From the NCBI RefSeq assembly GCF_025370775.1, contig NZ_JAMXEX010000011.1:124001-188000 (forward strand): a stretch of 64,000 nucleotides of DNA. Reading direction: 5' to 3'. Position numbers and translations under genes: made by a program. The notes under the pieces were generated by a model. The model was not told the DNA's origin. It did not search any database and saw only the letters and a list, made by a program, of their open reading frames with translations. Below are positions 1 through 64,000 of the stretch, piece by piece (positions within the stretch are counted from its first letter, which is position 1; each line of letters starts with the position of its first letter). This stretch comes from Ancylothrix sp. D3o (lineage in GTDB: Bacteria; Cyanobacteriota; Cyanobacteriia; Cyanobacteriales; Oscillatoriaceae).

Positions 1-79
1 CGAAATTCAGCGCTCCTATTAATAAGGATACTGCCAGACTTTTTTGCCCCACACCGGCCCGCATTTTTGGAAATTTCAT
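1..79 (-). CDS. Possible N-terminus of an exported protein, cut by window edge
   Basis: An open frame starts with ATG at 79 on the minus strand and runs off the left edge after 26 codons. The residues read like the start of a signal peptide: a basic n-region (Met-Lys-Phe-Pro-Lys-Met-Arg) followed by a hydrophobic stretch around Leu-Ala-Val-Ser-Leu-Leu-Ile-Gly-Ala-Leu. No domain is visible, so no function can be given. There is no strong Shine-Dalgarno sequence. It could be a chance frame; the signal-peptide-like pattern and the lack of a better gene here are the only support. Confidence 0.35.
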   Translation of the reverse strand, partial: MKFPKMRAGVGQKSLAVSLLIGALNF

Positions 80-347
80 GCCTACTTAAGGGTTTTGATC
101 ACGGGCACTCAAAAATGGCCCTCGCCTCTCACTTGATTACCGGCTATGGCTTTGAGGGTTTTTTTCTCACAACCTGCATTGAGAATTTTTAGCGCGACGA
201 TGAGGGCGTAAGTGCTTTCAATTAAGGCAATTAGGCTCAAGAAAATCTCCTCATCCAAAGGCCCACTTTACCCCCTACCACCCACAAGGTCTGGACGGGT
301 CGCTCGTAGGGGAATTGTTAAAACTCTCTGATATTTTTGGAGCCGAC
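80..347. other. Intergenic stretch left of lpxD
   Basis: I see no gene or clear regulatory element here. A minus-strand frame covering 275-562 overlaps the 3' end of lpxD in another frame and has no recognisable domain, so it is treated as a shadow. Confidence 0.4.
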
Positions 348-1406
348 TTAGGGATCGCCGGCTTTATTTTTAAACTGACGCTGAAGTTGCTTAAGAGATT
401 CATAAATTTCTGGCAGGCGGCTGGTAACTGCGGATACCTTAAGAAATTGTTTGTGGGGTAAGGCGGGAGTTCCTGAGACAATCTCTCCGGGGGCAATGTC
501 GTTATGAATTCCTGCTTTGGCTGAGGCAATTGCTCTATCCCCGATTTTGGCTTGATTGGCAATCCCTACTTGACCGGCCAAAATAACATTGTTGCCAATT
601 TTTACGCCGCCGGCTAATCCTACTTGGGCAGCAAATGCACAGTTTGAGCCAATTTTACACCCGTGACCAATTTGTACTAAATTGTCAATTTTTGTGTTGT
701 GTCCGACGCGGGTTTCTCCGACTGCGGGCCGGTCAATTGTAGTATTACAACCGACTTCTACTCTGTCTTCTAATACTGTGCGTCCCGATTGCTGCATTTT
801 GTACCATCCTGTCGCTGTTGGCACAAAACCAAACCCTTCTGCTCCTATCACGGCTCCACTATGAATGACGCAATCTGATCCAATGCTTGTACGTTCGTGA
901 ATTGTGCAGTTGGCGTGTAAAATTGTCCGCTCTCCTATTTCTACATCGGGATAAATCACGACGTTGGGATGGATGCACACACCGCTGCCAATTTTTACTC
1001 CAGATTCTATGACAACACCGGCCCCAATAGATACTTTTTCGCCAATTTCTGCACTCGGATGAATTTCTGCACTCGGATGAATTTTTGGGGCTGGGTGGTA
1101 AGGTTGATAAAACAATCTAATTGCTTTGGCAAATAATAATCTCGGATCACCTGTACTTATCCACGCAATGCCCCGCTCGGTCGCTGCGGCTATCAGTTGT
1201 TGATCTTTTGGCAAAATTAATGCTGTTGCTGATGTTGTGGCTAATTGCTTTCCAAATTTTGAGCCTTCTATATAACTAAGGGTGCCGGTGTGCGCTTCGT
1301 CAACTGCTGTCACCCCTGTAATTTCTGGGTCTCCTATTGCGGTGCTACTCAAGCTATTATTGTGGGCACTTTCGCCAAGTTTTTCTATGATATAGCTAAA
1401 TTTCAT
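348..1406 (-). CDS. lpxD: UDP-3-O-acylglucosamine N-acyltransferase LpxD
   Basis: LpxD adds the N-linked acyl chain to UDP-3-O-acylglucosamine in lipid A synthesis, in the cytoplasm. The 352-residue product has the family layout. An N-terminal uridine-binding domain spans about residues 1-100. A long left-handed beta-helix of hexapeptide repeats follows from about 105 to 300 (repeats such as IHPSAEIGEKVSIGAG and IGHGCKIGSNCAFAAQVG). A short C-terminal helix closes the protein (LPEIYESLKQLQRQF). The conserved IGHGCKIGSN segment carries the histidine that serves as general base in the family. Length is normal (about 340-350). The ATG at 1406 begins MKFSYIIEKLGE, a usual LpxD start. No other lipid A gene is adjacent, so it appears to be a stand-alone gene. 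Confidence 0.95.
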   Translation of the reverse strand: MKFSYIIEKLGESAHNNSLSSTAIGDPEITGVTAVDEAHTGTLSYIEGSKFGKQLATTSATALILPKDQQLIAAATERGIAWISTGDPRLLFAKAIRLFYQPYHPAPKIHPSAEIHPSAEIGEKVSIGAGVVIESGVKIGSGVCIHPNVVIYPDVEIGERTILHANCTIHERTSIGSDCVIHSGAVIGAEGFGFVPTATGWYKMQQSGRTVLEDRVEVGCNTTIDRPAVGETRVGHNTKIDNLVQIGHGCKIGSNCAFAAQVGLAGGVKIGNNVILAGQVGIANQAKIGDRAIASAKAGIHNDIAPGEIVSGTPALPHKQFLKVSAVTSRLPEIYESLKQLQRQFKNKAGDP

Positions 1407-2130
1407 GGGCAGACGTTAAGCGGTGGGCCTAATAAGGGGGAAATCGTTATCGGGATTTTTATTAAATGTGATGCCGGTGTAGCGCTTTTAAAACGCTTCC
1501 GCTGCAATGGTATTTTTTAAAGTACCACTTTTTCCTCTATTAGCATACGGGAGAGGCTATTTTATTTTTTTAAAAAATTAGTTGTGTTGGAATTGCAGGC
1601 AAAGGCTGTCGTCTCCGTTTGCCTCTTTGCGTTCTCGTTTACGTTTTCAGGGGCTTTTTCAAGACGCACCGGCCCCTCTGTTTTTTGATTTTGCTTTACA
1701 CTCACCTGCAAACCTGGGTTGATTTTTGATTGTAGATTCAAGCTTAGAAACTTTCACAACTTCTGTGCATCCCCCCAAACTCATCCCCGGTGTCGCCCAG
1801 ACAATTTCCAGCTTTTTATAAAATTTCTTACTATTCTGGCAACAGCATTAACAAAAAACTATCACAAAAGCATAAAAATGTTTTAACTATAAAGATGCAA
1901 CAAATTAGACTCGGCTTTGTTGAGGTTGGGTGCTTTTAAGTCTGATGCTGGGAAATTTTAACTAAAAAGCTGCTACATATCGCCCCTGTCACCGGCATTC
2001 AAGCAGCAGGGCCAAAATCTTTAAAAACCGGGCCGAAAAAAAATCTGGCCGAAAAAAAACCTAGGGATACAAGTCTCGCTCGTATCCCCAGCTTTGGTTT
2101 TGGTGGCTGAATTTTATTAATGGTCTATTA
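1407..2130. other. Long intergenic region between lpxD and a DUF1232 gene
   Basis: About 720 bp separate the lpxD start from the 3' end of the next minus-strand gene. I found no convincing coding frame or known RNA. The sequence is AT-rich, with a short repeated motif near 2030-2060 (GGCCGAAAAAAAA twice). The lpxD promoter should lie in its first part. Confidence 0.4.
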
Positions 2131-2451
2131 TTATTTAACGGCAGCCGCATCCACATCAATTGTGCTGCTTTGGCTCGGCTCAGTGCCCATTGCCACGTCT
2201 TGACCGGCAACCCCAGCCTCTTGTCCTTGTTTTTCTTTAAACCGCTCAATCAAAAGCTGAGAAACTTCGCTCACCAAAAGCGTCACCAACATTACATCAT
2301 CAATTTGGCCAACCACCGGCAAAAAGTCAGGCGAAATATCAAACGGGGAAAACAAGTAAGCAGCCGTCCCCAAAATCAACCACCAGCGATATTTCGGATG
2401 GCGCAGGGTGTTGCGGTACCAAGTATAAAGCGCCGAGATAGAAAAATTCAT
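2131..2451 (-). CDS. YkvA/DUF1232 family small membrane protein
   Basis: The 106-residue product matches the DUF1232 (YkvA) pattern. Its signature is YLFSPFDISPDFLPVVGQID (about residues 32-51), matching the family's sPiDliPDfiPviGyiDD consensus, followed by a hydrophobic segment (VMLVTLLVSEVSQLLI). A first hydrophobic segment (WWLILGTAAYLF) precedes the motif, so two membrane-associated helices are likely. The tail is polar and acidic and probably cytoplasmic. The biochemical role of the family is unknown. It starts with ATG at 2451 and has no close operon partner. The family assignment is firm; function is not. Confidence 0.88.
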   Translation of the reverse strand: MNFSISALYTWYRNTLRHPKYRWWLILGTAAYLFSPFDISPDFLPVVGQIDDVMLVTLLVSEVSQLLIERFKEKQGQEAGVAGQDVAMGTEPSQSSTIDVDAAAVK

Positions 2452-2543
2452 GTTTTTATCCTCCGGTTACATTATTAATCTTGACAAAACTGCCGGTGTT
2501 GTGAGTGTAGTTTTCCCCCCTTCTACTGTAGTGAATTACCAGA

Positions 2544-2574
2544 TGGTCATTGGTCATTGGTCATTGGTCATTGG
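2544..2574. repeat. Short tandem repeat, 7-bp unit TGGTCAT
   Basis: Four head-to-tail copies of TGGTCAT plus a partial fifth lie between the DUF1232 gene and the S1-domain gene. Related TGGTCATTGGTCA and TGACAAATGACAAA runs occur at about 52420-52440, 52575-52600 and 52660-52682, so this is a recurring simple-repeat type in this genome. Confidence 0.85.
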
Positions 2575-2765
2575 TTTTGGCTAATGACTAGGGTGGTGGG
2601 GGGTTGGGAGATGGGGAGATCGGGAGGACGCAATTGGTGCCGGCAGGGATTTGTGGAGTTAGACTGAGAGTTAAGGGTTTTTTTTCTGCTTTGGCATCGT
2701 TGCCGGTGCCGGGGGATAAACTAGAAACTCTGATTAAATATTTGCTTTATTGTTTTCAAACTGTC

Positions 2766-3686
2766 ATGGATGTAAAATCGACCCGCTCTCCAAAGGCAAA
2801 CGCATCATTTTCAATGGATGATTTTGCCAAAGCCCTCGAACAACACGACTACAAGTTTACCAAGGGGCAGGTAGTACGAGGCAAGCCGTTTGCTTATGAG
2901 TCGGAGGGTGTGTTTGTAGATATTGCCGGTAAGTCGCCGGCTTTTCTCCCCGCCGCTGAAGTTTCTTTGAGACGGGATGTGAATTTGGCAGAGGTTGTGC
3001 CCCTGAAACAAGAACGAGATTTTTTAATTATCCGCGAAGCTAATGCTGATGGCCAAGTAACGGTTTCTCTCAAGGAATTGGAACTCAAACAAGCTTGGGA
3101 TAAGTTGTTAGAAACTCAAGAAAGTGGTAAGTCAATTTCTGTTCGGGTAACGGGGGTAAATAAAGGCGGAGTTACGGTAGATGTGGAAGGTTTACGCGGC
3201 TTTATTCCTCGTTCTCATCTGATGGCGCGAGAAAATTTGCCGGCTTTAATTGGTGAACGTCTCAGTGCCGGTTTTTTAGAAATCAATCAAGAAAATAACA
3301 AATTAGTCTTGTCTGAGCGTTTGGTGGCCCAAGCAAATCGAGCCAGTGACTTTGCTGTAGGTCAATTGGTGGAAGGTACTATTTCCAGTATTAAGCCTTT
3401 TGGGGTGTTTGTTGATTTGGATGGGGCGACGGCGCTTTTACATATTAAGCAGGTGAGTCAGTCTTTTATTAATAATCTGACGGATTTGTTTAAGCCAAAT
3501 CAGCCAATTAAGGCGGTGGTAATTGAGGTGGATGAGTGGAAAGGGCGAATTGCTCTTGCTACAAAGGTGCTGGAAAATTACCCTGGCGAAATTGTGGAAA
3601 AATTCCCTGAAGTAATGGCGGAAGCAGAACAACGGGCAAAGAAAATTAACCAAAAAGCTGCGGAAACTGCGGCGGCTGAGGGTTAA
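2766..3686 (+). CDS. S1 RNA-binding domain protein, ribosomal protein S1 paralogue
   Basis: The protein has three S1-type OB folds at about residues 25-95, 105-175 and 190-260 (306-residue numbering). The third is the most canonical (VGQLVEGTISSIKPFGVFVD ... LLHIKQVS). It resembles the second S1 homologue of cyanobacteria (often rps1b/rpsA2), implicated in RNA binding and translation; that link is from family knowledge. The frame is open from 2604, but I choose ATG 2766. It begins MDVKSTRSPKANASFSMDDF, like known cyanobacterial S1 starts, while the upstream 54 codons are low-complexity and would put a TTG/GTG-type start inside the promoter region. An intrinsic terminator follows 15 bp after the stop. 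Confidence 0.88.
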   Translation: MDVKSTRSPKANASFSMDDFAKALEQHDYKFTKGQVVRGKPFAYESEGVFVDIAGKSPAFLPAAEVSLRRDVNLAEVVPLKQERDFLIIREANADGQVTVSLKELELKQAWDKLLETQESGKSISVRVTGVNKGGVTVDVEGLRGFIPRSHLMARENLPALIGERLSAGFLEINQENNKLVLSERLVAQANRASDFAVGQLVEGTISSIKPFGVFVDLDGATALLHIKQVSQSFINNLTDLFKPNQPIKAVVIEVDEWKGRIALATKVLENYPGEIVEKFPEVMAEAEQRAKKINQKAAETAAAEG

Positions 3687-3700
3687 GAATTTTTCCCTAA

Positions 3701-3736
3701 AAAAAACCCGGTTTCGTCAAAGTTACCGGGTTTTTA
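3701..3736. terminator. Bidirectional intrinsic terminator
   Basis: A hairpin with arms AAAAACCCGGT and ACCGGGTTTTT sits between the convergent S1-domain gene and hydrolase gene. It has a U-tract on either strand, so it can end both transcripts. Confidence 0.85.
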
Positions 3737-3742
3737 ATATTT

Positions 3743-4591
3743 TTAACTCAAAAATTCTTCGACTAATTTTAAGTAATTTTCTGGATCTTCTAACATTGGA
3801 AAATGTGCTGTTTCTGCCATTTCTACATACTTGACATTGGAGCTTTGTTGTGCTGCTGTTCTGCCTAATTTGGCGGGGATAATTTGGTCATATTCTCCGG
3901 CTACTAATAACACCGGCACTTGCAATTTAGCAAATTCTCCTGGCATTACCATTGCTGCGCGTTCGCTGACGGAGGTAAAAATTGTATTCAGCGCCGCCTC
4001 ATAATCTGCCATAATAAAGTCTTCTAAAAATGCTTGGCGCATGGGGGCGGGAATGGGCCGGCGTAGAAACCTCGCCATAAACATTTGGTCAGCTAAAGGA
4101 ATTTTTGATAACCATTTTGGGCGAAATTTGACTACATAACCGCCAAATTTATGAAAGGCTTTAAAGGCTTTTTCGTCATATTCAAAGACGCCACTACAAG
4201 TTAGAATTACTTTTTCTACTCGTTGGGGATATCTATTAATAAAAAATGTCGCTACTGAGGCACCCATTGAGTGAGCATTGATGTACACTTTTTGTAAATT
4301 TAAGGCATCTAAAAGCGCCAGCAAATCATCTGCATAGCTTTCCATTTCATAGTCTAATTCTGCTTTGGTTGTGGCTTCTGTTTGTTCGGCTTGCATCAAG
4401 CGGGATCTGCCAAAACCACGCATATCATAAAGCAGACAGTCAAATTTATCGGCTAAAGCTTCGGCGGTGCTTTGCCAATAGCGAGCCGAGCCGGCCCAGC
4501 CGTGTAAAAATACCATCACCGGCTTATTGCCAGAAGCAGCCGGTATCCATTCATAATAATGATTTGCACCGCGAATTTGAATATATGACAT
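3743..4591 (-). CDS. Alpha/beta hydrolase
   Basis: The 282-residue protein has the alpha/beta-hydrolase fold of epoxide hydrolase/haloperoxidase-like enzymes. The oxyanion-hole motif HGWAGSARYW lies at about residues 30-39. The nucleophile elbow AHSMGAS at about 108-114 has Ser as nucleophile. The acid is in GEYDQIIPAK near 235 and the catalytic histidine in TAHFPMLEDP near 263. The cap-domain region (about 130-210) is typical. Substrate cannot be read from the sequence. It lies 57 bp downstream of the restriction-like gene on the same strand, so read-through is possible, but I see no functional link. Confidence 0.88.
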   Translation of the reverse strand: MSYIQIRGANHYYEWIPAASGNKPVMVFLHGWAGSARYWQSTAEALADKFDCLLYDMRGFGRSRLMQAEQTEATTKAELDYEMESYADDLLALLDALNLQKVYINAHSMGASVATFFINRYPQRVEKVILTCSGVFEYDEKAFKAFHKFGGYVVKFRPKWLSKIPLADQMFMARFLRRPIPAPMRQAFLEDFIMADYEAALNTIFTSVSERAAMVMPGEFAKLQVPVLLVAGEYDQIIPAKLGRTAAQQSSNVKYVEMAETAHFPMLEDPENYLKLVEEFLS

Positions 4592-4648
4592 GGGTAGAAG
4601 TTGAGAGTTTGGGCGTTTGGGTGTGTAGAAAACAGAAATTTGGGGCGT

Positions 4649-7450
4649 TTATTTTGATGTTTGCACAGCCTCATCTAAAATCATTTTAACATCGGCTGGA
4701 TTTGGCGACAAAGCAAACTGCCAAAAACCAAAACGTCGATCTAAATTTACCGCTTCTATCCATTGAAGCAAAAACCGGCGCTTGGCTTCATCTCTGCGGG
4801 TAAATTGTCCTTTGGTTTCTAAAATTAAGCAACTGCCGGTTTTGAGACGGATGATAAAGTCGGGCCGGTATTTTCGCACTATGCCTTCAAAAAGATAAAG
4901 AACTTCAAAACCCAAATGATCATTTTTTACCCAGGCTTCTACATGGGGATTTCTGTCTAATTCAAAAGCCTCGCTGGCTTCCCAGGTACTATCAAAAACA
5001 CAGCAATTGATATGGGATTTTTGGGTATATTCACAAAATTTGCCGGTGTACCATGTTCGCATATCTGCGGTGGAACGAATGGGGTGTGCTGAGTCAAAAA
5101 CCGGCACTAATATTTGGGTATTTTCTGTATAAATAGCGTGCCAGATATGCTGAACAATTTTTGTTAAGTTTAAAGCAATTAAAATCCGCCGCACTTTTTC
5201 ATCAAAATTTAGCGGAGAAATCACAATTTTATCTGACTCAATAAAGCTTTCAATAAGCTTGATTAACTTAGCCATAAGTGATGATTTACTGCCTTTCCAG
5301 TCTGGTTTCATTTGCTCAAAAACATCTCTGGCAACTTCAAAGATAATCCGCTGCATTCGTAATTTCTGAGCCAGGGTTTCTAAATCTATGGCTTTAATTT
5401 TAGTAACATCTGGTTTGCCGTCAACAATAGGCGCTAATTCTGCTAATTGTCTTGTTTCAAATGCGTCTAATTTTAAGGCATCAACTTGGCTGAGATTTAA
5501 CTTTAATTCTGGCTGATAAACATAGTCTAAACGAATGATATTAGGGAATTTAATTTCAAATTGCTGCTTTTCCGGCACCGGCTTAATTTCGGTTTTCGGA
5601 GACGGTGGTGGTGGGGGTGTTCCGTCGTTTGATTCATGGGGAATAAAGGTGAAGGGAACACCAAAAATATTAACATATTCTGGCTCAAGTAAATTGGTTT
5701 CTGGGTTAACTTCGTAGGCGGTTCTTCTTAACCCTCTCCCCACAACTTGCTCACACAAAAGTTGACTACTAAAAGCCCGAATCCCCATAATATGAGTAAC
5801 GGTTTTAGCATCCCATCCTTCTGATAACATCCCCACCGAAATTACATTTTGAATTTGCTCACCTGGTTTGCCGATTTGGCCGACAGTATCAACAGTTAAA
5901 CGCAGTAATTCAGCTTGTTGTTTTTTGGATAATTTCCGGGCCGGTTCTTCTTCCTCTGTATCATTTTCGTTAACTTCTGTTGTGTCTATTGCGGTTTTTT
6001 CTGATTGAGATTCGGCAATTTCTAAAACTTTTGAATCGATATGTAGAGTTTTTTCGGGAATGCAAAGTTCATCGATTAAAATTTTGTGATGATCAAAAGA
6101 ATACTTAATCCTAGCTGCGGTTTCTGTGCGGTTAGCTGTGGAAATCATCACCGGCGGCACTTTGTGACCAGATTCTTGCCAAGCTTTTGCAGTTTCTAAC
6201 CAATCTTTTCCTAATAAATAATAAGCATTTTTTAGCAAATCTGGCAAAGGTTCATTAGGTTTTGCTTTGCGGTTTACATCGTCTTTGATTTCTGGATCTG
6301 CATAAAGATGATAAAGCCGAGATTTATAATCTTTGCCAAATTGTGCATCATCTCTAATCACGACGCGGGGGGTTTTTACTAATCCTGATTCGATGGCATC
6401 ATTGAGGCCAAAATCACTTACAATCCAGCTAAATAATGCTTCTTCTGAACTTTTTTTGCCAGAGGGAGAAAAGGGAGTTGCAGAAAAATCAAAGCAGGTA
6501 AGAATTTTTCTAACTTGATGAATTCTATCTAATCCTCCGATCCATTTTGTCGCCTCTTCGATGTCTTCTTTGCTGACTCCTTTTAGTGGGGAATTGCTGT
6601 TTGTTCGCCAGGCGTGATGTGCTTCATCGTTGATGACTACAATATTTTTGTGATTGGCAATTTCTCCCAAAACTTCACGCACATAGGCTTCATTGCTTTT
6701 TGCACCGCGTTTATCGACGCTTTTGTTTTTGGCTAGTTGTTCTGTGGTTTCCCAATTGAGGCTATGCCAGTTGGTTATTAAAACTTTGCCTTGACGGAGT
6801 TTTTCTAATAAGCTAATGGGGATAATATTAAAGTTTTCATAGTAGTTGTTTTCGCCAAAAGGTAATAAGACTTGCAGGCGATTTTTGACTGTTAATCCGG
6901 GGGCTACAATAAATATAGCTTTGGCAAATCTTGTATCTTGGGGATAAGTGATTTTGTTAAGTATTTGCCATGCAATTAACATGGCCATGACGATTGTTTT
7001 GCCTGAGCCGGTGGCCATTTTTGAGCATAATCTTTTGAAGTTTCCGCCGTCGTTGGGAATGTCTATTCCTACTTTTTCGGCGGCGGGTGCTTCTGTTAGC
7101 CAAATTAGGGTTTCTATGGCTTCTAGTTGGCAGAAGAAAAAGGGATTTTCTCGTTCGTTTTTGTTGTGCCAATGTTCGAGTAGGCGTTTGGTTATGCCGG
7201 TGACTCCGGGGTGGTTTTGTTGGCGCCATTTTTTGACGCGGGGACGTATTTGGTTAACTAGGGGTATTTCTACAAATATGCCGGGATCGTCGGAGTTTTT
7301 TGAGTTTTCTGAGGCGATAATATAACCGGCTGGTCTTCTTCCGTTTTCGCAGCTAAAGAGTTTTGTGTGCCGGTTGTAGTGCCAGTATTTGTTGGGTTCT
7401 TCGTAGGGGGTGTTGATTATTAGTTGGTTGATTGTGTTTTGAGAGGTCAT
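4649..7450 (-). CDS. Type III restriction-like helicase-nuclease (Res subunit)
   Basis: This 933-residue protein is an SF2 helicase with a C-terminal nuclease. Visible motifs are Walker A ATGSGKT (146-152), Walker B DEAH (275-278), motif III SATP (323-326) and a motif VI region with VVGRGLRR (about 575-590). A PD-(D/E)xK-type site sits near the C-terminus: PD at 863-864 and E-T-K at 878-880. This is the layout of type III Res and related large restriction enzymes (possibly the BPTD_3080 group, from memory). It would translocate on DNA and cut it. Upstream on the same strand are a DUF4276 gene (109 bp away), an AAA ATPase and a Mod-like methyltransferase. The frame is intact and all motifs are present, so the enzyme is probably active. 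The target site cannot be read from sequence. Confidence 0.9.
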   Translation of the reverse strand: MTSQNTINQLIINTPYEEPNKYWHYNRHTKLFSCENGRRPAGYIIASENSKNSDDPGIFVEIPLVNQIRPRVKKWRQQNHPGVTGITKRLLEHWHNKNERENPFFFCQLEAIETLIWLTEAPAAEKVGIDIPNDGGNFKRLCSKMATGSGKTIVMAMLIAWQILNKITYPQDTRFAKAIFIVAPGLTVKNRLQVLLPFGENNYYENFNIIPISLLEKLRQGKVLITNWHSLNWETTEQLAKNKSVDKRGAKSNEAYVREVLGEIANHKNIVVINDEAHHAWRTNSNSPLKGVSKEDIEEATKWIGGLDRIHQVRKILTCFDFSATPFSPSGKKSSEEALFSWIVSDFGLNDAIESGLVKTPRVVIRDDAQFGKDYKSRLYHLYADPEIKDDVNRKAKPNEPLPDLLKNAYYLLGKDWLETAKAWQESGHKVPPVMISTANRTETAARIKYSFDHHKILIDELCIPEKTLHIDSKVLEIAESQSEKTAIDTTEVNENDTEEEEPARKLSKKQQAELLRLTVDTVGQIGKPGEQIQNVISVGMLSEGWDAKTVTHIMGIRAFSSQLLCEQVVGRGLRRTAYEVNPETNLLEPEYVNIFGVPFTFIPHESNDGTPPPPPSPKTEIKPVPEKQQFEIKFPNIIRLDYVYQPELKLNLSQVDALKLDAFETRQLAELAPIVDGKPDVTKIKAIDLETLAQKLRMQRIIFEVARDVFEQMKPDWKGSKSSLMAKLIKLIESFIESDKIVISPLNFDEKVRRILIALNLTKIVQHIWHAIYTENTQILVPVFDSAHPIRSTADMRTWYTGKFCEYTQKSHINCCVFDSTWEASEAFELDRNPHVEAWVKNDHLGFEVLYLFEGIVRKYRPDFIIRLKTGSCLILETKGQFTRRDEAKRRFLLQWIEAVNLDRRFGFWQFALSPNPADVKMILDEAVQTSK

Positions 7451-7492
7451 TGTTTTTTAACCGCAGATGAACGCAGATGTTAGGCGTAGCCG

Positions 7493-7542
7493 CGCGTAGC
7501 GCTACGCGGATGAATGCAGATGAATGCAGATGAATGCAGATG
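7493..7542. repeat. Palindrome plus 10-bp tandem repeats inside the defence cluster
   Basis: The gap between the DUF4276 gene and the helicase-nuclease gene holds a perfect 16-bp palindrome (CGCGTAGCGCTACGCG, 7493-7508). Three tandem copies of GATGAATGCA plus a partial copy follow directly (7509-7542), and GCAGATG repeats occur just before it (7462-7480). It could stall or terminate transcription, or be a small dispersed repeat inserted into the operon. Confidence 0.85.
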
Positions 7543-7559
7543 GGATGGTTGGAATTTGT

Positions 7560-8171
7560 TTATTGTTCCCAGGTTATTTGAAAGTTTAGGATGGCTTTCA
7601 TTGCTTTTTCTAAGCTGGGGGAGTTTTGTTTGGCTAGTTCTATTTGCCAATGGTTTTTTACAAATTGGATGAGTTGACCGTTGTAGTCTTTTCCTATTTT
7701 AGCAGTGCTGTTGTCCGCCGGCACTATTGCTTCTTTTAAGTCTCGCTTTTTTGATTTGCGGACTAGGTTGATTAGTGTTTGTTTGGGATCGGCTATTTCA
7801 TCGGCGTTTCTTGGTATTAAATCTTTGGAAATTCCTACATATTTTGCAAAGGTTTCTCGATGTGCTAATAACCAGGCTTCAACTTCTCTGACGGCAATTC
7901 TGAATATTAAGTTGGGATGTTTTGGTTGTTCTAGCCATGTTGAAATTATTTCTTGGGGACATTCAGCATTATCTAAGTCTGTTAAAACTAAATAGGCGCT
8001 TCCTTTGGCTGCATGATTTAAGCCTGATATAATTTTTTTCAGATAGCCATAACCTCCTTTATTTAAACAAATTCCTATGGAAAAAGGCCGTTGAGATTGC
8101 TTTAGCATTTCTCGCACTACAGCCTCGCTTAAAGCATCTTCCACAGCTAAATTTATGGGAATATCGCTCAT
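7560..8171 (-). CDS. DUF4276 family TOPRIM-like protein
   Basis: The 203-residue protein matches DUF4276 by its pattern: an early acidic motif (VEDALSE, Glu11), a hydrophobic strand ending in Asp-Leu-Asp (LVLTDLD, D65 and D67), and the typical REVEAWLLAH (95-104). A Glu plus a DxD pair is what the TOPRIM fold uses to bind metal, so it may be a nuclease or nickase; that is inference. DUF4276 genes commonly sit next to AAA ATPases. Here the ATG overlaps the stop of the upstream ATPase by 4 bp (8168-8171), indicating translational coupling. It resembles the split ATPase plus TOPRIM arrangement of PARIS and the fused one of OLD and GajA proteins, but is not a clear member of any of these. Confidence 0.78.
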   Translation of the reverse strand: MSDIPINLAVEDALSEAVVREMLKQSQRPFSIGICLNKGGYGYLKKIISGLNHAAKGSAYLVLTDLDNAECPQEIISTWLEQPKHPNLIFRIAVREVEAWLLAHRETFAKYVGISKDLIPRNADEIADPKQTLINLVRKSKKRDLKEAIVPADNSTAKIGKDYNGQLIQFVKNHWQIELAKQNSPSLEKAMKAILNFQITWEQ

Positions 8172-9316
8172 GGGAATAAACTTAATTGGTGAACTTGTCC
8201 GGGGGCTATCTTGGGTAAGGCTGCTTCTGCAATACTTAATCCTCCTTCTAGCAAGAGTTTAATATCTTGAATATCGGAAGCTAATTGTACTTTTGTTCCT
8301 TCTGCTGTGGGTGTCATTAGTAAAACTTCTTCGCCTCCAATTCCTTCATCGGAAAGTAAATCTCCACTGTGGGTACTCAAAATCACTTGGCGTTTTTTCT
8401 GCTTTTGCATTCGGTGAATAAGCGCCGGCAACTTAGCAACAATCGCCGCATTTAATGACAGTTCTGGTTCTTCTAATAACAATAAAGAATCACTTTCTAA
8501 CAACGACCAAAATAACCCGATTAATCGTAATGTTCCGTCAGAAAATTGATCCTCTCTTTGCTTTCCTGCTTTGGGTCTCCAGTGTTCATAAACTGCCTCT
8601 AAATGTGGCATCCCCATAACATCTTTTGTATCACTTAAATTTTTCATCTGGGGGACTGCAAATTGTAAAGCCTCCTCTATTTTTTTGAGGCGATTTCGGC
8701 GTGTTTTTTCTGGCGTTTTTACCACCCTTTCTAAAAATGTTCTGCCAAAGGGATCTTCGGAAATACCGGCCATTCCATAAGCTTCTGGATGACGTACCAA
8801 TTGCGGAATTAAATGCAAGTATAAGATGGTTTCCAAAGCTTTAGAAATTTCTCTAAATTCAGCATTGGCGTTAATTTGTTCCAAATAAGTCTGCGTCAGT
8901 CTTAATTCATCATTATTGTCTTCAGTATTAGGCCGGTTTACAATTTGCTCATCCCCTTTCCACACTCGTTCATAGGCAATAATTGCATCATTTTTACCCC
9001 CTTTTTTTTGTTTAATTCCAATGGCATATTTCCACACCGGCTTTTTAAAAGCTGACTCTGATAGATGAATCTCTATCTCCACATCTGAAAGCCGGCGCGC
9101 ATAAAGACTGCGAATTTTTGACACCCCACCTCGATCTATTACTGCTTTTTGTAAACCGCCTCCTGGTTTTGCTAAATCTCGCAAAAATCGGAACGCATCC
9201 AAAAAATTAGACTTTCCGCAAGCATTGGGCCCGACTAAAAAAACCCGTTCCTGCAAGTCCACATCAACAAATGTAAAATTACGCCAATTTTTTAATACAA
9301 TGTGAGATATAATCAT
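8168..9316 (-). CDS. AAA (ABC-like) ATPase of the defence cluster
   Basis: The 382-residue ATPase belongs to the AAA_21/SMC-like group seen in OLD-type systems. Walker A is GPNACGKS (29-36). A signature-like SDGTLR lies near 262-267, Walker B is LLLLEEPELSL (about 277-287), and an H-loop is in QVILSTHSGDLL. There is no fused TOPRIM domain; that role is presumably filled by the downstream DUF4276 protein. Its ATG overlaps the stop of the upstream methyltransferase gene by 4 bp (9313-9316), and its own stop overlaps the next start by 4 bp. It likely acts as the sensor or regulatory engine of an effector pair; this follows from family knowledge, not direct evidence. Confidence 0.88.
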   Translation of the reverse strand: MIISHIVLKNWRNFTFVDVDLQERVFLVGPNACGKSNFLDAFRFLRDLAKPGGGLQKAVIDRGGVSKIRSLYARRLSDVEIEIHLSESAFKKPVWKYAIGIKQKKGGKNDAIIAYERVWKGDEQIVNRPNTEDNNDELRLTQTYLEQINANAEFREISKALETILYLHLIPQLVRHPEAYGMAGISEDPFGRTFLERVVKTPEKTRRNRLKKIEEALQFAVPQMKNLSDTKDVMGMPHLEAVYEHWRPKAGKQREDQFSDGTLRLIGLFWSLLESDSLLLLEEPELSLNAAIVAKLPALIHRMQKQKKRQVILSTHSGDLLSDEGIGGEEVLLMTPTAEGTKVQLASDIQDIKLLLEGGLSIAEAALPKIAPGQVHQLSLFP

Positions 9317-11817
9317 GTTACTAACCGCGTCATTTTTATCGACTCAATCCCCCGATCATCTACAATTTTAACCGCAATTCGTCGATATTCCCCCGCCTCA
9401 AATGGCAACGAAATTGTCCCCCGATACGCCTCAATTAAATCCTCATCAATCTCCGCTTTTAAACTTTTCGCCAACTTAAACCATCCCTCCTTTTCTCCCG
9501 CCATTGGAAAGAAAACCTGTGAGGGCAAAATACTCCGGCCATCATAATCACTATCCAACATCCACATCGCTATTTTCTCCGCATTTCCAGACTCTATCAG
9601 GCCGGTTCTTGTATTGTAATAATCAAACCCCTGCACCTCTACCTCCCACTTTCCAGCATTCTCACCTTTGGCAATTTTCCTCACAATTACATCCGGCTGT
9701 CCCATTAACCAGAAACTTTCATTTGTTGCCCGTTTTTTCTTCAAGTCTTCTGTCAACAAATCGGCATTCATTTGTACTTTCAGCAAAGTTACTCCTTGCC
9801 ACTTTGTTTCATCAATATCTTTTGCTGCTTCCGGGTCAAATTGAAATGCTGCAAAAATTACCAGTTTCGGTTTTGGCACTAAATTCTGTGCTTCTTCTAG
9901 GGCTAATTCTACTTGTCTTTGGTCGAGGGGTGCGTGCACCGGCCCAAAAGAAATTACTGCCCTTAAAGGCTGTTCTTGTTCATCATTCGGTTTTGTTTCT
10001 GCATCCGCATGAAGCCAATTTCCTACAAAAGTTTCTACCCGCGAAAACAAAATTGCTTGCCCACTTTTCCCGCGAATTCCTGTTTTTAGCAGTTCATCCC
10101 GCCATTCACTTTGTCTTAGGCTTTCTCCACTCCGAGAAATCGAATTGTCTGCCGTTATTTCCGGTTTTTCTGTTTCTAATTCTGGCTCAATTTCACTCAC
10201 CGGCATTACCACCGGCGCCGGCACAGCTTCCATTGTAAAAGGGCCGGTGACTCGGATTTTTGATGTGTCTACCAATGGCCGGTCATAAAGTATTTCTTGA
10301 TCTGCGTATTTTTGAATCGCTTTTTCTATTTGCTGTTTTGTCATCCCTTCTTTGATTTCGGGATTATTAGCAATTGATTTTAAGGTAATATGAGGAACGG
10401 TTTTATATTTCAGGCCGGTGTCTATTCCTTCTTGAGGGTTTGCTAGTTGATAATAATCAAAGGTTGCTGTCATTAATCTTTGTTTTGCTAGGGTAATTGC
10501 TACCCTTGATGTATCGCAAGTTATCCACCGGCGCCCCCACTGTTCCGCTACATACGCCGTCGTCCCAGATCCACAGGTTATATCTAATACTAAATCACCC
10601 GGATCTGTCGTCATTAATACACATCGGGACACAACTTTAGTAGAAGTTTGAACAGCATATAATTTGTCTTCGCCAAATGACGAAAAAACAACATCCGTCC
10701 AAATATTTCCTATAAGACTGCATGACCAATCTTTTTTTAATCTTTTATATCGCAGCGTATTGCCCGAAACAACTAATCTTCCAGCTTTTTCTAAGTTTTT
10801 CAAACCATCTACACTGGTTGACCAATATCTATTTATTGGGATAAAAGTTTTTCCTTGAAATTCATAAGGTGTTTTGTGATATTCATGCGAAGAAGTTAAA
10901 TCACTTGTTACAAATGATTCGTCATTCAAATCCTCTCCGTTAAAAATGAATATTTGGTTATATTTAGCTTTGGATATTGATTTGGAATACCAGACTAAAT
11001 AATCCGTTATACCAGAAAGAAATTTATCAGGCTGCGGAGACCTTTTTTGAATAGCAATAATTCGTTGAAAATTCGCAGACCCAAAAACCTCATCCATCAA
11101 ATTTCTAACAAGATGCACATTATCATCAGAAATTTGAACAAAAACACTGCCGGTTTCAGAAAGTAACTCCCTAGCCAACAAAAGCCGGTCACGCAAATAA
11201 GACAAATACGAATGAATACCCAACTCCCAAGTATCCCGAAACGCCTTAATCATCTCCGGTTCTTGGGTTAAATCCTCATCCTTGCCATCTTTCACATCAC
11301 GCTTATTAACAAAAGGTTGAAAATTTGACCCGTATTTAATACCATAGGGAGGGTCAATATAAATCATCTGAACTTGTCCCCCCATTCCCTCCTTTTCCAA
11401 AAGCGAATTCATCACCAACAAAGAATCACCGGCAACCAAACGATTAGTCCAATTATGCTTATGTTTATAAAACTCAATTGCTTGTCTAATAGGCGGATTT
11501 TCTTCGGGAATATCAAACAAAGATAACTGCACCGGCCCAGTTGTATTTCGCTTACGAACCGCATCAACAATCGTCCGAGGATCTATCCGTTCGTGAACGT
11601 GCAAAGAAACAGTAGGAACCTCAAAACTTGTATGTTCTGCCTTACCGGCCCAGTTCAACTGCGGGTCAAGATGGGGGTCATATTCATAACGTTTATTTTC
11701 CCCATCAGGATCAGTTTGTGGAGTCACCAAACCCACCGGCGGATTATTAACTCTTTCCTTATTTGTATGTTGATATTGTTCAATAGGTTTTTGTTCAGAC
11801 TTCTTTTGTTTTGGCAT
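9313..11817 (-). CDS. Type III-like DNA adenine methyltransferase (Mod)
   Basis: The protein is a beta-class N6-adenine (or N4-cytosine) DNA methyltransferase. Motif IV DPPY is at residues 155-158 of the 834-residue form, and the SAM-binding motif DITCGSGTT follows at 412-420, so the order IV before I is the beta class used by type III Mod proteins. About 250 residues between them should include the target-recognition region. A further ~300 residues after the catalytic part (rich in Pro/Glu near 540-580) are extra compared with a minimal Mod. The frame is open to a TTG at 11901. I prefer ATG 11817 (MPKQKKSEQKPIEQY), since the TTG extension is basic and unconserved-looking. It leads the cluster Mod-ATPase-TOPRIM-Res. 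Confidence 0.88.
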   Translation of the reverse strand: MPKQKKSEQKPIEQYQHTNKERVNNPPVGLVTPQTDPDGENKRYEYDPHLDPQLNWAGKAEHTSFEVPTVSLHVHERIDPRTIVDAVRKRNTTGPVQLSLFDIPEENPPIRQAIEFYKHKHNWTNRLVAGDSLLVMNSLLEKEGMGGQVQMIYIDPPYGIKYGSNFQPFVNKRDVKDGKDEDLTQEPEMIKAFRDTWELGIHSYLSYLRDRLLLARELLSETGSVFVQISDDNVHLVRNLMDEVFGSANFQRIIAIQKRSPQPDKFLSGITDYLVWYSKSISKAKYNQIFIFNGEDLNDESFVTSDLTSSHEYHKTPYEFQGKTFIPINRYWSTSVDGLKNLEKAGRLVVSGNTLRYKRLKKDWSCSLIGNIWTDVVFSSFGEDKLYAVQTSTKVVSRCVLMTTDPGDLVLDITCGSGTTAYVAEQWGRRWITCDTSRVAITLAKQRLMTATFDYYQLANPQEGIDTGLKYKTVPHITLKSIANNPEIKEGMTKQQIEKAIQKYADQEILYDRPLVDTSKIRVTGPFTMEAVPAPVVMPVSEIEPELETEKPEITADNSISRSGESLRQSEWRDELLKTGIRGKSGQAILFSRVETFVGNWLHADAETKPNDEQEQPLRAVISFGPVHAPLDQRQVELALEEAQNLVPKPKLVIFAAFQFDPEAAKDIDETKWQGVTLLKVQMNADLLTEDLKKKRATNESFWLMGQPDVIVRKIAKGENAGKWEVEVQGFDYYNTRTGLIESGNAEKIAMWMLDSDYDGRSILPSQVFFPMAGEKEGWFKLAKSLKAEIDEDLIEAYRGTISLPFEAGEYRRIAVKIVDDRGIESIKMTRLVT

Positions 11818-11956
11818 AAATTTTTCTTGAAATAGCGGTAGCTTAAACCTATTGTGTAATCTTTTAGTCTGCCCTTGCTTGGCGCTGTAACAATTCTTCA
11901 AGAGGCGAAATTAGGGCCGGTAGATAATTTCAAAGCCCCCCGTTAAAACCTCTTTA

Positions 11957-12125
11957 ACCACCGGTTGAAGAGTGTCTACACAAAAGAAAACCCCCTATCG
12001 GGGGTTGCGCTACCCGCCGCTACGCGAACAGGTTATTGGTGGGAATTGTGTTTACCATTAAATAGAATTCTTGAACCCCCGGAGGGGGTTTTAATTAATC
12101 GTGTAGCCACTCTTTAACCGGTGGC
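11957..12125. mobile_element. MITE-like element, family A copy 1
   Basis: This ~169-bp element has 25-bp terminal inverted repeats. The left end is ACCACCGGTTGAAGAGTGTC followed by TACAC; the reverse complement of the right end is GCCACCGGTTAAAGAGTGGC followed by TACAC. Inside are two hairpins (ACCCCCTATCGGGGGTT near 11990-12006 and ACCCCCGGAGGGGGTTTT near 12075-12092) that could act as terminators. No transposase is present. A relative with the same end structure and the same internal CCGGAGGGGGTTTTA hairpin is at 31692-31802. It lies between clpX and the methyltransferase gene. Confidence 0.75.
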
Positions 12126-12169
12126 ATTAATCAGTGTCATTAACCGGCATTAACCGATGACGTTCTAAC

Positions 12170-13510
12170 CTAAGCCGACTCAGGCTTAGGCAAAGAAGAA
12201 GGATGCACAATCAACTCAGCCGTAGACCGTTTTTCCACCATTTCCCGCGTAATCGTGCAGTTTTTCACATCCTTACGCGAAGGCAACTCATACATCACAT
12301 CCAGCATAAGCTCTTCCACAATCCCCCGCAGAGCACGCGCCCCTGTTTTCCGCCGGTAAGCTTCCTGAGCAATCGCTCGCACCGCATCCTGTTTAAAATC
12401 AAGCTGCACATTATCCATTTTCAGCAGTTTTTGATACTGCTTAACCAAAGCATTACGCGGCTGAGTCAAAATCGCCATCAAAGCTTCCTCATCCAGCGGT
12501 TCCACCACCGCCACCATTGGCACCCGGCCAATAAACTCAGGAATCATCCCAAATTTTACCAAATCATCCGGCTCCAGATGCTTAATCACATCGGCATTGC
12601 GTTTTTCGCGTGGTTGGCTTTCTCCAGGTTGAACAAAACCCATCGACTTTTTACCCATCCGCTGTTCCACCACTTTTTCCAAACCAACAAACGCCCCACC
12701 ACAAACAAAGAGAATATTGCTGGTATCAATTTGAATGCAATCTTGATAGGGGTGTTTGCGTCCGCCTTGGGGAGGTACGTTAGCGATGGTACCTTCCAGC
12801 ATTTTCAGCAAAGCTTGCTGGACGCCTTCGCCAGAAACATCGCGGGTGATCGAAGGGTTTTCGCTTTTGCGGGCAATTTTGTCAATTTCATCGATGTAAA
12901 TAATGCCGCGTTGGGCTTCTTCCACATCGAGATCCGCGACTTGCAACAAACGCAACAAGATATTTTCGACATCTTCGCCTACATAACCGGCCTCTGTGAG
13001 GGTAGTCGCGTCTGCAACCGCAAACGGCACATCCAAAATTTCGGCTAAAGTTTGAGCGAGGAGAGTTTTGCCGCAGCCGGTCGGCCCAATCAGCAAAATA
13101 TTAGATTTTTGTAACTCAACAGTATCATCCGGGCCGGCTTTACCATTGGTTTTTGATTGAGCATAAGCCAGGCGTTTGTAATGGTTATAAACCGCTACAG
13201 AAAGCACCTTTTTGGCCTCATCTTGGCCAATAACATGATCATCAAGATGTTTTTTAATTTCGCGGGGCTTGGGAATTTGTGTCATAGAAATATTAGCCGA
13301 GGAGCGAGCGCGGCGCTTAGTTTGTTCTTGACGCTGGGCCGGCTGTGGCGCACCGGCTGCCGAATCAAACAACTCCTCGTCTAGTATTTCGTTACACAGG
13401 TCTACGCACTCATCGCAAATGTAGACTCCCGGGCCGGCAATCAACTTGCGGACTTGCTCCTGAGACTTGCCACAAAAGGAACATTTTAAATGGGAGTCGT
13501 ACTTAGCCAT
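12170..13510 (-). CDS. clpX: ATP-dependent Clp protease ATP-binding subunit ClpX
   Basis: ClpX unfolds substrates and feeds them to ClpP. The 446-residue protein starts with the C4 zinc-binding domain (CSFCGK ... CDECVDLC, about 10-40), used for dimerisation and adaptor binding. The AAA+ module has Walker A GPTGCGKT, the pore loop GYVGED, Walker [10 protein letters not shown], and a C-terminal small domain with the sensor-2 region [11 protein letters not shown] ClpP-docking loop of IGF type reads SMGF here. It follows clpP by 31 bp on the same strand, the usual tig-clpP-clpX order. A short inverted repeat (CCTAAGCC/GGCTTAGG, 12169-12190) covers the stop codon but has no U-tract. Confidence 0.97.
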
Positions 13511-13541
13511 ATCTGCCTCTCAATTACTGTGCTAGGGCTGC

Positions 13542-14210
13542 CTAACCGGCGGTGGAAAGGCTGAGTTTAGAGATTACCTGGTCAATGAGGCCATAGTCTT
13601 TTGCCTCAGCCGCCGACATAAAGAAATCGCGTTCTGTATCAAATTCGATTCTCTCTAGGGGCTGGCCGGTGTGTTGAGCCAGAAGTTCATTCAGCTTACG
13701 CTTATGATAAAGAATTTCTTTTGCTTGGATTTCGATATCCACCGCTTGACCTTGGGCACCGCCGAGGGGTTGGTGAATCATAATTCGGGAAGAAGGCAAG
13801 GACATCCTTTTACCTTTTGCACCTCCCGACAGCAGAAACGCACCCATACTGGCGGCTAAGCCAAAACAAATGGTGGCAATATCCGGGCGTACTTGCTGCA
13901 TGGTGTCATAAATTGCCATGCCGGCAGTTACGGAACCCCCAGGCGAGTTGATGTAAAGCTGGATATCTTTTTCCGGGTCTTCTGCTTCGAGATATAGTAA
14001 CTGGGCTACGATTGAATCTGCCACAGCATCATCAACCGGCGTCCCCAGAAATACAATCCTCTCGCGCAGAAGCCGCGAGTAAATATCAAATGCTCTTTCT
14101 CCGACGCCCGACTGTTCTACCACCATTGGGACAACACCGGCGGAAATGGCGGAGATTTCGAGGTCTTTCAAACTACTGATTGAGTGATTCTGGGTTTGAG
14201 ATACAAGCAT
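13542..14210 (-). CDS. clpP: ATP-dependent Clp protease proteolytic subunit ClpP
   Basis: A serine peptidase of the Clp complex, 222 residues. The catalytic Ser121 lies in [14 protein letters not shown], His146 in MIHQPLGG, and the Asp in the DTERD segment around 191-195, so the triad looks complete. The N-terminus is about 20-25 residues longer than typical for Clp[21 protein letters not shown] begins the conserved part at residue 28. Several ClpP paralogues are normal in cyanobacteria; pairing with clpX and tig suggests this is the ClpX-associated one. It lies 31 bp upstream of clpX and 259 bp downstream of tig. Confidence 0.96.
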
Positions 14211-14469
14211 AGGGATTTGTTTTAAAGCTTGCGATCTAGCATAGCGTTGTCGAGACTTCTGCGGTGTCGGGTCAGCTTAGGGGGTTTTTGGGGGAGAAAC
14301 CGCCCTATCCTTTAATTCCCGTTTGAGAAAAAGTTTATTTGGGTTTCTCTAACTATTATGCCCCACGCACCAAAAGTCTGAGGGTTTGTTCGCTGTAAAT
14401 TCTCTCACCATTTGAGCGATAAGGGGGGGAACGCTAGGATGAGCCTATCACTTTCGCTCCCCAACACCC

Positions 14470-15846
14470 TTAACCTTGTTCGGTTTCGGCCTCTGTTTCA
14501 GCCTCTTCTGAGGTTTCGTCTGCGGTTTCTGCTTTTTTGAGGGTGCCTTCGGGGACTAATTCCACGTTAGCGTTTTCTGTCAGCCAATTAAGGGCTTTTT
14601 CTCGCACAATATCCGCCGATACAAACTCTCTGAGCTTGATCATATCCAGTTGTTGGCCTCGCATTTCTTGCATCAATTCTTCAATGCGTTTGTCAACTTC
14701 TGTCGCTTCTACACTCAGCGATTCTAATTTGGCGATTTCTTTCAATGCCAGTGATTGTTTAATTCGCTCAATGGCTTCGGGCCGCGAACGTTCCCGCAAT
14801 TGCGGCATATTTTGCTCATTGTAGAGTTGATTGACATCCAAACCATAGCTCTGCAACTGCATGGCTGCTTGGCGAATCATAAAGTCTACTTCCCGGTTAA
14901 TTAAACTTTCGGGAATGTCTACTTCAACGTGGTTAAGAATTTCTGCCATTAAGGCTTGTTCTTTGTTGGATTTTGTCTGCTGTTCGGCATCTGCTTGATA
15001 GCGTTCTTCTACCGATTTGCGTAATTCTTCCAAGGTTTGAAATTCGCTTACGTCTTGGGCGAATTCGTCGTTTAATTCGGGCAGGTCTTTTTCTTTGAGT
15101 TCGTGGAGGGTAATCGTAAAAACGGTTTCTTTTCCTTCTAACTCTTCGCGGCCATATTCATCGGGGAATTTCACGGCTACTTCTTTTGTTTCGCCGACAT
15201 TCATGCCAAAAACGCCTTCAATAAATCCGGGGATAAATTTGCCATCTACCAGTTCTATTTGATAGTTGGTTGCTTTGCCGCCTTCAACTTCTTTGTCTTC
15301 ACCGGCTACCCGCAAAACATAGTCTACCACCGCCACATCGCCTCTTTGGGCCGGTCTTCCTTCTACGGGAATTAAGGTTGCTTGTTCTGACCGGCGTTCT
15401 TCCAAAAATTTATCTACGCGGCTGGCGTCTGGTTGAACTTCTTCGGCTTTAACGCTAATTTCTTTATAGCCGCTGAGTTTTACTTCTGGCTCTACATCTA
15501 CCGAGGCTTTATAGGTCAGCGGTTCGCCTGGCTTAAATTGCTCGATTAATTCTTCAAAAGATGTGATTAGCTGATAGTTTCCTAGCGCTTCTATTGATTC
15601 TTGCTTAAGGGCTTTTTCTAAGCCATCTTGAATTAATTCTTCGAGTGCTGCTGCTTTGACTCGTACCGTTCCTAGTCGCTGTAACAAAATTTGACGCGGT
15701 ACTTTGCCTTTACGAAACCCAGGAATATTTGCTGTGCGGCTGAGGTTTTGGAAGACCTTTTCGTAGGTTTGTTTGGTCGTTTCGGAAGGAATTTCGATTT
15801 CTAGGCCAATTTGGCTGGCCGGTAGCTTTTCCTGGGTGACTTTCAT
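14470..15846 (-). CDS. tig: Trigger factor
   Basis: Trigger factor is the ribosome-bound chaperone and peptidyl-prolyl isomerase that meets nascent chains. The ribosome-binding signature is present as NIPGFRKGKVP near residue 43. A PPIase (FKBP-like) domain lies around 155-245 (RGDVAVVDYVLR ... FPDEYGREELEGKETVFTITL), and the rest is the helical chaperone domain. The tail is very acidic (about the last 25 residues). The frame is open to 15987, but the conserved start MKVTQEKLPASQIGLEIEIP is at ATG 15846; the upstream 47 codons do not resemble trigger factor. It heads the tig-clpP-clpX group and is divergent from asd. Confidence 0.95.
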   Translation of the reverse strand: MKVTQEKLPASQIGLEIEIPSETTKQTYEKVFQNLSRTANIPGFRKGKVPRQILLQRLGTVRVKAAALEELIQDGLEKALKQESIEALGNYQLITSFEELIEQFKPGEPLTYKASVDVEPEVKLSGYKEISVKAEEVQPDASRVDKFLEERRSEQATLIPVEGRPAQRGDVAVVDYVLRVAGEDKEVEGGKATNYQIELVDGKFIPGFIEGVFGMNVGETKEVAVKFPDEYGREELEGKETVFTITLHELKEKDLPELNDEFAQDVSEFQTLEELRKSVEERYQADAEQQTKSNKEQALMAEILNHVEVDIPESLINREVDFMIRQAAMQLQSYGLDVNQLYNEQNMPQLRERSRPEAIERIKQSLALKEIAKLESLSVEATEVDKRIEELMQEMRGQQLDMIKLREFVSADIVREKALNWLTENANVELVPEGTLKKAETADETSEEAETEAETEQG

Positions 15847-16419
15847 AGGTACGTTTGTTTTCAGACTGTCCGTGCAATTTTTGGTTATTGGTGTTTTTGG
15901 TTGCTCACCGGCTTTTGAGTCGGGCCGATTGAATTTGTCCAGGGCCGGTGTGACTAAGCACAACGGCAGCAACGAGTGTTTTCCCATTTGCCCGAACCGG
16001 GGCAGCGCAAACCATCAAACCTCTATCCTATTCTATTTCAATGCAAATTTGAAATGAAGCCAAAAAAGACTCGCGGAACTTCCGGGCCTGCCTGTCTGCT
16101 ATTCCCCAGGACGGCTTTATGGCGCTGCTTATCTACCACCGGCACAGTTATCTGCTTTTTTCCAGCGGCTCTCCACTCAACCGGCCCAGTCGTGATATGC
16201 TACTTAACAACGTTGATCAAAAAACAACGCTTTATTTTAACCCAAAGCCTAAAAATGGCCTTCTTCAATCCGGGCTGCCAGCTAGGGCATTTTAAAGATA
16301 AAATTTGGTAAAAAGTTTAAAATTCAAGCTAAATTAACTATTTTAAGAGGATTTATTAAAAATTTCGGTTGACGAAATCTCACCCACAATCTCATCCCCA
16401 GAGGAGGAAAATAAATCAA
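15847..16419. other. Divergent intergenic region between tig and asd
   Basis: About 570 bp separate the chosen starts of two divergent genes and should carry both promoters. I see no RNA gene. A short AT-rich segment at 16310-16365 precedes asd. In-frame extensions of both genes run into it but look non-coding. Confidence 0.45.
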
Positions 16420-17454
16420 GTGAAGTCTTATCGTGTTGCAATTTTAGGAGCCACCGGCGCCGTCGGAGCCGAATTACTGGAACTCCTCGACCAACGACAA
16501 TTTCCCCTAGCTGAACTGAAACTTTTAGCCTCGCCACGTTCGGCGGGTCAGAAGGTGAAGTTTAAAGGCCAAGAATTAACCGTAGAAGCAGTAACCGAAC
16601 AGTCCTTTGAAAATATCGATATTGTTTTAGCCTCGGCGGGGGGTTCAACTTCCAAGGCTTGGGCCTCTACAATCGTTAAAGCCGGTGCTGTAATGATTGA
16701 TAACTCCAGCGCTTTTCGGATGAATGCCGATGTGCCGTTGGTGGTGCCAGAAGTCAACCCGGATGCAGCCAAAAACCACAAAGGCATTATTGCAAACCCA
16801 AACTGTACAACGATTTTAATGTCAGTGGCCGTGTGGCCTCTACACCAAGTCCAGCCGGTGAAACGCATTGTCGCTGCTACCTACCAGTCTGCCAGTGGGG
16901 CGGGGGCACGGGCAATGGAAGAAATGAAAGAACAAGCAAAGGCTATTCTTGCCGGTGAAACTCCCAAAACGGAAATTTTTCCCTACCCCTTAGCCTTTAA
17001 TTTATTTCCGCATAACTCAGCCTTAAATGAGCAAGGGTACTGCGAAGAAGAAATGAAAATGGTTAACGAGACTCGGAAAATTTTTGGAGATCAGCAAATA
17101 CGGGTGACAGCAACCTGTGTACGAGTGCCGGTGTTGCGGGCCCATTCAGAAGCCCTTAACTTAGAATTTGAGCAACCGTTTAGCCCCGAAAAAGCCAGAG
17201 AAATTTTAGCCAACTCACCAGGGGTTAAATTAGTCGAAGATTGGCAAGCAAATTATTTCCCCATGCCCAAGGATGCCACAGGTAAAGATGAGGTATTGGT
17301 GGGGCGCATCCGTCAAGATATCTCTCACCCCTGCGGCTTAGACTTGTGGTTATCGGGGGATCAAATTCGCAAAGGCGCTGCTTTAAATGCCATCCAAATA
17401 GCAGAATTACTCGCCCAGCAAAATTTGGTAGCACCGGCTTTAACCACTGTGTAA
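16420..17454 (+). CDS. asd: Aspartate-semialdehyde dehydrogenase
   Basis: Asd reduces aspartyl-phosphate to aspartate semialdehyde with NADPH, feeding lysine/diaminopimelate, threonine and methionine synthesis. The NADP-binding start YRVAILGATGAVG is at the N-terminus. The catalytic cysteine sits in NPNCTT and a conserved substrate-binding arginine/histidine region follows (CVRVPVLRAHSEA). I choose GTG at 16420, because a strong GAGGAGG (16401-16407) lies 12 nt before it and cyanobacterial Asd proteins begin just before YRVAILGATG. The frame extends to a TTG at 16369, which has no ribosome-binding site. Length, 344 residues, is normal. dapA follows 72 bp downstream, the next lysine-pathway step. 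Confidence 0.95.
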   Translation: MKSYRVAILGATGAVGAELLELLDQRQFPLAELKLLASPRSAGQKVKFKGQELTVEAVTEQSFENIDIVLASAGGSTSKAWASTIVKAGAVMIDNSSAFRMNADVPLVVPEVNPDAAKNHKGIIANPNCTTILMSVAVWPLHQVQPVKRIVAATYQSASGAGARAMEEMKEQAKAILAGETPKTEIFPYPLAFNLFPHNSALNEQGYCEEEMKMVNETRKIFGDQQIRVTATCVRVPVLRAHSEALNLEFEQPFSPEKAREILANSPGVKLVEDWQANYFPMPKDATGKDEVLVGRIRQDISHPCGLDLWLSGDQIRKGAALNAIQIAELLAQQNLVAPALTTV

Positions 17455-17526
17455 AAAGGGGGCAAAATGGCCGGGGTAAAAAAAACCCTTTTGATCACTC
17501 ACTAATCACCAATCACTTTTTCACCG

Positions 17527-18411
17527 ATGAGAGATTTTGGACGAGTTTTGACGGCAATGATTACGCCGTTTAAAGCAGACGGAAGCGTTAATTACGAAGT
17601 CGCAGAAAAACTAGCGACACATTTAGCAGCAAACGGTTCAGATGGAATTGTTGTGTGCGGCACCACCGGCGAATCTCCTACCCTTAGCTGGGAAGAAGAA
17701 CATGAACTATTTAGGGTAGTTAAAAAGGCAGTGGCAGATAAAGCAAAAGTTATTGCTGGCACCGGCAGTAATAGTACAAAAGAAGCCATTGAAGCCACCC
17801 AAAAAGCTGCTAAGATAGGATTAGATGGTTCACTGCAAGTTGTACCTTATTACAACAAACCTCCGCAGGAAGGACTTTACGGGCACTTCAAGGCAATTGC
17901 TGAGGCTGTGCCAGAGTTTCCGCTGATGCTTTATAACATTCCCGGCAGAACCGGCCAAAATCTTCTACCGGAGACAGTAGCCAAATTAGCGGAAATTAGC
18001 AATATCGTGGCAATTAAAGAAGCCACCGGCAACCTGGATCAAGCCAGTCAAGTCAGACAGTTGACACCGCCAGAATTTGGGATATATTCAGGAGACGACT
18101 CGTTAACGTTACCCTTGCTTTCGGTAGGTGGGTGTGGCGTAGTGAGTGTGGCATCTCACTTAGTCGGTCTCCAGATACAGCAGATGATAGAAGCGTTTTG
18201 CACCGGCAAACCCCAAGAAGCCCTCAAAATTCACCTGCAACTGTTTCCCTTGTTTAAAGATTTGTTTTTAACCACAAATCCTATCCCCGTCAAAGCAGCC
18301 CTAAAGCTTCAAGGTTGGGACGTAGGTAAGCCGCGTTTGCCCCTCTGCGAGGCACCGGCATCGGTGGAAGAAAAACTTAAAGAGGTGCTCAAAGAACTTT
18401 CCCTGCTTTAA
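17527..18411 (+). CDS. dapA: 4-hydroxy-tetrahydrodipicolinate synthase
   Basis: DapA condenses pyruvate and aspartate semialdehyde, the first committed step to diaminopimelate and lysine. The 294-residue TIM barrel shows the pyruvate-binding GTTGES motif (residues 45-50), the conserved tyrosine in [10 protein letters not shown], and the Schiff-base lysine in [10 protein letters not shown]. It follows asd directly on the same strand, so its substrate is made by the neighbour. The start at ATG 17527 matches family starts ([14 protein letters not shown]). Downstream is rnj, giving the asd-dapA-rnj order common in cyanobacteria. Confidence 0.97.
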
Positions 18412-18450
18412 TGTTGTGGTTTGGTTTTTTGTTGAAAACTAAATAATTAA

Positions 18451-18487
18451 AGCATAAAGTATCTTGACAAAAATCGAGATTTATGCT
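18451..18487 (+). promoter_or_regulatory. Inverted repeat in the dapA-rnj gap
   Basis: AGCATAAA (18451-18458) and TTTATGCT (18480-18487) form an 8-bp inverted repeat, with partial inner pairing of TCTTGA and TCGAGA. A TTGACA hexamer (18464-18469) lies inside. It may be a promoter with an operator, or a hairpin in the 5' untranslated region of the RNase J gene. Confidence 0.45.
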
Positions 18488-18686
18488 AAGGCGGAAGTTT
18501 AAAAACACCGCAAAAAACACCGCCGCAAATAGCTAAAAAAAAATATGCCCTTCCCTAGGAAAGGCAAAATCACAAAGACAACAATAGCGAAAATTGATGA
18601 ACTCGGAAAAGCCAAATCTTAAAAATATTCCAAAAAAGGAATCCGCAGCAAATTTTTCACCTATCACTAAATCAGTGAGGATACCC

Positions 18687-20489
18687 ATGACGAAAAACGA
18701 TTCTACACCAGCCCTAAGAATTATACCTTTGGGCGGATTGCATGAAATTGGCAAAAACACTTGTGTGTTTGAATATGGCGATGAAATGATTTTGTTGGAT
18801 GCAGGATTAGGCTTTCCAACAGAAGCAATGCACGGCGTAAATATTGTTTTGCCAGATATGACTTATGTGCGGGAAAACCGGCACAAAATCAAAGGCATGA
18901 TTGTTACACACGGGCACGAAGATCATATCGGTGGAATTGCGTTTCACCTTAAACAATTTGACGTGCCGGTGATTTATGGCCCCAGATTGGCAATGGCCCT
19001 CCTAGAAGGGAAACTGGAAGAGGCCGGTGTTCAAAATCGTACAGAATTAAGAAAAGTCGCCCCCCGCGATGTGGTACGGGTGGGAGAGTCATTTTTTGTT
19101 GAGTTTATTCGCAATACCCACTCGATAGCCGATAGCTTTACAGTCGCCATTCATACCCCCGTCGGCGTGGTGATTCATACAGGAGATTTTAAAATTGACC
19201 ATACTCCCGTTGATGGCGAGTTTTTTGACCTCCACCGGCTCGCAGAATACGGCGAAAAAGGAGTGCTTTGTTTATTGAGCGATTCCACAAACGCAGAAAT
19301 ACCCGGTTTTACACCTTCGGAACGTTCAGTTTACCCGAATCTTGACCGGATTTTTGCAACAGCACCAGGCCGGTTGATGGTAACAACCTTTGCTTCTTCA
19401 GTACACCGTTTGCAAATAGTGCTGGAATTGGCGAAAAAGCATGGCCGCTATGTGTCTGTGGTGGGCCGGTCAATGCTAAACGTCATCGCTCATGCGCGGA
19501 CTTTGGGATATATTAAGTGCCAAGATGATTTGTTTCAGCCTCTCCACGCCCTGCGCGGCATTCCCGATGATAAAGTGCTGATTCTCACAACCGGCTCGCA
19601 AGGTGAGCCAATGTCAGCCATGACTCGCATTGCTAACTGCGACCACCGGCAAATCAAAGTTCGTCAGGGTGATACGGTGGTGTTTTCGGCAAACCCAATC
19701 CCTGGGAACACGATAGCAGTGGTGAACACCATTGATAAGTTGATGATGCAGGGTGCGAATGTGATATATGGCCGCGATAAAGGCATCCACGTTTCGGGTC
19801 ATGGTTGCCAAGAAGACCATAAATTAATGATCTCACTTACTCGTCCGAAGTTTTTTGTGCCGGTGCACGGCGAGCACCGAATGCTGATCCAGCACTCGAA
19901 GACTGCTCAAAGTATGGGTATCCCAGCAGAAAATATGGTGATTATTGATAACGGGGATGTGGTGGAGTTGACACCAAATAGCATCCGCGTTGCAGAGCGT
20001 GTGCCGTCGGGTTTAGAGTTGGTAGATTCGTCTCGTTCTGGTGTGGTCAAAGATACAGTGCTTAAGGAACGCCAGCAACTTGCCGAAGATGGTGTGGTGA
20101 CGGTGGCGACAGCCGTAAACAATCATGGTCAGTTGGCAAGCGAGCCGGTGTTACACTTGCGCGGTGTAGTGACGGCGGTGGAACATAGTATGCTGCATAA
20201 GTGGGTTGTGCAGGCTCTCGAAGATACGTTAAATGAGCGTTGGCCGGAGTTTGCGAAACCTTTGGCAGATGGGACTGTAGATGTGGACTGGGGCGGTTTA
20301 CAGGTGCAGATGGAACGCGAGGTGCAGCGGTTGTTACGGCGTGAGTTACAAAGTAATCCGTTGTTGGTGTTTTTGATGCAGCCTCCCAAAGAAGAAGCGG
20401 TGAAAACAACTGTTGAGACTCCTGCTACTCCGAGTCCTACTGCCGGTCGGGCCACGCGGCGTCGTCCGACTGCAAGAGTTGCTTCCTAG
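18687..20489 (+). CDS. rnj: Ribonuclease J
   Basis: RNase J is a metallo-beta-lactamase/beta-CASP ribonuclease with endo- and 5'-exonuclease activity in RNA turnover. The zinc motif is THGHEDHIGG, with further ligands in NTHSIADS and IHTGDFKID. The beta-CASP region contains TTGSQGEPMSAM and the later HVSGHGCQEDH motif, and a C-terminal domain follows from about 450. I prefer ATG 18687 (MTKNDSTPALRIIPLGG), preceded by GTGAGG. An in-frame ATG at 18594 would add 31 residues of lysine-rich sequence and cannot be excluded. The final 40 residues are Pro/Thr/Arg-rich. It follows dapA by 275 bp. Confidence 0.95.
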   Translation: MTKNDSTPALRIIPLGGLHEIGKNTCVFEYGDEMILLDAGLGFPTEAMHGVNIVLPDMTYVRENRHKIKGMIVTHGHEDHIGGIAFHLKQFDVPVIYGPRLAMALLEGKLEEAGVQNRTELRKVAPRDVVRVGESFFVEFIRNTHSIADSFTVAIHTPVGVVIHTGDFKIDHTPVDGEFFDLHRLAEYGEKGVLCLLSDSTNAEIPGFTPSERSVYPNLDRIFATAPGRLMVTTFASSVHRLQIVLELAKKHGRYVSVVGRSMLNVIAHARTLGYIKCQDDLFQPLHALRGIPDDKVLILTTGSQGEPMSAMTRIANCDHRQIKVRQGDTVVFSANPIPGNTIAVVNTIDKLMMQGANVIYGRDKGIHVSGHGCQEDHKLMISLTRPKFFVPVHGEHRMLIQHSKTAQSMGIPAENMVIIDNGDVVELTPNSIRVAERVPSGLELVDSSRSGVVKDTVLKERQQLAEDGVVTVATAVNNHGQLASEPVLHLRGVVTAVEHSMLHKWVVQALEDTLNERWPEFAKPLADGTVDVDWGGLQVQMEREVQRLLRRELQSNPLLVFLMQPPKEEAVKTTVETPATPSPTAGRATRRRPTARVAS

Positions 20490-20531
20490 GGTTATTTGCC
20501 GATAGGGGTAGTGTTACTGTGCCTACCCCAC

Positions 20532-20636
20532 AAGCATTAGGGGCAACTACAGCCACCGTTTGCCCCTCCATAAAATACGAGAGCCCCGATAAGCATTAGG
20601 GGCAACCACAGCCACCTTTTGCCCCTACATAAGATA
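20532..20636. repeat. Two tandem hairpin-forming repeats downstream of rnj
   Basis: Two copies of a ~46-nt unit (20532-20577 and 20591-20636) share AAGCATTAGGGGCAACTACA and TTTGCCCCT with few changes. Within each, GGGGCAA pairs with TTGCCCC to make a stem. They lie between the convergent rnj and REC-GAF genes and may act as a processing or termination structure. The type looks like a dispersed cyanobacterial repeat. Confidence 0.75.
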
Positions 20637-20660
20637 AGGCAGAGGGTGGCGAGGCTTTTA

Positions 20661-21605
20661 TTAGCCAAGGCGGGTACTAGCAAGGGCTAAGCCGACGTGC
20701 TTGGCAGACAGGTGAATGAGGGAGAGTTCGTCTTGCTTGAGGGTGGAGGGTTGTTTCCACTGTAGGGATAGGACGGCAACGGTTGTGTTGCGGTAGGTGA
20801 TGGGAACGACGAGATGGGCCTGAATGCCTGATTCTTGGTAATGGGTGACACCGGCCAACTCTGCATCTGCCGGCACGTTGACGGAACCTTGAATTTTTTG
20901 GCTTTTGATGGCTTCTTTAACGAGGGAGTCGCCCGAAAGCCAGTTTGGGGGGTTGTCTATGTTGCTTTGGATGCCGGCGGTGGCAGAAAGTGTGTCTGCT
21001 TCAACAATTTGCAAAACGCAAACGTCGCTGTTAAAGCTTTTGGCAAAGGCGGTAGCGATGGGTTTGAGGGTTGCTGGTAGCGAGTCAGCCGTTTGGGCGG
21101 CTTCTGCTATGGCTGCGAGCAAGTTGGTTTGTACTTGGGCTCGGCGCAGTTCTTCGATGCGCTGCATTTGCACGTCGTAGGTTTCTGCTGCTCGCTCCAC
21201 TACGGCTTTCAGTTCGTTGGGGTCCCAAGGTTTTGTGATGTATTTATAGACTTGGCCGGAGTTGATGGCTTCTACGAGATCCTCTATGTCGGTGAAGCCG
21301 GTTAGGATAATTCGCACGGTGTTGGGGAACTGTGGCAGGGTTTTTTTGAGAAATTCAGTTCCTTTCATTTCTGGCATTCTTTGGTCAGAAATGATGACGG
21401 CGACTTCTCCTTCTTTTTGTAGCAGTTCTAAGGCTCGGACGCCGCTTTCGGCTTTGAGCACCTGGAACTCTCGTCGGAAGGTGCGGTAGAGCAGATCCAG
21501 GTTGTCTGGTTCGTCGTCTACTACCAGCATTTTAGGTTTTTTTGGTCGCGCTTGGCTCATTAGCTGGCGTCTTATCTCTTCTAGCTCTGGGATAGCATTC
21601 TCCAT
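20661..21605 (-). CDS. Response regulator with REC and GAF domains
   Basis: A 314-residue signalling protein. An N-terminal receiver domain (about 25-145) has the acidic pair in LVVDDEPD, the phospho-acceptor Asp74 in IISDQRMP, and the conserved Lys in YITKPWDP. A short helical linker leads to a C-terminal GAF domain (about 155-312), which usually binds a small ligand or chromophore; the cysteine visible in it (DVCVLQIV) is not in a recognised bilin-binding motif. There is no output enzyme or DNA-binding domain, so the output is probably by protein contact. No partner kinase is adjacent. Confidence 0.9.
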   Translation of the reverse strand: MENAIPELEEIRRQLMSQARPKKPKMLVVDDEPDNLDLLYRTFRREFQVLKAESGVRALELLQKEGEVAVIISDQRMPEMKGTEFLKKTLPQFPNTVRIILTGFTDIEDLVEAINSGQVYKYITKPWDPNELKAVVERAAETYDVQMQRIEELRRAQVQTNLLAAIAEAAQTADSLPATLKPIATAFAKSFNSDVCVLQIVEADTLSATAGIQSNIDNPPNWLSGDSLVKEAIKSQKIQGSVNVPADAELAGVTHYQESGIQAHLVVPITYRNTTVAVLSLQWKQPSTLKQDELSLIHLSAKHVGLALASTRLG

Positions 21606-21965
21606 AGGTTATAACAAACTATTTGGCTTTGTCTGAATAAGTAACTAAATCTGCAACTTATCCTAACCATTATCGGGGACGGGTGATTGCTTCGTTGCGA
21701 AGAGGATGCGTTATAAATGGGTCACTTGCTTTTATCAGCATATTTAAAAAATTTTGTCAAGGGTTTTTTGAGGCTTTACTAAAAGTTTTTGATGTGTGTT
21801 TTGGTTGACAATTTATCGGCTTTTTTTCTGGGGATAATGTTTGATGGTCGATGTCTTAAAAAAAATTTATTGTAAAGTTGCGCCTAGGGGAGTGACAATT
21901 CTTTTTTCATCGGCTAAAACTGACATATATTTAATAAAATTTTGGAAAGGTTGAGGGGTCTATCT
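21606..21965. other. Upstream region of the giant gene
   Basis: About 360 AT-rich bp lie between the divergent REC-GAF gene and the giant surface-protein gene. No RNA or small gene is evident. A GAGGGG (21953-21958) just before GTG 21966 is the likely ribosome-binding site of the giant gene. Confidence 0.5.
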
Positions 21966-24900
21966 GTGGATTTTACTGAGAGTGGTTTAGTTTTGTTTCC
22001 CAGTACACCGGCTTCTCTCAATCATTTGCCTGTAGTTCCTCTTGATTTATTGTCTCCTGCTTCGCCGTGTTTACTGCCGGTGGCTGGGGGTGAGACTTCT
22101 CTACAGTTTCCTGAAGTTAACACCGGCTATCTGGTGTCTTCTCCTCCTGGGTTTGATGCTCTGACTGGTTATCCGCTTCAAGAAAATCAGTCGGGGGAGA
22201 TTGTTTTTGTTGATTCGGCGGTCGAAAATTATCAAAGTTTATTGGCTGGGGTTGTTAGCAATGCTGAGGTGGTGATTCTTGATTCCACCGGCAATGAGTT
22301 TAATCAAATTACTGAAATTTTATCCCAACGAGACAATATTTCTGCGGTTCATATTGTTTCTCACGGTAGTGCCGGTTCTTTAAGTTTGGGTGAGAGTTTG
22401 GTAAGTATTGCAGATATTTCGCAAGCTAACTCATGGCAGGGTAGTTTAACTGCTGATGCGGATATCCTTTTATACGGTTGTGATGTGGCTGCGGGGGATG
22501 CAGGGAAAGAGTTTGTAAAAGAGTTGAGTGATTTAACCGGCGCTGATGTAGCGGCTTCGACAGATAAAACTGGTTTTGGCGGAAATTGGGATTTTGAGTA
22601 TAAAACCGGCAATATTGAGACGGGGTTAGTGTTTAGTGAGCCGGTGATCAATGCTTATCAAAATACTTTGGCTACGTTTAATATTGCGGATGGGGATGTT
22701 GCCGGTTTAATTGCTGCAATTGCAGCGGCAAATACGAATAATCAAGCAGATACGATTAATTTAGCACAGGGTGGAACATATACTTTAGCGGCGGCGAATA
22801 ATGGGGTTAATGGTTTGCCGGTGATTAGCTTAGATAGCTTTAATCTCACTAATACTTTAACAATTAATGGAAATGGGGCAACAATTCAAAGAAGTACGGC
22901 TGCCGGTACTCCAAATTTTCGCTTTTTTCAAAATAATGCAGTTTTATCCTTAGCAGGTTTAACTTTAAGAAATGGGAATCCTGCTAATGCTGGAGGTGCA
23001 ATTTTAAATAATGGGTTCGCTTTAACGATTACCAATAGTTCTTTAATAAGTAATACGGGAACCACTGGAGGTGCAGTTTCTATCACTAGTGGTGTGGTGG
23101 TGGAAATTATTAACTCTACTTTTTCAGGAAATAGCGCAACAACAGCAAGCGGTGGGGCTATTAACGTTGGGAACGGAACTGTTAATCTGACGAATACAAC
23201 GATTACTCAAAACACGGCAGCAACGGGTGGAGGAATTAATCGCGCTGCTGGCAGTGTGAGTGTTCAAAATAGTATTATTGCCGGAAATACAGCAACGACA
23301 AATGCTGATGTTTCTGGAACTTTTGTGAGTGGAAATAATTTAATTGGCGATATCACTGGCAGCATCGGCTTTGCAGCCGAGGATGTTTTAAATGTTCCTT
23401 TAAACACCGTTATTAGCCCAATTTTAACCACAACCAACCCCACATTACCGGCGGCTTATCAAAGTTTAATTCCCAGTGTACCGCCTACACCTTACCACGC
23501 ATTAATTACAACAAATCCAACAACAAACCCGGCAATTGATCTGGGGGCATTTCCTGCTGGTGATCTGACGGAACAATTAACCCAAATTGATCAAAGAGGT
23601 TTACCTAGAATTTTCAGAAATTATGATATTGGGGCGGTGGAAAGTGAAATTGACCGCTTAAATGATGCGCCGGTTGTGGTTTTGCCGAGTGGAACGTACA
23701 GTTTATTTAATGGGTTTGGTTTACCGGGTGCCGGTGGGCAAGGTTTTAATTATTTGGGTTTATCGAGTGTTCCTACAACGGGGGTAGATGCAACACAAAC
23801 AGCACTACCCGGTTTTACGAATTTGAATACAACCCTAGAGTATGATGATTATGCCGGCTATTTTAGTAACCCTGTTTATATGCCGGTTTTGGATAGAACG
23901 GCGGGATATACAGTAGAATTTACTGCTAGAATTAATAGCGAAGATCATGCTGGGCTAAATGCGGATAAAAACGGGGATGGGATTGCAGATAGAGCCGGTT
24001 TTAGTTTGATTGCCCTCAGTAGTGATAAGCTGGGAGTTGAGTTAGGATTTTGGACAGATAGTATTTGGGCACAGAATAGCGGTACGGCGGAACCACCAGG
24101 GGGAACGTTATTTACACGGGGGGAAGCTTCGAGTTTAACTGCGGCACAAATTACCAGTTTTACCTCCCAATTAAGCAATTATAAATTAACAATTCAAGGC
24201 AATACTTATACTCTTTCTGCCAGCAATGCAACGAATGCTGAGACGGTAATTTTAACCGGCAATGTTAAAGATTATAGCAATTTTACAGGTATTGCTAATC
24301 CGCTGATTCCAAGTCAATATTCGTCTTTATTGAATCCTTATAATACGCCTAATTTCCTATTTTTTGGAGATAATACTCCTACTTCGCGGGCGAATTTTGA
24401 TTTAGGGCAAGTGCAAGTTACTACGATAAAGCCGGTGATAACAAATGAAGATACGGCGGCGGTTATTCCTGATGTTTCTGTGCGAGATATTGATGCAGGG
24501 CAAAATAATATTACCGTAACTTTGAGTGTGACAAATGGAACCTTAGCTGTTAATTCAGCGGTGACAAATGGTTTGACAGCGGCGGCAATTTCTGGTAATA
24601 ATTCCGCAACAGTTACACTCACCGGCAGCCAAGATCAAATTTCTACGACACTTTCTAATGCGACGGGTTTAACTTATCTGCCGGCTTTGAATTTTAATGG
24701 CACGGATACGTTGACGGTATTGGCAAATGATGGTGGGTTTAGTGTGGGAGGAAGTGTTTCTCAAACAGCTACACGAAATATTCCTATTACAGTTAATGCG
24801 GTGAATGATGCACCGGCACTTTCTCTTCCTACTACCCAAACGGTTAATCAAAATACGAATTTAAGCATTTCTGGAATTAGTATTTCTGATGTAGATGCCG

Positions 24901-27900
24901 GTGCTTCTAACACTATTTCGGCTTGGATACAAGCTCCTAATGGGGTACTTAGTTTAGCTTCAACAACGGGTTTATCTTTTATAAGTGGTGATGGTACGCA
25001 AGACGAAATTATGGTTTTTATGGGTACCCTTGCTGATATTAACAATGCTTTAAATGGACTCGTCTATAGGGGTAATTCTAATTTCTTTGGTTCTGATATA
25101 ATCGAGTTTGAAATAGACGATACGGGAAATACGGGTGCAGGAGGTAATTTATTAGCTGTAGCTGGAATTCCAGTTATAGTGAATGGTATCAGCGCTGGTG
25201 CGCGCTCTGTGTTAATTAATGAAGTGGTGACAAGCCCTCAGCAAGACTGGAGTACCACTAATTTTAACGGCATTGTGAGTGCCGGTGCGGTAACAAACGG
25301 AACTGATGAATGGGTAGAACTTTATATTAACCAAGCAGGGTTAAATTTAACCGGCTGGACGATAGAACTTAATGATGCCTCGCCTGTAGTCGGAAGTCTG
25401 GCGACGGGGGGTGCTTTTGTTACATCACGTTACATTAATAGCGGTGGGGGAAGTTTTAGCAATACGGCGGTGGGAGATTATTTGGTTTTAGGAAATGTCA
25501 ATAATGCCGGTGCAATGAATAATGCTATTACGCTGGTTTTGAAAGACCACACGGGCACTATTATTGATCAAGTTACTCTGACAACTGGTGCCACAGGGGT
25601 AATAGATGAGGCGGTTGCTCGCGTACCAAATGGCAACGATACTAATAATGATACAACAGATTTGAGGCCGCAAGCTGCAACTTTAGGAACCAGCAATAAT
25701 ATCGGACAATTGGTATTAGGTGTACATCCCGTTGGACAAGTTACAGATCAATTTACCACAACTCAAACCAGTAACGTTTTACATCGGTTTAATTTAACCG
25801 CCAGCAACGAAAATATCAATGTCGGTTCTTTAAATTTTACAGTTTCACCAACGGGTATTTTAAATACTGATATCTCAGGTTTGCAGTTAGTGCGTGATGT
25901 CAATAATAATGGCATTCAAGATATCGGTGATGTGGTTGTCGGGACGGTGGAAAGTCCGGTTAATCTTGCGGATGGGTTGACTTTTGCTAATCTGACGGTG
26001 CCGGTGGGAAGCAATAATTATTTATTGCTGGCAAATGTCAATAATTTAGCAGCCGGAGATCGGTTGAGTTTAGGTTTGGCAAATACGGGAATTATTAATA
26101 ACGTTGGGGCGACTTCTGGGTTCCAAATTGCCGACACCGGCACCGTTACTTCTACGGTTCATACCGTTGACATCGCAGCGCTTTCTGTGGTAATAAACGA
26201 AGTTGCATGGATGGGAACTCAGGCAAATGCAACGGATGAATGGATCGAACTTTTTAACCCTACTTCTAATGCAATAGATTTAACCGGCTGGACAATTCCA
26301 AGCGGAACCGGCACAACAATTACTATTACAAATGGAGTGATTGCGGCGGGGGGATATTTCCTTTTAGAAAGGACATCTGATGCGACTGTTAATAGTCTAC
26401 CGGCTAATTTTGTTTACACCGGCGGACTTAATAATACCACCGGCACGTCTTTAACTTTACGTTCCAGTGAAGGGACAATTATTGATAGCGCTAATGCGGA
26501 TGGTGGAGTATGGCCGGCGGGTAGCAATACAGCCGCAACTGCACGTTTTACAATGGAAAGAATCGATCCGACTTCCCCAGATATTGATAGTAACTGGCGA
26601 ACTAATAACGGAATTATCCGCAATGGCACGGATGCTTTAGGTAATAATATTTTGGGAACTCCAAGCGCTCAAAATTCTGTTTACGCGACTCCGGGGGTAG
26701 TTATTACGGAGTCGGGGGGAAGTACGGTTTTAACGGAAGGTGGGGCAACGGATAGTTATACGGTGGTTTTGAGAACGCCTGTCACAGCGCCGGTAACAGT
26801 AAATTTAACAAATGTTGGCGGACAAACTACGACAACAGCGGGAAGTTTAACTTTTGATAATACAAATTGGAATGTCGCACAAACGGTGACGGTGACGGCG
26901 GTAAATGATCCGACAGCAGAAGGTACGCACACCGGCACAATTCAACATTCTATTACCAGTACAGATTCTCGGTATAATATAGCGGTGGTGCCGGTAAATG
27001 CGAGTATTACAGATAATGATTCTAATCCACCGGTGATTTCTTTAGCTTCGGCAAGTTTGAGTTATACGGAAAATAGCGGTGTGGTGGTTGTAGATAGCGG
27101 CGCGAGTGTTTCTGACTCAGACTCGGCTGATTTTAATGGTGGTGTTTTGACGGTACAATTTTCTGGGGCGACGGGTTTAGGGGAAGATAGTTTATCTATT
27201 CAAAATGTGGGAAATGGTGCCGGTCAAATTGGCGTAGCAGGAAGTACGATTAGTTATGGTGGGGTGGCTATTGGTACGTTTAGCGGGGGGAATAATGGCT
27301 CAACTCCTTTGGTGGTTAATTTGAATGCAATTGCTAATATAACTGCGGTTTCAGCATTGTTGAAAAATATCGTTTATTTGAATAATTCCGAAAATCCGTC
27401 GGCGACACCTCGCACGGTAGAATTTCAAATGACGGATGGTGATAATGGGGTTGGGTTGCCGGTGAGTAAGACGATAAATGTTGTGCCGGTGAATGATGCA
27501 CCAACTATTTCAGCTATTACAGCGCAAAGCACAAATGAAGATACAGCAACCGCAGCGATTAGTTTTACGATAGGAGATGTGGAAACGCTGCCAGACTCGT
27601 TAATTTTATCGGCGACTTCTTCAAATACAAGTCTTATCCCAAATAGTAATATCGTTTTTGGTGGCACCGGCAATAACCGCACAGTCAGTTTAACCCCGGC
27701 AGCGAATCAAAATGGCACGGCAACGATTACGATTAATGTCAGTGATGGTACGACTGTCACGAGTACGAATTTTGTTTTAACGGTAAATGCTGTAAATGAT
27801 GCGCCGGTGGCTGTTGAGGATGCTTACAGCGTAGATGAAGATAAAACACTGATTATACCGGCATCTGGTTTACTGGTAAATGATACCGATGTGGAGAATA

Positions 27901-30900
27901 GCCCGCTGACACCAATTGTAGTAACCGGCCCTTCTAATGGTAGTGTGGTATTAAATGCGGATGGTTCGTTTGCGTACACGCCGGCGGCCAATTATACCGG
28001 AGTAGACAGTTTTACATATCAAGTCAGTGACGGTACAGCAGTTTCTAATCCGGTGCCGGTGAGTTTACAAGTTAATGCTGTCAATGATGCACCAACTATT
28101 TCAGCTATTACAGCGCAAAGCACAAATGAAGATACAGCAACCGCAGCGATTAGTTTTACGATAGGAGATATTGAAACGCTGCCAGACTCGTTAATTTTAA
28201 CGGCGACTTCTTCGGATACAAGTCTTATCCCAAATAGTAATATCGTTTTTGGTGGCACCGGCAATAACCGCACAGTCAGTTTAACCCCGGCAGCGAATCA
28301 AAATGGTACGGCAACGATTACGATTAATGTCAGTGATGGTACGACTGTCACGAGTACGAATTTTGTTTTAACGGTAAATGCTGTAAATGATGCGCCGGTG
28401 GCTGTTGAGGATGCTTACAGCGTAGATGAAGATGAAACACTGATTATACCGGCATCTGGTTTACTGGTAAATGATACCGATGTGGAGAATAGCCCGCTGA
28501 CACCAATTGTAGTAACCGGCCCTTCTAATGGTAGTGTGGTATTAAATGCGGATGGTTCGTTTGCGTACACGCCGGCGGCCAATTATACCGGAGTAGACAG
28601 TTTTACATATCAAGTCAGTGACGGTACAGCAGTTTCTAATCCGGTGCCGGTGAGTTTACAAGTTAATGCTGTCAATGATGCACCAACTATTTCAGCTATT
28701 ACAGCGCAAAGCACAAATGAAGATACAGCAACCGCAGCGATTAGTTTTACGATAGGAGATGTGGAAACGCTGCCAGACTCGTTAATTTTAACGGCGACTT
28801 CTTCGGATACAAGTCTTATCCCAAATAGTAATATCGTTTTTGGTGGCACCGGCAATAACCGCACAGTCAGTTTAACCCCGGCAGCGAATCAAAATGGTAC
28901 GGCAACGATTACGATTAATGTCAGTGATGGTACGACTGTCACGAGTACGAATTTTGTTTTAACGGTAAATGCTGTAAATGATGCGCCGGTTTTCTCCTCA
29001 ACTCCCATCACCACCGGCAACCAAAACTCAGCCTACAGTTACAATATTGTTACGTCAGACGTAGATGCCGGTGAGACTCTGCTTATTTCAGCAAACGGTT
29101 TACCGGCTTGGTTGACTTTAACTGATAACGGTGATGGTACCGCCACTCTTACCGGCACTCCCACCAATGCCAATGTCGGCAATAATAATATAGAGTTGGA
29201 AGTCACCGACGCGACGGGTGCAACTGCAACTCAAAACTTTACCCTCAACATAACCAACCTCAACAACCCTCCCACCTTTACCAGTCTACCCCCCAACACC
29301 GCCACAGAAAATCAACTTTATCTCTATAACATCCAAACCACCGACTTAGACGGCAACGCTGTCACCCTTTCTGCCGTAAACTTACCCGCATGGTTAACCT
29401 TAACCGATAACGGCGATGGCACCGGCACCCTCAGTGGCACACCAAACCAAACCCAAACCGGCACATATAATATATTGTTGCAAGTCAACGACGGCATTAC
29501 CCAAACGCAACAAACCTTCACCCTCAACAGCGACATCGTAAACGATACCCCCACTCTTGTCACCAATAACAGTTTTTCCGTCAACGAAAACGCAACCAAA
29601 ACCATAACTTCCGCAGACTTAAATACAACAGACAGCGATAACTCCCCCGCTGATATCGTCTACACGGTTACTCAACTTCCCCAAAATGGAGTTATCTACA
29701 AAAACAGCATTGCCCTTTCCCTCGGCGCCACCTTCACTCAAGCCGATATCAACTCCGCTGCCATAACCTACACCCACAACGGCAGCGAAACTACAGCAGA
29801 CTCCGTTAGCTTCACCGTTTCCGACGGCACAAACTCTGCCATCCCTGCAAATTTTGCCATAACTGTCTCAGCCGCAAATGATGTGCCGGTGTTGTCTGTG
29901 AATACCGGCTTAACTTTGCCTGAAAACAGTTCTGTCGCTATTACCACATCTGTGCTTAAAAGTCAAGACTCAGAACAAAGTTTCTCAGAATTGATTTACA
30001 CCCTCACCAGCTTACCCGCCACCGGCACTCTCAGCCGTAACGGTATCCCCCTCAACCTTGGCGACGCTTTCACCCAAGCGGATATCGATCAAAACTTAAT
30101 CGCCTATAGCCACAACGGTAGTAAGGTTACGGCGGATAGCTTTAATTTTACCCTCGGTGATGGGGCCGGTGGTTCGGTGAGCGGCAATTTCCGTCTCACC
30201 ATTAACCCTATCTCTGAAACCCCCACACCTACACCCGAACCGGCACCCACACCTACACCCGAACCGGCACCCATTCCCACACCTACACCCGAACCCATCC
30301 CCACACCGGCACCCGAACCGGCACCCATTCCCACACCTACACCCGAACCCATCCCCACACCGGCACACGAACCCATCCCCACGCCGACACCGGCACCCAT
30401 TCCCACACCTACACCCGAACCCATTCCCACACCTACACCCGAACCCGTAGGGGGATTTGGCGAAAACCCAATCCCAGCCGAGACTCCACAACCCATCCCC
30501 ACCCCCGCATTGCCACCAAGCCAGCAACCGGCCTATAGCTTCAAAAACTTTTTCCAATATATTGCCGGTGACAGAAGCGCCTTTATAAACCTAATTTTTG
30601 ACGAAAAATATTACCTAGAAAATAACCGCGATATTGCCGAAGCCGTCGCCAAAGGGCAACTAAAATCAGGCTTCCAACACTTCCTAAAATTCGGACAATA
30701 TGAAGGAAGAAACCCAAGTGTGCTATTCAACGAACAAGAATATCTTGATGGCAACCCCGATGTAGCAGAAGCCATCAAAAAAGGAGCATTCAAGAGTGGG
30801 ATAGAACATTTTATTAAACACGGCTTTTTTGAAGAAAGAGATTTACGCTACCTAATATTTGACGAAGAATATTATCGCAATACCAACACCGATGTAGAAA

Positions 30901-31688
30901 AAGCCATCAAAGAAGGAATCTTTAAAACCGGCTTTGAGCACTTTATTAAATTTGGACAATATGAATGGCGAAACCCAAGTTTGCTATTTAATCAAAGCGA
31001 ATATGTTGCCCAAAACCCAGACGCAGCATCAGACATAGCCGCCGGCATCTATAAAAGTGCCTTTGAGCAATTTATGAAAATTGGGTTAAAACAAGGCAAA
31101 AATCCTTCAAGTTTATTTGACAGCCAAATTTACTTAAAAGAAAATCCAGAAGTGGTAAAAGGGATAGAAGCCGGTGTTTATCAATCGGCGTTTGAGCATT
31201 ACTTAAAGACAGGAATTTCTCAAAAGCAAAAAGGAGAAAATATTGAAGAAGTCACTCCTAAAAATTTGTTGGAATATATCACAACAGCCGGGAGAGGAGC
31301 TTTAGCATTATTTTATGATGAAAAAACCTACCTCGAACAAAACCCAGAAGCCAAAAAAGCCTTAGCAGAAGGAACTGTAAAAAACGGCCTCGAACACTTC
31401 TTAAAATTTGCTGCAACTCGTCCACAAAACTTAATTAGTTTGTGTTATAATGAGCAGCAATATTTAGGAGATAATCCCGATGTAGCAGATGCCGTTGCCA
31501 AAGGTGCGTATATTAGCGGGTTAGAACACTATCTACAATTTGGAATTTTTGAAGGGCGAGATCAGGAATTTTTAACCTTTGATGAAGTTGGCTATTTGCA
31601 AAAAAATCCAGAGATAGAACAAGCCGTTAAAAAAGGAATATACAGCAGCGGTTTTGAACACTTCAAACGCCAAGAAAAACGCTCATAG
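21966..31688 (+). CDS. Giant multidomain surface/adhesin-like protein with DUF4347
   Basis: A ~3240-residue protein. GTG 21966 is chosen for its GAGGGG site 8 nt upstream; the frame opens at TTG 21942 and no ATG lies near. Domains in order: DUF4347 (about 76-226, with IVSHGSAGSL and ILLYGCDVAAG); a right-handed beta-helix with many Asn/Thr/Gly repeats (240-560); cadherin-like repeats (from about 820); two lamin-tail-like domains (about 1082 and 1408, INEVAWMG and DEWIELFN); a Calx-beta-like segment (1577-1690); 591-bp repeat units of cadherin-like NDAPT/NDAPV modules (1842-2342); two putative-Ig modules (2342-2530); two CSPG/cadherin-like repeats (2530-2750); a Pro/Thr/Glu linker (2751-2860); and eight ~40-residue C-terminal repeats (from 2871) around YLxxNPDVAxAVxxG. 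No cleavable signal peptide is visible. Extracellular adhesion or motility-sheath function is inference. Confidence 0.9.
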   Translation: MDFTESGLVLFPSTPASLNHLPVVPLDLLSPASPCLLPVAGGETSLQFPEVNTGYLVSSPPGFDALTGYPLQENQSGEIVFVDSAVENYQSLLAGVVSNAEVVILDSTGNEFNQITEILSQRDNISAVHIVSHGSAGSLSLGESLVSIADISQANSWQGSLTADADILLYGCDVAAGDAGKEFVKELSDLTGADVAASTDKTGFGGNWDFEYKTGNIETGLVFSEPVINAYQNTLATFNIADGDVAGLIAAIAAANTNNQADTINLAQGGTYTLAAANNGVNGLPVISLDSFNLTNTLTINGNGATIQRSTAAGTPNFRFFQNNAVLSLAGLTLRNGNPANAGGAILNNGFALTITNSSLISNTGTTGGAVSITSGVVVEIINSTFSGNSATTASGGAINVGNGTVNLTNTTITQNTAATGGGINRAAGSVSVQNSIIAGNTATTNADVSGTFVSGNNLIGDITGSIGFAAEDVLNVPLNTVISPILTTTNPTLPAAYQSLIPSVPPTPYHALITTNPTTNPAIDLGAFPAGDLTEQLTQIDQRGLPRIFRNYDIGAVESEIDRLNDAPVVVLPSGTYSLFNGFGLPGAGGQGFNYLGLSSVPTTGVDATQTALPGFTNLNTTLEYDDYAGYFSNPVYMPVLDRTAGYTVEFTARINSEDHAGLNADKNGDGIADRAGFSLIALSSDKLGVELGFWTDSIWAQNSGTAEPPGGTLFTRGEASSLTAAQITSFTSQLSNYKLTIQGNTYTLSASNATNAETVILTGNVKDYSNFTGIANPLIPSQYSSLLNPYNTPNFLFFGDNTPTSRANFDLGQVQVTTIKPVITNEDTAAVIPDVSVRDIDAGQNNITVTLSVTNGTLAVNSAVTNGLTAAAISGNNSATVTLTGSQDQISTTLSNATGLTYLPALNFNGTDTLTVLANDGGFSVGGSVSQTATRNIPITVNAVNDAPALSLPTTQTVNQNTNLSISGISISDVDAGASNTISAWIQAPNGVLSLASTTGLSFISGDGTQDEIMVFMGTLADINNALNGLVYRGNSNFFGSDIIEFEIDDTGNTGAGGNLLAVAGIPVIVNGISAGARSVLINEVVTSPQQDWSTTNFNGIVSAGAVTNGTDEWVELYINQAGLNLTGWTIELNDASPVVGSLATGGAFVTSRYINSGGGSFSNTAVGDYLVLGNVNNAGAMNNAITLVLKDHTGTIIDQVTLTTGATGVIDEAVARVPNGNDTNNDTTDLRPQAATLGTSNNIGQLVLGVHPVGQVTDQFTTTQTSNVLHRFNLTASNENINVGSLNFTVSPTGILNTDISGLQLVRDVNNNGIQDIGDVVVGTVESPVNLADGLTFANLTVPVGSNNYLLLANVNNLAAGDRLSLGLANTGIINNVGATSGFQIADTGTVTSTVHTVDIAALSVVINEVAWMGTQANATDEWIELFNPTSNAIDLTGWTIPSGTGTTITITNGVIAAGGYFLLERTSDATVNSLPANFVYTGGLNNTTGTSLTLRSSEGTIIDSANADGGVWPAGSNTAATARFTMERIDPTSPDIDSNWRTNNGIIRNGTDALGNNILGTPSAQNSVYATPGVVITESGGSTVLTEGGATDSYTVVLRTPVTAPVTVNLTNVGGQTTTTAGSLTFDNTNWNVAQTVTVTAVNDPTAEGTHTGTIQHSITSTDSRYNIAVVPVNASITDNDSNPPVISLASASLSYTENSGVVVVDSGASVSDSDSADFNGGVLTVQFSGATGLGEDSLSIQNVGNGAGQIGVAGSTISYGGVAIGTFSGGNNGSTPLVVNLNAIANITAVSALLKNIVYLNNSENPSATPRTVEFQMTDGDNGVGLPVSKTINVVPVNDAPTISAITAQSTNEDTATAAISFTIGDVETLPDSLILSATSSNTSLIPNSNIVFGGTGNNRTVSLTPAANQNGTATITINVSDGTTVTSTNFVLTVNAVNDAPVAVEDAYSVDEDKTLIIPASGLLVNDTDVENSPLTPIVVTGPSNGSVVLNADGSFAYTPAANYTGVDSFTYQVSDGTAVSNPVPVSLQVNAVNDAPTISAITAQSTNEDTATAAISFTIGDIETLPDSLILTATSSDTSLIPNSNIVFGGTGNNRTVSLTPAANQNGTATITINVSDGTTVTSTNFVLTVNAVNDAPVAVEDAYSVDEDETLIIPASGLLVNDTDVENSPLTPIVVTGPSNGSVVLNADGSFAYTPAANYTGVDSFTYQVSDGTAVSNPVPVSLQVNAVNDAPTISAITAQSTNEDTATAAISFTIGDVETLPDSLILTATSSDTSLIPNSNIVFGGTGNNRTVSLTPAANQNGTATITINVSDGTTVTSTNFVLTVNAVNDAPVFSSTPITTGNQNSAYSYNIVTSDVDAGETLLISANGLPAWLTLTDNGDGTATLTGTPTNANVGNNNIELEVTDATGATATQNFTLNITNLNNPPTFTSLPPNTATENQLYLYNIQTTDLDGNAVTLSAVNLPAWLTLTDNGDGTGTLSGTPNQTQTGTYNILLQVNDGITQTQQTFTLNSDIVNDTPTLVTNNSFSVNENATKTITSADLNTTDSDNSPADIVYTVTQLPQNGVIYKNSIALSLGATFTQADINSAAITYTHNGSETTADSVSFTVSDGTNSAIPANFAITVSAANDVPVLSVNTGLTLPENSSVAITTSVLKSQDSEQSFSELIYTLTSLPATGTLSRNGIPLNLGDAFTQADIDQNLIAYSHNGSKVTADSFNFTLGDGAGGSVSGNFRLTINPISETPTPTPEPAPTPTPEPAPIPTPTPEPIPTPAPEPAPIPTPTPEPIPTPAHEPIPTPTPAPIPTPTPEPIPTPTPEPVGGFGENPIPAETPQPIPTPALPPSQQPAYSFKNFFQYIAGDRSAFINLIFDEKYYLENNRDIAEAVAKGQLKSGFQHFLKFGQYEGRNPSVLFNEQEYLDGNPDVAEAIKKGAFKSGIEHFIKHGFFEERDLRYLIFDEEYYRNTNTDVEKAIKEGIFKTGFEHFIKFGQYEWRNPSLLFNQSEYVAQNPDAASDIAAGIYKSAFEQFMKIGLKQGKNPSSLFDSQIYLKENPEVVKGIEAGVYQSAFEHYLKTGISQKQKGENIEEVTPKNLLEYITTAGRGALALFYDEKTYLEQNPEAKKALAEGTVKNGLEHFLKFAATRPQNLISLCYNEQQYLGDNPDVADAVAKGAYISGLEHYLQFGIFEGRDQEFLTFDEVGYLQKNPEIEQAVKKGIYSSGFEHFKRQEKRS
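27490..28989. repeat. Near-identical 591-bp tandem repeats in the giant gene
   Basis: Units begin at about 27490, 28081 and 28672, the last partial (~318 bp). Copies differ at only a few bases (for example GATGTGGAAACG against GATATTGAAACG, and GATAAAACA against GATGAAACA). Each unit encodes two cadherin-like modules starting NDAPTISAITAQ and NDAPVAVEDAYS. Confidence 0.95.
30214..30450. repeat. Short tandem repeats coding the Pro/Thr/Glu linker
   Basis: Degenerate repeats of ACACCTACACCCGAACC and CCGGCACCCATTCCC encode a PTPTPEPAP-type linker between the adhesive modules and the C-terminal repeats of the giant protein. Repeat number probably varies between strains. Confidence 0.9.
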
Positions 31689-31691
31689 TAA

Positions 31692-31802
31692 GCCGCCGGT
31701 TAAAATCGGTGGCTACCCGAAAAAAGTCCTACGGACTATAGAATTAAATGATTAACCCCGGAGGGGGTTTTATTCGTGTAGACGCCAATTTTAACCGGCA
31801 GC
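31692..31802. mobile_element. MITE-like element, family A copy 2
   Basis: A 111-bp element begins 4 bp after the giant gene's stop. Its left end GCCGCCGGTTAAAATCGGTG matches the reverse complement of its right end (GCTGCCGGTTAAAATTGGCG). The internal hairpin AACCCCGGAGGGGGTTTTA is shared with copy 1 at 11957-12125. It can double as a terminator for the giant gene and the convergent CheW-like gene. Confidence 0.75.
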
Positions 31803-31830
31803 TTTTGAAAATTGCTATTAATCGAATTTA

Positions 31831-32331
31831 TTAAGAAGTGCCGGTACTCGAAGCCAACCCTACCAATTTATCAAGATTGAGATAAAAAACAACTGATTCC
31901 GAAACATGAATTAAACGATCAACGACAGTAGAAAGTTGACCTTGCCGGTATAACTCTGGAACCTCAGAAAATTGCTCTGGAGAGACTTCTAAAATAGCCG
32001 GCATATCAGGAATAGGAATCCCCACCGGCACAGAATTATTCAAAGAACAAACAATCAAAAAATTACAATCAGAGAAATGGCAAGTGTTAGAAAGCAAAGT
32101 GGAAACATCAAAAACCACAATCGTGTCATTTTGCTCTTTTACCAAACTGCGACCGCTGATTAAAACGCCTTGGGGTATAAACTCTTTAACAACACGCAAC
32201 ACCCGCAAAAGCGGAATAGCATAACGCTCATTACCGGCATTAAAAACTAAAAATTTCTCCGTAGTAATTCGGGGTAATTCCTCATGCTTTGTGCGAAACC
32301 GGCGACTGTATTTAAAGCTATTCATTGCCAT
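31831..32331 (-). CDS. CheW-like protein (second CheW of the cluster)
   Basis: A 166-residue protein with one CheW-like SH3-type domain (about 25-160: EKFLVFNAGNERYAIPLLRV ... IVVFDVSTLL). CheW couples receptors to the CheA kinase. It is divergent from the CheW at 37536-38045 and has a basic N-terminal extension of ~25 residues. It is the last gene of the five-gene chemotaxis-type group, 78 bp after the CheA gene. Its position after CheA suggests an extra adaptor; this is inference. Confidence 0.83.
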   Translation of the reverse strand: MAMNSFKYSRRFRTKHEELPRITTEKFLVFNAGNERYAIPLLRVLRVVKEFIPQGVLISGRSLVKEQNDTIVVFDVSTLLSNTCHFSDCNFLIVCSLNNSVPVGIPIPDMPAILEVSPEQFSEVPELYRQGQLSTVVDRLIHVSESVVFYLNLDKLVGLASSTGTS

Positions 32332-32409
32332 TTATCCTTTGTTTGTAAGATTTCATTTTTTCTTCATAAAAACAGCGATTTTTTAAAAGCTAATAAATAA
32401 TGATAAAAA

Positions 32410-35157
32410 TCAATGCTTTTTCCCTAAAATATTGCCAATCACATCCAACAATTGCCTTTCACTATAGGGCTTAGTAAAATAATAACAAGCGCCCAACTCA
32501 AAAGCAAGCTGCCGGTGTTTAGATCCGCTGCGAGAAGTCAACATAGCCACAGGAATAGGAGTCAGAGTCGGATCAGACTTCATCTGACGCAACAATTCAA
32601 AACCATCCATTCGAGGCATTTCAATATCAGCAATAACCAACCGACATTGAGGATTTCCGTGTAGTAAATCGAGGGCTTCTTGACCATCTTTTGCTTGAAT
32701 AACTCGATAACCAGACCGATTCAAAGTCAGAGCCAACAATTGACGAATTGTATAAGAATCATCCACCACCAAAATTTGAGTAGGAGAAGTAACAGGAACC
32801 TCAGAAACTTCTAAAGGATGAGAAGGAGGAAAGCTCTTTTGAGCCTTATTATTTAGGCCAGAAAAAACCACACTATTTTGACGTTGAAACTGACCAATCA
32901 AATCATCAACATCTAAAATCATTACCACACGACCATCACCCAAAATTGTACAACCGACAACACCATGAGGCTTAGAAAGAGGGGCCGGTAAAGGTTTGAT
33001 CACAATTTCCTGCTGTCCTACCAAGCGCTCAACCGCCACCGCCAAGATGCCCTCACTTGATGCCAAAACCACCACCGGAATATAATCTTGCTCCACCGGA
33101 TCAGGCGAAGGGCCATCGGGATGTGCTATACTATAGTGAGTCAACTCCTGCAAACGCATCAAACGGATAAACTCGCCCCGCCACCGCAACATCAACTGAT
33201 TACCCGCCCGGAGAATTTGGTGAGGTTGGAGGTGCAAAATCTCTTCCACCGAATCCATAGCCACCGCCACCGTATTGCGATCCGTATGAACCAACAGCGC
33301 ATCAGCTATCGACAACATCAAAGGTAACTTAAGTATAAAACTTGTACCCTTACCGGGCCGGGAATCGACCTTGACCATGCCGCGAACACCGCGTAAATTG
33401 TTACGAACCACATCCAAACCCACCCCGCGTCCCGACAACTCCCCGACGTGCGAAGCAGTAGTAAAACCAGCCCAAAATAAAAACTCGTATAACTCCGCCG
33501 TTGAAAGGGTAGATACCTGATCCAGCGGCACCAATTGGGCCTCAATCACACGCCGGCGGATCGCCTCAGGGTCAATTCCCCGGCCATCATCTGTGACCGT
33601 AATAATCGTTTGTCCGCCTTGGTGACGCGCCTCAACTTCAATCTGGCCGGTGGCCGGTTTACCGGCTGCTATCCGAACTGCCGGCGGTTCAATACCATGA
33701 TCAAAAGCATTTCTCACTAAATGTACAAGCGGATCGCGCACTGCATCCAGCAAACTTTCATCTATCTTAGTATCACGTCCAGATATTACTAACTTTACTT
33801 CCTTATTGTGAGATTGACACAAATTTCGGACAGAGCGGGGCAAATGATCCACCGCACGACCAAAAGGAACCACCCGCAACTGCATAACCCGCGAGCGTAA
33901 CTGATCCGTAATGCGGCGTAAACGGTCAGTGCTGCTCTCAAAAAGCTTTGCGAGGTCATCAATTTTGGTAGCCGATTGGGAAATGGCCTGAGTAGTTTCG
34001 ATTACTTCTTGCGCCGTTGAGTGAAACTCTGTATAAGTATCCATTTCCAAACAATCGAACTGAGACAAAACTAGAGACACCGGCTTTTTTATGCCTTCCC
34101 CAGCCAGCCGGTCGTATTCTTCGCGCAATTGAGAGCCATATTGATTTAAATCTAAAATCCGGCGGCGAATTCGCTTAACTTCTGTGCGTAATTGCGACTC
34201 TTGTAACTCCAAATTCGTGCGATTAATAACCAACTCTCCAACCAAATTAATTAACTCCGTCAGCCTTTCCAAATCCACGCGAATTGTGGGACGATTAGAA
34301 ATAGGTAAGGGGGGATTAGGTAAAGGAGGCTGAGGGAGAGTTACAGAGTCCACATCGACAAAAGAAACCGGGATAGGTAGCAAATCAATATCAGGAACCT
34401 GAATAGCTTTTCCCAAACAAACTTGCTCCGCAGCATCTTGCAAATTCTTAGTAATTTTCAAACCGGAAACTTTTAACTCATCTGACGTTAAGTTAGGTTG
34501 GTTTACTAGGTTTTGCAAGCAATTAGCAATTACCCCAAACTGGGGTAAATTTAACATTCCAGCAATACCAGAAAGGCGATAATGAATTTCTTTTATAACT
34601 TCAATAGCTTTATCTAAATTTTGCGAATCAACTGTATTTAACTCCCCTTCCAACTTATCTAAAACTGGCGGTAAATCTTTCTCAAAAATTAACTTAATAA
34701 TCCCAAAGTTTGGCAGAGCAGCCACCGGCACCACTTCCTCTGTTTCATACTCAGCGCGGAGTTGAGCCTTAATTTCAGCAATCCGAACCAAAGAGGCATG
34801 ATCCTCAAACCGCCCCTCCTTTTCCAAACGCTCCACATAAATTTTCAATACATCCGTAGCTTGTAAAAGAGAAGTAATTATCTCTTGATTCAAACCCCAT
34901 AAATCAGCCCCATCCCCCACAATAGAAAAACAATCCTCCAACCCATGAGCCGCATCAGCCAACTGTTGGAAACCAAACATCAAAGCCGAACCCTTAAGCG
35001 AATGAGCCAAACGAAACAACTCTTTTACCAACTCCAAACGCCCATCGTCAGAAGCATCAAACTCAAGAGCCAAAAGATTCGCCTCAATTGATTGCAGAAA
35101 TTCCTTAGTTTCTGCGAAAAAACTCCCTAACAAATCATTATAATTATTTTGATTCAT
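32410..35157 (-). CDS. CheA-type hybrid histidine kinase with C-terminal receiver
   Basis: A 915-residue kinase of the chemotaxis class (PixL/HmpE/PilL-like). The N-terminal Hpt domain has His52 in LAHSLKGSA. A second Hpt-like segment (about 150-225) has His192 in IHYRLSGIAG, where the usual Lys after His is changed. The dimerisation and ATPase parts follow, with N-box LVHLVRNAFDHGIEPP and G-box GRGVGLDVV. Then come a CheW-like domain (about 630-765) and a receiver with phospho-acceptor Asp844 (IADIEMPRMDG). It lies between the MCP and the second CheW gene on the same strand. By family knowledge such clusters control type IV pilus motility, phototaxis or hormogonium behaviour in cyanobacteria. 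Confidence 0.93.
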   Translation of the reverse strand: MNQNNYNDLLGSFFAETKEFLQSIEANLLALEFDASDDGRLELVKELFRLAHSLKGSALMFGFQQLADAAHGLEDCFSIVGDGADLWGLNQEIITSLLQATDVLKIYVERLEKEGRFEDHASLVRIAEIKAQLRAEYETEEVVPVAALPNFGIIKLIFEKDLPPVLDKLEGELNTVDSQNLDKAIEVIKEIHYRLSGIAGMLNLPQFGVIANCLQNLVNQPNLTSDELKVSGLKITKNLQDAAEQVCLGKAIQVPDIDLLPIPVSFVDVDSVTLPQPPLPNPPLPISNRPTIRVDLERLTELINLVGELVINRTNLELQESQLRTEVKRIRRRILDLNQYGSQLREEYDRLAGEGIKKPVSLVLSQFDCLEMDTYTEFHSTAQEVIETTQAISQSATKIDDLAKLFESSTDRLRRITDQLRSRVMQLRVVPFGRAVDHLPRSVRNLCQSHNKEVKLVISGRDTKIDESLLDAVRDPLVHLVRNAFDHGIEPPAVRIAAGKPATGQIEVEARHQGGQTIITVTDDGRGIDPEAIRRRVIEAQLVPLDQVSTLSTAELYEFLFWAGFTTASHVGELSGRGVGLDVVRNNLRGVRGMVKVDSRPGKGTSFILKLPLMLSIADALLVHTDRNTVAVAMDSVEEILHLQPHQILRAGNQLMLRWRGEFIRLMRLQELTHYSIAHPDGPSPDPVEQDYIPVVVLASSEGILAVAVERLVGQQEIVIKPLPAPLSKPHGVVGCTILGDGRVVMILDVDDLIGQFQRQNSVVFSGLNNKAQKSFPPSHPLEVSEVPVTSPTQILVVDDSYTIRQLLALTLNRSGYRVIQAKDGQEALDLLHGNPQCRLVIADIEMPRMDGFELLRQMKSDPTLTPIPVAMLTSRSGSKHRQLAFELGACYYFTKPYSERQLLDVIGNILGKKH

Positions 35158-35252
35158 ACTTCAAAACCCCAAACCTCTTAAACCCACAGCATTTGTACAA
35201 GCAATTAAGCAGCAGTGGGTAAAAAAATCTCTTCACCCCTGCTAAAAACGGC

Positions 35253-37481
35253 TCAAGTCCTAAAATTTTCCACCGATCTTTGCAACTCACTCACACTTGC
35301 AGCCAACCCATTCAAAGAAGCCGAAACATCGCGGCCTTTTTGAGCCGTAGTTATAGAAATTTCACTTACTTGTTGGACGCGATGAGCAATATCTTCCGCC
35401 GCCAAAACTTGAGCTTGAGCCGCACGATTAATCGTATTAATAAACACATTACTTTGCCGGCTCACCTCAATAATAGCAATCAAATGAGTTTTGGCTTCTG
35501 CCGCAAGCTGAGTGCCGGTAACAACTTCTTGAATTCCCGACTCCATCGCTTGCATAACCCGTTCTATTTCGCTGCGAATTTGCTCAACAATCTCCGAAAT
35601 TTCTTCCGTTGCTTCTGTGGAACGTTCCGCCAATTTTCGCACTTCTTCAGCCACCACAGCAAACCCCAAACCTTGCTCACCGGCTCTTGCAGCTTCAATT
35701 GTTGCATTCAGCGCCAGCAAGTTAGTTTGCGAGGCAATTTTAGAAATAGAAGTGACAATTTTACCAATTTGTTGCGAACTTTCACCCAAGCGTTTAATCA
35801 TCTTGCCGGTTTGGGAAATAGTTTGTCGAAGTTCATTAATTCCCTCCACCGTGCGATCAACAGCCACACCTCCCGCCTGAGCCGTAAGAGCCGCTTGTTG
35901 AGCCACTTGTTCCGCTTGTTGAGAAATATGGCAAACCTCTTTAATAGAGCTAACAATGCCCTCAATTTGCTCTAATGCCAGTTCAATTTGTTGGGCTTGA
36001 TTTTGGGCTTGTGTCGCTAATTCATTTGTGTTTCTCATTGATTCACGAGTGCCGGTTCTCACTTCCAGCGCCACTGTTTGAATACCCGTAACAACTTGGC
36101 GCAAAGAATCCAACAAAAAGTTAAAAGATTCCGCAACCGCCACTAAAATATCATTACTCACCGCCGCTCTTACCCGCAAATCACCTTTGGCGGCGCCTTT
36201 AATATCATTTAACAGTTTAATTACCTGCTCTGTCAGAGCATCAGCCTCCATTTTACGCTCAGTTGCCAGAGTTTCCAGTTGCTTTTCTGCTTGTTTTCTT
36301 TCGGTAATATCAAAGCGAATACTGATATATTTAGCAATATTGCCGGCGGCATCAAAAATGGGAGCAATCGTTGAATCTACCCAGTAATAACCACCATTTT
36401 TGTTTCTGTTTTTAATCTCCGCTTTCCAAACCCTTCCGCTAGAAATCGTTGCCCACATTTCTTGAAAAAAGGCTTTAGAGTGATAGCCAGAATTAATCAG
36501 ACGGTGGTTTTGGCCGATTAATTCTTCGCGGCTATAACCGGAAATTTGGCAAAAACTATCATTGACAAAGGTAATCGTTCCTCTTAAATCAGTTTCGCTG
36601 ACAATAGCGGCTCGATCAAGGGCTTTCTGGCGGTTATTTAATTCTTTCAACAAACGCTCTTGTTCGCGGGTTAGTTGCGTAAAACGTTCTTCGGTTTGTT
36701 TATTATTTGTAATGTCGTGAGCCACTGCATAAATCAATTGTTGATCACCAAAATATTTTGCAGCCCACGCCAGCCAGCGATATTCGCCATCTTTGCACCG
36801 ATAGCGGTTTTCAAAATAAACACTATTACCATTTTGAGGTAGTCTTTGTATTTCGCTGGCGGTGAATTTTTGGTCATCTGGATGCACCATATCCAGCAAA
36901 TATTTTCCTTCTAATTCTTGAGGATTATAGCCCAGTTTATTTGCCCAAGCAGGGTTTAGCCGGTTGAATTTACCGTTAACATCTGCAATGCACAGCAAGT
37001 CCAACGAAAGCATAAAAAATCTGTCTTTTTCGCTTTCTACTTGGTGCCGGTAAGCCTCCATTTCGGTTTTTAATTGGTTTTTTTGTTCTTCAACTTCGGC
37101 TGGGGTTAATATAGTCAAGGCTTTGGGAAGAAAACCTATTAAAAATAAGCCCAATACCCCCATAACACCGGCATTCGCAGCTTTGAATATCCCCGCCCAA
37201 AAATAACTACCACTCGCACCGGCTTTGTTGGTTATAATATTCCAAAACGCCCAACTTTCTGTTAAATGAGCAATTGCACTCGTCAAAACGAAAGCCCCTA
37301 CTAACCACAAAAGTCGGTTAAATCTTAACTGTAATCGCTGCTTGATAAAGTATAAAAAAACTAAAAAAATTATTCCTTCCAAAGCACCAGAAATTAACAG
37401 AGATAAGCCATGAATTAAGGCTAAATTGCCATTCACAAATTCCCCAACAAATTTTGATGAAACCTCGGTTGTTTCCAGCAT
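35253..37481 (-). CDS. Methyl-accepting chemotaxis protein with PAS domains and ETR1-like membrane sensor
   Basis: A 742-residue receptor. The N-terminus has three hydrophobic segments (about 21-46, 55-80, 95-122) resembling the ethylene-receptor sensor: the GAF.L...HL...W pattern (residues 62-77) and a P..L....E motif after helix 3 (119-129). Of the copper ligands known in ETR1, His is kept (His72) but the Cys position appears to be Ser68. Two PAS domains follow (about 155-275 and 290-405, the second with the WVDSTIAPIFD region). The methyl-accepting signalling domain from about 430 has the hairpin tip IASQTNLLALNATIEAARAG. There is no clear HAMP. It lies between the CheW and CheA genes. Confidence 0.93.
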   Translation of the reverse strand: MLETTEVSSKFVGEFVNGNLALIHGLSLLISGALEGIIFLVFLYFIKQRLQLRFNRLLWLVGAFVLTSAIAHLTESWAFWNIITNKAGASGSYFWAGIFKAANAGVMGVLGLFLIGFLPKALTILTPAEVEEQKNQLKTEMEAYRHQVESEKDRFFMLSLDLLCIADVNGKFNRLNPAWANKLGYNPQELEGKYLLDMVHPDDQKFTASEIQRLPQNGNSVYFENRYRCKDGEYRWLAWAAKYFGDQQLIYAVAHDITNNKQTEERFTQLTREQERLLKELNNRQKALDRAAIVSETDLRGTITFVNDSFCQISGYSREELIGQNHRLINSGYHSKAFFQEMWATISSGRVWKAEIKNRNKNGGYYWVDSTIAPIFDAAGNIAKYISIRFDITERKQAEKQLETLATERKMEADALTEQVIKLLNDIKGAAKGDLRVRAAVSNDILVAVAESFNFLLDSLRQVVTGIQTVALEVRTGTRESMRNTNELATQAQNQAQQIELALEQIEGIVSSIKEVCHISQQAEQVAQQAALTAQAGGVAVDRTVEGINELRQTISQTGKMIKRLGESSQQIGKIVTSISKIASQTNLLALNATIEAARAGEQGLGFAVVAEEVRKLAERSTEATEEISEIVEQIRSEIERVMQAMESGIQEVVTGTQLAAEAKTHLIAIIEVSRQSNVFINTINRAAQAQVLAAEDIAHRVQQVSEISITTAQKGRDVSASLNGLAASVSELQRSVENFRT

Positions 37482-37535
37482 TATTCCTTTCCTTTTTAAG
37501 CTAATATAAAAGTATATAACTTTTTTTTAAAAAAA

Positions 37536-38045
37536 TTACCATCGTTCCGATTTAGTGATAGCTTCCACATCTAAAATCATCAATAATCGGCCCTCACAAT
37601 CATACAAACCTTTCAATAAAGGAGCCAATTCTTCGCTTACTTCAACCGCCGAAACAATATGATCGGGATTCAGAGACAAAACGCCCTCCACCCCAGCCAC
37701 CGCCAATCCCATACGAATCATGTCGGAGGGCTGCTCAAAATTAGAAGATTCTAAGACTAAAATCCGACTTTGAGGGTGCTGAATATCCGCCGATTCCGCA
37801 TCAATAAACCGGCCAAAATCTCCCACCGCTAAAATTTCCCCCCGCAAATTAGTCAACCCCAACAAAAAAGGCAAAGTATTCGGCACCGGCGATATCGGTT
37901 GTTCGCTCGCGCCAAGCACTTCTCGAACGCAAATTAATTCTACAGCAAACAAACTCCCCCCCTGACCAAAAAGCAAAAATTGCCGAGTCACACTAGGCAG
38001 GTTCTCGCCATCATTTGTACCCATTAGCGGTATTGATATAGCCAT
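37536..38045 (-). CDS. CheW chemotaxis adaptor
   Basis: A 169-residue protein that is essentially one CheW domain (FLLFGQGGSLFAVELICVRE ... PFLLGLTNLRGEILAVGDFG ... EGRLLMILDVEAI). It is expected to bridge the MCP (54 bp downstream) and the CheA hybrid. It corresponds in position to PixI/HmpC of cyanobacterial pilus-chemotaxis clusters; the exact orthology is not decided here. Confidence 0.93.
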   Translation of the reverse strand: MAISIPLMGTNDGENLPSVTRQFLLFGQGGSLFAVELICVREVLGASEQPISPVPNTLPFLLGLTNLRGEILAVGDFGRFIDAESADIQHPQSRILVLESSNFEQPSDMIRMGLAVAGVEGVLSLNPDHIVSAVEVSEELAPLLKGLYDCEGRLLMILDVEAITKSERW

Positions 38046-38269
38046 AATTAAACGCCTAATTTCTTAGTTAAAAACTTAATCTTCTCCCCTTTCCTAAAAC
38101 TTTTTTTCCCTTCGGCAATTTTGAGCTTTATGATTTTTACTTTCCCCTCCAACACGCCAATCTAAACACCATAATCTTCCCCCTCCTAAAATTTGTCAAC
38201 CCCTGACCGATATTCCCAATAAAAGCCCAAAAAACCTGTCACTGATACACTTCATCCTCGCAAAAAAAC

Positions 38270-38686
38270 TTACACTTTAGGAGCCTTATCAGAAGCCGCC
38301 GACGACTGGGTAAACTTTTTGATAACCTGACGTAAAGTATCAGCATCAAAAGGTTTCGTTAAATATTCCGTCGCCCCCGCCAACCGGCCCTGAACCTTAT
38401 CAAAAGTTCCATCTCGCGCCGTTAACATAATAATCGGCAACTTTTGAAACTGAGGCAAATTGCGAATCGTACGACATAACTCTAACCCATCAATTCCCGG
38501 CATTGTAATATCCAGCAATAAAAGAGAAACCGGTTGATGATAAATCAAAGACAAAGCATCCACAGCATTATCCGCCAATAAAACCCTATACTCGGTTTCT
38601 AAAGCGCGTTTGACCAAATTTTGAGTCACAGCACTATCATCCACCGCCATAATTGTTGGCACTGTTTGATAACTTTCAGATGTCAT
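38270..38686 (-). CDS. CheY-like single-domain response regulator
   Basis: A 138-residue receiver: acidic pair in IMAVDDSAV, phospho-acceptor Asp59 in LLLLDITMPGIDG, conserved Thr in IIMLTARDG, and Lys in YLTKPFD. There is no output domain, as in CheY/PixH. It is the promoter-proximal member of the chemotaxis-type group, with a 224-bp gap to CheW, so it may have a separate transcript end. A PatA/PixG-type partner is not present in the window. Confidence 0.93.
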   Translation of the reverse strand: MTSESYQTVPTIMAVDDSAVTQNLVKRALETEYRVLLADNAVDALSLIYHQPVSLLLLDITMPGIDGLELCRTIRNLPQFQKLPIIMLTARDGTFDKVQGRLAGATEYLTKPFDADTLRQVIKKFTQSSAASDKAPKV

Positions 38687-39539
38687 AACTTTTTCTCCTG
38701 ATTAACATTAATTTTCCCATGTTTACTATTAAAACAGTGCGTAACCACCCAGACTGAAAAGGCCGTCTCCTCATCAAAAATATCCTATCTAAAATCCTCA
38801 TTTTAACTTCCTCCCCTGTTATCCACCAACCTAATTGTCCCTACTGCTTGATAACGTTCATTTTTCCTCAATTTTGTTCCTGATAAATACTAATTTTACC
38901 ATGCCTAACCTTAAAAAAGATATCTTTTTCGCAGGTTGGCAAAGCGATTTTGCAATCTAAAATCTCAAATTTCAAATTTAAAATCTCCAAGAATTGCCGG
39001 CCCCATCAGAAAAGAGGAATCAGCGCTCTGCTCCATAGCTCTGATTTACATAATGCCCAAAAGTTGCCTTCTAACTGCTGTTGGGCTAAAGAGTTTTTCA
39101 CACCTTAGACAGCCAGAAAAAGCTCCGACTGCAATAAAATGACAATTCCCTTGTCAAAACGCAGACAAAATTGATTTTATCAACCCCCCGGTAAGCGTTT
39201 CTCAAATCCCTCTCAGAAAAAATATTAATTTTTTTAAAAAAATCTTTGCCCAATCTGGTGACTCGCCATCTCATAACCCTAAACCACTTCCTAGCCTCAT
39301 CCCAAAACACCCAAACATCTCAAAACACCCAAAGCCTGCGCCAAAATTATTGCTCTCCAGCCGGCCAGCAAAGCCTTACAGACACCCCACACATATTTTA
39401 CCCCCCACAACTCACCGGCACACCCTCCTCAGCATCATCCTCAAGAATGGTGGCCCACTTCACCCCTTGTCCACAAAGTAGCCGCTAACCCTTACCCCGT
39501 AAGCTTTCCAAGAAAATTTAAAAAAAATCTAAAAAACTA
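38687..39539. other. Gene-free region between the response regulator and tRNA-Gln
   Basis: About 850 bp without a convincing gene. It has a short direct repeat (AAATCTCAAATTTCAAATTT around 38957-38980). Small open frames (38936-39142, 39246-39488) lack start signals and any domain. The promoter of the chemotaxis group should be in the part before about 38800. Confidence 0.4.
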
Positions 39540-39570
39540 TTGACAAACCCTAGTACGCTGCTGTTAATAT
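39540..39570 (+). promoter_or_regulatory. Sigma-70-type promoter of tRNA-Gln
   Basis: TTGACA (39540-39545) and a -10-like TTAATA/TAATAT (39564-39570) are about 18-19 bp apart. They end 19 bp before the mature tRNA 5' end. Confidence 0.65.
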
Positions 39571-39588
39571 ACTTAAGGAAACAAGCAA

Positions 39589-39660
39589 TGGGGTGTCGCC
39601 AAGTGGTAAGGCAGCTGGTTTTGGTCCAGCCATTCCGAGGTTCGAATCCTTGCACCCCAG
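39589..39660 (+). tRNA. tRNA-Gln (anticodon UUG)
   Basis: A 72-nt cloverleaf. The acceptor stem is TGGGGTG/CACCCCA with discriminator G. The anticodon stem GCTGG/CCAGC encloses loop TTTTGGT, giving TTG at positions 34-36. The T arm carries GGTTCGAATCC. The CCA end is not encoded (the next bases are TTAAAA). Confidence 0.96.
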
Positions 39661-39835
39661 TTAAAAAGCCAAACTCAAAACTAAATAAAATTTTTGCACC
39701 TCATGGCCAGCACTGATCACCCCCTTAAAAAACTCAGTGCTGGTTTTTGTCATAAGCCATCAATCCTGTACCATCATAAAAAGCAACTCAGCTATTCACC
39801 GCTTCTAAATCTCCAAAATCCTATCCCTCACCGCC

Positions 39836-40615
39836 ATGCTGCTTGCCCCCAACATCCTCGCCCTTGACTTTGATGGAGTCCTCTGTGACGGACTGCTAGA
39901 GTATTATCAAGCCGCATGGCGCACCTATACTCTGATTTGGCAACCCCCCAACCCCACACCCCCCGCAGACCTAGCCCCAAAATTTTATCGTCTTCGTCCT
40001 GTCATCGAAACCGGCTGGGAAATGCCCCTGCTGATCCACGCCTTAATACAAGGAATAGACGAACCCCAAATCCTCAAAAACTGGCCCAGCATCGCCCAAA
40101 CCCTCCTCTTACAAGAAAACCTCAAAGCCGTCGAGCTAGGCGCAAAACTCGATAATTTACGCGATCAATGGATCGCCACAAACCTAAACGACTGGCTTAG
40201 TTATCACCGCTTTTATCCCGGTACCCTCGAAAAAATCAAACAACTCCTAGAAACCTCCCACAAAACAGTTATCATCACCACCAAAGAAGGCCGGTTTGTT
40301 CGTCAACTTTTAGAACAACAAAACCTCAATTTTCCAGAGCAACTTATTTTTGGAAAAGAACAAAAACGCCCCAAACAAACAATTTTAAAAGAACTTATCG
40401 ATCACTCCCCCCCAAATACCCTTATTTGGTTTGTCGAAGACCGGCTCAAAACCCTGCAACTTGTGCAACAACAACCTGACTTAGCGGGAGTAGGTTTATT
40501 TCTGGCAGACTGGGGATACAACACCGCCGACGAAAGAAACCAAGCCCAACTTAACCCCCAGATTCACCTTTTATCTCTGCCACAATTTGCCGGTGACTTT
40601 AGCGGCTGGGTTTAA
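39836..40615 (+). CDS. HAD-like hydrolase family protein
   Basis: A 259-residue protein of the haloacid dehalogenase superfamily. Motif I is LALDFDGVLCDG (about residues 8-19) with both aspartates; motif II is the Thr in VIITTKEGRF; the motif IV region is IWFVEDRLKTL. A helical cap of ~110 residues lies between motifs I and II. Phosphatase activity on an unknown small molecule is the family expectation. The start is ATG 39836; no strong ribosome-binding site. It stands alone between tRNA-Gln and a GT2 gene. Confidence 0.83.
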   Translation: MLLAPNILALDFDGVLCDGLLEYYQAAWRTYTLIWQPPNPTPPADLAPKFYRLRPVIETGWEMPLLIHALIQGIDEPQILKNWPSIAQTLLLQENLKAVELGAKLDNLRDQWIATNLNDWLSYHRFYPGTLEKIKQLLETSHKTVIITTKEGRFVRQLLEQQNLNFPEQLIFGKEQKRPKQTILKELIDHSPPNTLIWFVEDRLKTLQLVQQQPDLAGVGLFLADWGYNTADERNQAQLNPQIHLLSLPQFAGDFSGWV

Positions 40616-40710
40616 AAATTTCCCCCAAAAACTTCCCTGATCCCCAATCACAGACCGGCTCATATATACTACAGAAAATTTGGTGTGAGATTGTACCCAG
40701 AACCGACCCT

Positions 40711-41730
40711 ATGAAAATTCCTTTATTAACCCAAAGGCAAACATCCGATCAAGATTTAGTATCGGAAATAACCCCCGATGTCTCTGTCGTCGTACCCATT
40801 TACAACGAAGTAGAAAGCTTACCCCATCTCATCTCTGCTATCAGCCAATCCCTCACAGAAAGCGGCCTAAGCTACGAAATCATCTGTGTAGATGACGGTT
40901 CAAAAGACGGCTCTCAAGAACTTTTGCGAGAGCTAACCAAAACCAAACAACCCTACCTCCGAGCCATATTACTACGCCGCAACTACGGACAAACCCCCGC
41001 AATGGCAGCAGGGTTCAATTATGCTCTCGGTAAAGTTGTGATTACAATGGATGGAGACCTCCAAAACGACCCCGCCGACATTCCCCTCCTCGTTGAAAAA
41101 TTAAACGAAGGTTACGATTTAGTCAGCGGATGGCGCAAAAACCGGCAAGACGCAGCCCTCAAACGCCTCCTCCCCTCAAAAATTGCCAACTGGCTAATCG
41201 CCAGAGTCACCGGCGTAAAATTACACGACTATGGTTGCTCCCTTAAAGCCTACCGCGCTGAACTCGTCGCCGATCTCAATCTCTACGGAGAATTGCACCG
41301 ATTTTTACCGGCTTTAGCTTTTATAGAAGGTGCGAGAATTACAGAAATGCCGGTGCGCCACCACAAGCGTCAGTATGGCAAAAGCAAATATGGTTTAGAC
41401 CGCACCTTCCGCGTCCTTATGGACTTGTTAACCATCTTTTTCCTTAAAAAATTCCTCACCCGTCCTATGCACGTTTTTGGCTTATTTGGCTTAGGTTGTA
41501 TGGGTCTAGGAACAATTATCGGAATGTATCTCACTTTCGTGAAATTCGGTTTAGGGCAAAGTATTGGCAACCGGCCTCTTTTGATTTTAGCTGTGTTACT
41601 GTTGCTGGCCGGTGTACAGTTATTCAGTTTTGGTTTACTTGCAGAGTTGCTGATGCGAACTTATCACGAATCCCAAGGCCGGCCCATTTATCGCGTCCGC
41701 GAAATTCTCGATTCTGCACGACAGGCATAA
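40711..41730 (+). CDS. GT2 family glycosyltransferase, polyprenyl-phosphate type
   Basis: A 339-residue membrane-anchored glycosyltransferase resembling DPM1/GtrB/ArnC enzymes, which move a sugar from a nucleotide donor to a polyprenyl phosphate. The GT-A domain starts SVVVPIYNEVESLP, has the acidic VDDGSKDGS and the metal-binding MDGDLQ motif. Two transmembrane helices follow near the C-terminus (about 255-280 and 290-315). Product and sugar cannot be told. The gene is 95 bp after the HAD-like gene on the same strand. Confidence 0.9.
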   Translation: MKIPLLTQRQTSDQDLVSEITPDVSVVVPIYNEVESLPHLISAISQSLTESGLSYEIICVDDGSKDGSQELLRELTKTKQPYLRAILLRRNYGQTPAMAAGFNYALGKVVITMDGDLQNDPADIPLLVEKLNEGYDLVSGWRKNRQDAALKRLLPSKIANWLIARVTGVKLHDYGCSLKAYRAELVADLNLYGELHRFLPALAFIEGARITEMPVRHHKRQYGKSKYGLDRTFRVLMDLLTIFFLKKFLTRPMHVFGLFGLGCMGLGTIIGMYLTFVKFGLGQSIGNRPLLILAVLLLLAGVQLFSFGLLAELLMRTYHESQGRPIYRVREILDSARQA

Positions 41731-41745
41731 GCTTGTTAGCAAAAC

Positions 41746-41817
41746 ATCCCCCCTCGCTGTGTCTTGAAAAGGCAGCGAACAAGAGGAAAAATGTCTTTTT
41801 TTAAGGCAAGGGGGGAT
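41746..41817. repeat. Inverted repeat after the GT2 gene
   Basis: ATCCCCCCT (41746-41754) and AGGGGGGAT (41809-41817) can pair across a 54-nt loop. It follows the stop of the glycosyltransferase gene by 15 bp and is probably a terminator-like or dispersed repeat. Confidence 0.5.
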
Positions 41818-41878
41818 CTATTTTATGGCTGTCGGGCTTTTTGACAGTAGAATGGGTTAAGGCCGGTTTTTAACCGCT

Positions 41879-42009
41879 AAGTAGAAGCACTTAATTATTT
41901 GTAGGATGCTTCGAGCGTAAGCGATACCCATCAAAGCGTTGAGAGTGTTGGGTTTCGTTCCTCTACCCAACCTACATTACATATAGAGTTTAATTAAGTT
42001 GACTTACTT
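41879..42009. mobile_element. MITE-like element, family B copy 1
   Basis: A 131-bp element with imperfect terminal inverted repeats. The left end is AAGTAGAAGCACTTAATTA; the reverse complement of the right end is AAGTAAGTCAACTTAATTA. Inside, TTGTAGGATG and CCCAACCTACA are inverted, with GTGTTGGGTTTCGTTCCTCT between. Copies at 52444-52573 (same strand) and 60235-60365 (opposite strand) are nearly identical. No coding potential. Confidence 0.85.
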
Positions 42010-42404
42010 ATCTGTGCGATTCTTATGTTCAAAAAGTAAACTCACTACAACAAGAAACGGGGTTTATTTGTCCATATATACTTACCTAAAAATAGCTATC
42101 AACTCAATCAAAGCAATGAAATAATATCCCAAAGCAGCAAAAGTATTCTTAATTATTTACTTTCTCACTTCCAAACAATTAGCCACAGATCCTATCGTTA
42201 ACCGGCATTTATTTCGCAGCACCGCATCAATTTATAAAACTCATTCCAAATCAGCAGACATAACCTCATCCCAAACAAAATAGCCCCATTCTAAAACACC
42301 AACCAAGCAAAAAGCTTTCCTCCTTATTAAAAAATCTCCTCATTGATTCCACAACAAAAGCGATAATCTGAATATTCATCCCTCCATACTCTCAAAAACA
42401 AACA
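42010..42404. other. AT-rich intergenic region before aat
   Basis: I see no gene or RNA in this ~395-bp stretch. It should contain the aat promoter. Confidence 0.4.
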
Positions 42405-42983
42405 ATGAAATACGACATCCCCGCCATCATCTCTGGTTATGCCCAAGGCTACTTTCTGATGGCAATCGATGACGAAGACCAGCTCGACTGGTACTCTAGC
42501 AAAGAACGTGCCCTCATTCCCCTCGATGACCGCTTTCGCTATCCAAAATCCCTCAACCGAGTCCTCAACTCCAACCGCTTCACCATCGCCATAAACCGCG
42601 ACTTCCCCGCCGTCGTTGAAGGATGCAGCAACCGCGAAACCACCTGGATCACCCCGGAACTCAAAGAAATTTATTACGAAATGTATCAAACCGGCTGGGC
42701 ATATAGTTTTGAAACTTGGCAAGGAAACGACCTCGCCGGCGGAATTTTAGGCATCGTCATCGGCGGCGCATTCATCGGCGAATCGATGTTTTATCGCATT
42801 CCCGAAGCCTCAAAAGTTGCAATGGTAAAACTTGTTGAACGTCTCAGAAAACGCAACTTTGTCTTATTTGATGCCCAAATGGATAACCCCCACCTCGAAA
42901 GATTTGGCTCTTACATCATCCCCAACTCAGACTATCAAAAATTGCTCCAAAAAGCTCTACAACGCCGGTGTTATTTAGATTAG
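42405..42983 (+). CDS. aat: Leucyl/phenylalanyl-tRNA-protein transferase
   Basis: Aat transfers Leu or Phe from tRNA to N-terminal Lys or Arg of proteins, marking them for ClpS/ClpAP-type degradation (N-degron pathway). The 192-residue product has the family motifs: GYAQGYFLMA at the N-terminus, TWITPELKEIYYEMYQTGWA, SFETW in place of the usual HSVEVW, and IGGAFIGESMFYR with the ASK segment following. The N-terminal extension of the E. coli enzyme is absent, as is usual in cyanobacteria. The start is ATG 42405. A cyclase-domain gene follows 51 bp downstream on the same strand. Confidence 0.92.
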   Translation: MKYDIPAIISGYAQGYFLMAIDDEDQLDWYSSKERALIPLDDRFRYPKSLNRVLNSNRFTIAINRDFPAVVEGCSNRETTWITPELKEIYYEMYQTGWAYSFETWQGNDLAGGILGIVIGGAFIGESMFYRIPEASKVAMVKLVERLRKRNFVLFDAQMDNPHLERFGSYIIPNSDYQKLLQKALQRRCYLD

Positions 42984-43034
42984 CCCCCATAATGTATGAT
43001 GTAATTGTTTATTCCCTAGGCTGCATCATCCACA

Positions 43035-43631
43035 ATGAACAACACCCAGGAACAACTCAATAAACTCTTGCAACTCAGAAACGAGTACCCAGAAAAACAA
43101 GAAGAAATCGACCAACAAATTTACGAAAAATTTTGCCAAACTCACGCGATCTTAGTCATTGATATGTCTGGGTTTTCGCGGACAACCTTCCGCTACGGTA
43201 TCATTCACTTTTTGGCAATGATTCATCAAATGAAAACCGTTGTTATTCCTGCCATAGAAAGCACGGGTGGCAAACTCATCAAACAAGATGCCGATAATAT
43301 TTTTGCCGTATTTCCTACTGTTAACCAAGCCGTAGAATGTTCTTTTAAATTGCAACAACTCACCGGCACCGTCAACACCATCCTCCCCGAAGAAAAAGAC
43401 ATTCATCTATGTATTGGCATCGGCTACGGAAAAATTTTAATGATTGACAACCATGATATGTATGGAAGTGAATTTAACCTCGCCGCCAAACTTGGAGAAG
43501 ACTTAGCCCAAAGAAACGAAATTTTATTAACTCAAGAAGCCTATCAAAACTTAAACCCAAAACAAGGCGAATGGCAAGAAGTAGAATTTTCTGTTTCTGG
43601 CCTAGAATTCATCGCCTATAAACCAAAATAA
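43035..43631 (+). CDS. Class III nucleotidyl cyclase domain protein
   Basis: A 198-residue protein made of a short helical N-terminus (residues 1-36) and one adenylate/guanylate cyclase catalytic domain. The first metal Asp is in LVIDMSGFSR (Asp43) and the second metal region is GGKLIKQDADNIFAVFP. The transition-state Asn is kept in SEFNLAAKLGED, but the usual Arg four residues later is Lys. Such a domain must dimerise to form active sites. Without a sensor domain it may be constitutive, or a degenerate regulator. It lies 51 bp after aat and 63 bp before prxQ. Confidence 0.82.
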   Translation: MNNTQEQLNKLLQLRNEYPEKQEEIDQQIYEKFCQTHAILVIDMSGFSRTTFRYGIIHFLAMIHQMKTVVIPAIESTGGKLIKQDADNIFAVFPTVNQAVECSFKLQQLTGTVNTILPEEKDIHLCIGIGYGKILMIDNHDMYGSEFNLAAKLGEDLAQRNEILLTQEAYQNLNPKQGEWQEVEFSVSGLEFIAYKPK

Positions 43632-43694
43632 GCCTAATCGCGCTAACATAACAAAAGTTAACATTGTTGTGAGCGAAAGGCCACCCGCAAAAAA

Positions 43695-44153
43695 ATGAGC
43701 GTCAAAGTTGGAGACATCGCCCCAGACTTCACTCTTGCTTCCCAAACCGGCACCCCCGTCAGCCTCAAAGATTTTCGCGGTAAAAAAGCCGTTGTCCTCT
43801 ATTTTTACCCAAAAGACGACACCCCTGGTTGCACCGCCGAATCTTGCGGTTTCCGCGACAATTATCAAACTTTCATTGATGCCGGTGCTGAAGTGATCGG
43901 AGTCAGCGGAGACTCGCCAGAATCTCATCAAAAATTTGCCAAAAAATACAACCTGCCTTTTAGTCTCCTCAGTGACACCGGCAACCAAGTGCGTAAAACC
44001 TATGGAGTCCCCGCCGCCGCCTTTGGTTTACTCCCAGGAAGAGTCACTTATGTCATTGACAAAGACGGCGTTATTCGCCACATTTTTAACTCTATGATGA
44101 ACTTTCAAGGCCACATCCAAGAATCTTTGCAAACCTTACAAACTATTGCCTAA
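43695..44153 (+). CDS. Peroxiredoxin of the PrxQ/Bcp family
   Basis: A 152-residue thiol peroxidase. The peroxidatic Cys46 and the resolving Cys51 lie in DDTPGCTAESCGFRD, the spacing that defines PrxQ/Bcp enzymes, which reduce peroxides using thioredoxin. The start MSVKVGDIAPDFTLASQTG is typical. An intrinsic terminator follows 43 bp after the stop. Confidence 0.94.
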   Translation: MSVKVGDIAPDFTLASQTGTPVSLKDFRGKKAVVLYFYPKDDTPGCTAESCGFRDNYQTFIDAGAEVIGVSGDSPESHQKFAKKYNLPFSLLSDTGNQVRKTYGVPAAAFGLLPGRVTYVIDKDGVIRHIFNSMMNFQGHIQESLQTLQTIA

Positions 44154-44195
44154 CTAGGCTGGGCTAGGCCGACCTTTTTCTGTTTTTCGGTTGCC

Positions 44196-44225
44196 AGGTG
44201 GGTTAGCTATGCCCACCTTTTTTTG
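44196..44225 (+). terminator. Intrinsic terminator after prxQ
   Basis: A 7-bp stem AGGTGGG/CCCACCT with a 9-nt loop is followed by a T-run. Confidence 0.8.
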
Positions 44226-44315
44226 TTTCTTGAAGCGGCTGGTTTTTGGGTTGGCCGGTGGGGATATCCCACCCTACAATCAGGTGGGCATAGCAACCCC
44301 ATCAACTTTAGCTTT

Positions 44316-44969
44316 TTAGCTTTTAACTTCCTTCAAAGAAGGGCTATTACCGGCAGCAGTTTTGCCATTTTTTCCGTTTCCTTGCCCATTGCCATTGCGA
44401 GGAAGAATTAATCCATAACCGCCATGATGTTTGCGTTCATAGATCACATTAATTTCCCCTGTTTCGGCATTGCGGAACATATAAAAATCGTGATCAATTA
44501 ATTGAAGTTGTTCCAAAGCTTCTTGCACCGTCATGGGCGGCATTGCAAAATACTTTGTGCGTACTACATCCGCCGGCAATTCCGCAGTACGATTGCCAAT
44601 CAAATCAGAAACAACCGTTGCTTCTTCAGCCTCGACAGCCGTTGCTATTGACTGAGCAGTAGTTTTTTGATCCTGCCGTTTTTCCTTATATTTCCGTAAT
44701 TGCCGCGAAATTTTATCCGCCACTAAATCAATACTTGCATAAAGATTTTCGCTGCTTTCTTCTGCACGGATTACAGTACCATTGGCATAAATTGTCACCT
44801 CAGCCGATTGTTTAGAACCGATCCGAGGATTGCGGGCCACTGACAAATGTACATCCACTTCCATTGTTAAATGCTGAAAGTGACTCACCGCCTTCTCAAT
44901 CTTTTGATTGACGTACTCACGAATCGCATCGGTGATTTCAATATTTTTGCCATGGATAACAAGCTTCAT
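44316..44969 (-). CDS. hpf: Ribosome hibernation promoting factor, long form (LrtA)
   Basis: The long HPF of cyanobacteria (LrtA, light-repressed transcript A) dimerises 70S ribosomes into inactive 100S particles. The N-terminal HPF fold starts [20 protein letters not shown], and the C-terminal dimerisation domain is around residues 158-200 ([20 protein letters not shown], then [16 protein letters not shown]). ATG 44969 is chosen because it matches family starts; the frame extends 9 codons to 44996 without support. The 217-residue length fits long HPF. A long gene-free stretch lies upstream, as is known for lrtA leaders. Confidence 0.92.
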
Positions 44970-45730
44970 ATTTGCATTTTCCGCTGAATACCCCACCCTA
45001 AGACAATTACCATCGGTGAGGGGAAAGCGGGGCGGTCATTACCGCTTTCCTAAAATTAATGAATTGGCCCGTTTTTCTGGCCTGTTTATCAAAAACAGAG
45101 CCGAACTTTTTTGAGTTTTTTTCTTGCCGATTCTCGAAAGCCACCGTGACGTCAAACACAACGTTTATTAGACTTTCTCAATGGTTCACAGAGGACAAAT
45201 AAAGACCTCTGGCGGGAATTGATCAACCGGCAATACTCCGCTATTTCTATCTAAACCACTTTTGCCACAAGGGTCGCGCTTATAAACTTGATGCGTCCCG
45301 ACGGCGACAACTGCCCTACCGTTCGCACTTTCTATTTGTGTAGCGTCCCGTAGGTATGGCCTGGTTGTAACTAACTCCTCTCCTCAAAAAATTTGTTTCT
45401 AATTACAGAATATCACTTTGTATTCCGAACAACAGCAAGTTTTACTTTCTCTTTAAAATCTGTTGCATTCCTTGAAAAATCGTATTAATTTTCTCCCCAA
45501 TTTCCGAGTAAATTTAAGTCAATTTACTCTTGATTTTTTGGTAGTTTTACCCTATTTTATATCATTTTTGTTTTTGCGTCTAGCGATCTGAGAGTTAATT
45601 TTTGCCTGGACATACCAGCCGAGTCGCTTCTCAAAGCACTTGTCAGCCATCCCCCGGAGCCGGTGAACAGGTCAACCGGCCCCCAAAAGTTTTAAAATGT
45701 CAGCGCCAACCTCAACCAAAAAACCGACCT
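44970..45730. other. Long gap between hpf/lrtA and lipB
   Basis: About 630-760 bp without a clear gene. The proximal part may be a long 5' leader of lrtA, as reported for this gene family. The distal part must hold the lipB promoter. No named RNA family is recognised. Confidence 0.45.
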
Positions 45731-46405
45731 TTGTTCAATCTCAACCCAAACCAAACGCAGCAAAACTGTCTACTGTACAACCGGCCCATAGTCCCCTACA
45801 TGACCGCCTGGACATGGCAACAAAATCTCGTCAACCAGCGCCGGCAAAACCCCGACCTAGAAGACATCCTGATATTGCTAGAACACCCGCCTGTTTACAC
45901 GCTAGGACGCGGTGCAACCTTAGAATTCCTCAAATTTGACCCCACCACTTGCCCCGATGAAATCCACCGCATCGAACGCGGCGGAGAAGTAACCTATCAC
46001 TGTCCGGGGCAACTAATCGGTTATCCGATCCTCAACCTCAAACGCCACCAACCAGACTTACACTGGTATCTCCGCCAACTCGAAGAAGTGATCATTCAAG
46101 TCCTTGATCAATACAACCTCAAAGGCGAACGCATCGAAGGCTTAACCGGCGTCTGGGTAGAAAATCGAAAAGTCGCCGCCATCGGCATCAAAGTCAGCCG
46201 GTGGATCACCATGCACGGTTTTGCCCTCAACATCAACCCCAACCTCGAAGGCTTCCAAAAAATCATCCCCTGCGGCATCGCCCACAAGCCGGTCGGCAGC
46301 CTCGCCGAATTTATCCCAAACATAGACCCAAACTCCGTAAGGCAAAGAATCGCCACAACCTTTGGCGCAGTCTTTCAGCTAAATATGCTTGAAATCGTCT
46401 CCTAA
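45731..46405 (+). CDS. lipB: Octanoyltransferase LipB
   Basis: LipB moves octanoyl groups from acyl carrier protein to lipoyl domains, the first step of lipoate attachment. Visible motifs are [11 protein letters not shown], the [17 protein letters not shown] block, the conserved Lys in [15 protein letters not shown], and the Cys in [14 protein letters not shown]. The start is uncertain. TTG 45731 lies 12 codons before the conserved [11 protein letters not shown] strand and gives 224 residues. A TTG at 45602 would add 43 Pro/Gln-rich residues, and the first ATG (45801) would remove the conserved strand. It is not next to lipA. Confidence 0.92.
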
Positions 46406-46891
46406 GCTTGGCCCTCGCCCCCATCCCTCAACATTAAGAAACATCTCAGAGAAACATCCCATAAACCCACTTTGAAACATCCCATCAAAAAAGCCATCGC
46501 TTCACACAGCTAAAAATGCCCCTACAGATTGTAGATAAAAATCCCCAACCCTCCAAAAAAGACAAGCCAATTTTCAACGCCCCAGAACCTAGAAAATTTG
46601 GCCTTTTCGCAACAATAATTAATATAAAGCCACATTTTATCCCCACAGCAAAGGTAAAGGGCATTTCCAATCTAGGCATCAAGCATTTAAAATCGAAAAG
46701 GGTAGAAAACCAGCAGCAAGATTTGGACGGGGTGCATCAACAAGCTAAAAATTCATTGTTCCTTCCGCATAAGAAGTATGGATGGTGTAGAGGACTGCCG
46801 GCAGGAAGGATTTTCTATTTTCCAGCTTGTTGTTAAAAATTACTAAATTCTCCCCAGCGTGAAAACCTATTCACCCCCCTTTTTTGTGCTT
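46406..46891. other. Intergenic region after lipB
   Basis: About 480 bp with no supported gene. A 106-codon frame at 46516-46836 has no domain, no ribosome-binding site and an unlikely composition, so it is not called. Confidence 0.4.
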
Positions 46892-47293
46892 ATGAGCCTA
46901 CCAACAACAAAGGATACCGCCTACGTCGAATTAGTGCATTTTAGTTTACGAGCCGAAGCAGCCAAAGTTCACCGACCTTTAGGCTCCCCAAAATTAAAAC
47001 CAGCCCAAACTTATCTTGAAACCCCACAAGATACAGAAACAGATGCAATGACTGGCTGGTATTCATCGAGTGTCAGTTTCGCCTCACCCCTGCAAAGTCT
47101 CCGCTACCGAGATAAAACAGCTTTAAACGCACTCTTTGAAGGAAACGACCTGGAAGCGATTATTCTTGATGTTGTCACTAATCTTTTATGGTTGTGTCCT
47201 GAGCCTTGCTGGGAAGAAAATTCCTATGAGCTTTTAAAGGAATTTCTCGTAGAAGACTGGGTGCCGAGTTGTATGCAGAAATCCAAGATATAG
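46892..47293 (+). CDS. Hypothetical protein
   Basis: A 133-residue frame from ATG 46892 (MSLPTTKDTAYVELVHF); a GTG at 46859 would add 11 residues. I recognise no domain. It has no membrane segment or signal peptide; the C-terminal half contains WLCPEPCW, two Cys close together, and an acidic stretch. Amino-acid composition and the ordered predicted-helix pattern look coding, and an inverted repeat that can act as terminator follows 120 bp after the stop. Function is unknown. Confidence 0.5.
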   Translation: MSLPTTKDTAYVELVHFSLRAEAAKVHRPLGSPKLKPAQTYLETPQDTETDAMTGWYSSSVSFASPLQSLRYRDKTALNALFEGNDLEAIILDVVTNLLWLCPEPCWEENSYELLKEFLVEDWVPSCMQKSKI

Positions 47294-47411
47294 TCGTTCG
47301 CTTCGCCATAGGCTCCCTTGCATTCCCCAAAACCGGCAATTTTAATTTTTCGCACCTTTATCATACTTTAGAAACGTATAAAGTTTAATTTTGTTACGTT
47401 TCTTTTTTCCG

Positions 47412-47458
47412 AAAAAAAGGGGGGAGAATTAACCGGCCCCATGACCAATCTCCCCCTT
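47412..47458 (-). terminator. Intrinsic terminator of the ssb-like gene
   Basis: Arms AAGGGGGGAGA (47417-47427) and TCTCCCCCTT (47449-47458) pair. On the minus strand the stem is followed by a run of seven T. It may also end the convergent hypothetical gene. Confidence 0.7.
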
Positions 47459-47489
47459 ATTTCGGCCCACCAAACCTTACAAAAATCTC

Positions 47490-48041
47490 TTAAAAAGGAA
47501 TGTCATCAAGCGAAGAATCTGAATCGCTTCTTAGCGTTTCGCTTTGGCGGGGGTTCGGCTCAGGTTGCGCTGTGTATTGCCATTCCTGAGACGGTGTGCT
47601 ATTAGGTGCCGGTTCAGTGATTTTGGGAGCCGGTACCGCAGCGCGAGGACTCATCTGCACCACATTACTCGGCGCCGGTGCAGCCATTGACACTGTTTCC
47701 GGTGCTCTTTGAGCAACATGGCTGGAAAACTCAACCCCCCCCGCCCCTAAATTATGAATGCGAGAAGCTGTCAACTCGGCACGTTTTTCTTTGACACCAT
47801 CCGCCAGCGTTACCGTAATCATACCCAGTCGGCCTTCAATCAGCACCCGATCTCCTTGGTGGTAGCGCTCTTGAATTTCTTGGGCCAAATTTCCCCAACC
47901 CACCACCTTTAAAGTTGATGGTTTGTCTTCAGCCTTCAGCGCCGGAAACTGCACAAACATCTCAGCGATAGCAATTTGGTCTGGCGTGTAGCGTAATTGC
48001 GGATTTTGTAAAATTTCCGCCATCAAAATGCAACTGTTCAT
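47490..48041 (-). CDS. Single-stranded DNA-binding protein (SSB family)
   Basis: A 183-residue protein with an N-terminal OB fold (about 1-105: KVVGWGNLAQEIQERYHQGD ... VLIEGRLGMITVTL), a flexible Pro/Ala/Ser-rich middle, and the acidic SSB tail ending SSLDDIPF that docks repair and replication proteins. The OB-fold start (MNSCILMAEILQNPQLRYT) is the divergent type found in many cyanobacteria as a main or second SSB; which one cannot be told from this window. A terminator follows on the minus strand. Confidence 0.87.
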   Translation of the reverse strand: MNSCILMAEILQNPQLRYTPDQIAIAEMFVQFPALKAEDKPSTLKVVGWGNLAQEIQERYHQGDRVLIEGRLGMITVTLADGVKEKRAELTASRIHNLGAGGVEFSSHVAQRAPETVSMAAPAPSNVVQMSPRAAVPAPKITEPAPNSTPSQEWQYTAQPEPNPRQSETLRSDSDSSLDDIPF

Positions 48042-48152
48042 AAAACCCCGAAGTCATCCTTAAACAATCTATCCATTTAATTTTACTCTTTCTTTTGTCC
48101 TAAAACCTTTAAGGAGTTTGTTCGTAGTAACCCCTAAAGGGCTTCCTAACCC

Positions 48153-50660
48153 TTAAAATTCTTGCTCTACAAACGCCTGAATTCGGTGCCGATAGTCACG
48201 CAAATTTTCATCTACCCAGTCAGGATCATTACTGTTAGCAAAAATATGTACCAAAGGCTCACCGGCATCCGGTAACACCAAAACCCAACTATCGCTGCTG
48301 CGGTCAAAAATCTTCACCCCATCAATTAGTTCTAAATTTTCTGCCGGGTGAATTTCCACCAAATGACGCATCAGCGCCCCCTTAACCGTCCAAGGACAGC
48401 GTAAACTATATTGCCGGTGAGCCACACGGGGAATCTCCGAACGAATATGAGCCAAAGATCGCTCCTGCAAAGTCAGCATTTCAATCAACTTGCCAATGCA
48501 AAACATCGCATCAAACCCCGGATGCAGTTGCGGGAAAATAAACCCCATTTCACCACTGCCGCCTATTACCACATTTGGGAAATTTTGGCAAGCCTCCATT
48601 AAAGCTGTAGGATTGGCTTTGGTGCGAACAACTTTCCCATCATGCCGGCGGGCAATTTGTTCGATAGCACCGGATGAGTGAACCGGCACCACCACCGTAG
48701 AGCGAGGGTTGCTAGTTAACATCATATCCACCATCACCGCCGTCAAAATTTCGCCACGAATCAAATTGCCGGCTTCATCCACCAAAATTAACTGCTCACC
48801 ATTAGCAGCCACCTGGACACCAAAATTCGCCCGCAATGCTTCCACCACATGACCAAGTTGGAGGAGCAAACTTTCTCTCTCTTCGTTTCCCGGCGGTGTT
48901 TGATTTAAACTCGCATTTAACACCACCGCATCACAGCCATATTTTGCCAAAAGCTGGGGTAACACAGCCCCCGCCACAGCATAAACATAATCAATCACAA
49001 CTTTAGCGCGGCTATGATAAATGGCTTGAGTATTCAAATTACTCTCGTAGGCACTATTGTAAAGTTCCAGCACTTGACTGGGATAAGCCATATTTCCAAT
49101 TTCTTGAATTTGCGCCCTGCGGAAATCTTCTTTAAAATAAGCGCCCTCAATTTTTTTCTCGCGGGGTTTAGAGATATTAATTCCCTTTTCGTCAAAAAAT
49201 TCGATTAACATTGAATCTGCCCGCTCTGGATGCAAGCGCACATGAATTCCACCGGCCACTGATAAGGTAGGAATAATCGCTCTGGCAAGGGGAATGGCGG
49301 TAGCTTCTAAGTTTTGAATATGCACTCCCACCGACATCAAACCGGCTATCAAAGAACGCGACACCATCCGCGAAATGCTGCGCTGATCGCGGGACACCGT
49401 AACCGAGGAACCGGGCTTGAGCGTAGAACCATAGGCGGCGCCCAGTTTGACAGCAAATTCTGGGGTGATATCAATATTGGCAAGTCCCGATACTCCCCGT
49501 TGTCCGAAGAGGTTTCGCTGGGCCGACTGTCCCCAAATCAAGTTGATATTGAGGGTGGCACCGGCCTCGATTTTTTTGCTCGGCCAGACACGCACATTCG
49601 GGCTGACTTGAGCTTCTTCGCCTACACTTGATAGGGGCCCCACCACTGCGCCTTCCAAAACGTGCGCTCTGCGGTCTACTCGCACGCCTCTAGCAGCTAC
49701 GCAGGCTCGTAAATGTGCTTCTTCGCCGATGATCGCACCATTCCATATCACCGGCCTTTTAATATCTGCATCGGCTGCAATGGTGACGTTATCTCCGATC
49801 ACACTACCGCCGTCTATTTGAACTCTTGGCCCTATGCGGCAGTTATTGCCAATTAAAACCGGCGTTTCGATGTTTGCTGTCGGGTCTATATAAGTGTTTT
49901 GACCTATCCATAAACCGGGCGAACGTTCTTCATAGGCAAATTCTAGTTTGACTTTTTTGTGCAAACCGTCGTATTGAGCATCTCTATAGGCGTCTAAATG
50001 ACCGACATCACACCAGTATCCCTCGGCGATAAAACCATACATCGGTTCGTCTTTTTCCAGCAGTAAAGGAAATAAGTCTTTAGAAAAATCGCTTTCTTCG
50101 TTTTCCCGCAGGTAGTCTAAAACTTCCGGTTCGAGGATGTAGGTGCCGGTGTTGACAGTATCAGAAAAAATTTCTCCGCTTGAGGGTTTTTCGAGAAACC
50201 GGCGAATACGGCCATCTTTATCAGTAATCACAACCCCAAATTCCATAGGATCGGGAACGTGGGTTAATATTAATGTGGCTTTTGATTGCTTTTGTTTGTG
50301 ATATTTTATCGCTTCAGTGAGGTTAAAATCTGTGATGCTATCACCGCTGATTACAAGGAAAGTTGAGTCGAGCAGTTCGGCAATATTTTTAACACAGCCT
50401 GATGTGCCAAGGGGTTGATCTTCTTCGACTGCATAGGTCATTTGAACACCAAATTCGCTACCGTCTTGGAAGTAATCTCGCATCACGTCTGGTAAGTAGT
50501 GTAGGGTGGCGATTATTTCGGTGATGTTATGGCGTTTTAATAAGTTAATAATGTGTTCGGCGATGGGCCGATTTAATACCGGCACCATTGGTTTTGGCAA
50601 ATCGCAGGTTAGCGGTCTCAGCCGCGTTCCTGAGCCTCCAGCCATCAACACTGCTCTCAT
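48153..50660 (-). CDS. Mannose-1-phosphate guanylyltransferase fused to a phosphohexomutase-like domain
   Basis: An 835-residue fusion. The N-terminal nucleotidyltransferase (1-235) has the signature GGSGTRLRPLTCDLPKPMVP and would make GDP-mannose or a related NDP-sugar for polysaccharides. A left-handed beta-helix follows (about 245-375). The rest resembles phosphoglucomutase/phosphomannomutase, but the usual catalytic serine loop TASHNP is absent (the aligned segment reads GGIHVRLHPERADS). The DGDxDR metal loop also looks lost (VAANGEQLILVDEAGN). The mutase part is therefore probably inactive or regulatory. This architecture is known in cyanobacteria (Mpg-like). The start ATG 50660 (MRAVLMAGGSGTRL) is typical. 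Confidence 0.92.
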   Translation of the reverse strand: MRAVLMAGGSGTRLRPLTCDLPKPMVPVLNRPIAEHIINLLKRHNITEIIATLHYLPDVMRDYFQDGSEFGVQMTYAVEEDQPLGTSGCVKNIAELLDSTFLVISGDSITDFNLTEAIKYHKQKQSKATLILTHVPDPMEFGVVITDKDGRIRRFLEKPSSGEIFSDTVNTGTYILEPEVLDYLRENEESDFSKDLFPLLLEKDEPMYGFIAEGYWCDVGHLDAYRDAQYDGLHKKVKLEFAYEERSPGLWIGQNTYIDPTANIETPVLIGNNCRIGPRVQIDGGSVIGDNVTIAADADIKRPVIWNGAIIGEEAHLRACVAARGVRVDRRAHVLEGAVVGPLSSVGEEAQVSPNVRVWPSKKIEAGATLNINLIWGQSAQRNLFGQRGVSGLANIDITPEFAVKLGAAYGSTLKPGSSVTVSRDQRSISRMVSRSLIAGLMSVGVHIQNLEATAIPLARAIIPTLSVAGGIHVRLHPERADSMLIEFFDEKGINISKPREKKIEGAYFKEDFRRAQIQEIGNMAYPSQVLELYNSAYESNLNTQAIYHSRAKVVIDYVYAVAGAVLPQLLAKYGCDAVVLNASLNQTPPGNEERESLLLQLGHVVEALRANFGVQVAANGEQLILVDEAGNLIRGEILTAVMVDMMLTSNPRSTVVVPVHSSGAIEQIARRHDGKVVRTKANPTALMEACQNFPNVVIGGSGEMGFIFPQLHPGFDAMFCIGKLIEMLTLQERSLAHIRSEIPRVAHRQYSLRCPWTVKGALMRHLVEIHPAENLELIDGVKIFDRSSDSWVLVLPDAGEPLVHIFANSNDPDWVDENLRDYRHRIQAFVEQEF

Positions 50661-50687
50661 AAGTCCTCCGTAAATGTATCCTTATTT

Positions 50688-50819
50688 ATGATTTTTCTTA
50701 ACAATTTGCTGGCTTTTCCGTCTTTACTGCTGCTTCTTATTATCCTAGATTTTATGGCCTGTGTTTTGGTCGGATTGTTGTTGGCCGCTTTTGAGGGTTT
50801 ACTGTGGTGGCGGGACTGA
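50688..50819 (+). CDS. Candidate very small membrane protein
   Basis: A 43-codon frame starts at ATG 50688, 28 bp upstream of the divergent guanylyltransferase start. It is strongly hydrophobic: MIFLNNLLAFPSLLLLLIIL followed by a second apolar part, ending Trp-Trp-Arg-Asp. One or two membrane helices would fit. There is no good ribosome-binding site and it matches none of the small photosystem or cytochrome subunits I know. It may be a chance frame in a T-rich promoter region. Confidence 0.3.
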   Translation: MIFLNNLLAFPSLLLLLIILDFMACVLVGLLLAAFEGLLWWRD

Positions 50820-51142
50820 GTTTATCTCGCCATTGCCGGTTAGGATGTCCCAAAAATAACCCAGTATTTTTTGTGGCTGAAACTCTGGGTCGAGCGTCAA
50901 TTTTTTTGGTTAATTTTTGTTAAAGACTAACTCGGCTTTGACCAGGGAGATTGGGGACGAAAACCAAGGGCAAAAATTGGCAAGTGGAAGATACCGGCTT
51001 GCCTGGGGTAATCTTCCTATCTTAAAGGATAAACCCTATTGGCTAAAATTTACGGCATCCGTCTCTGAAGTTCTACCAACGGACAGGGAAACCAGATAAA
51101 CTAGAGAATGATCGTACATAGTCTTAAGCTTTGGGATTGGTT
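50820..51142. other. Intergenic region before a small membrane gene
   Basis: About 320 bp without a recognised gene. The strongest frame (50917-51099) starts with TTG and shows no domain. Confidence 0.4.
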
Positions 51143-51337
51143 ATGCCTAAATTGATTGTGTTTGTTTTACTGGTTGGTTATGGTTATGGGGCGTGGAAGT
51201 TCTGGAAGGGCTATAACCAAACGAATTTTGAGAAGTCTTTTGCCAGCCGGCTTAAGTTGTCGTTGTTGTGGCCGGTGTTGGTGGTGGCAAACCAAAGTTA
51301 TCGCAAGAATTTTACAAAGGCTCTGAAGGGTCGATAG
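51143..51337 (+). CDS. Small conserved-looking membrane protein
   Basis: A 64-residue protein starting at ATG 51143 (MPKLIVFVLLVGYGYGAWKF). It has one N-terminal transmembrane helix (about 3-17), then a basic tail with a second weakly hydrophobic segment (LSLLWPVLVVA) and RKNFTKALKGR at the end. The frame opens earlier with a TTG (51131), but the ATG is preferred. It ends 6 bp before the methyltransferase gene, so the two are probably co-transcribed. I do not recognise a function. Confidence 0.68.
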   Translation: MPKLIVFVLLVGYGYGAWKFWKGYNQTNFEKSFASRLKLSLLWPVLVVANQSYRKNFTKALKGR

Positions 51338-51343
51338 GTAGGA

Positions 51344-52087
51344 ATGTCAAAAAAACAAGAGTCTTCCTCGCCAAAAGGCAGCACACCGGCATCAACCGCA
51401 CACTCTGCCTTTTCGGCTGATGCGGTTCAGCCTTTGTTAAATGCGGTGGCGTTGCGTTTTAACCGGCAATATTTGGGACAAGCCTTTGAGTTACCGCCCG
51501 AAGTAGAAGCAATGCAGGTTTTCCATGATTGGGCTGCCGGTTCTTTGGAGGCTAAAATTGCTTCTCGTTTTTGGGAAATTGCCCAACCACAAAAAAATCA
51601 GCGTTGTTTGGATCTCGGTTGTGGGGTGAGTTTTTTGGTCTATCCTTGGCGAGATTGGGGGGCTTTTTTTTACGGTCAAGATATTAGCACGGTGGCTGTT
51701 GAAGCTTTAAATACTCGTGGCCCACAAATGAATTCTAAGCTCTTTAAAAAAGTGAATTTAGGTGGTGCTCACGAGTTAAATTATGATAGCGGTCAGTTTG
51801 ATTTGGTGTTTGCTACCGGCTGGAGTTGTTATTATCCCCTGGAATACTGGCAAGGTGTCATGGCACAAGTAAAGCGGGTGCTTAAACCAGGCGGTTCTTT
51901 TGTTTTTGATGTTTTAGATATCAATGCGCCTTTAGCGGAAAATTGGTCAATTTTAGAGACTTATTTAGGGGCGGAGGTGTTTTTAGAAGAGTTGGATGTT
52001 TGGGAAAAGTTGCTGAAAGATTCTCAGGTAAAAATTGAGAAAAAACAGGCCGGTGAATTGTTTCAGCTTTATAAAGTTAAATTTTAA
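51344..52087 (+). CDS. Class I SAM-dependent methyltransferase
   Basis: A 247-residue methyltransferase. SAM-binding motif I is CLDLGCGVSFLV (about residues 87-98), followed by the acidic strand end (FYGQDIS) and a post-motif region (FDLVFATGWSCYYPLEYW). KRVLKPGGSFVFDV is the typical motif III region. The first ~30 residues are Ser/Ala-rich and disordered-looking. The ATG is preceded by TAGGTAGG. The substrate is unknown. It follows the small membrane gene by 6 bp. Confidence 0.88.
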   Translation: MSKKQESSSPKGSTPASTAHSAFSADAVQPLLNAVALRFNRQYLGQAFELPPEVEAMQVFHDWAAGSLEAKIASRFWEIAQPQKNQRCLDLGCGVSFLVYPWRDWGAFFYGQDISTVAVEALNTRGPQMNSKLFKKVNLGGAHELNYDSGQFDLVFATGWSCYYPLEYWQGVMAQVKRVLKPGGSFVFDVLDINAPLAENWSILETYLGAEVFLEELDVWEKLLKDSQVKIEKKQAGELFQLYKVKF

Positions 52088-52141
52088 TCGGTCATTGTTC
52101 AGGGCAGGCACAGGGGCACTGCCCGTACATAAGACATCTTT

Positions 52142-52411
52142 TCAAAAAGCCTGAATCCACTCTTTTATTTCATACTTTGTCCAGATTCCATTTTGCCAAT
52201 AAGGATCAGCCTCAATAGCTTTTCTTACTGTTTCCTCATCTTCGGCTTGATAAATTCCAAACACTTTTGTTAAATCTTTTGTGGGGCCAATTGTCATAAC
52301 AACACCGGCCTCTTTTAATTTGGCAATTCCCTCTAAATGTGCCTCACGGTAAGGAACCCGTTTTTCCAAAACATCAGCACAATAACTTCCCCACATTATG
52401 TATTTGTTCAT
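52142..52411 (-). CDS. YciI family protein
   Basis: An 89-residue protein with the YciI/dimeric ferredoxin-like fold pattern: MWGSYCADVLEKRVPYREAH, a central glycine segment (GVVMTIGPT), then EDEETVRKAIEADPYWQNGI and a terminal IKEWI strand. The conserved His (YREAHL) and Asp (ADPYW) of the family are present. Function in the family is mostly unknown. It is convergent with the methyltransferase gene. Confidence 0.9.
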   Translation of the reverse strand: MNKYIMWGSYCADVLEKRVPYREAHLEGIAKLKEAGVVMTIGPTKDLTKVFGIYQAEDEETVRKAIEADPYWQNGIWTKYEIKEWIQAF

Positions 52412-52443
52412 ATTTTGTCAATGGTCAATGGTCATTAGTCATT

Positions 52444-52573
52444 AAGTAGAGGCACTTAATTAATTGTAGGATGGGTAGAGCGTAAGCAAAACCCATCAAA
52501 GTGTCACCCATCAAAGCGTCGAGAGTGTTGGGTTTCGTTCCTCTACCCATCCTACAATTAAGTTGACTTAGTT
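52444..52573. mobile_element. MITE-like element, family B copy 2
   Basis: A 130-bp copy in the same orientation as 41879-42009, starting AAGTAGAGGCACTTAATTAA and ending AATTAAGTTGACTTAGTT. It shares GAGAGTGTTGGGTTTCGTTC and has an extra partial duplication of ACCCATCAAAG inside. It sits between the YciI gene and pheT among TGGTCAT-type simple repeats. Confidence 0.85.
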
Positions 52574-52684
52574 AGTCATTGGTCATTGGTCACTTGGAAA
52601 AATTTGTCATAAGGTGTTTTATCCTTTGAAAAAGGGTTTTAGGGCCAAGGAAAACACAAATGACAAATGACAAATGACAATTGA

Positions 52685-55102
52685 TTAACTTCTCAAAGTC
52701 ACGCTGAAATTTTTAATCAGTGCATCGCGGACTTTTTGCTGCACCGGCTCAACATCCGTATCCGTCAGCGTTCGGTCATTTACCCGATAGACTAAACGAA
52801 AAGCTAAACTCCGTTGACCTTCCGGCACATTCACACCACGATACTCATCAAACAATTCTACCGACTCCAATAAACCACCGGCAGCCTTGCAAATACTGCG
52901 TTCAATATCACCCACCGGCACACTCACCGGCGCGAAAAATGCAATATCTCGATCTGCTGCGGGATAAGTAGAATAGGCACTAAACCGGCGCACACCGGCC
53001 CCTTGAGATAACGCATTTACTATCAACCCTAAATCAAATTGAAACAAATAAATTGCTTCTGGCAAGCCTTTTTCCCGCCGTAATTGTGGATGAATTTGTC
53101 CAAAAATTCCTAACAGTTTTCCACGCAACCATACAGCAGCAGTGCGTCCTGGGTGTAAGCGATTTTCGCTTTTATCTGCCTTATATTCCACTGTCAAATT
53201 CAAGCGCTCAAATACACTTTCTAAGACGCCTTTTGCTTCAAACCAGCTTAAAGCTTGTTCCTTGCCACTGCGTACCCACCGGCCGGTTGATGGATCTCCA
53301 CCAATAATACCGGCAATCATTTCTTTTTCCTTCAGACTTTCGCCTTCTTTCCAGAAAATTTTGCCAGTTTCAAAACCATTTACCGCCCCATTTCCTTGTT
53401 CCAAATTATACTGGAAGGCATCAAGAAGAGCGGTTAACATTTCTGTTCGTAGTGCCGAATATTCCACAAACAAAGGATTTGCTAAAACGACTTGATTTTC
53501 TCCAGAAGTCGGAACCAAGGAATAGTGCATTAATTCCGTTAAACCCGCACCCCGAAAAGCTGATCGCACTTCTCTTGTTGCTTTTTGCTCGGTGGGTAAA
53601 TATCCCGCTTCAGTTTTTGAGGGCAACGTTTCGCAGAAGTTATCGTATCCGTAAAGACGAGCAATTTCTTCGATTAAATCAATTTCTCGCTCTAAATCTC
53701 GATAGCGATAAGCCGGCACTGTTACATCCCAAATTCCCTCTTTTTCACCTTTGTTAATTGTGCAACCTAATGCAACCAAAATCCTCTCCATATCGGCGGG
53801 TTGCAGTTGGCCGGTACCGTCTTTTATTTTGCCTAAAATTTGATCAACTCGTTCAAGGCGCAAGGTAACAGAACGGGTATAGGTTTCGGGGCCGGTGGTT
53901 GAGGTTTGCTGGCTGATGGCATTTCCCCCAGCCAATTCTGCAATTAACTGTACAGCACGCCGGCAGGCTATCGTTAATTCGGCTTGGTTAACTCCCCTTT
54001 CATAGCGCGTTGAGGCTTCGGTGCGGATACCTTGGGCTCTGGCTGACCGGCGGATGGGGGCTTGTTCAAAAATCGCAGCTTCTAAGACTAAATTTTGCGT
54101 CCCCTCGTAAACTTCGCTGTCTTCTCCACCCATCACCCCTGCTAAAGCTACCGGTTTGTCATTGGCGGTAATTAAAAGGTTTTGCGGTTGCAGGTTGCGT
54201 TCTTGACCGTCGAGGGTTTTCAGCGTTTCATTTTCCTTAGCATATCTCACGCCAATTGTCAAGCTTTGAGAACCGGCAATATTTTGTAAGCGTTCGCGGT
54301 CGAAGGCGTGGAGCGGTTGACCCCATTCCAGCAAAATATAATTGGTGACATCTACAACATTGCTGATCGGGCGGATACCGGCGGCTTGTAGGCGTTGTTG
54401 CAACCAAGCCGGAGAAGGGGCAATTTTGATGTTTTCAATTTCGGTGGCGATGTAGATAGGGCAAGCTTGCAGGGATTTTTCAACTTGCACGCCACTGCCA
54501 AGCGCTTGCTTTTGTTCGGCAACTTCTGGCAGACGGACGGTGGCGCCGGTGAGGGCGGCAATTTCGCGGGCAATGCCTACCATACTGAGGGCGTCGGCGC
54601 GGTTTGCGGTGGCGGTGACATCTAAAATTACGTCATCCAAACCTAAGAGGGGGCGAATGTCGCTGCCCAAAACAGGATTTTCTAATTCAAAAATATGAAT
54701 GCCGGCGGATTCTTTGCTGAGGCCGAGTTCTGCGAGCGAGCAGATCATGCCGTTGGAGGGAACGCCGCGCAGTTTGGCCGGTTTGATTTTTAAGTCGATT
54801 TGGGGGAGATAGGTTCCGACAACGGCTACCGCTACATGAATATCAGCGCGAGCATTGGGCGCCCCGCAGACGATGTTTAAGGTTTCGCCGGCACCAACAT
54901 CGACCGTGCAAACGCTGAGTTTATCGGCGTTGGGGTGGGGTTGCCGGTCGAGGATTTTACCCATAACGACCCCATCCGCCCAACTGCGGCGATTTTCGAT
55001 ATCTTCGACTTCAAAACCTGCCATTGTTAGCAGGTGGGCTAGTTCTTCTGGGCTCAGCGAGATGTCTACTAATTCTCGCAACCAGTTTAGGGAGATACGC
55101 AT
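52685..55102 (-). CDS. pheT: Phenylalanyl-tRNA synthetase beta subunit
   Basis: The beta subunit of the alpha2-beta2 enzyme that charges tRNA-Phe. The 805-residue product shows, in order: the tRNA-binding OB domain (about 40-150, [18 protein letters not shown]), the B3/B4 editing domain (about 210-400), B5 (about 415-485), the class II-like core (with [10 protein letters not shown]), and the C-terminal anticodon-binding domain (about 710-805, [16 protein letters not shown]). The start [11 protein letters not shown] is canonical. pheS is not adjacent, as is usual in cyanobacteria. Confidence 0.97.
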
Positions 55103-55754
55103 TGCTAATTTTCCGTTTCCGTTGTCAGGTGGGCTTAAAGGGTGCGATGGCGTTTTTTAATCTTTGAACCTTTCGCCTGTTTATTTTACTGCTGTGGGTT
55201 CTGGGGTGGTTAGTGGTTGCGAATGATGCCTGTTTTTATTGACAAAAAGGATAGTTTATGATACCCAAACTTTGTATCATTGATAACTTAGTTGGTTATG
55301 GTCGGTTGTAAGATGCTTGTGTGGTTTTTTTCAAGGAAGGGTTTAATTTAGGGTATGAGTTTTTCTGGGGGAAAGACAGGGGGATGCGAGCCAGCTTCAC
55401 AAAAAGAACAAAATATGTAAAAATCAGGCAAAGAAGTATTTTTTGCTGTTCATACGCTAAGATTTTGAGGCAACTTAAAGTATAGGGGTAAAACGAGAGA
55501 AGCCATCTCTGGGCATCCCGCCCTTGTGGATCAGTCTCGAAACTATCGTTGAAAAAATATAGTTCTTTGAACAGTAATTTGCAGGCGCTTGCCTCACGCT
55601 CACCCCTGAAACCCCGAAGAATATAAGGAAGGGCTATAACTGAGCGGCGCTCATGTAAACTATCTGAGTCGAACTGAAACAATATAAGCATCTACTTGTC
55701 AAGCAAGCCAGATAGCTATCAAACAGCAACACACGCAGTCGGGTAAAGTAGAGA
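55103..55754. other. Long gap between pheT and the kinase gene
   Basis: About 650 bp without a supported gene. A TTGACA (55239-55244) is followed by an inverted repeat ATGATAC/GTATCAT (55258-55264 and 55274-55280), looking like a promoter with operator. A 131-codon minus-strand frame at 55296-55691 has no domain and is not called. Confidence 0.45.
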
Positions 55755-57347
55755 ATGAAGCTCTGTGTAAATCCAGCCTGTCCCAATCCAGAGAACCCAG
55801 ACCACGCTCACCGATGTCAAGCTTGTGGTAGTAAGCTTTTGCTGCGCGACCGCTATCAGGTAAATCAAGCGTTAGGTCAAGGAGGTTTCGGCGCAACGTT
55901 TGTGGCAAGTGATATCTCGTTACCAGGAACTCCAACTTGTGTGATTAAACAGTTGCGTCCGGTGGCGACTTCTGAGCGAGTGTTGGAGATGTCGAGGGAG
56001 TTGTTTAAGCGGGAAGCAAAAACGCTGGGAAAAATTGGTAATCACCCGCAAGTTCCTCGGCTGTTAGATTATTTTGAAATTGAAGATGATTTTTATTTGG
56101 TTCAGGAATATGTGAATGGATCAACCCTGAAGCAGGAAGTAAAGCGAACAGGGCCGTTTACTGAGTTGGGGGTGCGGCAGTTTTTAACGGAAATTTTGCC
56201 GGTGGTGCAATACCTTCACGATCACCGGGTGATTCACCGCGATATTAAACCGGCTAATATTATCCGTCGCACGATTGACCATAAGTTAGTGTTGATCGAT
56301 TTTGGTGCGGTTAAGGATCATGTCAGTCAAACGATGGCTTTAAATTCTTCGGAACAAACAGCGTTAACGTCGTTTGCAATTGGGACACCGGGGTTTGCGC
56401 CTCCAGAACAAATGGCGCTGAGGCCGGTTTATGCTAGTGATATTTATGCGCTGGGAGTGACGAGTATTTACTTGTTAACCGGCAAATCTCCAAGTCATTT
56501 AGGCTATGATGCCACGACTGGCGAAATTTGCTGGCGCCAGAATATTCAGGTTAGTTCAAAATTGATGGGTGTTCTGGAAAGAATGCTTGAGGTGTCGGTA
56601 CGCCGGCGTTATCAATCAGCAAATGATGTGCTGAGGGCGCTTAATGCTGAGTTTAACAGCGAGGGTTTTGCTCAGGGTATGGCGACGATGGCAAAATCTA
56701 CTCTGCTTCAACCAGAGGAACCTACGGATATTGAAGCAGAAGGCGGGGGCAGAACGGAAATGTCGCGTTTGGCAGAGGCGATTCGAGCCCGAAAAAGCAA
56801 GTTAAGTTCTAGCCGTTTACCTAGCTCTGGTACGCGCAATCGAAGTATGATGACTAAAAGCCCGACGACGGCGATGGAGGGGAAAGGTGCTTCGGCTGCA
56901 AAGGTTAATTCGTCGGCAAAATGGGATGCGAATAGTGTTAAAACGGCTTATGTGAAAGGCCGGCGTGATTTTGCTGGTTTAGACCTCAGTCTTTTAGATT
57001 TGGCCGGTGCTGATTTGAGGGAAGCGATTTTACATCAAGCTAAATTGGTTAAAACTAATTTTACTAATGCTGATTTGTCGAATGCGAATTTAGGCCGAGC
57101 AAGTTTAAATCAAGCTTCTTTGCGGGATGCGGATTTAACGAAGGCTTATATGAGTTATGCTAATCTCGAAGGTGCGGATATGCGCGGGGCTAATTTAACT
57201 GAGGCTTATTTGTCTCATGCAAATCTCAGAGGGGCAAATCTTTGTGGGGCAAATCTTACGGGCGCCCGTGTCAGTGATGAGCAGTTGGCGCTGGCAAAAA
57301 CTAATTGGTTAACGGTTAAGCCAAATGGCAAACGTGGATTATTTTAA
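55755..57347 (+). CDS. Serine/threonine kinase with zinc ribbon and pentapeptide repeats
   Basis: A 530-residue Hanks-type kinase. The N-terminus has a four-Cys zinc-ribbon-like motif (CVNPACPNP ... CQACG). The kinase domain (about 33-300) has the glycine loop GQGGFGATF, Lys in CVIKQLR, catalytic loop VIHRDIKPANII, and DFG in LIDFGAVKD. A Ser/Thr-rich linker leads to C-terminal pentapeptide repeats (about 405-510, A(D/N)LxxA units). Cyanobacterial kinases such as SpkB have this layout. The target is unknown. The start is ATG 55755; pheT is divergent. Confidence 0.93.
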   Translation: MKLCVNPACPNPENPDHAHRCQACGSKLLLRDRYQVNQALGQGGFGATFVASDISLPGTPTCVIKQLRPVATSERVLEMSRELFKREAKTLGKIGNHPQVPRLLDYFEIEDDFYLVQEYVNGSTLKQEVKRTGPFTELGVRQFLTEILPVVQYLHDHRVIHRDIKPANIIRRTIDHKLVLIDFGAVKDHVSQTMALNSSEQTALTSFAIGTPGFAPPEQMALRPVYASDIYALGVTSIYLLTGKSPSHLGYDATTGEICWRQNIQVSSKLMGVLERMLEVSVRRRYQSANDVLRALNAEFNSEGFAQGMATMAKSTLLQPEEPTDIEAEGGGRTEMSRLAEAIRARKSKLSSSRLPSSGTRNRSMMTKSPTTAMEGKGASAAKVNSSAKWDANSVKTAYVKGRRDFAGLDLSLLDLAGADLREAILHQAKLVKTNFTNADLSNANLGRASLNQASLRDADLTKAYMSYANLEGADMRGANLTEAYLSHANLRGANLCGANLTGARVSDEQLALAKTNWLTVKPNGKRGLF

Positions 57348-57417
57348 GGTTTGAGTTTTTTGGCTAAATTGTTAATTAAATCTTTTCCTCTAGGCTGTAG
57401 TATCGGATCGGATGCCC

Positions 57418-57476
57418 GTAGTGGGGGGGTTTTTTGAACCGCTGCCTTTAGGCAGGCAGGATGCCTGCCCCACTAC
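57418..57476. repeat. Imperfect palindromic repeat
   Basis: GTAGTGGGG (57418-57426) and CCCCACTAC (57468-57476) are inverted around an inner palindrome (GGCAGGCAGGATGCCTGCC). A second repetitive segment (57496-57546, with GTCTGTACGG twice) follows. These fill the gap between the kinase gene and moeA; no gene is present from 57348 to 57665. Confidence 0.7.
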
Positions 57477-57665
57477 AGATAAATGCAGATGTTGGTAGAG
57501 ACGTTCGCAGCAGTTCGTCTGTACGGGCAGAACGTCTGTACGGACTACATTTTTAAACCGAATTGGTGGTATAAAATGTTGATTTTTAAGGTTTTTAAAA
57601 ACTTGATTTCTTAGAAAAACGGGCTTTTTGTTCACTATAATTTTACTTAATTACTAATTACCTAC

Positions 57666-58952
57666 TTATCCATTTCCAATCTGCATAACTTGCACTTCTG
57701 CACCGGCAGGAATGAGTTTTTCTCCCACCGGCACCACTGCTAAACTGTTGGTAAGTGCTAAATTAATTAAATTGGCTGAGGCGTGAGTACCACCGGCCAG
57801 TTCAAATTCAAATCCTTGTTTGACTGGGATTAATTTTCCCCACAAATAGCTTTCTCTTTTGCCATCAGATCGCAAATCTTGGCGTGTTATGGCTGGCAAA
57901 AAAATCGGTTCAAAGTTATTCGATAATCCGGCTATTTTTTTGATGGCCGGTTGCACAAATCGCCAAAATGTGACTAAGGTAGAAACTGGATTTCCTGGTA
58001 AACCAAAATATAAAACTTGTTGAGCAGTTTCAGGTTTAGAAAATGTGGCAACGGTTAAAGGTTTGCCTGGTTTCACCGCTACTGAGCTAATATGAATTCT
58101 ACCGCGAAGGCGGGATAAAATTTCTTCTACATAATCGTAATCTCCCACAGAAACGCCGCCGGTGGATAAGACTATATCGGCTGTTTCTAAGGCTTGAGAA
58201 ATGGCTAGTTTTAAGGCTTCGGGATCATCTTTGACAATTCCTAACGGCACCGGCACTCCACCGGCATTTTTCACCGCTGCTACTAAAGCATATTGGTTTG
58301 AATCGAAAATTTGACCGCTACTCAATGTTTTCTCTGGGGTGACAAGTTCGTTGCCGGTGGATAATATAGCAACTTTTGGCTGCCGGTAAACTGGTATTTG
58401 ATGACATCCAACTGCTGCTAAAACGGCGATTTCTGGGGCATTCAAAACCACTCCAGCGTCTAACAAAGGCTCGCCGGCTTTGTAATATTGTCCCCCATAT
58501 CGCACAAATTCCCCTTGCGAAGTTGGGGCTTTTAAAATAACAACTTGATTATTTTCAATTTTAGTCACTTCTTGGATGATCACCGTATCTGCGCCTTCTG
58601 GCATCATGGCGCCGGTGAGAATGCGAGCGGCTTGACCTGCTTTAATAGAAACGTGGGGTTGAGTACCGGCGCCAATTTCTGCTACAAGTTGCAGTAGAGC
58701 CGGTTGGTGTTCCTCAGCACCGCTCACATCTTCATAACGCACCGCATAACCATCCATAGCCGAATTATCCCAATGAGGAAAATTGAGATCGCTTGTCACC
58801 GCCGTTGCTAAAATACGTCCAGCCGCTTCAGGCAAACTCACACTTTCCACATCAGACAACCCCGAAGCCTGATCTGCCAAATTTAAAATAATTAACTCAG
58901 CTTCTTTTACCGGCAGCATCGAGACTTGAGGATGAGGCAAAAAAGAATTCAT
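57666..58952 (-). CDS. moeA: Molybdopterin molybdenumtransferase MoeA
   Basis: MoeA inserts molybdenum into molybdopterin to complete the molybdenum cofactor. The 428-residue product has the family order: N-terminal domain with ISMDGYAV-like SAMDGYAVR, a small beta domain with GQAARILTGAMMPEGAD, the MoaB/MogA-like domain (AILSTGNELV, STGGVSVGDYDYV), PGKPLTVATF and GLPGNPVSTLVTF, then a C-terminal beta barrel. The start is ATG 58952. No other Moco gene is nearby. Confidence 0.96.
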   Translation of the reverse strand: MNSFLPHPQVSMLPVKEAELIILNLADQASGLSDVESVSLPEAAGRILATAVTSDLNFPHWDNSAMDGYAVRYEDVSGAEEHQPALLQLVAEIGAGTQPHVSIKAGQAARILTGAMMPEGADTVIIQEVTKIENNQVVILKAPTSQGEFVRYGGQYYKAGEPLLDAGVVLNAPEIAVLAAVGCHQIPVYRQPKVAILSTGNELVTPEKTLSSGQIFDSNQYALVAAVKNAGGVPVPLGIVKDDPEALKLAISQALETADIVLSTGGVSVGDYDYVEEILSRLRGRIHISSVAVKPGKPLTVATFSKPETAQQVLYFGLPGNPVSTLVTFWRFVQPAIKKIAGLSNNFEPIFLPAITRQDLRSDGKRESYLWGKLIPVKQGFEFELAGGTHASANLINLALTNSLAVVPVGEKLIPAGAEVQVMQIGNG

Positions 58953-59076
58953 AGAAACTTTAAATGTTAGATGCGTAAGTTTTGATTGTAACAGGCGAAG
59001 GCGGTACTGAGTGACCGCTTGCCTTTATTTGTTGCTTAATTTAAGTTAATTTAAAGGAGAACTTGGGATAAAAGTT

Positions 59077-59340
59077 TTATTCTTGCTGGCTTCCGCCAGG
59101 GGTATCCGGGGTAGACTCACCAATTCCCAGTTCTTTTTTAGAGCGTTTTAGCTGATGCCAAAGCTTTCTAATTTCATCGTAAGCTTGTTCTGGGGTGAGT
59201 TTACCGCCGGTTTCCAAAGCACAAATTAAGGTGACTCTTTGGGCAAATTCTTGTAAATTTGCATCAAAAGCCAAGTTTTCTGGTGTCCACTTACCGTAGT
59301 AGCGACTGCGAGGTGAGAAAAAATCGGAAGAATCAGGCAT
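59077..59340 (-). CDS. Small conserved cyanobacterial protein (DUF7219-like)
   Basis: An 87-residue soluble protein (starts MPDSSDFFSPRSRYYGKWTP). It is mainly helical with the segment FAQRVTLICALETGGKLTPE and a C-terminal basic helix. Proteins of this type are widespread in cyanobacteria; I think it matches DUF7219, from memory only. No function is known. It is divergent from cobO (95 bp apart). Confidence 0.78.
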   Translation of the reverse strand: MPDSSDFFSPRSRYYGKWTPENLAFDANLQEFAQRVTLICALETGGKLTPEQAYDEIRKLWHQLKRSKKELGIGESTPDTPGGSQQE

Positions 59341-59434
59341 GGCTGGGTGTAAGGTTTGTAAACATCTTTATTAACTTAGCCTTAATCTCAGCTTAACCGG
59401 CAAAATACCGAATTTCAAATGAGGATAAAGGTTT

Positions 59435-60088
59435 ATGGAAGAAAATAATGATTTGAGCTTAGATCAAGAATTAAAGGACACAAAAACAAAGAGCGAAGAA
59501 GCCTACCGGCAGAAGATGCAGCGGCGCAAGGAAGTACAAGAACAAAGACTGGCGGAGCGGAGAGCGGACAAAGGGTTAATTATTGTCCACACCGGCACCG
59601 GCAAAGGCAAAACAACGGCGGCGTTGGGGATGGTGTTGCGTTCTCTGGGACATGGCTTTCAAGTAGCTATAGTGCAGTTTATCAAAGGAGCATGGGAACC
59701 CGCAGAAAAGGAAATTTTGAGCCGGTTTGAACCGCAGCTAGAGTTTTATGCGATGGGGGAGGGGTTTACTTGGGATACGCAAGATCGGCAGAGAGATACA
59801 GAAAAAGCGCAGGAAGCATGGTTAAAAGGCTTAAGTTTAATTCGCAACCCAGCGATTAAAGTGGTGTTGCTGGATGAAATTAATGTGGCCTTAAAGTTAG
59901 GATATCTCAACGTAGAGGAAGTTGTGGCCGGTTTAGAAGAAAAGCCTGAAGATAATCATGTGATTTTAACCGGCAGGGGCGCACCGGCAGCGCTAATTGA
60001 GCGAGCGGATTTAGTTACAGAAATGACTTTGATTAAACATCCGTTCCGAGAACAAAATATTAAAGCTCAGCCGGGGATTGAGTTTTAA
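59435..60088 (+). CDS. cobO: Corrinoid adenosyltransferase CobO/BtuR
   Basis: This enzyme adenosylates cobalt of cob(I)yrinic acid diamide or cob(I)alamin with ATP, a step in (pseudo)cobalamin synthesis and salvage. The 217-residue product has the P-loop HTGTGKGKTTAALG (about residues 52-65), VQFIKGAWEPAEKEIL, and the conserved LLDEINVALKLGYL and ILTGRGAP segments. The first ~45 residues are charged and helical. No cobalamin riboswitch is visible in the 95-bp upstream gap. Confidence 0.94.
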   Translation: MEENNDLSLDQELKDTKTKSEEAYRQKMQRRKEVQEQRLAERRADKGLIIVHTGTGKGKTTAALGMVLRSLGHGFQVAIVQFIKGAWEPAEKEILSRFEPQLEFYAMGEGFTWDTQDRQRDTEKAQEAWLKGLSLIRNPAIKVVLLDEINVALKLGYLNVEEVVAGLEEKPEDNHVILTGRGAPAALIERADLVTEMTLIKHPFREQNIKAQPGIEF

Positions 60089-60234
60089 AAATCAGTCTGA
60101 GGGGAGAAGGAAAAAAAGCTAAGACAACTTACCCGCCTGTTTAAAACCCGCCAATACCTTTTTTTTCTAAGTCTTACTCCCTAGTAATTGGATAAGGAAA
60201 AACTTTTGCTATGCGCTCTAAACTCACTTGTTGT

Positions 60235-60365
60235 AAGTAAGTCAACTTAATTAAACTCTGGGGGTAATGTAGGTTGGGTAGAGGAACGAAACCCAACACT
60301 ATCGAGGCTTTGATGGGTATCGCTTACGCTCTACCCATCCTACAAATAATTAAGTGCTTCTACTT
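60235..60365. mobile_element. MITE-like element, family B copy 3
   Basis: A 131-bp copy in the opposite orientation to the other two, starting AAGTAAGTCAACTTAATTAA and ending TAATTAAGTGCTTCTACTT. Its central part (GTAGAGGAACGAAACCCAAC) is the reverse complement of the core of copies 1 and 2. It lies in the 364-bp gap between cobO and the CHAT-FHA gene, which holds no other feature. Confidence 0.85.
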
Positions 60366-60452
60366 AATTGCAGCAAATTAATTAAAATTTCTAGCATTAC
60401 AAATGGAACACGGCGCTGGCGGATCTTCTCAGCTTCGTTAATTTTGGGCTAG

Positions 60453-62045
60453 TTAGGTTGGGGGGAGGTTTTGGATGATAAATTGCCAGGTTTGGCCTTG
60501 GGAACTGCCAAATTTAATTTGCATACCCGATTGCAAGAGGATTTCTTGGTGGTGGATTTTTTGCCAGCCTTGGGTGGAGGAAACAAGGGTACCGTAACGG
60601 GAAAAGTCGCGTAAAAAATAGGCCGGTTCGGTGGTGTTGGAGGTGTCGCGGTAGAAGATTTCGGCGTGTTTTTGGGATACCCAGCGCTCTTCTATTTTGA
60701 GGTCATTTTCTGGCACTCTACCCACGCGCATGAAGCCGCCGCGCACCGGCCAAATTTTGGCGGGTTCTATTTCTGAACGCAGATAGGCGGCGGTGATGCG
60801 TTTTCCTACCCAGGTAGGGGAGTTTTGGGGCAGTTCGGTGCTTACTTCTTCATTGGTTTGAATGAGTTCTCCGTTATACTCTGGGTGCATATATAAGACT
60901 GGGAGTGTCCAAGCGGGTTGGTTGAACTTATACAATGTAAGAAGCTGTTGGCGGGCGATGCAGGCGGCGCGATCCACCGGCACACGACTGGCGAGGGCGC
61001 GGGTGAAGGCTTGGACGAAGCTGAGGGCTTCTGTGTCGGCGATGCTGTCGCGCATGGCGAGGACGGCGGGGACTCCGTGATGAATCAGGACTTCGGCAAG
61101 GCTGCTGCGGGGAACGGGGAGGCTGTTGTAGCTATCACTTTGTGCGCCCCAGCAGGAATTAAAGAGAGCGAGGCTCACTTTGTTAGAAACAAGTGCGCCG
61201 GCGAGTTCGGTGCCGCTGAGGGAGGTGTTGGGGCGCAGAAGCAGTTGTCCGCCATTGGGGGCGCTGATGCCATGACCGGCATAAAAAAAGACGTTGTAGA
61301 GGCCGGTTTCTAGGCGGGCGATGAGTTCGGCGGGGCTTGGTTGAATGAGGGTGTGGACGGTGCAGGGGACGGTTTGGGGGGTGGGGGTGGTTTCGCTGAT
61401 TTGGAGGATTTCGGCTATTTGTGCGGCTTCTTGTTGCAGTTGCAAGGTGTTGGCACTACCGCCAATGGGGCTGAGTTTGTCTTCTCCTAAGACGAGGAGG
61501 ATATTTAATGCTTGGGCGGGGGAGGTTTGTCTGAGGGGATCGACGTCGCTGGTGGTGCGGCTAAATAAGATTTGGGGGTTGAGGGAGATGGCGGGTTGAC
61601 CGGCGCCTTGCTGCATAATTTCCCAAGGTAAAACGATCAGGTTGGGGTCTCGAATTTCTAGGCGCAGGCGCAGGGGTTTGTCTTGCCCTAGGGCGATTCC
61701 GCGACTTTGGGCAAAGCTGTTTTGGACGGTGCCGTCACTGAGCCATTTCCAGAGGTTTAAGCCGAGTTGCTGCATCAGCCGGCTGCTGAGGGAGCCTTCG
61801 CCGGTGGGGGGTTCGGTGGTGGGGGGTTCGGTGGTGGGGAATAGTTGCAGGGGCCGGTGGTTGCAAAATAATTTTTGCCAAGCGTACCATGTCTGGCTTA
61901 AGTCCTGGGGCCAAATGCTATCGTGGTGGACGTATCCGCCCGGATAGGGGGCTTTCACCACCCAGATCGCAAAGTGTTGGGAAGCGGTGGTGGCTTTGAG
62001 GGGTTCTACGCAGATGCTCAGGCAAGGATTGTCTGACCGAGACAT
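60453..62045 (-). CDS. CHAT-domain protease with C-terminal FHA domain
   Basis: A 530-residue protein joining a caspase-like CHAT domain to a phosphothreonine-binding FHA domain. The catalytic pair is His258 (FFYAGHG) and Cys298 (ALFNSCWGA). The CHAT domain runs to about residue 385. The FHA domain (about 420-525) has the recognition residues in RVGRVPENDL, VSQKHAEI and DFSRYGTLV. The N-terminal ~140 residues have no known domain. CHAT proteases act in gasdermin- and CRISPR-linked immunity and in other signalling; no such partner gene is adjacent. A phosphorylation-dependent switch, maybe by a Hanks kinase, is inference. Confidence 0.9.
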   Translation of the reverse strand: MSRSDNPCLSICVEPLKATTASQHFAIWVVKAPYPGGYVHHDSIWPQDLSQTWYAWQKLFCNHRPLQLFPTTEPPTTEPPTGEGSLSSRLMQQLGLNLWKWLSDGTVQNSFAQSRGIALGQDKPLRLRLEIRDPNLIVLPWEIMQQGAGQPAISLNPQILFSRTTSDVDPLRQTSPAQALNILLVLGEDKLSPIGGSANTLQLQQEAAQIAEILQISETTPTPQTVPCTVHTLIQPSPAELIARLETGLYNVFFYAGHGISAPNGGQLLLRPNTSLSGTELAGALVSNKVSLALFNSCWGAQSDSYNSLPVPRSSLAEVLIHHGVPAVLAMRDSIADTEALSFVQAFTRALASRVPVDRAACIARQQLLTLYKFNQPAWTLPVLYMHPEYNGELIQTNEEVSTELPQNSPTWVGKRITAAYLRSEIEPAKIWPVRGGFMRVGRVPENDLKIEERWVSQKHAEIFYRDTSNTTEPAYFLRDFSRYGTLVSSTQGWQKIHHQEILLQSGMQIKFGSSQGQTWQFIIQNLPPT

Positions 62046-62177
62046 TTAAAATTTGGGGAATATGGGGTTTTTTTTCAGTCTAGCCCGTTGTTTGCGGGTT
62101 TTTGTGAGTTGAGGGCTGCCGAGGGCTTGGGAAATTCTTTAAATTAAGAAGTGTATTTTAGCGGCTTTTTTTGAAAG

Positions 62178-62933
62178 ATGAATTTTGTTACTCAATTATT
62201 GCATCTGGTGGGTTCCGGTGCGGTGGCTTATATTTCGGCCCGCAATATTCGGGATTCGCGGACTCGTCCAAATACTTTGGCGGCTTTTCAGTTGGCTGAG
62301 TCTGGTTCGGTTCCTTTTTTAACTTCGTTGAGTGAGCGGGCGGCGGCTGAGGGTGATAGTTGGTTGGCCCAAATGTTGGCTTTGCACGCTGCGGATGAAC
62401 GCCGGCATGGGAATATTTTTGCTCAGGCTTTGAAGCAATGGGATAAGGAGGTGATTGATTTTAAGAGTTTGCCAAAGCCGGCGGAAAATAAGGGGGAAAA
62501 GCCAAAACGTAGTCCGTTTTTTGCGGCTTATTTTGATGGGTATGATGCGGAGTTTTTCAAGCCGGATAAGATAGAGTGGCCGGTGTTTATGGCGAGTACC
62601 TATATTTTGGAGTTGGATGCGAGTACGGATTTTGCTCGGATGGCAAATGTGTTGCCTGATGATGATTTACGTTGTCGCAATCTTAAGAAGGGGATGTTGA
62701 GTATTGCAAGTGATGAAACTCGTCATGCGGCTTATCTTTATGAGGCTATGGAGCGCCGGTTTTCTGCTAGGGAGGTTGAGAATTTGGTGGATGAGTGGCG
62801 CACTCGTAAGGTGAATGCGCTTTTGGCAATGGTGGGTAATTTTGTTAAGGGGGGTGGTAATCCGAATTTGGTAAAAGATGGGGTGCCGGTTGATGTTTCT
62901 GGGGAAAATTCCTCTGAGTTAAAGGCGGCTTAA
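62178..62933 (+). CDS. Ferritin-like diiron domain protein
   Basis: A 251-residue four-helix ferritin-like protein. Two ExxH-type iron ligands are seen: DERRH (near residue 74-78) and DETRH (near 179-183), with further Glu in LAESGSVPFL and ILELDAST. Start MNFVTQLLHLVGSGAVAYIS. The overall length and motifs fit the broad ferritin-like superfamily; the substrate or role is unknown. A perfect hairpin follows 5 bp after the stop. Confidence 0.82.
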   Translation: MNFVTQLLHLVGSGAVAYISARNIRDSRTRPNTLAAFQLAESGSVPFLTSLSERAAAEGDSWLAQMLALHAADERRHGNIFAQALKQWDKEVIDFKSLPKPAENKGEKPKRSPFFAAYFDGYDAEFFKPDKIEWPVFMASTYILELDASTDFARMANVLPDDDLRCRNLKKGMLSIASDETRHAAYLYEAMERRFSAREVENLVDEWRTRKVNALLAMVGNFVKGGGNPNLVKDGVPVDVSGENSSELKAA

Positions 62934-62938
62934 TTTTT

Positions 62939-62989
62939 GTTTGTAGTAACTCGTTAAGGAGTTACTACAAACGAGGGGAGTTTTTTTTT
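62939..62989 (+). terminator. Hairpin terminator after the ferritin-like gene
   Basis: A perfect 14-bp stem (GTTTGTAGTAACTC and GAGTTACTACAAAC, 6-nt loop) is followed after 8 nt by nine T. The stem sequence is a common dispersed type; a related TTCGTAGTAACCCCTAA occurs near 48121. Confidence 0.65.
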
Positions 62990-63353
62990 AGGCTTGTTTT
63001 GTTTCGTTTTCTTCGGCTAACCGGCGGCGTAAAAATTCTTCTGCTTGCTCATATTTTTCTCCCCATTGATGGATAGATTCTAAAACCGGCTTCAGTGATT
63101 CTCCCAGCGGTGTTAAAGAGTATTCAACTTTGGGGGGAACTTGTAAATAAACGTGGCGAAAAACGATGCCGTCTTGTTCTAATTCTCGCAATTGTTGGGT
63201 AAGCATTTTTTGAGTGATGCCGGTGAGGGATTTTTGCAGTTGTCCAAATCTTTTAATACCTTCAAATAATTCTCGCAAAATTAATACTTTCCAACGTCCG
63301 CCAAGGACTTTGAGGGCGATTTCTACGGGACAGGTGGGTTTTGGGGTTTCCAT
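62988..63353 (-). CDS. HxlR family transcriptional regulator
   Basis: A 121-residue winged-helix regulator. The HxlR signature is clear: CPVEIALKVLGGRWKVLILR at residues 8-27, the recognition region FGQLQKSLTGITQKMLTQQL, and the wing Y.L.P.G.SL (YSLTPLGESL). Cys8 sits where HxlR-type redox sensors (YodB, HypR) have their reactive Cys, so thiol or quinone sensing is possible. It is divergent from the pirin gene (95 bp apart), the usual arrangement for a regulator and its target. Confidence 0.93.
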   Translation of the reverse strand: METPKPTCPVEIALKVLGGRWKVLILRELFEGIKRFGQLQKSLTGITQKMLTQQLRELEQDGIVFRHVYLQVPPKVEYSLTPLGESLKPVLESIHQWGEKYEQAEEFLRRRLAEENETKQA

Positions 63354-63366
63354 AGTTTCTTTTTGG

Positions 63367-63388
63367 GTACTATCTTACTTTTTAGTAC
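63367..63388. promoter_or_regulatory. Candidate HxlR operator between divergent genes
   Basis: GTACTA (63367-63372) and TAGTAC (63383-63388) form a 6-bp inverted repeat with a 10-bp spacer in the gap between the HxlR and pirin genes. A further GTAC lies at 63407. The family often binds TACT/AGTA palindromes; the role here is inference. Confidence 0.5.
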
Positions 63389-63448
63389 GTTCTTTACATT
63401 TAGACTGTACCTATTTTAAAGTCTATATAGAAGCGAGTGGAGGTAAAT

Positions 63449-64000
63449 ATGATTATTTTACGCAAGTCAGAAGAACGGGGTCATGCTAATCATGGTTGGC
63501 TGGATTCTTATCATACGTTTTCCTTTGCCAATTATTATGATCCTGATTATATGGGGTTTAAAAGTTTGCGGGTAATTAATGAGGATAGGGTGGAACCGGC
63601 ACGAGGTTTTGGGACGCATCCCCACCGGGATATGGAGATTATTACTTATGTTTTGGAGGGGGCTTTGGAACATAAGGATAGTATTGGTAATGGCTCAATT
63701 ATTCGTCCGGGGGATGTGCAGAAAATGAGTGCGGGGACGGGGATTTTGCACAGTGAATATAATCCTTCTGAAAGTGAGTCGGTGCATTTGTTGCAAATTT
63801 GGATTGTGCCAAATCAACGCAATTTGCCAGCTAGTTATGAACAAAAAAATTTCTCGGAGGCTGAGAAACGTAATCATTTGCGGTTAATTGCTTCAACCGA
63901 TGGGAGAGAAAATTCTGTGACGGTTTATCAAGATGTCAATCTCTACGCTACGGTGTTGGATGCAGGTAAAAATGTTACCCACCAACTTAAAGAGGGGCGG
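63449..64000 (+). CDS. Pirin family protein, cut by window edge
   Basis: The frame from ATG 63449 runs 184 codons off the right end. The ribosome-binding site GTGGAGG is 5 nt upstream. The product is a pirin-like bicupin: it starts [20 protein letters not shown], and the metal-binding residues are in [25 protein letters not shown] and [10 protein letters not shown]. Pirins include quercetin 2,3-dioxygenases and redox-linked regulators. The divergent HxlR gene probably controls it. About 50 residues of the C-terminal cupin remain outside. Confidence 0.93.

Follow-up and report, generated by a model that had tools for sequence, protein, structure and literature searches.

Tyr32 is required in copper-dependent ethylene receptors, and AtETR1 is a kinase. 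Residue numbers for Tyr32, Ile35, Pro36 and Ile62 are given in what we take to be ETR1 numbering. The essential copper site has been placed at Asp25, Cys65 and His69 (PMC12643061). Ethylene binding is lost in AtETR1 mutants of C65 or D25 as well as in a SynEtr1 mutant of the matching Cys, and D25 has been modelled as positioning H69 and touching K91 (PMC11819568). A wide range of output domains has been described for ethylene-binding proteins, with MCPs unnamed in the portion of that source used here (PMC7700396). UirS/SynEtr1 is noted to have an ethylene-binding domain and no MCP-like domain (PMC5812497). PMC6944256, which names both subjects, concerns histidine kinases in the part available. 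No MCP with an ethylene-binding domain was recognised in the literature consulted, which comprised these sources, PMC13012798, and the available portions of PMC9603746, PMC12288463, and PMC6682694; a prior mention elsewhere is quite possible.

The window (the whole 64,000-nucleotide stretch of Ancylothrix sp. D3o DNA that was analysed) encodes an MCP chemoreceptor on its minus strand, with a purine-rich AAGGAAAGG immediately 5' of the ATG start codon. An initial annotation had described this gene as a chemoreceptor with two PAS domains and an ethylene-receptor-like membrane domain at 37118-37481; these coordinates were correct and hold the codons for residues 1-121, and Pfam likewise recovered the two PAS domains, C-terminal to the membrane domain, together with MCPsignal. 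The receptor and its domains are as follows:

35253..37481, minus strand: MCP chemoreceptor, 742 aa, with degenerate ETR1_N, PAS, PAS, and MCP signalling domain (ORF and Pfam)
37113..37430, minus strand: degenerate ethylene-binding-type three-helix membrane domain, residues 18-123 (ETR1_N, hhalign, AlphaFold2)
36672..36986, minus strand: PAS domain 1, about residues 166-270 (Pfam PAS_3, best stretch 175-246)
36276..36608, minus strand: PAS domain 2, residues 292-402 (PAS_9 292-394; sensory_box 292-402)
35358..35909, minus strand: MCP signalling domain, residues 525-708 (Pfam MCPsignal, E 3.5e-39)

When the first 137 residues were used as the query, Pfam ETR1_N (PF25487) matched residues 37-123 at 43.5 bits (cut-off 27, E 3.8e-11) and was the sole Pfam family at E ≤ 1, so that the profile search proposed by the initial annotation came out in favour of its assignment; NCBIfam returned no family for these residues. 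With the whole MCP as the query, the ETR1_N match scored 38.9 bits (E 1e-9). The membrane domain was also aligned with 57 canonical domains by hhalign (probability 98.2, E 2.4e-13, 112 columns). Given these two results, the resemblance to the ethylene-receptor sensor is one of homology, as had been proposed, and the window MCP carries a domain that is truly related to the membrane domain of plant ethylene receptors, though strongly altered.

A MASE family, the competing placement named in the initial annotation, was rejected for the membrane region because no Pfam or NCBIfam MASE profile matched there; the best stretch of an NCBIfam MASE3_PAS_HK match (129-275) lies behind the membrane domain.

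AlphaFold2 modelled the membrane domain (pLDDT 79.9, from an alignment of five sequences) with the three N-terminal transmembrane helices that characterise ETR1_N, at residues 18-48, 55-83, and 89-122, followed by a fourth helix (127-149) that leads into PAS1. Comparable helices (24-54, 61-85, 88-119, and 124-149; pLDDT 71.4) were predicted for the canonical domain of locus L135, which is Oscillatoria sp. PCC 10802 (NZ_KB235948.1). In the hhalign alignment, a 9-residue insert separates helices 2 and 3 of the window domain. Searches of solved structures gave no credible homologue for either the window domain (best E 0.099, a pilin) or the L135 domain (best E 0.9), and a Foldseek search of the window-domain model against the PDB returned nothing at E ≤ 0.001.

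The residues of the copper and ethylene site were read from the sequence and from profile alignments:

37398..37400, minus strand: Leu28 codon, at the ETR1 Asp25 position (copper site) in the profile register (profile alignments; helix 1 contains no Asp)
37377..37379, minus strand: Glu35 codon, at the ETR1 Tyr32 position in the profile register (profile alignments)
37278..37280, minus strand: Ser68 codon, at the position of the ETR1 copper ligand Cys65 (sequence and profile alignment)
37266..37268, minus strand: His72 codon, at the position of the ETR1 copper ligand His69, kept (sequence and profile alignment)
37182..37184, minus strand: Lys100 codon, at the ETR1 Lys91 position, kept (profile alignment)

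The segment GAFVLTSAIAHLTESW places Ser at 68 and His at 72, in agreement with the copper-Cys and copper-His positions first assigned to them. Profile alignments further set Phe39 at ETR1 Pro36 and a conserved Ile38 at Ile35. The membrane domain contains no Cys, the earliest Cys of the MCP being residue 164. A second register was considered for helix 1, where BLAST sets a 3-residue gap; the Asp of Asp25 and the Tyr of Tyr32 are missing in both the profile and the BLAST register, and which residue stands opposite them, Glu35 included, is register-dependent. The initial annotation was thus right that the copper Cys is missing (Cys65 to Ser68) but understated the loss, which extends to Asp25 (Leu28) and Tyr32 (Glu35).

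From the set of Asp25, Cys65, His69, and K91, the window domain retains the His and the Lys alone. Since two of the three reported Cu(I) ligands are absent, copper-based ethylene binding in the known manner is unlikely, as is a role of this domain as an ethylene or copper sensor. Residual binding of Cu(I) and ethylene through His72 with other ligands would be in keeping with the retained His69 equivalent; we consider it very improbable given that two of three reported ligands and Tyr32 are lost, that the domain offers no Cys, and that mutation of the Cys or the Asp abolishes binding in AtETR1 (PMC11819568).

The receptor gene sits in a cheY-cheW-mcp-cheA-cheW cluster, all on the minus strand, and its MCPsignal domain together with the linked cheA, cheW, and cheY genes identifies it as an MCP chemoreceptor. 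The other genes of the cluster are:

38270..38686, minus strand: CheY-like single receiver (Pfam Response_reg, E 1.5e-26)
37536..38045, minus strand: CheW (Pfam CheW, E 5.9e-24)
32410..35157, minus strand: CheA with Hpt, dimerisation, HATPase, CheW, and receiver domains (Pfam)
31831..32331, minus strand: second CheW (Pfam CheW, 31.7 bits, cut-off 23.5)

A tRNA-Gln (ttg) gene lies just past the chemotaxis cluster (39589-39660, plus strand). A frame of 3248 aa at 21942-31688 (plus strand) contains numerous repeated segments along with Pro-Thr-Glu stretches; judged by eye, it looks like a large surface or adhesin-like protein.

Matches over the PAS-MCP part at E ≤ 1e-100 were found in 10 of 40 genomes, the window's own included. 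The best match in each of the genomes G001 and G004, the latter apparently the same organism as L135, has a canonical membrane domain, in which Cys, His, Asp, and Tyr are all present, and belongs to a cluster of the same kind, ordered cheW, second MCP, canonical-domain MCP, broken MCP remnant, and cheA. PAS-MCP identity to the window was 425/598 (71%) for the G001 MCP and 428/598 (72%) for the G004 MCP. Other N-termini occur at this MCP locus: genomes G002, G005, G007, and G038 have an unclassified multi-helix stretch, for which no Pfam family exceeded the cut-off in the two that were scanned, and Microcoleus-type genomes have a three-helix domain with the motif CAFGHSGH.

In the second MCP of the Oscillatoria-type clusters (L135 1036-4848 and L029 8983-12786), the N-terminal membrane stretch contains TGAVSHLCH or TGAVSNICH, and no Pfam family was found over it. 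The broken remnant, between the canonical-domain MCP and cheA, was located at about 4339-4961 in L029 and about 4346-4552 in L030.

As these clusters contain further MCPs, including the remnant, hidden paralogy is conceivable. Over every stretch compared, the window was closer to the canonical-domain MCP than to the remnant, with identities in L029 of 71/78, 29/31, and 64/94 versus 61/78, 27/31, and 61/94, respectively, and in L030 of 66/69 versus 54/69.

The window, L029, and L135 formed a clade (SH-aLRT 99) when a tree was built from 31 MCP signalling regions, and the end branch of the window was 0.25. In a tree of 147 membrane domains, the window domain had an end branch of 3.44 changes per column versus a median of 0.19; the rows nearest to it by path were kinase domains of its own family, and the free search did not place it beside the Oscillatoria MCP domains. 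An approximately unbiased (AU) test on 36 of the 147 rows (16 chosen plus 20 random C/H/D/Y rows) did not reject grouping of the window with L029/L030 (p 0.631), the tree held to this grouping being 3.00 log units better. To control for the rate of change, the four canonical domains found in the window's own genome were compared with a hand-picked set of G001/G004 domains and showed 84, 74, 68, and 65% identity to their best matches, which are not proven orthologues, versus 33% for the window domain. The signalling clade, the long membrane-domain branch, the speed control, and the remnant being less window-like are together read as fast change in place of the membrane domain.

By BLAST score and by pairwise identity (at most 40%), the window domain came closest to domains of other families, and for this reason replacement by recombination has to be weighed, i.e., arrival of the membrane domain from another, already degenerate ethylene-type domain. 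Such an exchange would fit the variation of N-termini between genera at this locus, and neither BLAST nor identity puts the Oscillatoria MCP domains closest to the window domain. We nevertheless rate it as improbable: both other MCPs of the signalling clade carry ETR1_N, the AU test on 36 rows left common descent standing, and a search of 386 genomes of the phylum (E ≤ 1e-11) turned up no degenerate domain that could represent a donor. At that threshold, the window domain had matches in 3 of the 386 genomes, and at E ≤ 1e-12 in 2 of 60 (own genome included in both counts); no close homologue was among them, all matches outside the window being canonical domains. Scans of genome contigs with the window domain and of viral contigs with the Oscillatoria domain found nothing.

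The reading we favour, with somewhat better than even confidence, is that of an ethylene-type chemoreceptor whose sensor has turned into a three-helix membrane module, with input mainly via the PAS domains. The ancestor would have been a chemoreceptor with an ethylene-type sensor, of the kind that related Oscillatoria still have in their corresponding chemotaxis cluster. In the window lineage, very fast change of the membrane domain would then have removed the Cu(I)/ethylene site (the Asp25, Tyr32, and Cys65 equivalents) while sparing the fold of three helices, the equivalents of His and Lys, and the helix that runs into the PAS domains. The membrane domain would now most likely serve as an anchor, dimer, and coupling module, the stimulus would enter mainly via the PAS domains, and the signal would pass from CheW to CheA-REC to CheY and presumably to the steering of motility.

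The very long branch of the membrane domain might also be expected of a receptor that is losing its function altogether. Such decay appears highly doubtful given the intact 742-aa frame, the intact che cluster, and a PAS-MCP part of 71% identity, whose branch measures just 0.25.

Input via the PAS domains was considered from the resemblance of PAS2 to PAS domains of aerotaxis and redox sensors. The PAS domains of Aer/NifL-type structures bind FAD. Against solved structures, PAS2 matched 3ewk ('Sensor protein'; presumably the FAD sensor MmoS) at E 9.2e-53, Aer (8dik) at E 1.1e-25, and NifL (2gj3) at E 1.6e-16, and thus is like solved Aer/NifL-like PAS domains in sequence. The simplest model would have FAD in PAS2 with a redox or energy input.

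What counts against the membrane-module reading is that the kept frame, fold, and His/Lys equivalents exceed the needs of a mere anchor. In addition, helix 1 holds the charged Glu35, which is unfavourable inside a membrane and may point to a new polar function. The domain could then be a repurposed sensor that responds to another ligand or ion, protons, or voltage via a polar cluster of Glu35, Ser68, His72, and Lys100. The retained fold with its His and Lys equivalents, the Glu that has appeared in place of Tyr32 (in the profile register), and the 9-residue insert between helices 2 and 3 would all be consistent with this.

The frequency of such domains was gauged in a census. ETR1_N was found at E ≤ 1e-5 in 48 of 60 genomes (own included), and the window's own genome has five such domains over the cut-off, the other four scoring 143-154 bits versus 43.6 for the window. 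The census comprised 147 distinct domains, taken from the matches listed in the 60 genomes (own included), G243, and a few named loci, and left out fragments with fewer than 85 residues aligned as well as any sequence contained within another. Among these matches, at least four domains are borne by MCPs (the window, L029, L030, and L077), a lower bound given that the architecture of 36 of the 147 was unassigned by motif rules and that some frames were cut; three cut frames were re-read whole, and no MCP domain was found in them. The combination of an MCP with an ethylene-type domain, suspected from the outset to be unusual, is accordingly uncommon but not unique.

The Cys is lost in 17 of the 147 domains, among the matches listed (8 Gly, 5 Ser, 2 Trp, 1 Tyr, and 1 Leu), the His still being present in 14 of them; a quick tree required at least 12 changes of Cys state. 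By these two measures, loss of the Cys with retention of the His recurs, a point in favour of a repurposed sensor. Only the window has unlike residues at all of Asp25, Tyr32, and Cys65 among the 147 domains from the matches listed; L086 has Glu, Phe, and Leu there, and the two nearest MCPs carry Cys, not Ser, at the position of Ser68. A repurposed sensor is weakened by being one sequence, with no close homologue found in which conservation of Glu35, His72, and Lys100 could be seen. These three residues could be leftovers in a domain that retains about one third of its residues, and the mutual facing of Glu35, Ser68, His72, and Lys100 is a supposition. We therefore regard this explanation as unlikely, though worth weighing, and keep the loss of the sensor role as the preferred one.

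A second, remote type of membrane domain was found on MCPs of Microcoleus, Tychonema, and kin (L137 2267-2662 and 19 further loci), characterised by the motif CAFGHSGH. Weak ETR1_N matches were obtained in 19 of 20 distinct members (best E 0.00066; 18.9 and 16.9 bits in two members, under the cut-off of 27), and no family besides ETR1_N matched more than 4 of the 20. Cys69, His73, Tyr36, and Asn29 are invariant in the 20 members, so that Cys-x3-His is kept. When a profile of this domain was run against 5204 ORFs, a set rich in ethylene-type domains, the eight best outside matches were ethylene-type domains; the reverse search gave at best 13.7 bits (E 0.014) versus 8.6 for a reversed-sequence control. 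An hhalign comparison of this domain with ETR1_N showed no significant link. To judge from these profile matches and residues, the CAFGHSGH domain is probably remote ethylene-type kin that keeps the copper Cys and His.

A wider proposal, which we put forward tentatively and hold to be rather doubtful, is that ethylene-type sensors occur on chemoreceptors of filamentous cyanobacteria and that in the window lineage the sensor has been rebuilt around Glu35, Ser68, His72, and Lys100 for a non-ethylene stimulus. If true, sensor domains wired directly to the chemotaxis kinase would offer a possible route to ethylene chemotaxis, canonical in Oscillatoria PCC 10802 and present in Microcoleus and Tychonema as a probable remote form that retains the Cys and His.

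Among known systems, the Aer-type aerotaxis receptors share with the window MCP an Aer-like PAS domain followed by an MCP signalling domain; to our knowledge, they have no ethylene-type membrane domain. AtETR1, SynEtr1 (slr1212), and AzoEtr1 share its N-terminal three-helix domain of the ethylene-binding kind, but they keep the seven residues required for binding, several of which the window has lost, and they are kinases or two-component-type receptors, whereas the window protein ends in an MCP domain (PMC6682694, PMC11819568, and PMC5812497, in the portions used). The 881-aa MCP of G044 (L077) likewise has ETR1_N on an MCP, with Gly in place of the copper Cys and the His kept; it differs in keeping Asp25 and Tyr32, in belonging to another family of the same order, and in its distant signalling region. 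The closest counterpart is the canonical-domain MCP of Oscillatoria sp. PCC 10802 (L135 5027-8728, with MCPsignal in a single 1234-aa frame) and of G001, which shares the matching che cluster and the N-terminal ETR1_N. Unlike the window, the Oscillatoria sp. PCC 10802 protein keeps Cys, His, Asp, and Tyr, scores 145.4 versus 43.5 bits for ETR1_N, and has extra PAS domains. The bacterial ethylene receptors SynEtr1 and AzoEtr1 are of two-component type in the portions of the sources used. Because a close relative's chemoreceptor carries a canonical ethylene-type domain, movement directed by ethylene can be tested directly in Oscillatoria sp. PCC 10802. Beside that receptor, the window protein offers a naturally occurring variant that has lost the site, useful as a negative control produced by evolution and as an example of how a gas sensor may be turned to another use.
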